A stretch of 42,099 nucleotides of DNA from Caldifarciminota bacterium (GTDB lineage Bacteria; Hydrothermota; Tepidihabitantia; SM23-42). Below the pieces are notes generated by a model, which saw only the letters and a program-made list of their open reading frames with translations, was not told the DNA's origin and did no database searches. A program made the position numbers and the translations under genes. The DNA is taken from positions 1 to 42,099 of the forward strand of contig JACUUY010000007.1 of NCBI GenBank assembly GCA_014859085.1, written 5' to 3'. Positions 1-42,099 of the stretch are shown here, one piece after another. The stretch's first letter is position 1. The number at the start of each line of letters is the position of its first letter.

Positions 1-1
1 G

Positions 2-2221
2 TCCAACTACTTCGTCCTGCTCAACCAACGGTTTGTCAGCGCGGCCAGATATGAGGAGAATCTTTCTGCGATCGAGCAGGGCCTGGCGTGTCTGGGGATC
101 CCGGAAGAGACGATAAGAGTGTTCCAGAAGCGCAGCAACATGATCATCGAACTGGGCCGCAAATTGACCGAATACGAAGGTTTTGAACTGCCGTTATTCA
201 TCGGGCACAAGAAACACGGCATGCCGGTCCCGCAGGCGCTCCTTGAGAAATGTCCAGCAGAAGTGATCGCGCTGATCGAGCAGGCGACGGCCCGAAAGCA
301 TATAAACGCCTACAGCAAGGAGTTGCGCCAGGTTTCATTCGCGGTCGACGTATTTCTTGCCGTGCACAAGAATGTCATTGGCGCCCGGGTCGAGACGTTA
401 TTGCCGGATCTGCTCTCGGACGTAGAGCGGCTCGGGTTCACCAGCATCCGCGACGCGGTCGGGAAGATCCCCAGGATCTATCTTGACTACCTGTCCCCGG
501 CTTCGCTGGCTAAGGTGCTCAGGAAGATCGCCACGATGCTGCGTGCTGTGAGAGGCAAGCTGACCGAGGAACTAACCAGCATCAATCTCTATTCGACCAG
601 GATCAAGGAACAGCTCGAGGGGCTCTATCTCGAGACGAGTCAGGGGCTGCGTGAAATCATCGAGCAGGACGTCACGCAGGGCGCCGAGACAAGCGCCATC
701 ACGGAGAAAGTATCCAATCTGTTCTCGAGATTGGACCGCATGTTCGTGGGTAACATATACCATCTCAAGGATTATCAGCGAAGGAAGGACGAAATACTCG
801 GCAGCCTGAAAGAAGAGGAGGATCTCAGGCATCGCGCGGAAAACCAGCCGCCGGACACGGCAAAACCGATAAGCGAAATTTTCGATGAATACATGTACAT
901 GTACAAGTTCGGCCCGCTGACCAGAGAAGAAAGAAGGATCCTGGTCAGATCCCTGACCTCGGAGCTGGAAGAGATGTACCGCAAGAAGAGCCGGTCCATC
1001 GAGATGCTGAAGAAATTCGAGAAACGCGGCCTGATGTCGTTCGACCTTGATTTTGATGGACTCGTTGATACCTACAATTCGTTCATCAAGCGAACGATCG
1101 TGCCCGGCTACATCGGCCAGTGTTTTTTCAATCTGGTCACCTGCTTGCCGCCGCTGGAAAACGAGGCGCCGAGGTCGAAGGTCGATATCGCCAACCTGAA
1201 GACCGTTTTCCTGACCGGGAACAACATCTTGGAGTTGAAACCGAAGAAGGCTCCATACCCGCCCGAGATCGCCGGCTATGGTGACCGCTACCGCAAGTGT
1301 GTCACGATACTGGTCTACGATATCAGAGGCTCATCCTACATGGGCATCAAGTTGAACGATGCGGTCAAGGAGCACCGGATCAAGTGCAAGTTCGCGAAGG
1401 AGATGGCGCAGGTCGTGAAGAAGTATGATGGATTTCTGCTCAAAGACACCGGCGACGGCGGGCTCGTTTGGTTCTCCGAAAACTCGGGGTCGCTGTACAA
1501 CTACTTGTATACCGAGTCGGTCACGGGGAAGGGAACGAAGCTGCGGTATTCGATATGCTCGGGCGGCGAGTGCGACATCATACCCGCGGTCGACGCGGCC
1601 AAGCGCGCGGTGTTGTGCGCGCGGGACATCGTGCAGCGGGCCGAGGAATTCATCCGGGCGAATTTCGTGCATTATCGCGAGTGGTTTGCCGATGTTGCCG
1701 AGCGCACGCTTGAGCTGGACGGCATAACGTATTCGCTGCTGCCGCCTGAGTTCAAGAGCCTCTTCCGCATCGGTGTGGGCATTGCCTCGGGCGTGCCGGA
1801 CCGGGATGTTATCTTCGCGCCCAACTCCTACGGCGATCCGGACTTGGTGGGCCCGGTGCTGGCCGACGCGAATCTCTACTCGCGGGAGAGGCAGCCCGGC
1901 CGGTCGGTCATCATCTGCGACCTGCCGACCCTGGCGAACCTCGTTCTCAATGCCGAGGGTTTCGATTATCCGCTCGATGAAAAAAACTTTGACAAGTATT
2001 GTGAGATGCTCGCCCAGATGCGCGGCAAGACGCACGGTTACAACTTCGCCGACCAGAAGATATCGGTCATGCCCAAAGGCATGCATCTGCTTGGTGAACT
2101 GAACAAGAACCGGGCCGTGGTGGATGCCCTTATCGACGACATTGTCATTGACGAGCACCTGAATATCTACGACCGCGATAATAAGCGGATCAAGATGCTG
2201 TACGAAGTCCTGACCCTTTAA
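2..2221 (+). CDS. Class III nucleotidyl cyclase-like protein, 5' partial
   Basis: The track starts this at a GTG (119), but the frame is open back to base 2 with no stop, so the gene runs in from outside the window and at least 739 residues are present. Numbering from base 2, residues 1-400 are mostly charged helical sequence I cannot assign. Residues about 430-700 resemble a class III adenylyl/guanylyl cyclase: the first metal Asp in VYDIRGSS (D440), the second in TGDGGLVWF (D485), and an N-x3-R pair in NLYSR (N624, R628) that fits the transition-state Asn/Arg. All key catalytic positions therefore appear present, with a long insertion between the GDG and NLYSR motifs. Whether the product is cAMP or cGMP cannot be read. 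Its stop overlaps the next start (TAATG), so it is translationally coupled to the GGDEF gene. No membrane segment is visible in the part seen. Confidence 0.72.
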   Translation, partial: SNYFVLLNQRFVSAARYEENLSAIEQGLACLGIPEETIRVFQKRSNMIIELGRKLTEYEGFELPLFIGHKKHGMPVPQALLEKCPAEVIALIEQATARKHINAYSKELRQVSFAVDVFLAVHKNVIGARVETLLPDLLSDVERLGFTSIRDAVGKIPRIYLDYLSPASLAKVLRKIATMLRAVRGKLTEELTSINLYSTRIKEQLEGLYLETSQGLREIIEQDVTQGAETSAITEKVSNLFSRLDRMFVGNIYHLKDYQRRKDEILGSLKEEEDLRHRAENQPPDTAKPISEIFDEYMYMYKFGPLTREERRILVRSLTSELEEMYRKKSRSIEMLKKFEKRGLMSFDLDFDGLVDTYNSFIKRTIVPGYIGQCFFNLVTCLPPLENEAPRSKVDIANLKTVFLTGNNILELKPKKAPYPPEIAGYGDRYRKCVTILVYDIRGSSYMGIKLNDAVKEHRIKCKFAKEMAQVVKKYDGFLLKDTGDGGLVWFSENSGSLYNYLYTESVTGKGTKLRYSICSGGECDIIPAVDAAKRAVLCARDIVQRAEEFIRANFVHYREWFADVAERTLELDGITYSLLPPEFKSLFRIGVGIASGVPDRDVIFAPNSYGDPDLVGPVLADANLYSRERQPGRSVIICDLPTLANLVLNAEGFDYPLDEKNFDKYCEMLAQMRGKTHGYNFADQKISVMPKGMHLLGELNKNRAVVDALIDDIVIDEHLNIYDRDNKRIKMLYEVLTL

Positions 2222-3612
2222 TGCTGGCAATAGTATTCGATCCTGACCACCTCAGATTGACGACGATCTCAAGGAACCTCCGTGAACTTGGAATGGACAA
2301 CTTGAGCGCGGTCAGGGTCAGCGACCTGCGCCGGACCGTCCGGGGGAAAGAATTCGATATTCTCTTCCTGGATGTTGCGGCATCGGCACTACTGGAGCAG
2401 TTCGGTAAGCAGCATCAGGATGTGCCGGTCATCCTGATGGCCGAGCGGAACGCGGTCATCAACTACGAAAAAGCGATCTACGCGGGCGTCACCGGGCTTT
2501 TGCTTCGTCCGTACCGCAGTGATATTCTCAAGAAGATCGTAGATAAGGCAATTCGACAGAGGAAGGAGATCATCAACGGCCGAGCGACCGTCCTGTCGCT
2601 GAAGCAGAAGGTGCAGTTGCTGCAGACCCTTAACGAAGTGGTGCAGGCGATAAACTCCTCTCTTTTGCCAAAGGAGATCTTCAACACGATCCTGACCAAG
2701 GCCGCGGATTTGATCAAGGCCGAGGGGTGGTCGGTCTTGCTGCTTACTGAGAGCGGCGACGAACTGGTCTTCGAGGCGGCATCGGGCAAGGTGGGCAAGA
2801 AGATCCTGGGCATGAGGTTGAAGGTCGGGCAGGGCGTTGCGGGATGGGTGGCGCGCTACGGCAAGTCATTGATCATCCCCGACGTGTCGAAGGATCCAAG
2901 GTTCTATTCGGGCGTGGACCAGAAGACGAAATTCACAACAAAGTCAGTCCTCTGCGTGCCGATGAAGAGCCGTGACCGCATCATCGGCGTGGTCGAAGTC
3001 GTCAACAAGATCGGCGGCGAAACCTTTACGCAGGACGAGTTCGAGATCTTTGAGAATGTCGTGGCGCACCTGACGATCGCGCTGGAAAAAGCCCAGATGT
3101 ACCGGAGGATGGAAGAGGCGAGCCAGCTGGATGATCTCACACAACTTTATAATATACGCCACTGCAATCAATTCCTCGACAATTTTCTGATCGAGCGCCG
3201 AGACACGAAGGGCGTGATTTCCCTGATCTTCCTCGACATTGATTTCTTCAAGCTGGTCAACGACAATTTCGGCCACCTGGTCGGCAGCGAAACGCTGAAA
3301 TTAGTCGGCGAGCGAATGTCCCGCGTGGTCCGCAGGAACGATCTGATCGTGCGTTACGGCGGTGACGAGTATATCGTGCTGCTGCCGAATACGGACAAGA
3401 AAACGGCGGTGACGATCGCCGAACGGATAAGAATAGCGATAAGCCGGACGCCTTTCTATGCGTTCGGCAACAAGAAATTCAGCATCACCGCGACCTCGGG
3501 CGTGGCGACGTATCCCGATGATGCGAAGAACCGGGACAACCTGATCGGCAAGGCGGACAAGGCGATGTATGAAGGTAAGATGTCCGGCCGCAACAAAGTA
3601 GTACTGGCCTGA
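2221..3612 (+). CDS. REC-GAF-GGDEF diguanylate cyclase
   Basis: A 463-residue signalling protein predicted to make c-di-GMP. Residues 1-115 form a receiver-like domain with acidic D7/D9 and a phosphoacceptor candidate D51 in FLDVAA; the usual conserved Lys is Arg in LLLRPYR (R96), so its phosphorylation chemistry may be altered. Residues about 138-290 look like a GAF sensor domain. The C-terminus is a GGDEF domain with GGDEY at 380-384, and an RxxD inhibitory I-site (RRND, 371-374) exactly five residues upstream, so product inhibition is expected. It is soluble, with no membrane segment. The ATG overlaps the preceding cyclase stop (TAATG), which implies one transcript carrying two nucleotide-cyclising enzymes. 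The domain calls are secure; the ligand of the GAF domain is unknown. Confidence 0.9.
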   Translation: MLAIVFDPDHLRLTTISRNLRELGMDNLSAVRVSDLRRTVRGKEFDILFLDVAASALLEQFGKQHQDVPVILMAERNAVINYEKAIYAGVTGLLLRPYRSDILKKIVDKAIRQRKEIINGRATVLSLKQKVQLLQTLNEVVQAINSSLLPKEIFNTILTKAADLIKAEGWSVLLLTESGDELVFEAASGKVGKKILGMRLKVGQGVAGWVARYGKSLIIPDVSKDPRFYSGVDQKTKFTTKSVLCVPMKSRDRIIGVVEVVNKIGGETFTQDEFEIFENVVAHLTIALEKAQMYRRMEEASQLDDLTQLYNIRHCNQFLDNFLIERRDTKGVISLIFLDIDFFKLVNDNFGHLVGSETLKLVGERMSRVVRRNDLIVRYGGDEYIVLLPNTDKKTAVTIAERIRIAISRTPFYAFGNKKFSITATSGVATYPDDAKNRDNLIGKADKAMYEGKMSGRNKVVLA

Positions 3613-3662
3613 CCCACTAACGCCGATTCCAATACAAAATCCCGGCAAGCATGATCCTTGAA

Positions 3663-3807
3663 ACTCGATACTGGATACAATATGAAGCATAGCGTAGGAG
3701 AGCGCACGGCGCAGCATCGCGGCACGCGCTGATTGAACCCGTGCACCGATATGATGAGCTTGAAGCCGTAGGGAGGGCGTGGATGTAGAATGTAGAGATT
3801 TGACCCC
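3663..3807. repeat. Dispersed intergenic repeat, copy A
   Basis: This 145-bp block in the spacer after the GGDEF gene matches copy B (6784-6942) in the same order. Shared blocks are a GATACTGGATA..TATGAAGCA..AGCG start, CACGGCGCAGCATCG in the middle, TATGATGAGCTT, and a GATGTAGAATGTAGAG-ATTTGACCCC end. A shorter inverted match lies at 7285-7360. The small ORFs the track finds here on the minus strand are shadows of the repeat and encode similar nonsense peptides at both copies. Confidence 0.75.
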
Positions 3808-3863
3808 ATGGCAGAAGAAACAAGGATGGCTTAGGAAGATTATTTCTGAGGAAAACCGCCCTA

Positions 3864-3891
3864 TTGAAAGGTCTCGCTGTCTCTGTATAAT
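3864..3891 (+). promoter_or_regulatory. Sigma70-type promoter of the CBS/antiporter operon
   Basis: TTGAAA (3864-3869), 16-bp spacer, TATAAT (3886-3891). Only six bases separate the -10 box from the ATG at 3898, so transcription should begin at or within a base or two of the start codon. No Shine-Dalgarno sequence could fit, so a leaderless mRNA is predicted. Confidence 0.75.
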
Positions 3892-3897
3892 ATTCGT

Positions 3898-4389
3898 ATG
3901 AACATCGAAGAGCTGCCCGTATCCGCGATAATGAGAAAAGACACGCACACGGTGACGCCTTCGACCACGTTGTGGCAGGTGATCGAGCTCATGCGCCAGA
4001 CCAATCATCACATTCTCCCGGTGGTCGATGACGACCAGACCCTGCTGGGGATCGTGAACTATCGCGGGATCCTCAATATCTTCCGCCCCTTCTCAAAGTC
4101 GGTCAGCGAGATAGTCGAAAGAATGCCTTTTGTCGAGAAGATCGACGACGAAGATCTGAACCTGCAGCTGTCGCCCGAGATGGGCACGTTGATCCTGGTG
4201 GCTGATATCATCAATACGAACTACATTACGATCGAGGCGAACAAGACTGTGCGTGAGGTGCGGCGCCTCATGCGGCTTCACGGCGTCGAAACCATTCCCG
4301 TCGTGTCAGGCAAGAAGCTGGCGGGCATTCTGTCATTGCTGGACATCTTGGTTTATATCTTCAAAGAATACGATATTCTTCAGAAGTGA
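3898..4389 (+). CDS. CBS-pair domain protein
   Basis: A 163-residue soluble protein made almost entirely of two CBS motifs, about residues 5-65 (start VSAIMRKDTHTVTP, then ILPVVDDD and LLGIVNYRG) and about 100-160 (TNYITIEANKTVREV, then TIPVVSGKKLAGILS). Paired CBS motifs bind adenosyl ligands such as AMP, ATP or c-di-AMP and commonly gate transporters. The linker (about 65-100) is acidic. The last bases overlap the GTG of the first antiporter (GTGA), so it is the first gene of an operon with two cation/proton antiporters. I infer that it is their regulatory subunit, sensing nucleotide or energy state. The ligand cannot be deduced. The start is fixed by the -10 box just upstream. Confidence 0.85.
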   Translation: MNIEELPVSAIMRKDTHTVTPSTTLWQVIELMRQTNHHILPVVDDDQTLLGIVNYRGILNIFRPFSKSVSEIVERMPFVEKIDDEDLNLQLSPEMGTLILVADIINTNYITIEANKTVREVRRLMRLHGVETIPVVSGKKLAGILSLLDILVYIFKEYDILQK

Positions 4390-5561
4390 ACGACCTGCTT
4401 AGCGCCGGCCTGATCCTGCTGTTGGGTTTTATCGGCGCGCGCGCGCTGAGAATCATACACCTGCCCAGTGTAACCGCGTTTCTGCTCGTCGGCATTGTCA
4501 TCGGCCCTCAGGTCCTGGGCGTCGTTACGCCGCAGATCTTCGGTGCTTCGGAGTTCATATCCAATCTCGTGCTGGGATTGATCGCCTTTGGCCTAGGCGA
4601 GAGCTTCCGCTTCGACAAGGTCCGCCAGGGCATGAAGCAGGTTATGTGGATATCGATCATTGCCGCGCTGGGTGCCTGGCTCCTCGTCTCCGCGGCATTG
4701 CTCGTGTATTTTGCCATTGCCAGACTTCCCCTCTATCCGGCAATCGTCCTGGGCGCGGCGGCCGCGGCCACGGCGCCGGCGGCGACGGTCTTGGTGATCC
4801 GCGAATACCGCGCCGGCGGTCCGGTGACCGATCTCCTCCTGAAGGTGGTGGCGATCGATGACGCATGGTGTTTGATCATCTCCGCGGTGGTGATCGCCGT
4901 GGGCAATGCCATGCGCGCCGATGTCTTTGAATGGTCTATAGTCTTCACCGGCCTGGGCGAGATATTCGGAGCGCTCCTGATTGGTGCGGTCCTGGGCTAC
5001 GTTGCTTCGCGGCTGAGCAGATTCGTGCGCACGAACGAAGAGCTGCTGATCTACATGCTGGGTGCGCTTCTGTTCAATGTCGGGCTTTCGATCGCGCTTG
5101 AGATCTCCGTGCTGCTGTCGGCCATGGCCATGGGGTTTGTCATGGCCAACACGGCCCGCGAAAACGACCGGTGCTTCGAGGTTCTGCGTTCCGTCGATAC
5201 GCCGCTGTACATCGCGTTCTTCATCGTTTCCGGCGCCCACCTTGATTTCAAGCTGCTCTACACGCTGGGGATTGCGGGGATCCTGTACGTGCTATTCCGT
5301 ACGGCCGGCAAGGTATGGGGCGCCAGGCTGGGTGCGAAAGTAAGTGGCGCGCCCAGGAGTGCCGCGGACTGGCTGGGCTTGAGTCTTACGCCGCAGGCCG
5401 GCGTGGCCCTGGGTGTCGGGCTTATGGCCAAGGCAAGTTTTCCCGAATACGGAGATTACATATTCACGATCATTGCCGCGACATCGGTGATCTTTGAACT
5501 GGCCGGCCCGCTGCTCACGAAATACAGTCTCGTCAAGGCCGGGGAGATCGCGCGCAACTGA
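4386..5561 (+). CDS. Cation/proton antiporter (CPA family), tandem copy 1
   Basis: A 391-residue integral membrane protein with roughly 11-13 hydrophobic segments, in the Na+/H+ exchanger superfamily. Diagnostic stretches are the first helix pair ending LLVGIVIGPQVLG, the small-residue segment GAAAAATAPAATVLVIREYR, and the paired-acid site VVAIDDAWCLI, whose two adjacent Asp residues suggest an electrogenic CPA2-like exchanger. LTPQAGVALGVGL near the C-terminus is also typical. There is no cytoplasmic TrkA-N/TrkA-C domain, so regulation probably comes from the upstream CBS protein. It starts at GTG 4386, overlapping the CBS stop (GTGA), and ends overlapping the CTG start of the second copy. 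Na+ versus K+ specificity cannot be told. Confidence 0.88.
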   Translation: MNDLLSAGLILLLGFIGARALRIIHLPSVTAFLLVGIVIGPQVLGVVTPQIFGASEFISNLVLGLIAFGLGESFRFDKVRQGMKQVMWISIIAALGAWLLVSAALLVYFAIARLPLYPAIVLGAAAAATAPAATVLVIREYRAGGPVTDLLLKVVAIDDAWCLIISAVVIAVGNAMRADVFEWSIVFTGLGEIFGALLIGAVLGYVASRLSRFVRTNEELLIYMLGALLFNVGLSIALEISVLLSAMAMGFVMANTARENDRCFEVLRSVDTPLYIAFFIVSGAHLDFKLLYTLGIAGILYVLFRTAGKVWGARLGAKVSGAPRSAADWLGLSLTPQAGVALGVGLMAKASFPEYGDYIFTIIAATSVIFELAGPLLTKYSLVKAGEIARN

Positions 5562-6724
5562 ATAGTATATTCGGTATCGCCCTCATCATTATTGCCGCGT
5601 ACGCGGGCGCCAAGCTCCTGCGCCGCGTTCATTTCCCCGCCGTGACCGCCTATCTGTTGGCCGGAATTCTCATCGGGCCGCGGTTGCTCAATTTCATACC
5701 GCCGAACCTGATGGCGGCGTCTGATTTCATCTCCAATCTGGTGCTGGGGATAATCGCTTTTTCACTCGGCGCCAATTTCAAGATCGAGCAACTGAGAACC
5801 GGGGGCAAACCGGTGCTGTGGATTTCGGTATTGGAGGCGGGGTGCGCCTGGTTGGTCGTCACGATTGTCATGGTCGTGTACCACCTGCTCAGCGACCTGC
5901 CGGTCCATCCGGCCTTTGTGCTGGGCGCGGCGGCCGCGGCCACGGCGCCGGCCGCGACCGTGATGGTGATCCGAGAATACCGGGCCAGCGGTCCGGTGAC
6001 GGAAATGCTCCTGCGCGTGGTGGCGATCGACGACGCGTGGTGTCTTATCTTCGCCGCTCTGGCGATCGCGGCGGCGAACGCGATGAGCATGGGTGTGTTC
6101 AACGTCCGCGTCCTCTTCGGCGCCTTTGCCGAGATCTTTGCCGCGCTGATCCTGGGGGGGGTCCTGGGTATCGTTCTGTACGCGGCGGCGCGTTTCATCC
6201 GGACGGTCGAGGAAGTGCTCGTCGTCACGGTCGGCAGCATTCTCCTGGCTGTGGGGCTGGCGATGCAATTGCATCTTTCGCCGTTGCTGACGAACATCGC
6301 TTTCGGGTTCATCGTGGCGAATGTCGTGAAGGACAGCGATGTTTTCTTCGTGAATCTGAGGAAGATCGACATGGTTTTGTTTCTCGGTTTCTTTGTGCTG
6401 GTGGGCGCGAACCTCGAGATCGGTCTCTTGCCCAAAGTCGGCGTGATGGGCGTGCTCTATATCGTGTTCAGGGTCATCGGCAAATTCGCGGGCGTCCGGC
6501 TTGGCGCATACATATCGAGGGCCGACGCTAAAGTGGGCAGATACCTGGGTTGGGGTCTGGTGCCGCAGGCCGGCGTTGCGCTGGGCGTGGCCCTTAGCGC
6601 CAAGACGCTGTATCCGACATACGGCGGGATAATATTCACGACGATAACCGCCACGACCGTAATATATGAACTAATCGGTCCGATCGCGGCCAAGTACGGA
6701 TTGAGGAAAGCAGGAGAGATCTGA
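5558..6724 (+). CDS. Cation/proton antiporter (CPA family), tandem copy 2, CTG start
   Basis: The track starts this at GTG 5642, which removes the first transmembrane helix. The frame is open further upstream, and the peptide from 5558 (MNSIFGIALIIIAAY, reading CTG as Met) aligns with the start of copy 1 (MNDLLSAGLILLLGF). CTG 5558 overlaps the previous TGA as CTGA, just as copy 1 begins in a GTGA overlap, so I choose CTG, giving 388 residues. It has the same hallmarks as copy 1: GAAAAATAPAATVMVIREYR, VVAIDDAWCLI and LVPQAGVALGVAL. By eye the two are about half identical over their length, so this looks like a tandem duplication. They may form a heteromeric pair, or differ in ion or pH range. 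No other start codon fits. Confidence 0.85.
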   Translation: MNSIFGIALIIIAAYAGAKLLRRVHFPAVTAYLLAGILIGPRLLNFIPPNLMAASDFISNLVLGIIAFSLGANFKIEQLRTGGKPVLWISVLEAGCAWLVVTIVMVVYHLLSDLPVHPAFVLGAAAAATAPAATVMVIREYRASGPVTEMLLRVVAIDDAWCLIFAALAIAAANAMSMGVFNVRVLFGAFAEIFAALILGGVLGIVLYAAARFIRTVEEVLVVTVGSILLAVGLAMQLHLSPLLTNIAFGFIVANVVKDSDVFFVNLRKIDMVLFLGFFVLVGANLEIGLLPKVGVMGVLYIVFRVIGKFAGVRLGAYISRADAKVGRYLGWGLVPQAGVALGVALSAKTLYPTYGGIIFTTITATTVIYELIGPIAAKYGLRKAGEI

Positions 6725-6730
6725 TCTCAG

Positions 6731-6753
6731 ATTCCAAATCCGAAATTCTGAAC
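6731..6753. repeat. Degenerate AAATCCGAAAT-type spacer sequence
   Basis: ATTCCAAATCCGAAATTCTG followed by AAC lies just after the second antiporter and resembles the longer tract at 7212-7257. The flanking ATCTCAGATT is itself present twice (around 6724 and 6756). It is non-coding, and its function is unknown. Confidence 0.5.
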
Positions 6754-6783
6754 AATCTCAGATTACTTATGCCAGATTGCAAA

Positions 6784-6942
6784 ACTAGGTACTGGATAGA
6801 TTATGAAGCAAAGCGCATAGAGCATAGGGCAAGAAACCACACGGCGCAGCATCGTTGCACTTGCTCGTTGAACCCATGAACCGGTATGATGAGCTTACAT
6901 TTGGAGTAAACGTGCTGATGTAGAATGTAGAGATTTGACCCC
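6784..6942. repeat. Dispersed intergenic repeat, copy B
   Basis: About 159 bp, direct orientation relative to copy A (3663-3807). It runs from ACTAGGTACTGGATAG through TATGAAGCAAAGCGCATAG, CACGGCGCAGCATCG, ATGATGAGCTT and ends GATGTAGAATGTAGAG-ATTTGACCCC. The blocks are well conserved, but the lengths between them differ by a few bases. It occupies most of the spacer between the antiporters and the tRNA. No gene is seen in 6725-7028. Confidence 0.75.
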
Positions 6943-7028
6943 GGCAACGCTGAATGATAGTAGCGGGAAACCGACGACAACAGGTATGTGATTGCGGAAA
7001 CCCTTAGGTTGATGCGTTGATAGGAAGA

Positions 7029-7103
7029 TCGGGGCGATCGGATTTGAACCGACGACCTCCAGCACCCCAAGCTGGCGCGCTAAGCCAACTGCGCCACGCC
7101 CCG
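7029..7103 (-). tRNA. tRNA-Pro (anticodon GGG)
   Basis: The minus strand folds as a full cloverleaf. The acceptor stem CGGGGCG/CGCCCCG has seven perfect pairs with the bacterial tRNA-Pro C1-G72 pair and discriminator A. The anticodon arm is CCAGC-TTGGGGT-GCTGG with GGG at positions 34-36, and the T arm is GTCGG-TTCAAAT-CCGAT. CCA is not encoded. It reads CCC/CCU proline codons. It stands alone in a repeat-rich spacer, and its own promoter ends 7 nt upstream of the mature 5' end. Confidence 0.95.
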
Positions 7104-7110
7104 ATAGGTC

Positions 7111-7138
7111 ATTATAGCGAAAGGCCGGGCCGTGTCAA
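7111..7138 (-). promoter_or_regulatory. Consensus promoter of tRNA-Pro
   Basis: On the minus strand: TTGACA (7138-7133), 16-bp spacer, TATAAT (7116-7111). The predicted start falls at or beside the mature tRNA 5' end (7103), so there is almost no 5' leader to process. Both hexamers match consensus perfectly. Confidence 0.8.
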
Positions 7139-7211
7139 GCAGGGGCGTCACCCGTTATACGGCATTGTTCCAGGGCATGGCCGCCCGTACCGTATGATAA
7201 GCACGAAGCAC

Positions 7212-7257
7212 TAAATCCGAAATCCGAAACAAATCCGAATATCTAAATTCTAAACAA
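7212..7257. repeat. AAATCCGAA short repeat tract
   Basis: An AT-rich tract with three successive AAATCCGAA-like units (TAAATCCGAAATCCGAAAC, then AAATCCGAAT), followed by ATCTAAATTCTAAAC. It lies in the spacer between tRNA-Pro and NikR. It is similar to 6731-6753. It is non-coding, and no hairpin is evident. Confidence 0.55.
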
Positions 7258-7284
7258 CAACTGGTTAAATCGCGAGGGCAGCGG

Positions 7285-7360
7285 TCCTGCACCGTGTGGG
7301 CTGTTGCGCTATGCTCCATGCTCTATGCGCTTTGCTTCATATTGCATCCAGTATCGAGTA
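7285..7360. repeat. Dispersed repeat, inverted partial copy C
   Basis: The reverse complement of the first half of copies A and B: GCTATGCTCCATGCTCTATG, CGCTTTGCTTCATATTG and CATCCAGTATCGAGT match, inverted, the GATACTGGATA..TATGAAGCA..AGCGCATAGAGCATAG part. It carries an extra internal CTATGCTC-type unit, which suggests local slippage. The rest of 7361-7420 holds nothing I recognise. Confidence 0.65.
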
Positions 7361-7420
7361 TCCCCGGCCTCGCACAGCGAAGCGGGGCGGGCCAGTATCA
7401 AGGATCATTCGAGTGTCTAT

Positions 7421-7840
7421 TCAGGTAATTTTCCGTCCCGTGGTCGTGGTGGTCAGTTTGCCGTGCTTGACGCCCCTGGTGCTCAGCAGCCGGTCGGCGA
7501 TCTTCTTTATCACGTTTCCCCTGCCCTTGACCACGAGCACTTCGAGGCAGTTGTGCTTGTCCAGATGGATGTGCATCGTGGAAAGAACGTGCTTGTGATA
7601 CTCGTGCTGCAGGGCGGTGAGCGCTTCGGTGAGTTCGTGGACATCGTGACTGTAGACGAGCGTGATCGAACCCACGGTCTCTTCATTGGTCAGCTGCCAT
7701 TCCTTCTGCACGAGCCGTTCGCGTATCAGGTCCCGGATCGCCTCAGAACGGTTGCGGTAGCCGGTTTCCTTGATCAACCGGTCAAAACTCTTGAGCAGAT
7801 CTTTGTTCATCGAAACGCCGAATCTTGTTGCATCAGCCAT
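7421..7840 (-). CDS. nikR: Nickel-responsive transcriptional regulator NikR
   Basis: A 139-residue ribbon-helix-helix regulator. Residues 5-45 form the RHH DNA-binding domain (TRFGVSMNKDLLKSFDRLI, then RNRSEAIRDLIRE). The C-terminal ACT-like domain keeps every high-affinity Ni site residue of E. coli NikR with a constant +3 offset: H79, H90, H92 and C98 in HEYHKHV and MHIHLDKHNCLEV. It is therefore expected to bind Ni(II) as a tetramer and repress nickel-uptake or efflux genes. A GGGAG ribosome site precedes the ATG. It lies 47 nt after the MFS gene on the same strand. A poor TTGTAG-N15-CATAAT pair occurs in that gap, so a private promoter is possible. A lone GTATGA half-site (7862-7867) is present, but I see no full GTATGA-N16-TCATAC operator. 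Confidence 0.93.
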   Translation of the reverse strand: MADATRFGVSMNKDLLKSFDRLIKETGYRNRSEAIRDLIRERLVQKEWQLTNEETVGSITLVYSHDVHELTEALTALQHEYHKHVLSTMHIHLDKHNCLEVLVVKGRGNVIKKIADRLLSTRGVKHGKLTTTTTGRKIT

Positions 7841-7887
7841 GTGACTCCCTTGTTGATTTAAGTATGATTATGACCAAAACGCGCTCC

Positions 7888-9138
7888 CTACAATTTTGAA
7901 CGCACTTCGCGCGGGATCGACCGGTAAATCAAGACCGTGAAGATCAGGATCGCCACCAGAAGAACGCCGACGAAACGTATGATCATGAAAGGTAACACGA
8001 CAGTCGATACCACGCCGACCGCGACGGCCCAGATCACGAAGGTGAGGTTTGCGATGAACTCCTTGGTTGCGAAGATCCGGCCGCGTATGCCCTTTGCCAC
8101 TTCTTCCTGGAGGATCGTGTCCTGCGCGATGCCGATGAACGAATAGACGATACCGATGACAAAGGCGACCACGTACAAAAAAAACGGCGAGATGAAGAAC
8201 GGGCCGAGGAGAAAGAAGACGGCGATGAACGCAATGCTGTAGATCAGGATGAGTCCGCGGCTCACGTGGCGGCCGAAATGGCCGATCAATACCGCGCCGC
8301 AAAGCATACCGACGCCGATGATGCCGCCGAGCAGGCCCACGCCCGGCGTGCCCATGTTGAATTCCTGCTGCACGAGATAGATCAGTACCGTGTAGGCGAC
8401 CGCCGACACGAACGGCAGCACGATCACCGAGGTCATGACGAGGATGACCATGCGGTCCCTGAGGAGCAGCAGGCCGAGTTCTTTCAGATCGTTAACAAAA
8501 GTGTTGAAGGATTTTGTCAATTCCCTGGAAAGAGAGAAATCAACGGGTCGCACCGGCTCGAAGAGACTTTTTGCACCCATTGCCAGAACGAGCAGCCCGG
8601 CAATGAGATGGGTCGAGGCGTCGATGAAGAACCCCGCCTGCCAGCCAACCCAGTGGATGAGATAACCGCCGCCCACCATGCCGATGAAAGTCGCGACGCG
8701 CGCCATGGTTACGATAAGGGCGTTGGCCGAGACGATCTGGTCGTACGGCACGAGATCCGGGATCACGCTGTTCTTGGAGGTGTTGTTGAAAAGGTCGAGC
8801 GAGAAGAACAGGACGACCAGTATCCAGATGGGCACGACGCTCTTCGTCAGGACGATGAAGAAAGGCGTGACGAAGATCAGGAGCGCCTGGATCAAGTGGC
8901 ACCGGAACATGATCGTCTGCTTGTTGCCGTGATCGATGAAGACACCGGCAAACGGCGACAGGATCACGATCGGCAGCGAGAATGTGACCGAGAATTCGCT
9001 GAAGGCGGAAATGCGGCCCGGGAACATGACGCCGATCAGGGTAATGATGACCATGTGGGTAAGACGGTCACCCAGCTGCGAGACCGTGTTCGATAGGCCG
9101 AGGAAGAATATACCTCTGCGCCGCAGGAGGTTGAACAT
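7888..9138 (-). CDS. MFS transporter (EntS/MFS_3-like)
   Basis: A 416-residue inner-membrane protein with about 12 transmembrane helices in two halves separated by a polar loop near residues 190-215 (FEPVRPVDFSLSRELTKSF). The N-terminal pattern (LGLSNTVSQLGDRLTHM), the FAGVFIDHGNKQ loop between helices 2 and 3, and NSVIPDLVP followed by ANAL match drug/siderophore exporter-type MFS proteins. The ATG overlaps the cupin stop (TAATG), so the two are translated together. NikR follows 47 nt downstream. The neighbourhood makes efflux of a metal or metal chelate an attractive guess, but the substrate cannot be read from the sequence. Confidence 0.85.
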   Translation of the reverse strand: MFNLLRRRGIFFLGLSNTVSQLGDRLTHMVIITLIGVMFPGRISAFSEFSVTFSLPIVILSPFAGVFIDHGNKQTIMFRCHLIQALLIFVTPFFIVLTKSVVPIWILVVLFFSLDLFNNTSKNSVIPDLVPYDQIVSANALIVTMARVATFIGMVGGGYLIHWVGWQAGFFIDASTHLIAGLLVLAMGAKSLFEPVRPVDFSLSRELTKSFNTFVNDLKELGLLLLRDRMVILVMTSVIVLPFVSAVAYTVLIYLVQQEFNMGTPGVGLLGGIIGVGMLCGAVLIGHFGRHVSRGLILIYSIAFIAVFFLLGPFFISPFFLYVVAFVIGIVYSFIGIAQDTILQEEVAKGIRGRIFATKEFIANLTFVIWAVAVGVVSTVVLPFMIIRFVGVLLVAILIFTVLIYRSIPREVRSKL

Positions 9139-9476
9139 TACAGGGGGATCACGCAGATGAACCGCATGGGCTGGCGCGTATGATTGACGAAACTGTGGTC
9201 TTCGCCGGCCGGCACGAAGATCGCGTCACCTGCTCTGACCGGGATCTGTTCGCGTCCGTTATCGAGGACGCCCTGACCTTCAACGATGAAGATCTCGTGC
9301 TCGGTATCCTCGTGTTGATGGAGCGGTATGATCCCGTCGGGCTGGAGCGTGAACAATCTCATCGCGTACCGCTGAGCGCCCTGATCTTTGCTTATCAGCC
9401 AGCGGACCGTGCACCCTTTTATCCCCGCAAGGCCGGATGGTTCTTCTTTAACTTCGGTGAAATGTCTTTTTATCAT
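9138..9476 (-). CDS. Small cupin-domain protein
   Basis: A 112-residue single-domain cupin. Motif 1 is PLHQHEDTEHEIFIVEGQG with the metal ligands H53, H55 and E59. Motif 2 is a textbook G-x5-P-x-G-x2-H-x3-N (GDAIFVPAGEDHSFVN) with H94, so a mononuclear metal site is expected. The track begins at TTG 9485, but a plausible -10 box (TACCCT, 9490-9485 on the minus strand) overlaps that codon, so I use ATG 9476 (MIKRHFTEV). No Shine-Dalgarno sequence is seen. It is first in the cupin-MFS-nikR operon. Whether it is an enzyme or a metal/ligand sensor is unknown. Confidence 0.82.
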   Translation of the reverse strand: MIKRHFTEVKEEPSGLAGIKGCTVRWLISKDQGAQRYAMRLFTLQPDGIIPLHQHEDTEHEIFIVEGQGVLDNGREQIPVRAGDAIFVPAGEDHSFVNHTRQPMRFICVIPL

Positions 9477-9484
9477 AATATCCA

Positions 9485-9512
9485 AGGGTATTCAAAAGGC
9501 GTGCTAAGTCAA
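9485..9512 (-). promoter_or_regulatory. Probable promoter of the cupin-MFS-nikR operon
   Basis: Minus strand TTGACT (9512-9507), 16-bp spacer, TACCCT (9490-9485). The -10 box keeps only the most important T, A and final T, but the spacing matches the other promoters in this window. The ATG lies 8 nt further on, so the leader would be only one to a few bases. Confidence 0.45.
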
Positions 9513-9584
9513 GGGTACGACCGGGATAATGCGCATCCCGCCGGTTTGGAGGTTACACGGCAAGTGCTACAACAATATGGATAT

Positions 9585-10823
9585 CTATTCGGTTGTGCTG
9601 AGAAACGGCGACCAGGCCGGCGCATTCGCCGTGATGCCGCTGGTCAGTTTGCGCAGTCTTGACCCGTCCCAGTTCATAGTGTAGAGCTCATACTGGCCAG
9701 TCCGGTTCGATGTGAAGACGATGTGCAAACCGTCTGGTGACCACGACGGCTCTTCATTGTTGCCCAGGTAGGTGAGCCGCAGCGGGCTGAAATCGGTCGG
9801 ATCCGTGACGTATATCTGCTGCGAGTTGTCTTTCTCCCGCGACACGTAGGCAATGATGTCGCCGCGCGGCGACCAGCAAGGCGAAGTGTTGTAATTGCCG
9901 TGAAATGTCAGACGCCGCACGTTGCCGCCGTGCGTGTCCATGACATAGATTTGCGGGTTACCCGAACGGTCCGAGACAAAGGCTATCTCGCGGCTGTTGG
10001 GCGAGAAGGTCGGTGACGTGTCGATCGCCGAGTTGTAGGTCAGCCGGTGCAGCTCGCCGGTGGTGAGGTCGAGGAGATACAACTCGGGATTGCCGTCCTT
10101 GGACAGGCTCATGCATATCTTTGTTCCGTCCGGCGACCAGCAGGGCGCGAAGTTCAGGCCTTTGAACGAAGAGAGCGCCTTGGTCTCGCGGGTTGACAGA
10201 TCCTTGAGATAGATCTTCAAGCGGTCGTCAGTATAGGATGAGAACAGGATACGCGTGCCTTCAGGCGACCAGGCAGGGAAGAGGTTTAAATTATTGTTGC
10301 TCGTGATCGACGCGAAGTTGTAACCGTCGTAGTCGATCATGCCGATCTCCTTGCCAGCTGCGGTCCGGTAGGAGAAAACGATCCGGGTCGAGGCAATGCC
10401 CTTTTCGCCGGTCAGAATGTTGATCACTTCATCCGCGATGGTGTGCGCGGTCCTCCGTGCATCTTCTCTCACCTCATAGCTTCGTTCTGAAATCCTCTCG
10501 CGGCTGTCATAGTCTTCCAGGCGCACAGAGATTTTTTCATTCGCCGCGACCGCCTTGAGGATCACGCTCTCGGTGCCGGTTGCCAGATATGCGGTGTCGG
10601 TGAGGACATCGAAATAGAGGGAGTATTCCAGGTCGTTCTTCAGAACATCCTCGATCACCGCGACCCGGCGTCCGAACTCGCTCCCGGGCGCAGTGGACTG
10701 GAGCACGAAAGGTTCAACGACGAGCCGTATTTTGCCGCCGCCGTAATCGGTGAGCCGCAGATAGACGTCCTGCGCCTGCATCCAGCATGCGGCGGCGAGC
10801 ATGATAGCGGCCAGTCGTCTCAT
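9585..10823 (-). CDS. tolB: Tol-Pal system beta-propeller protein TolB
   Basis: A 412-residue periplasmic protein with a signal peptide (MRRLAAIMLAAACWMQAQ). Residues 20-150 form the TolB N-terminal domain, and about 160-412 form a six-bladed propeller with repeating WSPDGT/WSPEGT units (AWSPEGTRILFSS, CWSPDGTKICMS, TFSPNSREIAFVS, CWSPRGDIIAYVS, SWSPDGLHIVFTS). TolB links Pal to the inner-membrane TolQRA motor. It is the last gene of the pal-tol operon, and its ATG overlaps the tolA stop (ATGA). The following 108 bp hold the divergent-free spacer and the cupin promoter. I see no clear terminator. Confidence 0.93.
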   Translation of the reverse strand: MRRLAAIMLAAACWMQAQDVYLRLTDYGGGKIRLVVEPFVLQSTAPGSEFGRRVAVIEDVLKNDLEYSLYFDVLTDTAYLATGTESVILKAVAANEKISVRLEDYDSRERISERSYEVREDARRTAHTIADEVINILTGEKGIASTRIVFSYRTAAGKEIGMIDYDGYNFASITSNNNLNLFPAWSPEGTRILFSSYTDDRLKIYLKDLSTRETKALSSFKGLNFAPCWSPDGTKICMSLSKDGNPELYLLDLTTGELHRLTYNSAIDTSPTFSPNSREIAFVSDRSGNPQIYVMDTHGGNVRRLTFHGNYNTSPCWSPRGDIIAYVSREKDNSQQIYVTDPTDFSPLRLTYLGNNEEPSWSPDGLHIVFTSNRTGQYELYTMNWDGSRLRKLTSGITANAPAWSPFLSTTE

Positions 10824-11440
10824 CTTGCGGTCAGGAATTCCAGGTGGACTTTCAAATAATCGTCGACGAACTCATCGGGCAGGGGCGGTAGCGATCTCGT
10901 GACAATCACGGCGCGCATCGCGGTTTCGTTGTAGATCTCGTTGCCCGAGGTCTCTTCGAGCCGCACGCCGTATATGTTGCCGTCCTTGTCGACCTCAAAA
11001 TAGATTACGCTTTTGAGTATGACATCCTGGTCGCGAAACGGATTATGCCAGTTCTTGCTGATCCGGTTGAGCAGGATGTTCAGGTAGTACGAGTAAGTGA
11101 AGCCGCGGCCGCTGCCCGTGTAGACCTTCGGCTTTATGTCGGGCAGGCCGGTCTTGACCACTTCTACGGCTTTTTTCTCGACCGGTTTCTTGGCCGGTTC
11201 TACTTTTTTTTCTTCCTTCTTGGGCGGGACTTTCTCTTCTAACTTTTCTTCGGGTATGATCTCGTGTATTTCTTCGGCCGGTTGTTCAGGGCTGATCACC
11301 CTGGGTTGGGGCAGGGGAGCAAGGCTGACCCTGTAGACCTCCAGGTTCGGCATTGGCTGTAGATGGGCGCGGCCCGATATGAATATGGCGGACAAGACCA
11401 CGCCGTGCAGCACAACAGACATAATGTGGAAGCGGTTCAT
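10820..11440 (-). CDS. tolA: TolA/TonB-family energy transducer
   Basis: A 206-residue protein with one N-terminal membrane anchor (about residues 5-22), then a Pro/Glu/Lys-rich periplasm-spanning segment (about 45-110, with KKEEKKVEPAKKPVEKK), then a TonB/TolA C-terminal domain (about 115-206; KNWHNPFRDQDVILKSVIYF, then YGVRLEETSGNEIYNETAMRAV). It lies between tolR and tolB, with 4-nt ATGA overlaps on both sides, so it acts as TolA even though the C-terminal domain is generic TonB-type. The spacer is much shorter than E. coli TolA, which has about 420 residues in total. Confidence 0.88.
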   Translation of the reverse strand: MNRFHIMSVVLHGVVLSAIFISGRAHLQPMPNLEVYRVSLAPLPQPRVISPEQPAEEIHEIIPEEKLEEKVPPKKEEKKVEPAKKPVEKKAVEVVKTGLPDIKPKVYTGSGRGFTYSYYLNILLNRISKNWHNPFRDQDVILKSVIYFEVDKDGNIYGVRLEETSGNEIYNETAMRAVIVTRSLPPLPDEFVDDYLKVHLEFLTAR

Positions 11441-11832
11441 CCCTGCGGTATTTCAGCCACCAGCCCCAGTTCTTTGACACCCGCCTTGCGCATCCGGCCC
11501 ACGATCTCCACGACGAAGCCGTAGTCGACCTCTTTGTCCGCGCGTAGGTAGATGATGATGTTGGGCGGTTTACTGCTCAGGATCTGACGGATCCTCGTCT
11601 CAAAGTCGTCGATGGCGACCCGGTCATTATCGACGAATATCTCCTTTTCCTTGTTTATCGAAACCGTCACGCCCTCTTCATCGTGGGGCAGGGAAGCATC
11701 AGTGCGGGGCAGGTTGACATCTATGCCCGGTGTCATCATCGGCGCGGTGATGATGAATATGACGAGCAGCGTGATGCTGACGTCGGCCAGCGATGTCATA
11801 TTGATCTCGGAAATCAACCCCTTGTTGTTCAT
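11437..11832 (-). CDS. tolR: ExbD/TolR family biopolymer transport protein
   Basis: A 131-residue protein with a single N-terminal membrane helix. It contains the essential proton-channel Asp at D17 (MTSLADVSITLLVIFIIT) and then the periplasmic domain (TPGIDVNLPRTDA; ADKEVDYGFVVEIVGRMRKAG). TolR pairs with TolQ to form the proton-driven motor. Its start overlaps the tolQ stop (ATGA), and its stop overlaps the tolA start. The length is typical for the family. Confidence 0.93.
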   Translation of the reverse strand: MNNKGLISEINMTSLADVSITLLVIFIITAPMMTPGIDVNLPRTDASLPHDEEGVTVSINKEKEIFVDNDRVAIDDFETRIRQILSSKPPNIIIYLRADKEVDYGFVVEIVGRMRKAGVKELGLVAEIPQG

Positions 11833-12533
11833 TGGGACAGAGTGAGCAACTCCTTGCGGAGGTTGGCATAGATTTCGCTGATGAATTTGTCGAGTTCGTT
11901 GCTGAAATTATTGGTGCGGCTTCTGAATATATTGTAGAAGATCAGCGCCGGGATCGCGACGAGCAGCCCGTACACCGTCGTGATCAGGGCGTCAGAAATG
12001 CCGGGCGCGACGATCGTGATGTGCGCCGAGCCGCGGGCGCGGATCTCCAGGAACGCCAGCATGATGCCCCATACGGTTCCCAGCAGTCCCAGGAACGGGC
12101 TCACGCTGACGAACGTGCTCAAGGCCGGCAGGGAAGCCTCCAGGCGCGCGATCTCGTCGGTCTTCGTTCGCTCCATGGCCAGGCGGACGTTGTCGCTGAG
12201 TTCATTGATGAAGGTGTGTTCTTTCGGCGTTTCCTTTTGATGCATAAGATGCGCGCTGACCCGCACTTTCAGCCGCTTGAACTCTTCGAGCCCGCTGGCG
12301 AGAATGCGGCCGCAGGGGTTATCGGTGAGCTGAATGCCGAAGTTACCCCATTCTTTCATTTCCTTGTGGAAGGCGTAATTCGCCATAAACCGGTTGGTGC
12401 TCCGCCTGACCTTGCCGAAATCGAAGAGTTTCTTGAGGAAGATCCCCCAGGACCATATCGAAAAAATAACGAGAATGACCATTATGGTCTGAGCCGCCGT
12501 GCTCGACTCAATGAAGATCCTGAATATGTTCAT
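11829..12533 (-). CDS. tolQ: MotA/TolQ/ExbB proton channel protein
   Basis: A 234-residue inner-membrane protein with three hydrophobic helices (about 13-33, 135-160 and 175-200) and a cytoplasmic loop between the first two. Signature segments are LPALSTFVSVSPFLGLLGTVWGIMLAF and GISDALITTVYGLLVAIPALIFYN. With TolR it forms the proton channel that energises TolA. It begins 2 nt after the cpoB stop, with the MNIFRIFIESS start. Length and topology are standard. Confidence 0.93.
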   Translation of the reverse strand: MNIFRIFIESSTAAQTIMVILVIFSIWSWGIFLKKLFDFGKVRRSTNRFMANYAFHKEMKEWGNFGIQLTDNPCGRILASGLEEFKRLKVRVSAHLMHQKETPKEHTFINELSDNVRLAMERTKTDEIARLEASLPALSTFVSVSPFLGLLGTVWGIMLAFLEIRARGSAHITIVAPGISDALITTVYGLLVAIPALIFYNIFRSRTNNFSNELDKFISEIYANLRKELLTLSQ

Positions 12534-12535
12534 TA

Positions 12536-13246
12536 TTATTCTAGTTTATCCCGGGCCAGAGCCGCTTCCGGTGAATTGGGGAAGTCTTTAATCACCTGAT
12601 TGTAATAGAAGCGCGCGGTCTTGGTGTCCTTGCCCTGCTCGTAGATGAGCCCCATGCGGTAGAGCGCGGTCGGCACGCGCGTGCTCTTCGGATATTTGCC
12701 CAGCAATTCCTGGAACGCATCGACCGCTTTCTGCAACTGGCCGAGCGCGGCGTATGATTCACCGATCCAGTAAAGAGCATTATCGACGAGCGGGCCGTCC
12801 GCGGCCGCTTTCTGGTATGCCCGGAATCCGTCGATCGCCTCCTGGTAATCGCCCTTCACGTAGTTCTTGTAGGCGGATTCGTACAGGACGCGGCTTTCCG
12901 GGCTGACCTGCGCGATGGCTTCGGAATCGGCGACCGCCCGTTGAGCCGGGCCGATCTTGCTGTAGAGCTGGCTGATCTGCGTTTCCGATTCGCCCAGCCG
13001 GTCATTGAGCATGTCGAATTTCCGGCTCAGTTCATTGGTCTTTGTATAGAGATCGGTGCGCAGCTGTGCGATCTCGACGGTCTGCGCAACGATCAGGCTG
13101 TCCATCTTCCTGGTGTAGTATCTCAGGCTGTCGAGCTGCCAGCCGTAGTTGTTGAAACGCTGGCGGCTTAAGCAACTCGTGCTGGTAGTAGCTACCAGCA
13201 CGAGCAATAGTAAAGGTAGAGAAACGCGCGGCATTCTCATCCGCAT
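12536..13246 (-). CDS. cpoB: Tol-Pal coordinator CpoB/YbgF, TPR protein
   Basis: The track extends this ORF to 13513, through the pal gene in another frame. The real start is one of three closely spaced ATGs (13246, 13240, 13234), and I take the first, giving 236 residues. A hydrophobic signal (SLPLLLLVLVATTSTS) runs to C25, a possible but atypical lipobox because the -3 residue is Ser. Residues 30-105 form a coiled coil (heptads around LRTDLYTKTNELSRKFDMLN), and the C-terminal 115 residues carry about three TPRs (YKNYVKGDYQEAIDGFRAYQ, ALGQLQKAVDAFQELL, then EQGKDTKTARFYYNQV). In E. coli CpoB coordinates Tol with peptidoglycan synthesis. It starts 28 nt after the pal stop with no clear ribosome site. 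Confidence 0.85.
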   Translation of the reverse strand: MRMRMPRVSLPLLLLVLVATTSTSCLSRQRFNNYGWQLDSLRYYTRKMDSLIVAQTVEIAQLRTDLYTKTNELSRKFDMLNDRLGESETQISQLYSKIGPAQRAVADSEAIAQVSPESRVLYESAYKNYVKGDYQEAIDGFRAYQKAAADGPLVDNALYWIGESYAALGQLQKAVDAFQELLGKYPKSTRVPTALYRMGLIYEQGKDTKTARFYYNQVIKDFPNSPEAALARDKLE

Positions 13247-13274
13247 TAGTGGAGACCGTGCTTCGTGTCCGCTA

Positions 13275-13733
13275 TTATCTCCTGAATTCACACCTGCGGT
13301 TCTGTTCGAGCACTTTCGGGTCAAGCGGTCTCTCTTCACCGTAACTGACCGTGGAAAGCCGTGCTGAAGACACGCCGAGCATGACCAGATAGTCGTGCGC
13401 CGCTTTGGCGCGCCGCTCGCCCAGTGCAAGATTGTATTCGGCGGTGCCGATCTCGCAGCAATGGCCTTCGATCGTGATATTGGCTTCCGGGTAGAGTTGA
13501 AGCATCTGCGCATTCTTCTTCAACGCTTCGGCCGCATCGGCGCGGATGTCGGATTTGTCAAAGTCGAAGAAAATGCGCTGCATCTCGAACGGCGGCCGGG
13601 TCGGCTCCTCAACTATTATCTCAGGGGGAGCTTCTTCGACTTCTTCGACAGGCTGTACCACTTGTTTCTTCGGGCACCCCATCACCATCAGCAAAGCAAT
13701 GATTATTGGTAAGCCCAGCTTCACGTAGCGCAT
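13275..13733 (-). CDS. pal: Peptidoglycan-associated lipoprotein Pal
   Basis: A 152-residue outer-membrane lipoprotein. It has signal peptide MRYVKLGLPIIIALLMVMGC with the lipid-modified Cys at 20, then a Pro/Glu-rich linker, then an OmpA-C domain (about 48-152; IFFDFDKSDIRADAAEALKK, EGHCCEIGTAEYNLALGERR, YGEERPLDP) that binds diaminopimelate in peptidoglycan. The C-terminus is short, and the usual NRRVEF motif reads NRRCEFRR. AGGAGG lies 4 nt before the ATG, and a consensus promoter lies upstream. Pal is first in this operon, whereas E. coli places it after tolB. Confidence 0.93.
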   Translation of the reverse strand: MRYVKLGLPIIIALLMVMGCPKKQVVQPVEEVEEAPPEIIVEEPTRPPFEMQRIFFDFDKSDIRADAAEALKKNAQMLQLYPEANITIEGHCCEIGTAEYNLALGERRAKAAHDYLVMLGVSSARLSTVSYGEERPLDPKVLEQNRRCEFRR

Positions 13734-13766
13734 AAAACCTCCTGTTTTGGTGCTTGCCTCAACACC

Positions 13767-13794
13767 ATTATAACTAAGATAAGCATATTGTCAA
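13767..13794 (-). promoter_or_regulatory. Consensus promoter of the pal-tol operon
   Basis: Minus strand TTGACA (13794-13789), 16-bp spacer, TATAAT (13772-13767), both perfect hexamers. Transcription should start near 13760, giving a leader of about 27 nt that includes the AGGAGG ribosome site of pal. The rest of the 13734-13901 spacer has a GGACCG/CGGTCC inverted repeat (13831-13836 and 13860-13865) with no T-run. Confidence 0.8.
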
Positions 13795-13901
13795 GCAAAA
13801 GCGTCCGCGAATGCGCAGGCGTTAGGATCGGGACCGGTGAATTGTGTGGCGCGCCTGTTCGGTCCGCGCCGCAATGTTCAGAGCCAGGGACTGATCACCG
13901 G

Positions 13902-16900
13902 TCAGAACGAGCCGGTTATCTTCGCCGACATCAGATGGGTTGTCGACGCGCGGATCAGCATGTTCGCTTCGTAGTCGATCTGCAGGTACAGGAATGCGAG
14001 CATATTCAGATATACGCTGCAGCCCGGGATGAGCGAGTTGCTGATGCCGCTCGTGGATTTCTCCTGCCGCCGTGCGGCGAGGCCGACATTCACGTACGAC
14101 CGGCGGCCGAACCTCATAAGGGTTTCCGCGCGGATGCTCGCTTCCGAATCCCCGGTCTGAACCGTCGCGTAATCATTTCTGGCAACCCGCAGATTCCCGC
14201 TCAGTTTAGTCCGCAGCGCAGCCGACCACGGTTTTGTCCACTCCAGATACGTGTTTGTTGTGGTCTGCACGGGATAGAGCCGGCTCTCGGTCCGGCTGAA
14301 GACGGCGGCCAGCAGGCCGACCCGTGCCAGCTCGTACTCGGCTCTTATTTCATCCGCGTACGTTATCCGGAGAACGGGCGCGGCAAAACGTCCGCTGCCG
14401 CTGTTGTTGACCGTACGTTTGAGCTGCAGGCTGAGATTGGCGAATGGCAGGAGGAATATCTTGGCGTAGGTGCTGTGCAGGTCGGTGAGCGTTGCGATGT
14501 TGTCCTCAACCGGGTTCAGGACGAGAAGGGGCAGCGTGCGGTCCCGCGCCAGGTCATCGAGATACTCGTCAAAATTGCGGCCGCGGCCAAACGACAGATT
14601 GACGACGCTGAGCGGCGCGTACCAGCGTCCGGGCGCGATATTCAGGTTGTTCAGCAAATACGTGCGGACCGACATGTCTTTTGATGGAGCAAGGAAGAAT
14701 GTCTCACGCTTGTGCTGGTAATTGCCGGTGTAACTAAGTCCGGGCACTGCATCGAAATTGAGCGCAAGGCGGACCTCGTTCTCGTCCTTTTCCCGGTCGT
14801 CTTCGCGGCTGCGGCGGATACCGTGCGCGTAGAGATCGATGGATACCGGCAGGCGCAGCGCCGCATTGGCCGTGACCGTGTAGTCGAAGACGCGCTTGCG
14901 GTCTTCGCCGCCGAAATCGAAGAGATCATCGCGCATTGACGATGCGAGCCGGATCCTGTTGCCGGAGAGCTGGAGCGCGTAGTTCGCGTTGCCCTGGATA
15001 CGGAAATTCTCGTGGTCCGGCAGTACATTCCGCGCAATGAGCAGCGAGCCGTTCGGCCACGCCGGGTTCAGGTATGCGATCATCCCGGATATATGATCGG
15101 TCCGGTTCGGCTCGTTCAGGGAATCGACGAGCGACTCCCGGCGCAGGCTCGCTTTCAAACGCACATGATCGAGCGGCTCGATGCCCAACGATACCGCGCC
15201 GCTATGCTCGATGCGGCCGTATGGCCGCTCGTTCAGGCCGAAGGCTTCAAAGCCGTCTGACCAACCGCGGTAGTTCGCGTTCAGGGTGAGCGCCCGGTAG
15301 TTGGCAACGAGCAGATGATCCTGTGCATGATCCTTATCGTCGTTGACCGCGATCTGAGGCACGAGCATTATCGAGTTATCGGCCGGGCCGCTCTGATATT
15401 TGCCGGAGAGATGGAAGATGTTCTCACCGGCAACTGCGCTGTAGCCGGGCGCTATATTGATCCTTTCGCCGATCTCGAGGTTCGGCTGGACCGAATAGAA
15501 GGGGTCGGTGCGTGTCTTCTCGATCGAGATGTACTGCACTTCGACTTCGCTGAAATCGGAGACCACGCTCTCGCTCAGGAACAGAACGATGCCCGATGTG
15601 TAGTCGATGCTGTAGTGGTCGTTGCGGGCCATCAGCGCGCCGTCCACGAAGACTTTTTCACTGCCGATCATTACCGGCCTGGCGCTGAGCGAATAGAAGA
15701 CCGACTGGGTAAAGAAGCGGTAATCCATCGTGTACGCATGAAGCTGCTGTTCGTATACCGCGTCCGGGAAGGGCCGTCCATCGGGAAAGGTCAGGTAGCC
15801 AAGGCGGTAATTGACGAATTCCGGGTCGACGAGCCCGTCATCGTCGTTGTCGATCCCGAAATCGCCCAGAGAATGGGCCGTGCCCAGGGTATCGAGGATG
15901 CAGAGCTCCAGCGACCCGGGTACAATGTTGGGCCCGAGCGCGTATATGTTGACGAGCAGGTTATCGCGCACGAGATCGGACTGGATGACGAATTCCTGCC
16001 CGTTGATCCACAGGACGATGATGTCGTCATCGCCGGCCGGGTTGAGAAGCGCTATGATGCCCCTATCGTGGTCGATATAGTAACCGATACCGTTGACCAG
16101 CGGGTCAAAATCTCCGGTGATCCCGGCGACCGTGAACCCGATCCGCGTATCGATCTCGTTCGTTTCGGCCATGCGGTCGTCAATGAATACCGTGTCCGAG
16201 CCGTTACGGTCGACCAGATAGATTCCCGGTATTTTGTAGAACGCGTTCTTCGCGTAGTCGATATCCATCACCGTGTTCTCCTGCTCGAACGAACGGCCGT
16301 AGAAGAAATCGTTCTGGTGGCTCGATTTCAGCTGCCCGGCCTGGAGCATGACGCTCTGGCCGCGGTGGCGCAGTCTTGCGTTCGCGCCGAATGTCGAGAA
16401 TGCGGGCACGAGTTTGAATTCGTAGTACTCGGATTCGATGAAACCGCCGTTGGCGCGGTAGAGAAAGTCAGGCTCGAGGCCGCGGTAGCCGAAGCCGTAC
16501 AGGGTATCTTCTTTGTTCGTGTCATCATAGTAGGCCGCCAGCGTCCGGGCGCTCGCGTGCTGGCCAAGCAGCCGGAGGTTTAGCGTCGAGTAATCCCGCC
16601 AGTAAACGCTGTCCGTCACGACGCTCGATACGGAGTAGTACGTCCTACCCTGCAGCTTCAGGTCGAGGTCAGGCATCGCGCCGAAGTGCAGGCCCGCCTC
16701 GTCGTAGCGCAGGATCCTCGTGCCCAATGCACTGACCGGTTCCAGCTCCTCGACCTGCCAGATACGCGTGTTTTTATTATAGTACTGTATCGCATCATGC
16801 CCGATCGCCAGGATATGGTTCGCGGCTTCATAAGCATCGATTATCGTATCGTTGAACATGCCGCTGGCGCGGTTGTGGATAACACGCGTCTTCTCGGTCC

Positions 16901-17741
16901 AGTCGTAGAGCGCCAAACCCTGGTCCGTGGCGAAGGCGATGCAGTTTGAAATTCTTGAACTGACCGATATCCCGCTGATCGTGCCCAGCCCCCCGGCTTC
17001 AACGAACGCGCCCCAGCGGTTGGTCGCCGGATTGTACAGATAGACCCGGCCGCCGCTGACCACGAAGAGCGAATCGTCCACGTTTGCGTAGTCATCGACC
17101 GGGAGCGCCGCGTGTTCGGCCCACGATCCGGTATTTCTTTCGTAGGCGACGAACCCGTCGTCGGCCAGGAACCAGATCCTCGATTTCGTGTTGATTATGT
17201 GGTAAAAGCCGTGCTTTGACGCTGCTTGCATTTCCTCGATGCGCGCGAATTCATGGTCGTACCGGCGGATGGACTGGTGGGCAGCGATCCAGAGATAGTT
17301 CTGATCATGAAGGATGTCCTGCGCCGGCATTCCGTCGACCGTTTCCCATGTCTCCGTAAACTTGTCAAATCTATGCAGGCCTGAATCACCGGCGACCCAT
17401 ACATATTGGTCGTCGAAGGCGAGGCCGTTGACCCGGCCGGGGATCTCGTACGCCCGCCAGTCTGCGAGCCGGATGTCGGCCGATGCCAGACCGCTCCCGG
17501 TTGCGGCCCAGAGAATACCCTGATCGATCCCCAGAACGTGGACCTCATTATCAGGCAGGCCGTGGGCGGTCGTGATACTCTTCCAGGTCGTCGCATTGCG
17601 GTCAAAGGTATAGATCCCGGACTCCGTCGTCACAAAAATGTATTCGGACGCGTAGCGCAGGTCCATGCCGTCGAGTATCACCGGATTGCGCGCGATCTGC
17701 TTCTGTGAGAAGCCGAAAAAGAAGAGTAAGAGCGGGATCAA
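13902..17741 (-). CDS. Regulator-type propeller fused to outer-membrane beta-barrel protein
   Basis: The track starts at 17789, inside the upstream gene. I place the start at TTG 17741, which overlaps the previous TGA as TTGA and gives a sensible signal peptide (MIPLLLFFFGFSQKQ); 1279 residues. Residues about 20-370 form a beta-propeller of two-component-regulator type (TTAHGLPDNEVHVLGIDQG, ILWAATGSGLA and WVAGDSGLHRFD). Residues about 400-770 are beta-rich, with SprA-like modules such as VFVDGALMARNDHYSIDYTSG and the partly matching IGYYIDHDRGIIALL. A DNDDDG acidic loop may bind Ca2+. The remainder has the alternating pattern of an outer-membrane barrel and ends in a terminal Phe (KITGSF), the usual BAM signal. 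It is the last gene of the DUF362/polyferredoxin operon. Function unknown; transport or surface anchoring is a guess. Confidence 0.7.
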   Translation of the reverse strand: MIPLLLFFFGFSQKQIARNPVILDGMDLRYASEYIFVTTESGIYTFDRNATTWKSITTAHGLPDNEVHVLGIDQGILWAATGSGLASADIRLADWRAYEIPGRVNGLAFDDQYVWVAGDSGLHRFDKFTETWETVDGMPAQDILHDQNYLWIAAHQSIRRYDHEFARIEEMQAASKHGFYHIINTKSRIWFLADDGFVAYERNTGSWAEHAALPVDDYANVDDSLFVVSGGRVYLYNPATNRWGAFVEAGGLGTISGISVSSRISNCIAFATDQGLALYDWTEKTRVIHNRASGMFNDTIIDAYEAANHILAIGHDAIQYYNKNTRIWQVEELEPVSALGTRILRYDEAGLHFGAMPDLDLKLQGRTYYSVSSVVTDSVYWRDYSTLNLRLLGQHASARTLAAYYDDTNKEDTLYGFGYRGLEPDFLYRANGGFIESEYYEFKLVPAFSTFGANARLRHRGQSVMLQAGQLKSSHQNDFFYGRSFEQENTVMDIDYAKNAFYKIPGIYLVDRNGSDTVFIDDRMAETNEIDTRIGFTVAGITGDFDPLVNGIGYYIDHDRGIIALLNPAGDDDIIVLWINGQEFVIQSDLVRDNLLVNIYALGPNIVPGSLELCILDTLGTAHSLGDFGIDNDDDGLVDPEFVNYRLGYLTFPDGRPFPDAVYEQQLHAYTMDYRFFTQSVFYSLSARPVMIGSEKVFVDGALMARNDHYSIDYTSGIVLFLSESVVSDFSEVEVQYISIEKTRTDPFYSVQPNLEIGERINIAPGYSAVAGENIFHLSGKYQSGPADNSIMLVPQIAVNDDKDHAQDHLLVANYRALTLNANYRGWSDGFEAFGLNERPYGRIEHSGAVSLGIEPLDHVRLKASLRRESLVDSLNEPNRTDHISGMIAYLNPAWPNGSLLIARNVLPDHENFRIQGNANYALQLSGNRIRLASSMRDDLFDFGGEDRKRVFDYTVTANAALRLPVSIDLYAHGIRRSREDDREKDENEVRLALNFDAVPGLSYTGNYQHKRETFFLAPSKDMSVRTYLLNNLNIAPGRWYAPLSVVNLSFGRGRNFDEYLDDLARDRTLPLLVLNPVEDNIATLTDLHSTYAKIFLLPFANLSLQLKRTVNNSGSGRFAAPVLRITYADEIRAEYELARVGLLAAVFSRTESRLYPVQTTTNTYLEWTKPWSAALRTKLSGNLRVARNDYATVQTGDSEASIRAETLMRFGRRSYVNVGLAARRQEKSTSGISNSLIPGCSVYLNMLAFLYLQIDYEANMLIRASTTHLMSAKITGSF

Positions 17742-19249
17742 TTGTCGGTGATGAATCCGGCGGGAAGATCTTCTTCTTTCTCCTCGCACGCGCGCCGCCG
17801 GATCTTTTCTTCAGTGATGTAAGGATCGTAGCGCATACGTTCCTCGCCGATGGAGAAGATCTCGATCGCGGCGCGGCCTTCGATCGGGCAGCGCGCTTCG
17901 CACAGACCACAACCCGTGCAGATCTGTTCGTCGATGAAAGGTCTGAGCAGCGTCGTGCCGCGGATCGTTTCGCTGAGCGAACTGATGGCGCCGTAGGGAC
18001 ACGCCTCGTCACAGATCAGACAAACGCGGTCCTGCTCCCAGGCAATGCACCGCGTACGGTCGATGACCGCCGTGCCCATCTTGGCGTAGGTCTTTTCCTC
18101 CGGATCCAGCTTCCGGATCGCGCCGGTCGGGCACACCTGGCCGCACATGCTGCAGTTCTTTTCGCAGCCGCCGATCCGGGCAGCGAGCCGCGGCGTCCAC
18201 AGGCCGCCAATGCCCGCTTCCAGGACACATGGCTGCAAGCCGTTGGTGGGGCAGACCTTCATGCACTTGCCGCAATGGATGCAGGCGTTGAGAAAATCAC
18301 GTTCGGGGATCGACCCTGGGGGCCGGATGAGCCGGTCCGAGAGTCTCTGGTGGAGCAGTGTCCGGGCAAGCGGGGCGCAGATGATGGACGTTCCCAGCGC
18401 GCCGATCAAGTGCCGGCGGCTCAGGTCCATGGTTGACGGAGACGGAGCGGGGGCGAGCCGGTACCGGAACACGGCCGGCGGGCATTCGTATACACACCGC
18501 AGGCAATCTATGCATTCTGCGGCGTCGATCCGCGCATGCTCGACGGAGATCGCGCCGGTCGGACAGATGTTCTCGCATACGCCGCACCCGGTGCAGCCGG
18601 CGCCGAAGGAAAACTTGAAGACCGCGAACTTCGAACACAATGCGAGCAGCCCGCCGAGCGGGCACAGATTGCGGCACCAGAACCGCTCGCTGAACAGACT
18701 GAGGCCGAGGATGGTCGCGAGTACCAGGAGCGCGAGCGCCGATTCCGTGTAGACCTGCGGTGATCCGAGATGGACAAAGCCGGCGAGGAAGGTGGCGACC
18801 GGATAGAAGATGAGGGTCAGGGAACGCTCGAGGATGACGAGCGGCTCGAAGAGATGGAGGAACGAGACGGACAGCACGGCCGCCGCGACGAGGAATATCA
18901 ATATGAAGTACTTGACGGGGCGCAGTCCGGATGCGTGCGTGCGCTTTCTCCTGACGAACGAATCCGCGATGTCGATGGTTGTGCCCAGGGGGCAGATGAA
19001 CCCGCAGAAGAAACGGCCAAAGACGAGCGTTGCCGCGATCACGAAAAGAGCCAGGAGAAAAGCGCTGGCGACCGCGCGCAGGGCAATACTGACGATGAGC
19101 AGGATGAGCGGGTCGAACCTGAAGAACAGATTCTGGAACGTGACCGGTAGCGGGTAGCGGGTCTCGATGAATGCCAGGACGAACAGGCCGAGAAAGAGCA
19201 GCTGGATCACCCAGCGGATGGTGCGTACTTTCGTGCCGCTCACCTTCAC
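17738..19249 (-). CDS. NapH/NapG-like membrane polyferredoxin fusion
   Basis: A 503-residue iron-sulfur protein. Residues 1-210 are a NapH/PsrB-type membrane part with about five helices and two CxxxCP motifs (FCGFICPLG, WCRNLCPLG). A ferredoxin pair follows (CTGCGVCENICP, CIDCLRCVYECPP). At 277-286 a twin-arginine-like SRRHLIGALG plus a hydrophobic stretch restarts a NapG/MauM-like module with further clusters (CIHCGKCMKVCP, CSMCGQVCP, CLICDEACP, CTGCGLCEARCP), making up to six [4Fe-4S] sites. NapH and NapG are normally separate proteins, so this looks like a fusion. Expected role: electron transfer from quinol toward the periplasm. It starts at GTG 19249, 26 nt after the DUF362 stop. No nap reductase gene is nearby, so the electron acceptor is unknown. 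Confidence 0.82.
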   Translation of the reverse strand: MKVSGTKVRTIRWVIQLLFLGLFVLAFIETRYPLPVTFQNLFFRFDPLILLIVSIALRAVASAFLLALFVIAATLVFGRFFCGFICPLGTTIDIADSFVRRKRTHASGLRPVKYFILIFLVAAAVLSVSFLHLFEPLVILERSLTLIFYPVATFLAGFVHLGSPQVYTESALALLVLATILGLSLFSERFWCRNLCPLGGLLALCSKFAVFKFSFGAGCTGCGVCENICPTGAISVEHARIDAAECIDCLRCVYECPPAVFRYRLAPAPSPSTMDLSRRHLIGALGTSIICAPLARTLLHQRLSDRLIRPPGSIPERDFLNACIHCGKCMKVCPTNGLQPCVLEAGIGGLWTPRLAARIGGCEKNCSMCGQVCPTGAIRKLDPEEKTYAKMGTAVIDRTRCIAWEQDRVCLICDEACPYGAISSLSETIRGTTLLRPFIDEQICTGCGLCEARCPIEGRAAIEIFSIGEERMRYDPYITEEKIRRRACEEKEEDLPAGFITDN

Positions 19250-19275
19250 GCGTCCGCGGTTGTCAGGTACCCGGC

Positions 19276-20199
19276 TCAGACCTTACTTTCCCTGATCTGC
19301 ATCTTCGCGGGATCGATCTCGCCCAGGCCGAGTCCGGCCGCGGCCCGGATATGCTTAACCTGGTTCCCGGTCCAGGCCTTGCCGTACCACGGGGCGAGCC
19401 CCACCGTGTAGGAATCGACGGCCACCGGATCGGTTCCCGCGACGACCTTGTCGAGGATCAGTGTTTTGCCCGGTCCGCCCGGTCCGCCCGTGGTCAGGGC
19501 GCGCGTCGCGTCGATCAGGGTCAGCCCGGGTTTGATCACGGTCCCCAGTTCGGCGATCGCCTGATCCAGCGCCACGCGGTGGAGATAGCCGCGGTCCCAG
19601 ATCAATCCCATGAGAGCCTTGAGGCCAAGGCTCACGCCGGTCGCCGAGTGCGACTTCGCGACGGGCATGTTGACCAAGAGGTCGGCGTCCTGGATCGCCT
19701 TGGCGATCTTGATCTTGCTCAATTCCGTGTCCGTGCCGCGCGGGACGTCGATCTCGGCGTACTGGCGTTCCTGCTGCAGGGTTACGAGCGAGACCTTCCG
19801 GTCAATGATCGCCTCTTTGATACCACTCCGCTCGACGCAGAGTTCGGCCTGGTGGATCGTGTGATCCATGACGATGACCCTCGAGGCGCCGGCCTCCAGG
19901 CACAGCTCGACCATCTGTTTCACGACCAGGGGATTCGTGGTCGTGCCGCAGTCGTTGTTCGAAGAGAACGAAAGATTGGGCTTGATGCAGATGACGCCGC
20001 CCGGTTTGATGAACTTATCGATGCCGCCGACGAGGTCGACCGCGGCCCGGACGAGTTTCGAATTGTCGCCCCCGGCAACGCCGATGAGCGGACCCGAACC
20101 CGCGGGCCGGTCGGCGCGCATCAACGACTTGGGCAGCAGCGCGGCGAGCGCGGCACCGGCGCCTATCTTGACGAACTCGCGGCGTGTTATCTTTTCCAT
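19276..20199 (-). CDS. Tat-signal DUF362 protein (second copy)
   Basis: The track starts 16 codons too early. ATG 20199 lies 1 nt after the upstream TAG and begins a classic Tat signal (MEKITRREFVKIGAGAALAA), giving 307 residues. The mature part matches DUF362: VICIKPNLSFSSNN near the start, GASRVIVMDHT, LLVNMPVAKSHSATGVSLGL and GTDPVAVDSY near the end, then a GLG-x5 tail. Members are often linked to iron-sulfur or corrinoid metabolism, but the biochemical role is not established. Here the Tat signal implies a folded, possibly cofactor-loaded periplasmic protein. It is followed by the polyferredoxin gene, which may be its redox partner. Confidence 0.83.
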   Translation of the reverse strand: MEKITRREFVKIGAGAALAALLPKSLMRADRPAGSGPLIGVAGGDNSKLVRAAVDLVGGIDKFIKPGGVICIKPNLSFSSNNDCGTTTNPLVVKQMVELCLEAGASRVIVMDHTIHQAELCVERSGIKEAIIDRKVSLVTLQQERQYAEIDVPRGTDTELSKIKIAKAIQDADLLVNMPVAKSHSATGVSLGLKALMGLIWDRGYLHRVALDQAIAELGTVIKPGLTLIDATRALTTGGPGGPGKTLILDKVVAGTDPVAVDSYTVGLAPWYGKAWTGNQVKHIRAAAGLGLGEIDPAKMQIRESKV

Positions 20200-20200
20200 G

Positions 20201-20764
20201 CTACTGTTCCGGATCCGCGGTCGTTCGTTGTATGGCCTCGGAGACATTCAATGCGAATAATTTTGCGATATTCTGCGCTTCGGTCGTTGCGTCGTTGATC
20301 GTGATGTCAACGTAGAACCGGCCGTGCCAGAATTCGATGAGATAGTATCCCACGAGGATTTCACAGCGCGCTTCGATCCCGGCATGGCCGGTCTCGGTCC
20401 ACGGTATCTCGCTGCCGGTTTCGAGGCGGCTGTCATGGTAGACCGCGCAGGCATTGATCGTGTCGCCCATGTCAAATGCCCTCACATCGACCGTCCTCGG
20501 CGTGCCCTGAACCTCACCGCCAAACTCCTGGAACGCGCACTTGACAAAGCCATGGTCAACGAAGACCACGCCCTCGCCATCGATCAGATCCCAGAGCTGC
20601 GTTTCGTTCTCGGCGATCTCCATATCGCCGGTCCTCGACCAGCCGCTGATCTCATTGTCAACCGGGATCAGGTCAACGACATCGACGAGTCCCGGTCCTG
20701 TTCCGCTCTCGGTGCAGCAGAGAAAGATACATGCCAGGAAAAGAAATATGATCGGTTTCCTCAT
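20201..20764 (-). CDS. DUF6599-like lipoprotein
   Basis: A 187-residue exported protein. The signal peptide MRKPIIFLFLACIFLCC ends in a lipobox-like LCC. The segment LWDLIDGEGVVFVDHGF, followed by a beta-rich pattern with QEFGGEVQGTPRTVDVRAFD, resembles DUF6599 proteins, from memory only. A second hydrophobic beta segment (YYLIEFWHGRFYVDITIND) is near the C-terminus. It starts 8 nt after the stop of the upstream DUF362 gene and ends 1 nt before the next one, firmly inside the operon. It probably sits in the periplasm or on the outer membrane. No catalytic motif is recognised. Confidence 0.65.
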   Translation of the reverse strand: MRKPIIFLFLACIFLCCTESGTGPGLVDVVDLIPVDNEISGWSRTGDMEIAENETQLWDLIDGEGVVFVDHGFVKCAFQEFGGEVQGTPRTVDVRAFDMGDTINACAVYHDSRLETGSEIPWTETGHAGIEARCEILVGYYLIEFWHGRFYVDITINDATTEAQNIAKLFALNVSEAIQRTTADPEQ

Positions 20765-20772
20765 TATGCCTC

Positions 20773-22089
20773 CTAACGTAGAATCGTGATTTTCTTCATT
20801 GTGCTGCGGCCGTTGTTCATGATCCGGATGAAATAACTGCCGGCGGTCAATTCTTTCTTTATCATATACTCGATTCGGTGGGTTCCGGCCGCCAAGGTTC
20901 CGTTGAAAATGATGTCCTGCGTGCGGCCGGCAGCATCGATCAGGTCAATGCGGATCGTTGACAATGCAGCCGGGGAATAAATTATGGCCGTTCTGGTGCG
21001 GAACGGATTCGGCGTGACCTGTGCCGGACCGCCCGGCGAATCCGCTTCATTGAAGCCGCCGATCCCGGAAGGGTTACTGATCTCAATGAGGTTGACGTCG
21101 GTCGTGCCGAGGTTGTAGGGAGCGGCCGCGGCGGTCAGGATGTGCGGCGCCGAGATCGTTGCATACCCCAGCCTGACGCGCTCTTCGTTTATCAGCACCT
21201 GGCCCTGCCAGTCGCAGGCGACCGTGTCGAGACTCATCAGGAGCTTGTTGGTGATACAGTTGGGCGGCCCGCTCGGCCCCCAATTGACCTTGGCAAAGAG
21301 CCCGTCGACGATGAATATCTTCTGGATGTTATTGGGCGTGACCACGTCGCGTATCTGCTGATTGACGGCCGGGATGTGCGGGTTGCACGTGTAGTTGGTG
21401 CTGTGCAGGGATCCTGGATTGTGCACTGAGCCGTAGTGGTTCTTCATGGTCAGCGTCACCTGCGCGCCGTTGTGGTCTTTCATGACCGCGGTATTGACGA
21501 GAAAATCCGCCATCTGCGTCAATATCCGGCTCGGATAGCTGGTCACGCCGTAGACGTTGAAGGGCAGGGTGTAATCATACCCAACACCGGAATGGTTCGT
21601 ACCGAAACAGCGTGCCGTATCCGGGTTGCTGCCGTCGTAGATCGTATAGCCGGCCTCGACGAGTTCCAGGTCGGTGCGGTCCCAGACGATTACGTTATTT
21701 TTCGGGAAGTGCACGCTGCCGAACTGCATCTGTCCAAGGCCGTTGATGATGCAGTCCACGAACTCTGGATGGGCCGGTAGATATTCATTTATGGCGTTTA
21801 TCTTGATCCCGATGATACTGTTCTCGATGATGCCCGGAAAGACCGATTTCCATGCCTCGCCCACGTCATTGATCCCGGTCAGCTGTTTTATCGAAGCGTC
21901 CATCATGATTTGAACGACCGGTTCGTTGATCGAGCTGCCGCTCGTCGCGTTCTCATCAAAGCACTGTACTACATCGCTGGCGCGCCCGAGGCTCCGTGTT
22001 TGCGCGCCGAACAGGTCCGGCTTGAGCATCAGACCGAGGGCGCCGGCGCCGCAACATCTTATAAAATCGCGCCTCGATATTCCTTTCAT
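20773..22089 (-). CDS. Tat-signal DUF362 protein with T9SS-type C-terminal tail
   Basis: The track starts at 22161, but the upstream residues are not signal-like, and a consensus promoter overlaps them. ATG 22089 gives a Tat signal (MKGISRRDFIRCCGAGALGL); 438 residues. Residues about 60-330 are DUF362-like (IGIKINAINEYLP, FLVNTAVMKDHNGAQVTLTM, LMSLDTVACDWQG). The last 80 or so residues are a Por/T9SS type A sorting-like domain (TPNPFRTRTAIIYS, LIDAAGR, GTLAAGTHRIEYMI, LTAGSYFIRIMNNG, KKITILR). Combining Tat export with such a tail is unusual, and suggests export across both membranes after cytoplasmic folding. It is the first gene of the five-gene operon. The substrate or cofactor is unknown. 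Confidence 0.8.
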   Translation of the reverse strand: MKGISRRDFIRCCGAGALGLMLKPDLFGAQTRSLGRASDVVQCFDENATSGSSINEPVVQIMMDASIKQLTGINDVGEAWKSVFPGIIENSIIGIKINAINEYLPAHPEFVDCIINGLGQMQFGSVHFPKNNVIVWDRTDLELVEAGYTIYDGSNPDTARCFGTNHSGVGYDYTLPFNVYGVTSYPSRILTQMADFLVNTAVMKDHNGAQVTLTMKNHYGSVHNPGSLHSTNYTCNPHIPAVNQQIRDVVTPNNIQKIFIVDGLFAKVNWGPSGPPNCITNKLLMSLDTVACDWQGQVLINEERVRLGYATISAPHILTAAAAPYNLGTTDVNLIEISNPSGIGGFNEADSPGGPAQVTPNPFRTRTAIIYSPAALSTIRIDLIDAAGRTQDIIFNGTLAAGTHRIEYMIKKELTAGSYFIRIMNNGRSTMKKITILR

Positions 22090-22108
22090 CGAAACCCCAT
22101 CAGACCCA

Positions 22109-22136
22109 ATTCTACCCGGAAACCCTTCTGTGTCAA
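22109..22136 (-). promoter_or_regulatory. Promoter of the DUF362/polyferredoxin operon
   Basis: Minus strand TTGACA (22136-22131), 16-bp spacer, TAGAAT (22114-22109). The predicted start near 22102 leaves a leader of about 13 nt before the ATG at 22089, with only a weak TGGGG ribosome site. It lies back to back with the plus-strand promoter at 22175-22203, 38 bp between the two -35 boxes, so the two genes could share a regulator. Confidence 0.7.
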
Positions 22137-22174
22137 TGAACAAGGACACAAGGGGCGGCATTGCCGGCTTTGGC

Positions 22175-22203
22175 TTGACACCACAGAGTTGAAGTAGTAT
22201 AAT
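22175..22203 (+). promoter_or_regulatory. Consensus promoter of the DUF3887-like gene
   Basis: TTGACA (22175-22180), 17-bp spacer, TATAAT (22198-22203), both perfect. An AAGGAGGT ribosome site (22212-22219) and ATG 22223 follow, so this is a conventional leadered gene. Confidence 0.85.
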
Positions 22204-22222
22204 CGACCATCAAGGAGGTACG

Positions 22223-22591
22223 ATGAGATTACTCACTGCAATGATCGCGGTGCTGGTCGTTTCGTTTGTTTCGATCTCGTGCGCAGCGCGTGACGTTACC
22301 GGACCGGGCAGGGAGTTCGTCGAGATGCTCGTCCGGGGCGATTATGCGGCGGCGGTGGCGAAATTCGACGCGACCATGAAGGGCGTGATGCCGGAAGCGG
22401 AACTATCCATAGCCTGGCTTTCCCTGCTCCAGCAGGCCGGACCCTTCCAGCAGATCGCCGGCGTCAGCCAGACAAAAGAACAGGGGCATGACGTCGCATA
22501 CGTAAGATGCGACTTTGAAAAGACCGCGGTCAATGTGAAGGTCGTCTACAATGCCAATATGGAGGTGGCCGGGCTCTGGTTCGTGCCGTAG
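22223..22591 (+). CDS. DUF3887-like small lipoprotein
   Basis: A 122-residue exported protein with signal MRLLTAMIAVLVVSFVSISC and a Cys at 20 (ISC, an acceptable lipobox). The body has the DUF3887 pattern: FVEMLVRGDYAAAVAKFDAT, an ELSIAWLSLLQQAGPFQQIAG middle read in two parts, then a beta pair (AYVRCDFEKTAVNVKVVYN) and AGLWFVP at the end. Such domains follow an NTF2-like fold and usually sit before hydrolases, but this one stands alone. It has its own strong promoter and ribosome site. A CTCCG/CGGAG stem (22602-22619) follows the stop, without a T-run. Function unknown. Confidence 0.78.
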   Translation: MRLLTAMIAVLVVSFVSISCAARDVTGPGREFVEMLVRGDYAAAVAKFDATMKGVMPEAELSIAWLSLLQQAGPFQQIAGVSQTKEQGHDVAYVRCDFEKTAVNVKVVYNANMEVAGLWFVP

Positions 22592-22674
22592 CGGCGGCGC
22601 GCTCCGCATGATAACGGAGATGGAAAGATAGATTTCGGAGATAGCGTACAGTGTGGCGCGACGTGATATCGTTC

Positions 22675-22702
22675 TTGACGAATGGGGAAAAATCATTATA
22701 AT
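22675..22702 (+). promoter_or_regulatory. Promoter of the guaB operon, leaderless type
   Basis: TTGACG (22675-22680), 16-bp spacer, TATAAT (22697-22702). Only five bases separate the -10 box from ATG 22708. The TTG start proposed by the track (22702) lies inside the -10 box and could not be transcribed. A leaderless mRNA is predicted. Confidence 0.78.
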
Positions 22703-22707
22703 TGACA

Positions 22708-24171
22708 ATGGTAAGCGTCAATATCAAAGAAGGTCTCACATTTGATGATGTACTGCTCGTACCCCAGTATTCGGAAGTCCTGCCCAACGAATGCAGCGTC
22801 GCCACTAAATTCTCCCGGAATATCAATCTGAACGTGCCCATTGTCAGCGCGGCAATGGACACGGTCACCGGATCGGCAATGGCCATAGCCCTTGCCCAGG
22901 AGGGCGGGATCGGCGTCATCCACAAGAACATGACGATCGAGGCGCAGCAGTCCGAGGTGAAGAAGGTGAAGCGCGCCGAAAGCGGCATGATCATGGACCC
23001 GATAACGGTCGGCGAGGAGGCATCCATTCGTCTGGTCAATGAACTGATGGATAAATACTCGATATCCGGCGTCGTCGTCGTGGACAAGAACAACCGGATC
23101 AAGGGCATCCTGACCAACCGCGACATCATCTTCGAGGACGATCTCGAGCGCCAGGTCAAAGAAGTGATGACTCATGAAAAATTGATCACCGCGCCCGAAG
23201 GCACGAGCCTCGAGAAAGCGCAGATGATACTGAAGAAACACCGCATTGAGAAGTTGCCCATCATTGATAAATCCGGGAAACTCAAGGGATTGATCACGAT
23301 CAAGGACATAGTGAAGAAGATGGAGCACCCGAATGCCACGGTCGACAAAATGGGCCGGCTGCGGTGCGCCGCGGCGATCGGCACGGACCGCCGCACCGAA
23401 GAACGCGCCGCGGCCTTGGTCGAGGCCGGGGTCGATGCGATCGTCATCGACACCGCGCACGCCCATTCCCGCAGGGTCATCGAACTTGCCCGGCGGCTCA
23501 GGAAGAAACTCGGTAAGGTGCAGCTCGTGGTCGGCAATATCGGGACCGCGGAAGCGGCACGGGAACTCGTCAATCTGAATGTCGACGCGATCAAGGTCGG
23601 CATCGGGCCGGGTTCGATATGCACGACCCGGGTCGTGGCCGGCATCGGCGTTCCCCAGATCACCGCTATCCTCGATTGTGCCCGGGTTGCGGCGAAACAG
23701 AGGATACCGGTCATCGCCGACGGCGGCATCCGCTATTCGGGCGATATCGTCAAAGCCCTGGCGTCCGGGGCATCGAGCGTGATGACCGGCAATCTCTTTG
23801 CCGGCACTGAGGAGAGTCCGGGCGAGACGATCCTGCTCGAAGGCCGGCGCTACAAAGAGTACCGGGCAATGGGTTCGCTGGGCGCGATGTCGCGCGGTTC
23901 GGCCGACCGTTATTTTCAGGAAGGCGCGAAGAAGTTCGTGCCCGAGGGCGTCGAGGGAAGAGTGCCGTACCGGGGTCTGGTCCGGGAAGTGATATTCCAG
24001 CTCGTGGGCGGCGTCAAGCAGGGCTTAGGTTATTGCGGAGCAAAGAACATAAAAGAGCTGCGGGCGAGAGCGAAGTTCGTCCGGATCAGCGTTGCCGGGC
24101 TGAGGGAGAGCCATCCGCACGACATCACGATAACCAAAGAGTCGCCCAACTATGAAATCAAACTCATGTAG
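22708..24171 (+). CDS. guaB: Inosine-5'-monophosphate dehydrogenase
   Basis: A 487-residue cytosolic enzyme that oxidises IMP to XMP with NAD+, the committed step of GMP synthesis. The start ATG 22708 (MVSVNIKEGLTFDDVLLVPQ) is fixed by the -10 box. Residues about 90-205 contain two CBS motifs (MIMDPITVGEEASI, VMTHEKLITAPEGTSLEK) that usually bind regulatory purines. The catalytic loop GIGPGSICTTR carries Cys305, the same number as the E. coli enzyme. Further matches are VIDTAHAHS, ADGGIRYSGDIVKALASGA, and the flap region YFQEGAKKFVPEGVEG. It is complete and full length. It overlaps the methyltransferase gene by 20 nt, so they share a transcript. Confidence 0.97.
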   Translation: MVSVNIKEGLTFDDVLLVPQYSEVLPNECSVATKFSRNINLNVPIVSAAMDTVTGSAMAIALAQEGGIGVIHKNMTIEAQQSEVKKVKRAESGMIMDPITVGEEASIRLVNELMDKYSISGVVVVDKNNRIKGILTNRDIIFEDDLERQVKEVMTHEKLITAPEGTSLEKAQMILKKHRIEKLPIIDKSGKLKGLITIKDIVKKMEHPNATVDKMGRLRCAAAIGTDRRTEERAAALVEAGVDAIVIDTAHAHSRRVIELARRLRKKLGKVQLVVGNIGTAEAARELVNLNVDAIKVGIGPGSICTTRVVAGIGVPQITAILDCARVAAKQRIPVIADGGIRYSGDIVKALASGASSVMTGNLFAGTEESPGETILLEGRRYKEYRAMGSLGAMSRGSADRYFQEGAKKFVPEGVEGRVPYRGLVREVIFQLVGGVKQGLGYCGAKNIKELRARAKFVRISVAGLRESHPHDITITKESPNYEIKLM

Positions 24172-24904
24172 CAAGCCATTTGCAACGATCGCGCCCTACT
24201 ACGACCGATTGATGTCCTTCGTGAATTACCCAGGCTGGATCGCCTACATCGAGAAGATAATCCAGTTGAGCAGCGTGAAAGAGAATGTCATCGTCGACCT
24301 TGCATGCGGCACCGGCGTCTGTCTCCAGTTATGGGCCGAAAAAGGGTACGAGGTGATCGGTCTGGACCGGTCGTTCGCGATGCTCGAGGTCTGCCGGGAG
24401 CGGGTCGTCGGGCAGGGCAATGTCCTTCTGATAAACGCCGACATGCGGGATTTCGCGTTGGCGCGGCCGGTGGGCGTGATCACGTGCCTCTACGACAGCC
24501 TGAATTACCTCCTGGCCGACGCCGACCTGCTCGGTTGCTTCCGCAGCGTGCACGAGGCGCTGCGCGACGACGGTATCTTCATCTTTGACATGAACACGAT
24601 CCATTCCTTGCGGGACGAGTGGGGCAACAACACATTCCAGCGCCGCGACGAGGGGCTGTTGTCGGTCTGGTCCAACCGGTACGATACGGATGCGAATATT
24701 TCCTCGCTGAACATAACCCTGCACGTGCGCCGCAACGGCCAGGAGATGATCCTGGAGGAGTTCCATCAGGAGCGGGGCTACCCCCTCTCGGTGATCGAGG
24801 ATCTGCTCCGGGAGGCGGGGTTTGATTGCTCGCTCTACCGGCATCTGACTTTTACCCCGGCGTCGGAATTCGACCTGCGCGTCATGGGAGTGGCGAGAAA
24901 ATGA
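24152..24904 (+). CDS. SAM-dependent class I methyltransferase
   Basis: A 250-residue cytosolic protein. Motif I is VIVDLACGTGVCLQL (about 49-63), an acidic residue at the end of strand 2 occurs in VIGLDRSFAML, and a motif-IV-like stretch reads VGVITCLYDSLNYLL. The C-terminal half (LEEFHQERGYPLSVIEDLLR, then AGFDCSLYRHLTF) is typical of small-molecule methyltransferases of the Methyltransf_25/CHP type. ATG 24152 lies 20 nt inside guaB, and the stop overlaps the next ATG (ATGA). The substrate is unknown, and the pairing with guaB does not clearly point to one. Confidence 0.85.
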   Translation: MKSNSCSKPFATIAPYYDRLMSFVNYPGWIAYIEKIIQLSSVKENVIVDLACGTGVCLQLWAEKGYEVIGLDRSFAMLEVCRERVVGQGNVLLINADMRDFALARPVGVITCLYDSLNYLLADADLLGCFRSVHEALRDDGIFIFDMNTIHSLRDEWGNNTFQRRDEGLLSVWSNRYDTDANISSLNITLHVRRNGQEMILEEFHQERGYPLSVIEDLLREAGFDCSLYRHLTFTPASEFDLRVMGVARK

Positions 24905-26124
24905 TGATCGCGGATCTGCACATACATTCGCGCTACTCGCGCGCCACTTCGCAGGAGATGATCATCCCGAAGATCGCCGAGTACGCGAAGCTCAAGGGTA
25001 TTGGCATGGTCGGGACCGCGGATTTCACGCACCCGGCATGGGTAAAAGAACTCAAACAATATCTGAAACCCGGCGACGGCGTTTATGAGTATGACGGCGT
25101 GAAATTCCTGCTCAACGTCGAGGTGAACAACATATACACCAGGAACGGCCGGCTGCGCCGGCTGCACAATATCATCTTCGCGCCGGATTTTGACACAGTC
25201 GAAAAGATCACCGGATATCTGGGCCGGTACGGCAAGCTGGAATCGGACGGCAGGCCCATCCTGTCGCTCGACACCTATGACATGCTCAAGGCGCTGCTCG
25301 ATATCTCCCCCGATATCTTTCTCGTGCCGGCGCATATCTGGACGCCCTGGTTCTCGCTGTTCGGTTCGAACTCCGGCTTTGATTCGATCGACGAGTGCTT
25401 TGGCGATCAGAAGGAACGGATCTTCGCCATGGAGACCGGTTTGTCTTCAGACCCGGCAATGAACTGGCGGCTTTCGGTCCTTGACCAGTACACGCTGATA
25501 TCGAACTCAGATGCCCATTCGCCGACTCGGTTGGGCCGCGAGGTGAACGTCTTCAGCCGGGATTTGAATTATTTCGAATTGCGCGAGGTATTGATGAAGA
25601 AAGACCGCGGGATCTTTCTCTACACGATCGAGTTCTACCCCGAGGAAGGTAAGTACCATTATGACGGCCACCGCAAGTGCGATGTCCGCCTGTCGCCCCG
25701 CGAATCGCGGTTCAACAATAACCTTTGCCCGGTATGTTCACGGCCCCTCACGATCGGGGTCCTGCACCGGGTCGAGAGCCTGGGCGACCGCGACGAGGGA
25801 TACTTGCCGGAGAATGCCATTCCGTTCAAGAACCTCATTCCGCTCGAAGAGATCATTGCCGAAGCAATGGGAGTTGGCCGTGATACGGTCGGCGTGAAGA
25901 ATGAATACCGTAGATTGTGCGGTATCTTTGGCAGCGAGTTTGAGATACTGCTCAACACATCGATCGAGGACCTGCGCAGCAACGCGCAGGAGCGGGTCGC
26001 GCTCGGGGTCGAGCGGACCCGGCGCGGCGACCTGATCATCAAGCCGGGTTATGACGGCGAGTTCGGCACGGTCCGGATCTTCGAGGAGCAGAAGTCGGCC
26101 GAATCCCAGATGAGCCTCTTTTAG
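24901..26124 (+). CDS. Endonuclease Q-type PHP-domain protein with clamp-binding tail
   Basis: The track starts at 24826, but ATG 24901 overlaps the previous stop (ATGA) and begins right at the PHP domain (MMIADLHIHSRYS); 407 residues. Metal-site motifs are DLHIHS (D5, H7, H9), GTADFTHP, NVEVN, LVPAHIWTPW and ISNSDAHSP. A zinc-binding segment with HRKC and NNLCPVCSRP follows at about 263-285. This layout matches EndoQ, a nuclease that nicks 5' of deaminated bases such as hypoxanthine or uracil. The protein ends in QMSLF, a fit to the bacterial sliding-clamp motif QL[SD]LF. Placement after guaB, an IMP-consuming enzyme, is suggestive of a link to hypoxanthine, but this is inference. Confidence 0.85.
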   Translation: MMIADLHIHSRYSRATSQEMIIPKIAEYAKLKGIGMVGTADFTHPAWVKELKQYLKPGDGVYEYDGVKFLLNVEVNNIYTRNGRLRRLHNIIFAPDFDTVEKITGYLGRYGKLESDGRPILSLDTYDMLKALLDISPDIFLVPAHIWTPWFSLFGSNSGFDSIDECFGDQKERIFAMETGLSSDPAMNWRLSVLDQYTLISNSDAHSPTRLGREVNVFSRDLNYFELREVLMKKDRGIFLYTIEFYPEEGKYHYDGHRKCDVRLSPRESRFNNNLCPVCSRPLTIGVLHRVESLGDRDEGYLPENAIPFKNLIPLEEIIAEAMGVGRDTVGVKNEYRRLCGIFGSEFEILLNTSIEDLRSNAQERVALGVERTRRGDLIIKPGYDGEFGTVRIFEEQKSAESQMSLF

Positions 26125-26155
26125 AAATGCAACACTCCAACCTGGTGCATTTTGT
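26125..26155 (+). terminator. Probable terminator after the guaB-EndoQ operon
   Basis: AAATGCA (26125-26131) pairs with TGCATTT (26146-26152) around a 14-nt loop, directly after the EndoQ stop and followed by T-rich sequence (TTTTGTTGACTTTT). The stem is A/T-rich and the loop is long, so efficiency is uncertain. Confidence 0.45.
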
Positions 26156-26190
26156 TGACTTTTGACCAAAAGTGTAAAAGTTTATGCCTG

Positions 26191-26204
26191 TCCCCGGGCG
26201 GGGA
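26191..26204 (-). terminator. Possible terminator after the M55 peptidase gene
   Basis: On the minus strand TCCCC-gccc-GGGGA follows the TGA of the peptidase gene within 3 nt, then runs into CAGGCATAAACTTTTACACT. The stem is short (5 bp) but G+C-strong. An additional 16-bp inverted repeat, ACTTTTG-AC-CAAAAGT, lies at 26158-26173 between the two convergent genes. Confidence 0.4.
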
Positions 26205-26206
26205 TA

Positions 26207-27055
26207 TCAGGATGCGTTCGCGTAGCCGCCAAGACAGCACACGAGCCGCAGTATACGGTAGAATTCAAGGATGTCCTTTACCCTGAAAATGACCTTTCGT
26301 CCCCCTGTTCGCTTGACACCTGGTATCAATTCCACCAGATCAGTGATAAGGGTACTTGCCAGATCGATCTCGGCCCGAATCGGCACCTTGAACCTGAAAA
26401 CCTTCAGTTTACTGGTCTTCTGAATGACGCGCGCGGCTTTGGTCTCAATTTCAGTTTGCACATCCTTTGGATGGCGGCACTGCGCGGCAAATCTGGAAAT
26501 GCCTTCTTTCGTTACTACGGTCTCAACGCCCGGGCCGAAAAATTTCCTGATCTCCGCAATCAGATGGTTATCGCCGGCAACGAGGCCAGGCGGCACGCCA
26601 TAATACCCGGCCAGCGCCGCATTTATTTCACTCTCACCTACGTACTTTCCGTTGATCTTGATGTTATAGATCGATGCCGAAGAATACGTGTGTTCCATTC
26701 CTGCGTATCGGGTGCCGGCCATGGCATGATAGCCGATGAAAAAAACCACGCCATATTGCCGGCCTATACCATGCATCATGTAGTACTTGCGCGGTGTGCC
26801 TCTAACGACTATCACACCGGTCTCGAGTTCATCAAGGAATAGGTTCTCGCCCGATGCATGCGAATCGCAAATTGTGATTTGACCGGTATTTTTACCGCTG
26901 TTTCGGATGCCGCGGATCGCCGCGTTCACTTCCTGGGTTGCGATCCGGCGCGCGCGTTCATAGTCCTTTGAATCTGTTTTCATCTCGCGCCACGATGAAA
27001 CCCCGCTGATGCCCTCGATATCGAAGGAGATGAACACGTTTATTTTCTTGCTCAC
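26207..27055 (-). CDS. M55-family D-aminopeptidase (DppA-like)
   Basis: A 282-residue soluble zinc peptidase. The sites of B. subtilis DppA map well: D12 and E14 in SFDIEGISG, H66 in CDSHASGENL, H110 in FIGYHAMAGT, nucleophile candidate H122 in GMEHTYSS, and E141 in VGESEINAALAG. The family forms a ring-shaped decamer and releases D-amino acids, mainly D-Ala, from peptides; a role in peptidoglycan or D-peptide turnover is likely. The start is GTG 27055 (MSKKINVF), five bases after a TATAAT box, so a leaderless GTG-initiated mRNA is predicted. No signal peptide. Transcribed divergently from the small membrane protein and convergently with EndoQ. Confidence 0.92.
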   Translation of the reverse strand: MSKKINVFISFDIEGISGVSSWREMKTDSKDYERARRIATQEVNAAIRGIRNSGKNTGQITICDSHASGENLFLDELETGVIVVRGTPRKYYMMHGIGRQYGVVFFIGYHAMAGTRYAGMEHTYSSASIYNIKINGKYVGESEINAALAGYYGVPPGLVAGDNHLIAEIRKFFGPGVETVVTKEGISRFAAQCRHPKDVQTEIETKAARVIQKTSKLKVFRFKVPIRAEIDLASTLITDLVELIPGVKRTGGRKVIFRVKDILEFYRILRLVCCLGGYANAS

Positions 27056-27060
27056 AGATG

Positions 27061-27088
27061 ATTATACACCCGCGGGGGGCGCTGTCAA
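27061..27088 (-). promoter_or_regulatory. Consensus promoter of the M55 peptidase gene, leaderless type
   Basis: Minus strand TTGACA (27088-27083), 16-bp spacer, TATAAT (27066-27061), both perfect. Five bases (CATCT) separate the -10 box from GTG 27055, leaving no room for a ribosome site. Confidence 0.82.
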
Positions 27089-27149
27089 TGCGACACGACC
27101 GGCAGCCCGAACACGTAACCGTCAGGTTCTCCGCAATGATCACGGGTCA

Positions 27150-27177
27150 TTGACAGCACCTGGTTCAGAACTATAAT
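27150..27177 (+). promoter_or_regulatory. Consensus promoter upstream of the small membrane protein and addBA
   Basis: TTGACA (27150-27155), 16-bp spacer, TATAAT (27172-27177), both perfect. Predicted start near 27184. ATG 27179 is too close to be transcribed whole, which favours the GTG at 27203 preceded by AGGAGG. No other promoter is evident before addB, so this may drive it too. Confidence 0.78.
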
Positions 27178-27202
27178 AATGATGAATATAGGAGGCATAT
27201 TC

Positions 27203-27376
27203 GTGACATACATCCTGATCGCCCTGGCCGTGGTCGTCGTGCTGTGGCTCGTATCGGTCCTGATCGCGCACCTCGACCGGCAGTCGCGCGAGCGGCTCAT
27301 TAAACGTAACCTGAATCAGCGCCGGCGGGAAGAAGAGGCAAGGGAACGGGGAAACCGGCCGTCGTTCATGAGATAG
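27203..27376 (+). CDS. Small single-pass membrane protein
   Basis: 57 residues from GTG 27203, seven bases after a perfect AGGAGG (27190-27195). The track start at ATG 27179 overlaps the predicted transcription start, and the next ATG (27182) would be leaderless, so GTG is preferred. One N-terminal hydrophobic helix (YILIALAVVVVLWLVSVLIA) is followed by a strongly basic, charged cytoplasmic tail (RQSRERLIKRNLNQRRREEE). No family is recognised. It could act as a membrane tether or small regulator. It is followed by addB after 74 bp on the same strand. Confidence 0.65.
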   Translation: MTYILIALAVVVVLWLVSVLIAHLDRQSRERLIKRNLNQRRREEEARERGNRPSFMR

Positions 27377-27450
27377 GCCGCGTGGCAGCCCGGGATTTGC
27401 CGGTCGTCCATTCTCTCCGCACGCCGCGTAATTTAACTCGTTAATATTCA

Positions 27451-30237
27451 ATGGCTTCGGACACGATGCCCCTCGAAGGCCGCGTCAAGATCATTCCGAT
27501 CGAACAACCGTTCCTCAGAGTCCTGGCCGGATACGTCAAAGAGAGATTCGGTTCGCGCGCACCCGACTTCTCGGACGTGCTCATGGTCTTCCCGTCCCAG
27601 CGCAACAAATTCTATTTCCGCCGGTATCTGCTCGAGACGGCTGGACGGCCCGGTATCATGCCGCCGGTGATGAAGACCCTCGACGAGCTCGTCGAGTATT
27701 GCTACGAATGCCTGGGAGGAAAGCCGGGCATGGTGCTGCACGGCATCGAGCGCAATCTCCTGCTCAAGTCCACGATCGACCGGCTCAAAGTGGAGTTCTG
27801 GAAAGACCTGCCCTTTCTCCGGTTCGTCGCGGTCGGCAACCGGTTCCTCGATTTCATCGACGAGATGGCCCAGGAACGTGTCACGTTCGAGAGCATCGAG
27901 CGCGAGACCGAGCTCGGCCATTACCCCGAAAAATACGTCCAGAACGAACTGCCGGTCCTGAAGAGAATATATGAGGAGTACCGCGACGCGCTGAAGCAAA
28001 GTGGCTACCAGGATCCTGTCGACGTGAACACGACCAGCCTTGAACGCTTCGACGCGGCATGCCTGGAGCGTAACCGGCACGTCATGATCTGCGGACTCGC
28101 AGCGACGACGGCGGTCGAGGCCGGCCTCATAGAAAAGATCCTCTGCGGGCTGCCCTCAGAACTCGTGCTCCATTCGTGCCGGCCGGACGAACTCGAAGGC
28201 ATGAACGACCCGGGGAAGCCGTTCTACATTCACAATAAGCTGCTCCGCGGCATGGGCGTCGATATCCCGCGGATCGGATGGCTCCGCGGCGAATCCGTTG
28301 CCGAACCGGTCGTTCACGTCAAGGAGCTCAAGAGCGAGACCCAGCAGACCCTTCACCTTCATTCGGTCATCAGTGCTTGCGCGGCAAAATACCAGGACCT
28401 GCGCCGCATCGGCATCGTTCTCGCCGACGAGTCGATCATGTATTCGGTGCGCGAGACCCTGAGGATATGCGGCATACCTTACAACCTTTCGGCCGGCCTG
28501 CCCATCGCGCAGTCGGTGCTGTATTCTTTGCTCGGACAGCTCTACGAAGTGATACGCAGCGATTACCACTACGAGGAGTTCTTTGCCTTTATCCGTCACC
28601 CTCTTTTCAAGAACGCCGTCATGAACGGCCAGACCCTGCGTCCTCTGATCTACGGCCTCGAGAACTTCATGATCGCGCAACGTCTCAACTTCTTCGAGAG
28701 GGACCGCGTCTATGAAGACCGTTTTGACCCACTCATCGGCCTGGTGCATCGCGGGATATCGCGCGCGCTGGCCGATCTGCCGCTCCAATATTATGTCGAG
28801 GGTCTCCTTGATTACCTGAACGAGCTGCTGGGCTATAATAAGCCGCTGCTCGAAACGAATCCGCCCGATATCAGCGAGCTGTTCGATCAGCTCCACCGCC
28901 TCTCGGCCTTGCGCATGGCCGCACAGATACCGGCGCGCGGCGCCGACATGCTTGAATTCATATTGTCGGTCCTTGAGGGACAACGGTACCGCGTCGAGGG
29001 CGATCCCATGCGCGGCGTTCAGATCATCGGATCGCTCGAGGCGCGCAACCTCGACTTTGATTGCCTCATCGTGCCTTCGATGAACGAAGGCGTGTTTCCG
29101 CGGCGCAGCGAGAAGGACATGTTCATCAACCAGGAAGTGAGGGGCCGGGTCGGCCTGCCCGTGACCCAGGAGCGCGAGAACCTATATTACTATTACTTCA
29201 CGGCGTTGCTTAAAGGAAAGCGCGAGGTGTATCTCTCATACGTCGCCGAGCAGGACAAGGAGGTCGCTTCACGCTTCATCAACCTGGCCCTGCCCAACAT
29301 TGCCAGGGACAACGCGCAGGCCAAGCTTGCAGCGACAGCTTTCAAAACGGCGCGGCGGGCCGTGAACAAGAGCCCGGATATCAGCAAAGGCCTGTATCAG
29401 TACCTGCAGAACAGCGGGTTGAGCCCGACCGCGCTGTCCGACTACCGCAAGTGTCCCTACCGGTATTTCCTCAGGTTCATCCTCAGGATAAGCGAACCCG
29501 ATGAAATAACCGAGGAGCCCGGCCCGGCCGAATGGGGCGAGATCGTCCACGGCGCGCTGAAGCAGTTCTACAAGATCCGCTTTCCCGACGGGTTTGTCGA
29601 AAAGGACCTGGACCGGGCGACGGCGGCTATGGACGAGGAACTGGACGAAGCACTGCGGAGGAACCGGAACCTCGCCAGGAAACCCCATGCATCGGCCCGT
29701 CTGGATCTCAACCTGTACAAGCGCAGGATGCGTAATTTTTTGAAGCGCGAGATCGAGCGTTTCCACGAGGGCTTCGCGATACACCGGTCCGTGCTCGAGA
29801 AGAAGGCCGTGCATCACCTGGCGATCAACGCGGCGCAGGTCGTCTTTTCCGGCTACATCGACCGGGTCGACGTGCTCGACGGCAAGTACTACATAATCGA
29901 TTACAAGACCGGGAAAATACCGGAAAGGAAGAATTTCGAGATCGGCGATGATTTCAACGAGTTCCAGCTGCCCCTGTACGCGCTCATGTTTTCCATGGAG
30001 CAGTTCGAAATGATCGGCGGCATGATGTACTACGAGATCGGCCGGGACTCGAGGACGGTCGATATCGTCAAGGGGCAGGACGCGGCCGCGTACCTGAATG
30101 ATTTCCGGCAGAAGATACTCGTGCCCACGATCAAGGAGATGCTCGATCCGGAAGTCGCTTTCTACCAGACCGCGGATGACGATCATTGCCGTCACTGTCC
30201 TTACGCCCAGATCTGCGGAGCAGAACATGGCCGGTAA
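27451..30237 (+). CDS. addB: AddB-type PD-(D/E)XK nuclease/helicase-like subunit
   Basis: A 928-residue partner of AddA in double-strand-break processing. The N-terminal strand DVLMVFPSQRNKFYFRRYLL resembles the Bacteroidetes-type AddB and has no Walker A motif, so this subunit is probably not an ATPase. The C-terminus is a RecB-family nuclease domain: YYIIDYKTGK with D817 and K819. Four Cys typical of the AddB iron-sulfur cluster are present: C668 in DYRKCPYRYF, and C913, C916 and C922 in HCRHCPYAQICG. Central motifs such as GVQIIGSLEARNLDFDCLIV followed by PSMNEGVFP match helicase-like motifs. ATG 27451 lacks a ribosome site. It overlaps addA by 11 nt. Confidence 0.88.
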   Translation: MASDTMPLEGRVKIIPIEQPFLRVLAGYVKERFGSRAPDFSDVLMVFPSQRNKFYFRRYLLETAGRPGIMPPVMKTLDELVEYCYECLGGKPGMVLHGIERNLLLKSTIDRLKVEFWKDLPFLRFVAVGNRFLDFIDEMAQERVTFESIERETELGHYPEKYVQNELPVLKRIYEEYRDALKQSGYQDPVDVNTTSLERFDAACLERNRHVMICGLAATTAVEAGLIEKILCGLPSELVLHSCRPDELEGMNDPGKPFYIHNKLLRGMGVDIPRIGWLRGESVAEPVVHVKELKSETQQTLHLHSVISACAAKYQDLRRIGIVLADESIMYSVRETLRICGIPYNLSAGLPIAQSVLYSLLGQLYEVIRSDYHYEEFFAFIRHPLFKNAVMNGQTLRPLIYGLENFMIAQRLNFFERDRVYEDRFDPLIGLVHRGISRALADLPLQYYVEGLLDYLNELLGYNKPLLETNPPDISELFDQLHRLSALRMAAQIPARGADMLEFILSVLEGQRYRVEGDPMRGVQIIGSLEARNLDFDCLIVPSMNEGVFPRRSEKDMFINQEVRGRVGLPVTQERENLYYYYFTALLKGKREVYLSYVAEQDKEVASRFINLALPNIARDNAQAKLAATAFKTARRAVNKSPDISKGLYQYLQNSGLSPTALSDYRKCPYRYFLRFILRISEPDEITEEPGPAEWGEIVHGALKQFYKIRFPDGFVEKDLDRATAAMDEELDEALRRNRNLARKPHASARLDLNLYKRRMRNFLKREIERFHEGFAIHRSVLEKKAVHHLAINAAQVVFSGYIDRVDVLDGKYYIIDYKTGKIPERKNFEIGDDFNEFQLPLYALMFSMEQFEMIGGMMYYEIGRDSRTVDIVKGQDAAAYLNDFRQKILVPTIKEMLDPEVAFYQTADDDHCRHCPYAQICGAEHGR

Positions 30238-33200
30238 GATCGAGAATATCGCCATGATCTCGGCCGCCGGTTCGGGCAAGACGCACGCCCTGACAAAGCG
30301 GTTCTTGCAGCTGTACCTCCACGACCGCGGCTACAAGCTCGGATCTCTGTACGCGATCACCTTTACCAACGCCGCGGCCTTCGAAATGAAGAACCGCATC
30401 CTGCGCTACCTCGACGTCCTGTGCACCGGGACCGCGGCACCGGACCGGGAGAACGAAAAGGACGTACTGGACCATTTCAAGTCGATGTTTCCGGACATCC
30501 AGAGACGGGCCGCGCGCAGAAGGAATGAGCTGCTGGGTAATTTCTCGGATCTGCATATCTCGACGTTCCACAGTCTTTTTGCCTCCTTTTTGTCCTGCAT
30601 TCCGTTTGCGGCGGGCATAATGCCCGATCATTCGATAATCGACGAGCCCAAAGAGAAATTGATCCTCGCGAAAGCGGTTGACCAGATCCTGAACAGGGCG
30701 CTCGTCCAGGAAAAGGTGCTGGGCCCGCTCATCGAACTGATCGAGCAGCGCGACGGGGCCGTCAAGAAAAGCATCGATACCTTGTACCACAGCCTCGTAC
30801 CCTGGATGCCGCACCTCGAAGCGCTGGTTCGGCGCGAAGCGCAGATAAGGAAGGCGGCTGCCGATCGCACAATGAAAGCCGCATCATGCCTCGGTGAGAT
30901 TGTGGAGTACGTGGCCGGTCATGCCGAGGCCGCGCACGCGAAGTCAACGGGCAAGATCGATTCCAATTTCGAGAAACTACTCGACAAGATGCGCGAATTC
31001 GCGGATGATCCCGAGGCCCGTCGGCTCGAGCCGGTGCTCAAGCACTTCCTGGTCGACGGGGTCCTCGGCAAGAGATACGTCAGGAGTTTTGTCGCGCGGC
31101 TCGAAGAACCGGACCGCTTCGTGCGGCTCGTTGAGAGGGCTGCCGAGGAGCTGAAGCGATGCATCGAGGTCCTTTCTGAACGGGAGATGCTGATAAACTT
31201 CAAGCCGGTGATCCAGCTCAACGAGGCGTTCCGCGCCGAGAAGCAAAGACTAAGCGTTCTCAGTTTCAGCGACATCGAGGATTTCACGCGATCGCTCCGC
31301 GCGAAGCTGGAGACCGATTACCTCTATTTCCGGCTTGGCTCCAGGATGGATCATCTGATGATCGACGAGTTCCAAGACACGAGTTTCCGCCAGGTCGAGA
31401 TCCTCGAGCCGATCATGGATGAGATAACATCGGTCAGCCCGGAGGAGAAGAGCCTGTTTTACGTCGGCGACCCCTACCAGGCGATCTTCCGCTGGCGGGA
31501 GGGTGCGCCCGAGCTGTTCGACATCCTGAAGGCCAAATACCACGGCAGGATAGAAAGCAGGAAATTGTCCGTGAACTTCCGCACAACCAGAGAGATCATA
31601 GAGTTCGTCAACAAGATCTTCGATAAGGACGATGAGGTCAAGCCGGGCAACGAGGGCGGCTGGATAAGGATCGAAGAACTGGGCGCGTTCGACAGCAAAG
31701 ACGAGGGCGAGGACGCCGTGATCGGTCGGACCTGCGAGATCGTCGAGACGCTCATCAAAGACCACGGTTACGCGCCGGACGACATCGCGATCCTGACCCG
31801 CACCAATGAATTCGCGTCAGATCTGGCCAAAGCCCTTTCCACCGCGAAGATCCGCTGCGCGAGCCGTTCGCGGGCGAGTATCCTGGACGAGCCCGATGTC
31901 CGGTTCGTGCTCCATCTCCTGAGGTTCCTGGACAACCCGCAGGACGACTTCAGTCTGTTCCATGTCCTCCTCGCCGCGCCCGGCGGCCTGGACGAAGACA
32001 AGATCCGGCGGCTGCGGACCGGGACGAAGACCCTTTACCTGGCGCTGCTCGATCACCGACCGGACTGGACGATCACCGCGCGCCTGGGGAAACTGCTCGG
32101 CCAGGTCTATTTCAGGAATCCGTACGAGATCATCTTCCAGGTCATGCAGGAGTTCTCTTTGAAGATCTCCTACCCGCTGGCGACCCTGCTTGATGCGGCG
32201 CTCGGATACTCGGCAGATGAGCTCAACTCCCTGAGTGCGTTCGTGAACTGGTTCGAGTATCACGGCCGGTCGATCGAGGTCAAGGAGACGCACACGGTCG
32301 GCGTGCAGATCATGACCGTGCACCGGGCAAAGGGCCTGGAATTCGAAATCGTGCTCATCCCGGAAACCAACTGGGATGTGAGCCAGCCCGAGAACGCGCA
32401 GCTGTTGTTCTCGTACCGGGCAGACACGGCGCGGCCCGACAAGATCTACTGGCGCAGATACGGGAAGTACCTAGCCAACCTGATCGAAGCCGAGCAGGAG
32501 CGGCTGAAAAGGGACGCGCTGAACCTGCTCTACGTCGCCCTGACCCGCGCCAAGAGCGGGGTCTATGTGCTGGGATGCGAGACGCCCAGGGCCGGCATCG
32601 GTTTCTGGCTTGAAACAATGCACGCGAAATTTGCCGGTGCGACTTTGCCGTCCGACGCCCTACCGAAGCGCAGGACGGCGGCGGCCGGGGAAAAGACCGT
32701 GCCCTATGATGTCATGCTGCTGGAGCAAGGCCCGGTGATCAAGGAGGAGCGCTCGACCTACTCGCCGACCGAGCGGGGCGTGGAGATCATCGAACCCGGC
32801 CGCAGGGCTGGCATGGAATTCGGTAAGCTCGTGCACCGCGCGTTGAGCTGGGTGGAGTGGCTTGACGGACGCGACATCGCCGAGTGCGCGGCGCTGGCCA
32901 CCGAGTATGCCGAGAGCGTTTTTTCCCGCTCCGCGGACGACACGCGCGACATCGAGGCGCGGCTCGTCCCGCTCATCACGGAAACGCTTTCAGACCCGGA
33001 CCTGCGACCTGTTTTCTATCAAGACGGCCGCGATGTGGCATCCAAGAACGAGCTTTCGATATATTTCGAGGATAAGAAAAAAGACGTCGCGGGACAGATC
33101 GACCGTCTCGTCATCGGCCCGGATGAGGTGGTGATCGTAGACTACAAGACCGGCGCAGAAAGTCAGGATTACACTGAGCAGATGCGAACCTACAAGAGGG

Positions 33201-33289
33201 GCATCGAGCGTATCTTTCCGGGCCGGAGCGTGCGTACCCTGGTCGTGTATCTGGAAAAACCACGCGGCGCAAAGATTGTGGAAACATAA
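30227..33289 (+). CDS. addA: AddA-type UvrD/RecB helicase-nuclease
   Basis: The track begins at 30098 inside addB; ATG 30227 (MAGKIENIAMISAAGSGKT) is the sensible start, giving 1020 residues. It is an SF1A helicase: Walker A AAGSGKT (13-19), motif Ia ITFTNAAAFEMKNRI, Walker B DEFQDT (380-385), motif III YVGDPYQAIFRWREG, motif IV SVNFRTTREI, motif V IMTVHRAKGLEFEIVLIP, and motif VI LLYVALTRAK. A C-terminal PD-(D/E)XK nuclease follows, with VVIVDYKTG (D972, K974). With AddB it resects DNA ends for RecA loading and degrades foreign linear DNA. It starts 8 nt before the addB stop codon, so the two subunits are coupled. Confidence 0.93.
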   Translation: MAGKIENIAMISAAGSGKTHALTKRFLQLYLHDRGYKLGSLYAITFTNAAAFEMKNRILRYLDVLCTGTAAPDRENEKDVLDHFKSMFPDIQRRAARRRNELLGNFSDLHISTFHSLFASFLSCIPFAAGIMPDHSIIDEPKEKLILAKAVDQILNRALVQEKVLGPLIELIEQRDGAVKKSIDTLYHSLVPWMPHLEALVRREAQIRKAAADRTMKAASCLGEIVEYVAGHAEAAHAKSTGKIDSNFEKLLDKMREFADDPEARRLEPVLKHFLVDGVLGKRYVRSFVARLEEPDRFVRLVERAAEELKRCIEVLSEREMLINFKPVIQLNEAFRAEKQRLSVLSFSDIEDFTRSLRAKLETDYLYFRLGSRMDHLMIDEFQDTSFRQVEILEPIMDEITSVSPEEKSLFYVGDPYQAIFRWREGAPELFDILKAKYHGRIESRKLSVNFRTTREIIEFVNKIFDKDDEVKPGNEGGWIRIEELGAFDSKDEGEDAVIGRTCEIVETLIKDHGYAPDDIAILTRTNEFASDLAKALSTAKIRCASRSRASILDEPDVRFVLHLLRFLDNPQDDFSLFHVLLAAPGGLDEDKIRRLRTGTKTLYLALLDHRPDWTITARLGKLLGQVYFRNPYEIIFQVMQEFSLKISYPLATLLDAALGYSADELNSLSAFVNWFEYHGRSIEVKETHTVGVQIMTVHRAKGLEFEIVLIPETNWDVSQPENAQLLFSYRADTARPDKIYWRRYGKYLANLIEAEQERLKRDALNLLYVALTRAKSGVYVLGCETPRAGIGFWLETMHAKFAGATLPSDALPKRRTAAAGEKTVPYDVMLLEQGPVIKEERSTYSPTERGVEIIEPGRRAGMEFGKLVHRALSWVEWLDGRDIAECAALATEYAESVFSRSADDTRDIEARLVPLITETLSDPDLRPVFYQDGRDVASKNELSIYFEDKKKDVAGQIDRLVIGPDEVVIVDYKTGAESQDYTEQMRTYKRGIERIFPGRSVRTLVVYLEKPRGAKIVET

Positions 33290-33326
33290 CTGACTTACTC
33301 AAATTCAAGAAAGACAGCATAAATAT

Positions 33327-33353
33327 TCGATAGTTGATACTGGACACTGGACA
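33327..33353. repeat. Short fragment resembling the dispersed repeat end
   Basis: GATAGTTGATACTGGACACT followed by GGACAGG resembles the GATACTGGATA edge of repeat copies A-C, with a doubled CTGGAC unit. The match is short, so the relationship is tentative. The rest of the addA-kinase spacer (33290-33403) shows nothing else. Confidence 0.3.
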
Positions 33354-33403
33354 GGACGAGGCCGGATGCGCTTGTATGTTGAAGTATTATGTGAACTCGG
33401 CTC

Positions 33404-33431
33404 TTGACATCTCCGGATATATAACTATATT
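33404..33431 (+). promoter_or_regulatory. Promoter of the kinase/HD-GYP operon
   Basis: TTGACA (33404-33409), 16-bp spacer, TATATT (33426-33431). The predicted start is near 33438. The first complete downstream ATG is 33442, a short ORF that ends on the kinase start, and the kinase ATG itself is at 33543. Confidence 0.65.
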
Positions 33432-33441
33432 TATGAAAACG

Positions 33442-33546
33442 ATGACGACGACGATAATTTCGCCCAAGCCGAAATATATCGCAATGTCCGTTCGCGTGCA
33501 CGAGGATCGATCCAAGGTTCTGACTCGCAAACTACTCGGGAGATGA
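33442..33546 (+). CDS. Possible 34-residue leader peptide coupled to the kinase gene
   Basis: This is the 3' part of the track ORF 33334-33546, started at the ATG just after the predicted transcription start (ATG 33433 is also in frame but too close to the -10 box). It would encode 34 residues, begins MTTTIISPKPKYIAMSVR, and is basic and Ser/Thr-rich. Its TGA overlaps the kinase ATG as ATGA, the coupling mode used by real gene pairs here. No family is recognised. It may equally be an untranslated leader. Confidence 0.35.
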   Translation: MTTTIISPKPKYIAMSVRVHEDRSKVLTRKLLGR

Positions 33547-34772
33547 GAAACGATCAGAGAAAGTCGGAGACAGAACTCTTGAAGGAATTGATCGAAGCGC
33601 GCCGGCCGAACGTTGACGAAAACGCAGCGCGCCGGCTTGAAGAAGAACACACGCGATTGAAGGCAAGCGAAGAAAAATTCCGTAATCTGTTCCAGCATTC
33701 GAACGAAGCGATTTTCATCCTTGATCTCAACGGCCGGGTACTCGATGCCAATCAGAAACTCCTGGCGCTTTTCGGCTACCGCCCGTCTGAGATCGCGGCG
33801 GTCACGATCTATGATCTTGTCGACGCCGCAGAAGAAAGCAGATACCGCAGCGCGCTGCAGGCGCTAACCGGCGAAGGCTCGGCCGTATTCGAGATCGATC
33901 TGAAGCGCAAGAACGGTCAGATCTTTCCAGCCGAGGTGTCGGCGAGCACTTTCGCGATCGGCCGCGCTAAGGTCGTCCAGGGCGTCGTGCGTAACATCAG
34001 CGAGCGCAAGCGCGCCGAAGAGGAATTGAGAAAATACCGCAAGCATCTTGAGGCGTTTGTCGCGCAGCGTACGGATCAGCTCGAAGCGGCAAACAAGGAA
34101 CTCGAGTCGTTCGCCTATTCGGTCTCCCACGACCTGCGCGCGCCGCTCAGGGCAATGGAGGGTTTTGCCAACGCGCTGCTCGAGGATTATGCGGACCGGC
34201 TCGATGAGACCGGCCGGGACTATGCGCGCCGCGTCGTTGCCGCGGCCGAGCACATGGACATATTGATCCAGGATCTGCTGTCGTACAGCCGGCTCAGCCG
34301 CAGCGAGCTGAAACCGGCCGCGGTCGACCTGGACAGCGTTCTGGGCGAGGTGATGCACCAGTTCAGCGCGGACATAGAAAAGACCAGCGCCCAGATCAGG
34401 ATCGAACGGCCATTGCCCGCGGTCATGGGTGACCACGCGACGCTCGTCAATGTCCTCTCGAACCTTCTCTCCAATGCGATCAAGTTCGTCGAACCCGGGG
34501 TCAGACCCCGCATCAATATCCGGGCCGAGGAAACGGGCACCAGGGTCCGCCTATGGGTCGAGGATGCGGGGATCGGCATCGCGCCGGAATATCACGACCG
34601 CATTTTCCGGATCTTCGAACGGTTGCAGGGGGTCGAGAAGTATCCGGGAACCGGGATCGGCCTGGCGATCGTCAAGAAAGGTCTGGAGCGCATGGGCGGC
34701 CAGGTCGGCGTCGACTCCGCTCCGGGCCGGGGCAGCAAGTTCTGGATCGAACTGCGCCTGAAAGGATTCTGA
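33543..34772 (+). CDS. PAS-domain sensor histidine kinase (phytochrome-type)
   Basis: A 409-residue cytosolic kinase. It has an N-terminal charged coiled coil (1-45), one PAS/PAC domain (about 45-158; FQHSNEAIFILDLNGRVLDA and GVVRNISERKRAEEELRKY), a second coiled coil (160-190), and a HisKA domain with phospho-accepting H196 in SVSHDLRAPLRAMEG. The HATPase domain has LSNLLSNAIKF (N box), EDAGIGIAP (G1) and GTGIGLAIVKKGLERMGG (G2). The HisKA variant (SYSVSHDLRAPLR type) and the Rcp-like regulator that follows are typical of phytochrome-style systems, although no bilin-binding domain is present. The stop overlaps the regulator ATG (TGATG). Confidence 0.93.
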   Translation: MRNDQRKSETELLKELIEARRPNVDENAARRLEEEHTRLKASEEKFRNLFQHSNEAIFILDLNGRVLDANQKLLALFGYRPSEIAAVTIYDLVDAAEESRYRSALQALTGEGSAVFEIDLKRKNGQIFPAEVSASTFAIGRAKVVQGVVRNISERKRAEEELRKYRKHLEAFVAQRTDQLEAANKELESFAYSVSHDLRAPLRAMEGFANALLEDYADRLDETGRDYARRVVAAAEHMDILIQDLLSYSRLSRSELKPAAVDLDSVLGEVMHQFSADIEKTSAQIRIERPLPAVMGDHATLVNVLSNLLSNAIKFVEPGVRPRINIRAEETGTRVRLWVEDAGIGIAPEYHDRIFRIFERLQGVEKYPGTGIGLAIVKKGLERMGGQVGVDSAPGRGSKFWIELRLKGF

Positions 34773-35215
34773 TGGCGGCGACCGACTACACGATCCTGCT
34801 CGTTGAAGACGACCACAACGACGTGCTGCTCATCAAGCGCGCCTTTCAGAAGGTGAACATCGCGAACCCGATAATCGTCCTGGGCGACGGCGAACAGGCG
34901 ATCTCTTATCTCGCCGGCCGCGAGCCGTACGCGAACCGCACCCTGCCGATACTCGTTCTGCTCGACCTTAAACTGCCCCGCAAGTCGGGCCACGAGGTGC
35001 TCGAGTGGCTCCGCCAGCAGCGGCGGCTCAAGCGCCTGCCCGTGGTTGTCTTGACCGCGTCGAGCGAATCTTCGGACATAAATCGCGCCTATGATCTGGG
35101 TGCCAATTCCTACCTTGTCAAACCCGTGACCTTCGACGCGCTGGTCGAAATGGTGAAGACGCTCAACATGTACTGGCTGATAATGAACCGAAGCGCGGAT
35201 GTGAGCAATGAATAA
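34772..35215 (+). CDS. Rcp1-type single-domain response regulator
   Basis: 147 residues from ATG 34772; the longer track start (34553) lies inside the kinase in another frame. It is a stand-alone receiver: acidic pair D13/D14 in LVEDDHNDVLL, phosphoacceptor D65 in LVLLDLKLPRKSGHEVL, and conserved Lys K117 in SYLVKPV. The LPRKSGHEVLEWLR stretch and a 10-residue insertion (GREPYANRT) are Rcp1-like. There is no output domain, so it passes the signal by protein contact, presumably to the REC-PAS-HD-GYP protein whose ATG lies 8 nt before its stop ends. Confidence 0.92.
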   Translation: MAATDYTILLVEDDHNDVLLIKRAFQKVNIANPIIVLGDGEQAISYLAGREPYANRTLPILVLLDLKLPRKSGHEVLEWLRQQRRLKRLPVVVLTASSESSDINRAYDLGANSYLVKPVTFDALVEMVKTLNMYWLIMNRSADVSNE

Positions 35216-37367
35216 GGATGATAAGAGAATTGACGGCATGGGCAATATTCTTAAAACAATAATTGTCATCGATGACAATCCTGATGACCGGGCGCTTACG
35301 GTCCGCGCGCTGGCGCTCGATTTTCCCGGCGTACGCATCAAACAGATCCGGACTATCGATGATTTCGAAGCAGCATTGAAGCAAGGTGATTTTGACCTGG
35401 TCATTACCGATTACAAGGTGCACTGGATCGACGGCATCCAGGTGCTGCGCCGGGTGAAGGAGGTCCATCCAGAATGCCCGGTGATCATGTTCACCGGGAC
35501 CGGCAACGAGGAGGTCGCGGTCGACGCGATGAAGGCCGGGCTCGATGATTACGTGATCAAGTCACCCAGGCACTTCGTGCGTTTGCCGGCGGCCGTGCAT
35601 TCGGTCGTGGACCGGCGGATGCAGCGTAAGGCAAAGGAGAAGGCCGAAGCGCGCTACCGGACCCTCTTCGAGGATGTGCCGGTCGGTCTATACAGCGCGC
35701 TGCCCGACGGCAAGATACTCGAAGCCAATCCCGTGATGGTCCAGATGTTCGGGTATCCGGACCGTGAATCCATGACCCGGATGAATCTCGCGGACCTGCA
35801 TTTCAGCGCCGAAGACCGCGCCCGTTGGCTCAATGTCATCCAGCAGGACGGTTTCGTGCGCAACTTCGAGTCCCTCATGCGCCGGCGCGACGGCTCTGTC
35901 TTCTGGGTCAGCGAGAACGCGCGCGCGGTGGTCGATCCGGGCGGCAAGACGAACTACTTTCAGGGCAGCATGGAAGACATCTCCGAACGGAAATACGCGG
36001 ACGAAGCGCTGCGCGAGAGCAAGGAGCGGTACCGGCTGCTGTATGAATACGCGGGTAATGCGATCTTCACTTATGATCTAAATTTCAAACTGATCGACGT
36101 GAACAAGATAGCCTGTGATTTCACGGGCAAGCGCCGGGAAGATCTGATCGGCAGGAATTTCCTCGAACTCGACATTATCTTCAAGGAAGACATCGCGGCG
36201 GTCAAGAAGGACAGCGAGCAGCTCTGTGCCGGCGCCAAGAATCAGGTCGTGGTGAGCAAGGTGCGCTTCAAGCACGCCGACGGCCGGTATTCGATCATGG
36301 AAGTGAATGGAACCGCCATTTACAAAGAGGGCAAGATCGTGGCGATAACCAATGTCTGCCGCGACATCACCGAACGCGAGCGCCTGCTCATCGCGCTCGA
36401 GGAGAGCGAGGAGAAATACCGGACCCTTGTCGAGCATTCAAGCGACGGCATTTTCATCTACGCCAACAGCAATTTCACTTTCGTGAATGACCAGTTGTGC
36501 AAGATAACCGATTACACGAAGGAAGAACTGTACAACACGGACCCGTGGAAGATCATTTATCCTAACGACCGTGACAAGGTGAAGGACATGGACCTGCGCC
36601 GGAAAATGGGCGAGGCAGTGCCCAGGGCCTTTGATGTGCGCATCGTGACCAAGCATGGTGACGTCAGGTATTGCGAGTTCGCGGTGACGCGGATCGTGTA
36701 CCAGGGCGAGGAGGCGAATCTCGTGTCGGTACGCAACATTACGGACCGGAAACAGATGGAGGATGAGCTGCAGCTGAGTCTGGTCAAGCTGGAGAAGACG
36801 ATCCAGAACACCCTTCAGGCGATGGCAAAGATCCAGGAAGCGCGGGACCCGTACACGACCGGCCACCAGCTGCGCGTCGCCGCACTCGCCCAGGAGATCG
36901 CCAAGGAGATGTACCTGCCTGAAGAGTGGGTGCGGGGCATCCAGGTCGCGGCGTTGATCCATGACATCGGTAAGATCTACGTGCCGGCAGAGATCCTGAG
37001 CCGGCCGAGTAAGCTGACCCTGTCTGAATTCGCGCTCGTCAAGACGCACCCGAGCGTGGGTTACGATATCTTAAAGACGATAGAATTCCCCTGGCCTATT
37101 GCCGACGTCGTGCTCCAGCATCACGAGCGTCTCGATGGTTCGGGATATCCGCGCGGCTTGAAGGCGGGCAATATCATGCTCGAGTCGCAGATCCTTGCCG
37201 TTGCCGACGTCGTGGAAGCAATGTCGTCGCACCGGCCATACCGACCGGCGCACAGCCTCGACGTGACCCTGGACGAGATATCCAAGAACAAGGGCCGGCT
37301 TTACGAGGCGGACGTGGTCGATTCCTGCCTGTGGCTCATCACGGGCAAAGGATTCAAGTTCAACTAA
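35208..37367 (+). CDS. REC-PAS-PAS-PAS-HD-GYP phosphodiesterase
   Basis: A 719-residue cytosolic signalling protein predicted to hydrolyse c-di-GMP. The receiver (about 15-135) has D22/D23 in VIDDNPDD and phosphoacceptor D68 in LVITDYKVHW. Three PAS/PAC domains follow at about 145-265 (ISERKYADEALRESKERY ends it), 270-390 and 395-515 (NITDRKQMEDELQ). The HD-GYP domain (about 535-715) has REARDPYTTGHQLRVA-type entry, H585/D586 in ALIHDIGKIYVP, HHERLDGSGYP at 638-648 with the GYP intact, and ADVVEAMSSHRPYR. It overlaps the upstream regulator by 8 nt and ends the operon. The organisation suggests phosphorelay control of c-di-GMP degradation. Confidence 0.93.
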   Translation: MNKDDKRIDGMGNILKTIIVIDDNPDDRALTVRALALDFPGVRIKQIRTIDDFEAALKQGDFDLVITDYKVHWIDGIQVLRRVKEVHPECPVIMFTGTGNEEVAVDAMKAGLDDYVIKSPRHFVRLPAAVHSVVDRRMQRKAKEKAEARYRTLFEDVPVGLYSALPDGKILEANPVMVQMFGYPDRESMTRMNLADLHFSAEDRARWLNVIQQDGFVRNFESLMRRRDGSVFWVSENARAVVDPGGKTNYFQGSMEDISERKYADEALRESKERYRLLYEYAGNAIFTYDLNFKLIDVNKIACDFTGKRREDLIGRNFLELDIIFKEDIAAVKKDSEQLCAGAKNQVVVSKVRFKHADGRYSIMEVNGTAIYKEGKIVAITNVCRDITERERLLIALEESEEKYRTLVEHSSDGIFIYANSNFTFVNDQLCKITDYTKEELYNTDPWKIIYPNDRDKVKDMDLRRKMGEAVPRAFDVRIVTKHGDVRYCEFAVTRIVYQGEEANLVSVRNITDRKQMEDELQLSLVKLEKTIQNTLQAMAKIQEARDPYTTGHQLRVAALAQEIAKEMYLPEEWVRGIQVAALIHDIGKIYVPAEILSRPSKLTLSEFALVKTHPSVGYDILKTIEFPWPIADVVLQHHERLDGSGYPRGLKAGNIMLESQILAVADVVEAMSSHRPYRPAHSLDVTLDEISKNKGRLYEADVVDSCLWLITGKGFKFN

Positions 37368-37461
37368 CCCTCGCGCACAGATTCCCTGAATGTTTTATGC
37401 CCCCGCAGGAGCAGGTCGGTTTGTGTAATGTGCGTGTGATGATTTTGTTGCAGGAGAAGAC

Positions 37462-38490
37462 TTAGCACAAAATGTTGCGTTCCTCCAGGTACTCGGGTGA
37501 CAGCACGCCTTCCGATATCAGTTGCCGCTTGGATTGTTCGAGACTTTGCATGCCAAACTGACGCCCGGTTTGAATCACCGAGTCAATCTGGAATGTTTTC
37601 TCTTCTCTGATCAGATTGCGGATGGCTTGGTTCGCGATCATGAGTTCGAAAGCCGCGATGCGGCCAGTGTTGTCTTTGCGCGGATACAACCTTTGCGCGA
37701 CGACGCCGCGCAGCGATTCCGCGACCTGGAGTCTTATCTGATGTTTCTGATCGCTGGGGAAAATATCGATGATTCTGGTGATGGTTTTTGGCGCGCTCGA
37801 GGTATGGAGCGTACCGAAGACCAGATGACCGGTCTCCGCTGCAGTCAGCGCCAGCGATATTGTTTCCAAGTCGCGCATTTCGCCCACAAGGATGTAATCC
37901 GGGTCTTCTCTCAGCGCACTTCTCAGGGCGTTGGCGAATGACTGGGTGTTGGTTCCAATCTGTCTCTGGTTCACGACACACTTGTTCGATTTGTGGATGA
38001 ATTCTATTGGATCTTCGATTGTTATGATGTGCCCACTCTTATTCTCATTCACGTAGTTGATCATGGATGCCAGGGAGGTGGACTTGCCGCTGCCCGTGGG
38101 TCCGGTCACGAGGATGAGTCCGTTCTCAAGATCGATCATTTCCCTGAGTGTCTTGGGCAGGTGCAATTCCTCCATGGTCGGTATCCTCTCCGGGATTATT
38201 CTGAATACGGCGCCCAACCCCTGGCGTTGCTGGAACACGTTGGCCCTGAATCTCCCCTCAGGGTTTTCAATCGAGAAATCAATTTCATTTTCTCTTGTCA
38301 GCTGGTCGATCTGTGCATCGTTCAGCAGTTGATTTATTAGATTTTCGGCGACATCCTGCGTAATGCACTTGCCATCCACCTTACGCATTGCACCGTGGAC
38401 CCTCACCATGATCGGTGAACCGGCACTGATATGCAGGTCGCTCGCACTTGCCGCTACGGCATATTTCAGTAGTTGCTGCGTTTCACTCAT
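37462..38490 (-). CDS. pilT: Type IV pilus retraction ATPase PilT
   Basis: The track starts at 38595, inside the preceding gene. ATG 38490 (MSETQQLLKYAVAASASDLHIS) overlaps that gene by 8 nt and gives the normal family length, 342 residues. It contains an N-terminal PAS-like domain, Walker A GPTGSGKST (130-138), the Asp box ITIEDPIE, Walker B-type ILVGEMRDLETI, His box TGHLVFGTLHTSS, and the PilT signature AIRNLIREEKTFQI near the C-terminus. It powers pilus retraction for twitching motility or DNA uptake. No pilin or PilB/PilC genes are in the window. It is the last gene of a two-component/MshEN operon. Confidence 0.95.
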   Translation of the reverse strand: MSETQQLLKYAVAASASDLHISAGSPIMVRVHGAMRKVDGKCITQDVAENLINQLLNDAQIDQLTRENEIDFSIENPEGRFRANVFQQRQGLGAVFRIIPERIPTMEELHLPKTLREMIDLENGLILVTGPTGSGKSTSLASMINYVNENKSGHIITIEDPIEFIHKSNKCVVNQRQIGTNTQSFANALRSALREDPDYILVGEMRDLETISLALTAAETGHLVFGTLHTSSAPKTITRIIDIFPSDQKHQIRLQVAESLRGVVAQRLYPRKDNTGRIAAFELMIANQAIRNLIREEKTFQIDSVIQTGRQFGMQSLEQSKRQLISEGVLSPEYLEERNILC

Positions 38491-39076
38491 GATGTCCCTC
38501 GCTCGTTTCTTTGATTCTGATTTCAATATTCGCGGTAACCGTTTTTCTGACGACATTCCCCGATTTGTCGCTGAATTCCATAATGGCCTGATCATCGAGC
38601 ACGCTCAGAATTGTGCTATCTGTGTCCTTTCGCGCGAGCATGGGTTCGATCCTTTGTGCCGCAAAGAACTTCTCCAAAAGTTGAGTGATTACGCCGACCT
38701 CCGCCCCTGAGACGACTATTTCCTTGGCCGTATATGCTTTCAACTTCTGTATTGCACCGGTATCGGTTGGATCGCCCAGGGCAAAGTATATCCGGTCGTC
38801 CGCTTGGTAAAGGGGTAGGAGGTTGTTTTCACGCAGTAATTTTTCGGGAAACCTATTGACCAGCGCGTTGTCAAGCATGTCAGGGGTCAGTTCGACGAAC
38901 GGCATGTTGGCCTGTTCGCTTAGAAACCATATGAGCTCTTTTGCCGATATGTAACCAAGTTCGATCAGAATTTCACCCAATCGCCTATTTTCTTTCTTCT
39001 ATCTTTCGAGAGCCTCATCCAATCGGGCCTGGTCGATGATCCCGCTTCTGACAAGCATTTCGCCGATAAGGGACAT
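38483..39076 (-). pseudogene. MshEN (GspE N-terminal) domain protein interrupted by in-frame TAG
   Basis: The track shows only the downstream ORF (38483-38980, TTG start, 165 residues). The real start is ATG 39076, with a GGGAGGT ribosome site and only 1 nt after the receiver gene stop. That frame reads 25 codons (MSLIGEMLVRSGIIDQARLD, then EALER), meets TAG at 39001-38999, and continues without shift as KKENRRLGEILIELGYIS. MshEN domains contain two 24-residue c-di-GMP-binding motifs, RLGxxLxxxGxxxxxxLxxxLxxQ. The second is intact and ends in Gln; the TAG sits exactly at the terminal Gln of the first, so a CAG-to-TAG change is the simplest explanation. The remaining sequence includes FVELTPDMLDNALVNRFPEK and a C-terminal beta-rich part unlike the ATPase. 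It could be a nonsense mutation, a read error, readthrough, or reinitiation at TTG 38980. Confidence 0.8.
38999..39001 (-). other. In-frame amber codon within the MshEN gene
   Basis: TAG replacing the conserved final Gln of the first MshEN motif. TAG is an ordinary stop elsewhere in the window (guaB, EndoQ, tolB, the MFS gene and others end in it), so genome-wide reassignment is unlikely. Confidence 0.8.
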
Positions 39077-39077
39077 A

Positions 39078-39491
39078 CTACCTCCCGATGAGTTCGGTGA
39101 TTCTGGATTTGAGCGACTCGATATCGATCGGCTTGGTGATGAAGGCCGCGATGTCCGAAGTTTTGACGACGATGTCGTCTTCCATCAACGGGTAGGCGGA
39201 GCAGATGATGATGGGCACGTTGCTGTCGCGTTCGCGGATGCGCTCGATGGCTTCAAGACCGTGGACCTGCGGCATTTTTATGTCAATGATGATCAGATCG
39301 ATGTGTTCCTTCGTCGCCAGCCGCAACGCGTCACGGCCGTTCGCCGCTTCGACGATGTCGTAGCTGTCCTGAAGCGCCTCGGCCAACAAGAGCCGTATCG
39401 GTTCCTCATCGTCACAAATCAATATTCTTTTCTTGGTTAAACCGGGTTCAAGCACCGGAGCATCATCTCCGGCTGGGTTGATTGGCGTCAT
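39078..39491 (-). CDS. Single-domain response regulator (CheY-like)
   Basis: 137 residues: a short Pro-rich N-terminal tail (about 20 residues), then one receiver with D27/D28 in ILICDDEEPIRLLL, phosphoacceptor D70 in LIIIDIKMPQVHGLEAI, Thr/Ser switch region IIICSAYP, and K120 in AFITKPID. There is no output domain. Its ATG overlaps the NtrB-like kinase stop (ATGA), and its TAG is followed 1 nt later by the MshEN ATG, so it is likely the cognate partner of that kinase. Context next to MshEN and pilT suggests control of pilus retraction. Confidence 0.92.
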   Translation of the reverse strand: MTPINPAGDDAPVLEPGLTKKRILICDDEEPIRLLLAEALQDSYDIVEAANGRDALRLATKEHIDLIIIDIKMPQVHGLEAIERIRERDSNVPIIICSAYPLMEDDIVVKTSDIAAFITKPIDIESLKSRITELIGR

Positions 39492-41068
39492 TTGTCCTCC
39501 TGTGTTGGCAGATACACGCGGCAGGTTGTCCCCTTGCCTTCCTCGCTCTTGATCTCGATCTTTCCCTGGTAATCGTCGACGATCTTCTTGACGATGGCGA
39601 GGCCGAGACCCGTGCCGCGGCTCTTGGTCGTGAAGAACGGCGTGATCAGGTTCTGCATGTTCTCGGCGGATATCCCCCGGCCGTTATCCACGATCTCGGT
39701 GACGATCCAATTTTTTGTCTTGCTGAACCTTACCACGATCTTGGGGTCTTTGTCCATGGCTTCGACGCTGTTGGTGATGATGTTCGTAAAAAGGCTCTTC
39801 AAAGACTCTTCCTCGCCCCTGACCACGGCGCCGGCCGTGCCGTCGATGAAGACGCGGACATTCGCGATGTCCTCGGTGATCTCGGTCATGAGCCGGTGCA
39901 GGTCGATTTCGACCGCGCCCGAGCGGGTTCTGGTGCGCGCGAACGTGAGGATGTCTTCAATTATGTGATTTATCCGGCGGGTACCGCGGTGGATCTCTTT
40001 GCTGAAGGCTTCGATTTTCTCAGGATCGCGCGTGTAGCTCAGGAGTTGAGAGAAGCCGTCGATTGCGGTCAGCGGATTGCGGATCTCGTGGGCGACCCAG
40101 GTTGCCATCTTGCCGAGGTATGACAGCCGTTCTGCGTGCTGGAGTTTTCTTTCCAGTTCCTTGACTTCGGTAAGATCACGCAGGATCCCGACACAGCCGG
40201 ATAATTCAGTATTCGGCGAGTGCATCGGCGACAGGGAAAGGCCGATCGGAACGAGTTCATTATCTGCATTCCGGATCGAGATCTGCAACCGCTCCATTGA
40301 TCTGTTAGTGTTCATTGCCTGTGCCATCTTCTGCCACAGCATGTCGAGGCTCTGGGTGCTTTTGATATTTCTGCCCGTGAGGTCTCTTTGATCGACGCCC
40401 AGGACACGTGCGGCCTCGGGGTTGATCGTCGTGATCGTGCCGTCGTCCTTGACGACGATCACGCCGCTCGCGACGCAGTTGATCACCATCTCGCTGTAGC
40501 GCCTCAGTTCGGTTTCCTCGGCCGTGATCCGGGCGACCTCGTCTTCGAGTTTGCGCGCTGATGTCTCCAACTTCCTCCTTTCCATGATTTCGCGCCTCGT
40601 CGCCGTTGCCCAGTAGCTGCTGATGAGCGATACGATGAAGAGAAACGGTACTTTGATCAGGATCGCCGAGTCCATGAGCGAAACGCCGGGATTGAAACGG
40701 TAGACGAGCCAGGTGTACACGATGCTGGCAACGATTGCGATAGGTATGCTGCCGCGGATATCCTGGGCGAACGAAGCGATGAAGATTATGAGAAAGAATA
40801 TCAGATAGAAATCGGTCTGTATCCCCTGCGACAGATATATCGCCAGAGATACGGCAACGAGGTCGGTCAGAAAGATGGCAAAAGAGACGGCCGGCACCGC
40901 AAATTTCGTTTCCGGTATTAAATATAGTGCGAGGTTTGAAATGAAATATGCCAGGGCCACCGCATATCCGGGCGAGGCAATGTTCAGGTCGCGTTCCGAG
41001 TATGTCATGACGAGTATCGTGGACAGGATCAGAACGAAACGCAGCAGCAGTAGAGTTCGTTTCTGCAA
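39488..41068 (-). CDS. Membrane PAS histidine kinase (NtrB/PilS-like)
   Basis: 526 residues from TTG 41068, which is preceded by an AAGGAGGAG ribosome site. The N-terminal 155 residues contain about six membrane helices (for example FVLILSTILVMTY, LIFFLIIFIASF, FLFIVSLISSYW), like the PilS sensor. Coiled coil (160-192) and one PAS domain (about 193-300, VASGVIVVKDDGTITTINPE) follow. The HisKA domain has H327 in WVAHEIRNPLTAIDGF, and the HATPase has an N box (FTNIITNSVEAM), DNGRGIS and GTGLGLAIVKKIVDDYQG. It overlaps the receiver gene (ATGA). The PilS-like topology and the pilT gene three places downstream fit a pilus-related sensory role. No consensus promoter is found upstream. Confidence 0.92.
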   Translation of the reverse strand: MQKRTLLLLRFVLILSTILVMTYSERDLNIASPGYAVALAYFISNLALYLIPETKFAVPAVSFAIFLTDLVAVSLAIYLSQGIQTDFYLIFFLIIFIASFAQDIRGSIPIAIVASIVYTWLVYRFNPGVSLMDSAILIKVPFLFIVSLISSYWATATRREIMERRKLETSARKLEDEVARITAEETELRRYSEMVINCVASGVIVVKDDGTITTINPEAARVLGVDQRDLTGRNIKSTQSLDMLWQKMAQAMNTNRSMERLQISIRNADNELVPIGLSLSPMHSPNTELSGCVGILRDLTEVKELERKLQHAERLSYLGKMATWVAHEIRNPLTAIDGFSQLLSYTRDPEKIEAFSKEIHRGTRRINHIIEDILTFARTRTRSGAVEIDLHRLMTEITEDIANVRVFIDGTAGAVVRGEEESLKSLFTNIITNSVEAMDKDPKIVVRFSKTKNWIVTEIVDNGRGISAENMQNLITPFFTTKSRGTGLGLAIVKKIVDDYQGKIEIKSEEGKGTTCRVYLPTQEDK

Positions 41069-41401
41069 GGGGCTCCTCCTTCAAAACGCCAACGCGCCGC
41101 CCGGCCGGCACCCTATCCGGTGCAGCAGTCCATGTCGTGCGGTCTGTCCGGCAGCGCTTCAGAACCTATAAACACGCTCCCGTTGCTATTGATCAGAGCG
41201 GTCCGGCATATATCTGCGGACCGCAGCGCGATAGGCACAGGACGATGCAATGCCACGCAGCGTTCGTGTGCCGGCGCGCGCTACTCGATTTGGTCGACCA
41301 CCTCGTGTCGCCATCGGTATGAATGTCTGCAAAATTTCCGGGCAAATGCTTCTTCGCGGGATCACCGCGCCGCTTTGTTTTTGACATTTCGCGTGCCATG
41401 A
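41069..41401. other. 333-bp spacer with inverted repeats
   Basis: This spacer lies between the HD-GYP gene and the NtrB-like kinase, both on the minus strand. It holds a perfect 8-bp inverted repeat GCGGTCCG/CGGACCGC (41198-41205 and 41217-41224, 11-nt loop), a smaller GCACC/GGTGC stem (41108-41123), and a CGCGG/CCGCG stem (41355-41369) that has a T-rich run only on the plus strand. No consensus promoter or gene is seen. Confidence 0.45.
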
Positions 41402-42043
41402 TTAATTGCTGGGTATGGTTAACACGCCCTGATGCAAGCCCTTGCCGTTCCCGGTTCCGGTACTTCCGTTCTCGAAATTCGGGTCACCGAGCAGCGTGTG
41501 CTTGCTGAACGTCTTGATGAAATTGCCGTTATAACCGTTGACGCCGAGATCGAGGAAGATATTGGCGACCATCGGGTCGAACTGCGCGCCCCGGACCTTG
41601 CTGATTTCCTCGCGTGCCTCCTGATCGCTGAGCCGCTTGCGGTAGGGACGGTCCTCGGTCATTGCCGAATACGTGTCGCACACCGAAAGAATCCGGGACT
41701 GAATCGGAATTCTGTCACCCTTAACATTTTTGGGATAGCCACGCCCATCCCAACGTTCATGGTGGTATAGGATCCAGTCCCGGATTTGGCGGAGCCCCTT
41801 GATGGGGTCAATTATCATTACGCTCTGCTTAGGATGGAGTTGAATGACCTTCCATTCACTGCTCGTCAGGAAACTTGGTTTCTGAAGAATGCACTCGGGC
41901 ACCGCGATCTTGCCGACGTCATGGAGCAGGCCGGCAAATTTGATCAATTCCAGATCCTGGCCCGTGAAGCCGATCGCTTCGGCGACGGCCGAGGCGAGTT
42001 TGGCGACCTGGAGCGAGTGGCCCCGCGTATACGGATCGCGCAT
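41402..42043 (-). CDS. HD-GYP domain phosphodiesterase, N-terminus uncertain
   Basis: 213 residues from ATG 42043, containing a nearly complete HD-GYP domain: MRDPYTRGHSLQVAKLA, the catalytic HD pair H41/D42 in GLLHDVGKIAVPECIL, HHERWDGRGYP at 94-104 with the GYP motif intact, and SVCDTYSAMTEDRPYR. It is predicted to degrade c-di-GMP. The C-terminal 40 residues (NGYNGNFIKTF and a Gly/Asn-rich end) are outside the domain. The frame continues upstream of the ATG with domain-like residues (LVRRDRSLVQAIE) but meets TAG at 42085-42083, only 14 nt from the window edge. So the ATG may not be the true start, and the gene may be broken or frameshifted there. Confidence 0.8.
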   Translation of the reverse strand: MRDPYTRGHSLQVAKLASAVAEAIGFTGQDLELIKFAGLLHDVGKIAVPECILQKPSFLTSSEWKVIQLHPKQSVMIIDPIKGLRQIRDWILYHHERWDGRGYPKNVKGDRIPIQSRILSVCDTYSAMTEDRPYRKRLSDQEAREEISKVRGAQFDPMVANIFLDLGVNGYNGNFIKTFSKHTLLGDPNFENGSTGTGNGKGLHQGVLTIPSN

Positions 42044-42099
42044 TTCAATTGCCTGGACGAGCGAGCGGTCACGGCGGACGAGCTAGCCCGGCACGACCA

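Follow-up and report, generated by a model that had tools for sequence, protein, structure and literature searches.

A probable propeller-barrel outer-membrane protein with SprA-like parts, encoded with a polyferredoxin and DUF362 proteins in candidate phylum WOR-3

What is the role of a large protein that appears to join a sensor-type β-propeller to parts of SprA from the type IX secretion system (T9SS) and to an outer-membrane barrel? The question is raised by a gene in the window, as we call the 42,099-nucleotide stretch of contig JACUUY010000007.1 analyzed here, which belongs to a candidate phylum WOR-3 genome. The product, termed the propeller-barrel (PB) protein, is a probable outer-membrane protein comprising an eight-bladed propeller, SprA-like parts and a probable barrel. 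Its nearest named relatives (CP070686.1 and CP070802.1) show 64% identity for PB. The gene and all other window features described below lie on the minus strand. The reading frame is open from 13902 to 17789, i.e. beyond the chosen start. We placed the start at the TTG at 17741–17739, because this codon is conserved in the ortholog alignment and forms a TTGA overlap with the stop codon of the preceding gene. The resulting, ortholog-supported coding sequence (13902..17741; 1279 residues plus stop) agrees exactly with the coordinates given in an earlier note on this DNA. It begins with a short hydrophobic export signal, MIPLLLFFFGFSQKQIA (17691..17741), which is weak by sequence and has no positive n-region; one Myxococcota-type ortholog carries a clear Sec signal.

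Full-length PB orthologs are found throughout WOR-3 and mostly end in Phe. An alignment of 18 full-length sequences has a mean column identity of 59% and a nearly invariant C-terminal Phe, and contains no invariant Cys. A mobile or viral origin was rejected, as no relatives of PB were found among viral contigs or plasmids.

The N-terminal third of PB (residues 18–345; 16707..17690) is predicted at good confidence to adopt a Reg_prop/PorZ-type β-propeller fold. With the window sequence alone, a Pfam search gave no propeller match and a PDB sequence search nothing useful. Among the 18 orthologs, nine match PorZ_N_b_propeller (best 8.7e-6) and seven match Reg_prop; the Myxococcota-type ortholog L035 passes the Reg_prop cut-off (22.5 bits vs 20.4). 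The PB family profile matches the hybrid two-component sensor BT4663 (PDB 4a2l) at 2.5e-11. An AlphaFold model of residues 18–350, based on five sequences, contains 32 strands with a pLDDT of 80 and a pTM of 0.79, and Foldseek placed BT4663 first by E-value and PorZ 18th. The best superpositions among the matches listed are with eight-bladed designs (TM about 0.65), and the modeled blade count is probably closest to eight. The Reg_prop-like blades claimed in the earlier note are thus borne out by the Pfam matches of the orthologs, the BT4663 profile match, the model and the fold search. Its description of the propeller as “displayed” is open to doubt, as domains N-terminal to barrels of the outer membrane usually lie in the periplasm. 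Since the propeller is located ahead of the barrel in the chain, it probably faces the periplasm and, by this analogy, is more likely to lie beneath the outer membrane than on it. Separate Reg_prop/PorZ-like proteins of 720–740 residues with T9SS-type C-terminal ends are also encoded in WOR-3 (L043, L045, L048 and L049).

The propeller is followed by a linker and the first barrel-like strands (residues 346–505; 16227..16706), where strand alternation is not significant and the alignment contains an invariant His in each of the motifs YDEAGLH and GQH. The next segment, SprA-like module A (residues 506–665; 15747..16226), was identified by hhalign to WOR-3 SprA and includes a calcium-loop-like sequence, FGIDNDDDGLVD, at residue 628; this module was not detected in Myxococcota-type orthologs. 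Module B (GSEKVFVDG...DYSIDYTSG; residues 669–742; 15516..15737), identified by both TIGR04189 and hhalign, is common to the Myxococcota-type orthologs as well. TIGR04189 matches PB of the window with an E-value of 5e-6 and 24 bits, below the curated cut-off of 200 bits, and matches 12 of the 18 orthologs (best 6.5e-11). By hhalign, residues 409–724, spanning the calcium-loop-like sequence and module B, are collinear with WOR-3 SprA over 315 columns (99.2%, E 1e-19). This region corresponds to the N-terminal third only of F. johnsoniae SprA.

PB is not the SprA of its own genome, as a separate SprA is encoded elsewhere. The search of 61 genomes gave a SprA match in every one, over the curated cut-off in 55 (including the window's own genome), and T9SS-tailed cargo is likewise present in these 61 WOR-3-class genomes; we therefore regard PB as a family separate from SprA. 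The same 61 genomes (G000–G060; e.g. L038 and L040) contain large sets of T9SS-tailed proteins beside their SprA matches; several T9SS papers call the system Bacteroidota-specific. A further, widespread family of Phe-terminated barrel proteins of 900–1070 residues contains SprA module B and no propeller (L036:5685-8405; similar ORFs in L041, L044 and L046). Module B is the sole part that the 907-residue barrel family of the window genome has in common with the SprA-like stretch of PB.

The C-terminal half of PB (residues 746–1279; 13905..15506) is a predicted outer-membrane β-barrel, an assignment that is supported by sequence but not proven. Hydrophobicity alternation over residues 746–1268 gives z=4.0, compared to 5.4 for the C-terminal barrel region of SprA, 5.2 for the 907-residue family, and about zero or below for controls (PorZ-like propellers, TolB, IMPDH and DUF362). 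AlphaFold modeling of residues 340–1279 from a three-sequence alignment reached a pLDDT of 25. The barrel profile has no match in the Myxococcota-type PB proteins, whose barrel half we judge to be homologous to that of WOR-3 by position only. Domain profile scans detected no kinase or response-regulator domain in the chain. The remaining architecture proposed earlier, namely SprA-like modules and a barrel-like, Phe-terminated C-terminus with no kinase, is consistent with these results: the modules with the TIGR04189 and collinear hhalign matches, the C-terminus with the alternation and the nearly invariant Phe, and the missing kinase with the scans.

PB is the last gene of a five-gene operon with short intergenic spacing and its own promoter-like site. 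The operon starts with a DUF362 protein that carries both a Tat signal (MKGISRRDF) and a T9SS type A C-terminal domain (20773..22080; profile and motif). It continues with a DUF6599 lipoprotein (20201..20764; profile and lipobox), a second DUF362 protein with a Tat signal (19276..20199; start at MEKITRREF, profile and signal motif), and a NapH-NapG fused polyferredoxin of the dual Sec-Tat type (17738..19249; profile matches), which overlaps translationally with PB. The promoter-like site (11/12; 22109..22136) lies just upstream of the operon; the motif scan found 13 such sites vs 5.8 +/- 2.7 expected. In orthologs of the tailed DUF362 protein with an intact N-terminus (L050–L063 and L095–L099), the Tat signal and the T9SS tail are both kept; known T9SS cargo is described as Sec-exported (PMC12618676).

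The five-gene block is retained at nearly all informative WOR-3 loci, including those of other classes of the phylum. PB is present in 28 of 147 WOR-3 genomes. Of these 28, 27 also have the tailed DUF362, which is absent from all 119 others (16/16 vs 0/63 at genus level); these counts are phylogenetically non-independent, and the single PB genome without the tailed DUF362 reflects a contig edge. Two genomes (G010 and G012) retain both PB and the DUF362 of the block although the two genes are not linked there. The polyferredoxin is found in 33 of the 147 genomes, 27 of them with PB. As four close genomes (G014, G023, G024 and G025) keep it without PB, it can serve other partners. The operon partnership of PB with the redox-block genes is well supported.

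As judged from sequence comparison, the gene set is conserved in two distant bacterial phyla. It recurs on two records labelled Myxococcales and Deltaproteobacteria, and PB is present in 12 of 193 genomes of that Myxococcota-type class. At all ten Myxococcota-type loci examined, PB lies alongside DUF362 genes and DUF6599; the polyferredoxin is present at nine, and the tenth ends at a contig end. Furthermore, a DUF6599 domain is located within the PB protein itself, after module B, in all ten (domain E 5e-24 to 9e-11), and this fusion links the PB and DUF6599 families; no such domain was found inside WOR-3 PB proteins. In place of the T9SS tail, the Myxococcota-type counterpart of the tailed DUF362 mostly has a lipobox together with a Tat motif, and the ten PB genomes searched contain no SprA above the cut-off.

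In our preferred reading, which we consider about evenly balanced, a quinol-linked polyferredoxin and DUF362 proteins form a conserved envelope system together with PB, which supplies its outer-membrane component. The polyferredoxin family consists of dual Sec-Tat membrane proteins with periplasmic FeS clusters, in which NapH and NapG are fused, and NapH and NapG together constitute a quinol dehydrogenase (PMC5449189). From this fusion we infer electron transfer from quinol to the periplasm, with DUF362 as the user and PB as the outer-membrane part. The fusion would draw electrons from the quinone pool and offer them in the periplasm, where the Tat-exported DUF362 proteins would spend them on a substrate in that compartment or at the surface. 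PB would reside in the outer membrane. Its eight-bladed propeller, probably periplasmic, would serve as the platform on which the DUF6599 and DUF362 partners dock, and the barrel with the SprA-like modules would act as a gate or anchor where substrate or partner meets the outside. We likewise infer the barrel topology, the side of the propeller, the electron flow and the identity of any passing species. To our knowledge, DUF362 has no known chemistry, and we found no solved structural relative. Its membership of the same Pfam clan as the lactate racemase-type DUF2088 (PMC11770544) suggests, without demonstrating, that it is a cofactor-bearing enzyme. PB is no obvious candidate for an electron wire, since it has no invariant Cys and its four neighbouring WOR-3 block proteins contain no CxxCH motif. 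Of the receptor or translocon envisaged in the earlier note, a private translocon is possible. The strongest evidence, however, which the note overlooked, is the conserved operon: its NapH-NapG polyferredoxin, DUF6599 lipoprotein and pair of DUF362 proteins point to an envelope redox or enzyme system and not to a signal receptor.

It is conceivable, but unlikely, that PB serves the tailed DUF362 alone, as its private translocon or surface receptor; PB would then be a SprA paralog, reduced in length, dedicated to moving or anchoring one cargo. The SprA homology and the nearly complete co-occurrence (27/28) with a T9SS-tailed protein would fit such a role, but these genomes already encode a SprA for general use along with numerous T9SS cargos, and the Myxococcota-type genomes keep the pair without a SprA above the cut-off and with a cognate DUF362 that resembles a Tat lipoprotein. 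Still less probable is a stand-alone, SprA-related receptor or adhesin in the outer membrane, with a propeller that binds glycans as in BT4663 and an operon position of little meaning. The closeness of the propeller to this heparin sensor and the second SprA-module barrel family (907 residues) in the window genome speak for it; the gene set kept in two phyla, the co-retention of unlinked genes and the DUF6599 fusion speak against it. We regard as more doubtful again a cytochrome-free trans-envelope redox system in which electrons would pass from quinol through the NapHG polyferredoxin to DUF362 proteins (in WOR-3, one of these would be exported by Tat and then taken to the surface by T9SS), with PB as a dedicated outer-membrane gate. 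Propellers of the Reg_prop type are typically found in hybrid two-component sensors, but a sensor that has lost its kinase and signals via another route is very improbable: the C-terminus is barrel-like, and scans of the chain and of adjacent genes revealed neither a kinase nor a regulator domain. Hardly credible at all is an accessory role in the Tol-Pal system, whose complete operon (pal, cpoB, tolQ, tolR, a tolA-like gene and tolB; 9585..13733) lies directly downstream of PB on the same strand within the genus only: outside the genus the adjacency is lost while the redox block remains, and a 12/12 promoter-like site between PB and pal (13767..13794) makes tol-pal probably a separate transcription unit, so that the role is rejected, synteny having largely refuted it already.

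SprA is a 36-strand barrel with a lateral opening, and PorZ is a T9SS surface protein. PB resembles SprA/Sov (TIGR04189; PDB 6h3i) in its collinearity with the N-terminal third, in module B, in the calcium-loop-like segment and in its barrel-like C-terminus. It differs in its score (24 bits vs the 200-bit cut-off), its length (1279 vs about 1850 residues for WOR-3 SprA) and its N-terminal propeller, and it stands beside a separate true SprA in WOR-3 and without a SprA above the cut-off in Myxococcota-type genomes. PorZ (PDB 5m11; NF052228, PF21544) has the propeller superfamily in common with PB, but PB combines one propeller with SprA-like modules and a barrel and has no T9SS C-terminal domain; the equivalog NF052228 scores 15.1 bits against PB, under its cut-off of 260. 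BT4663-type sensors provide the top profile and fold match of the propeller, whereas PB has one propeller domain and no kinase or regulator domain. Porin-cytochrome conduits (MtrCAB) combine a barrel with periplasmic redox partners, as proposed here for the PB system; in contrast, the four neighbouring PB-block proteins are free of CxxCH, so there is no multiheme cytochrome partner among them. The gene adjacent to PB is a fusion of the Sec-Tat polyferredoxin/NapGH quinol dehydrogenase type (PMC5449189), but is partnered in the window with DUF362, DUF6599 and PB instead of nitrate reductase.

We found no paper on DUF6599 in the literature searched, and DUF362 papers mention no such operon in their titles and the beginnings of their abstracts. 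The parts of PB each resemble known ones; as far as we have searched, the domain combination with its conserved gene set, and hence the system, is undescribed. The set joins four families of little-known or unassigned role, DUF362, DUF6599, the Sec-Tat polyferredoxin and the SprA-related PB, in WOR-3 and Myxococcota-type bacteria. Gene deletions in a cultivable myxobacterium would allow its function to be tested, provided that one carrying the set exists. PB would represent a SprA-like outer-membrane part put to use outside the type IX secretion system.
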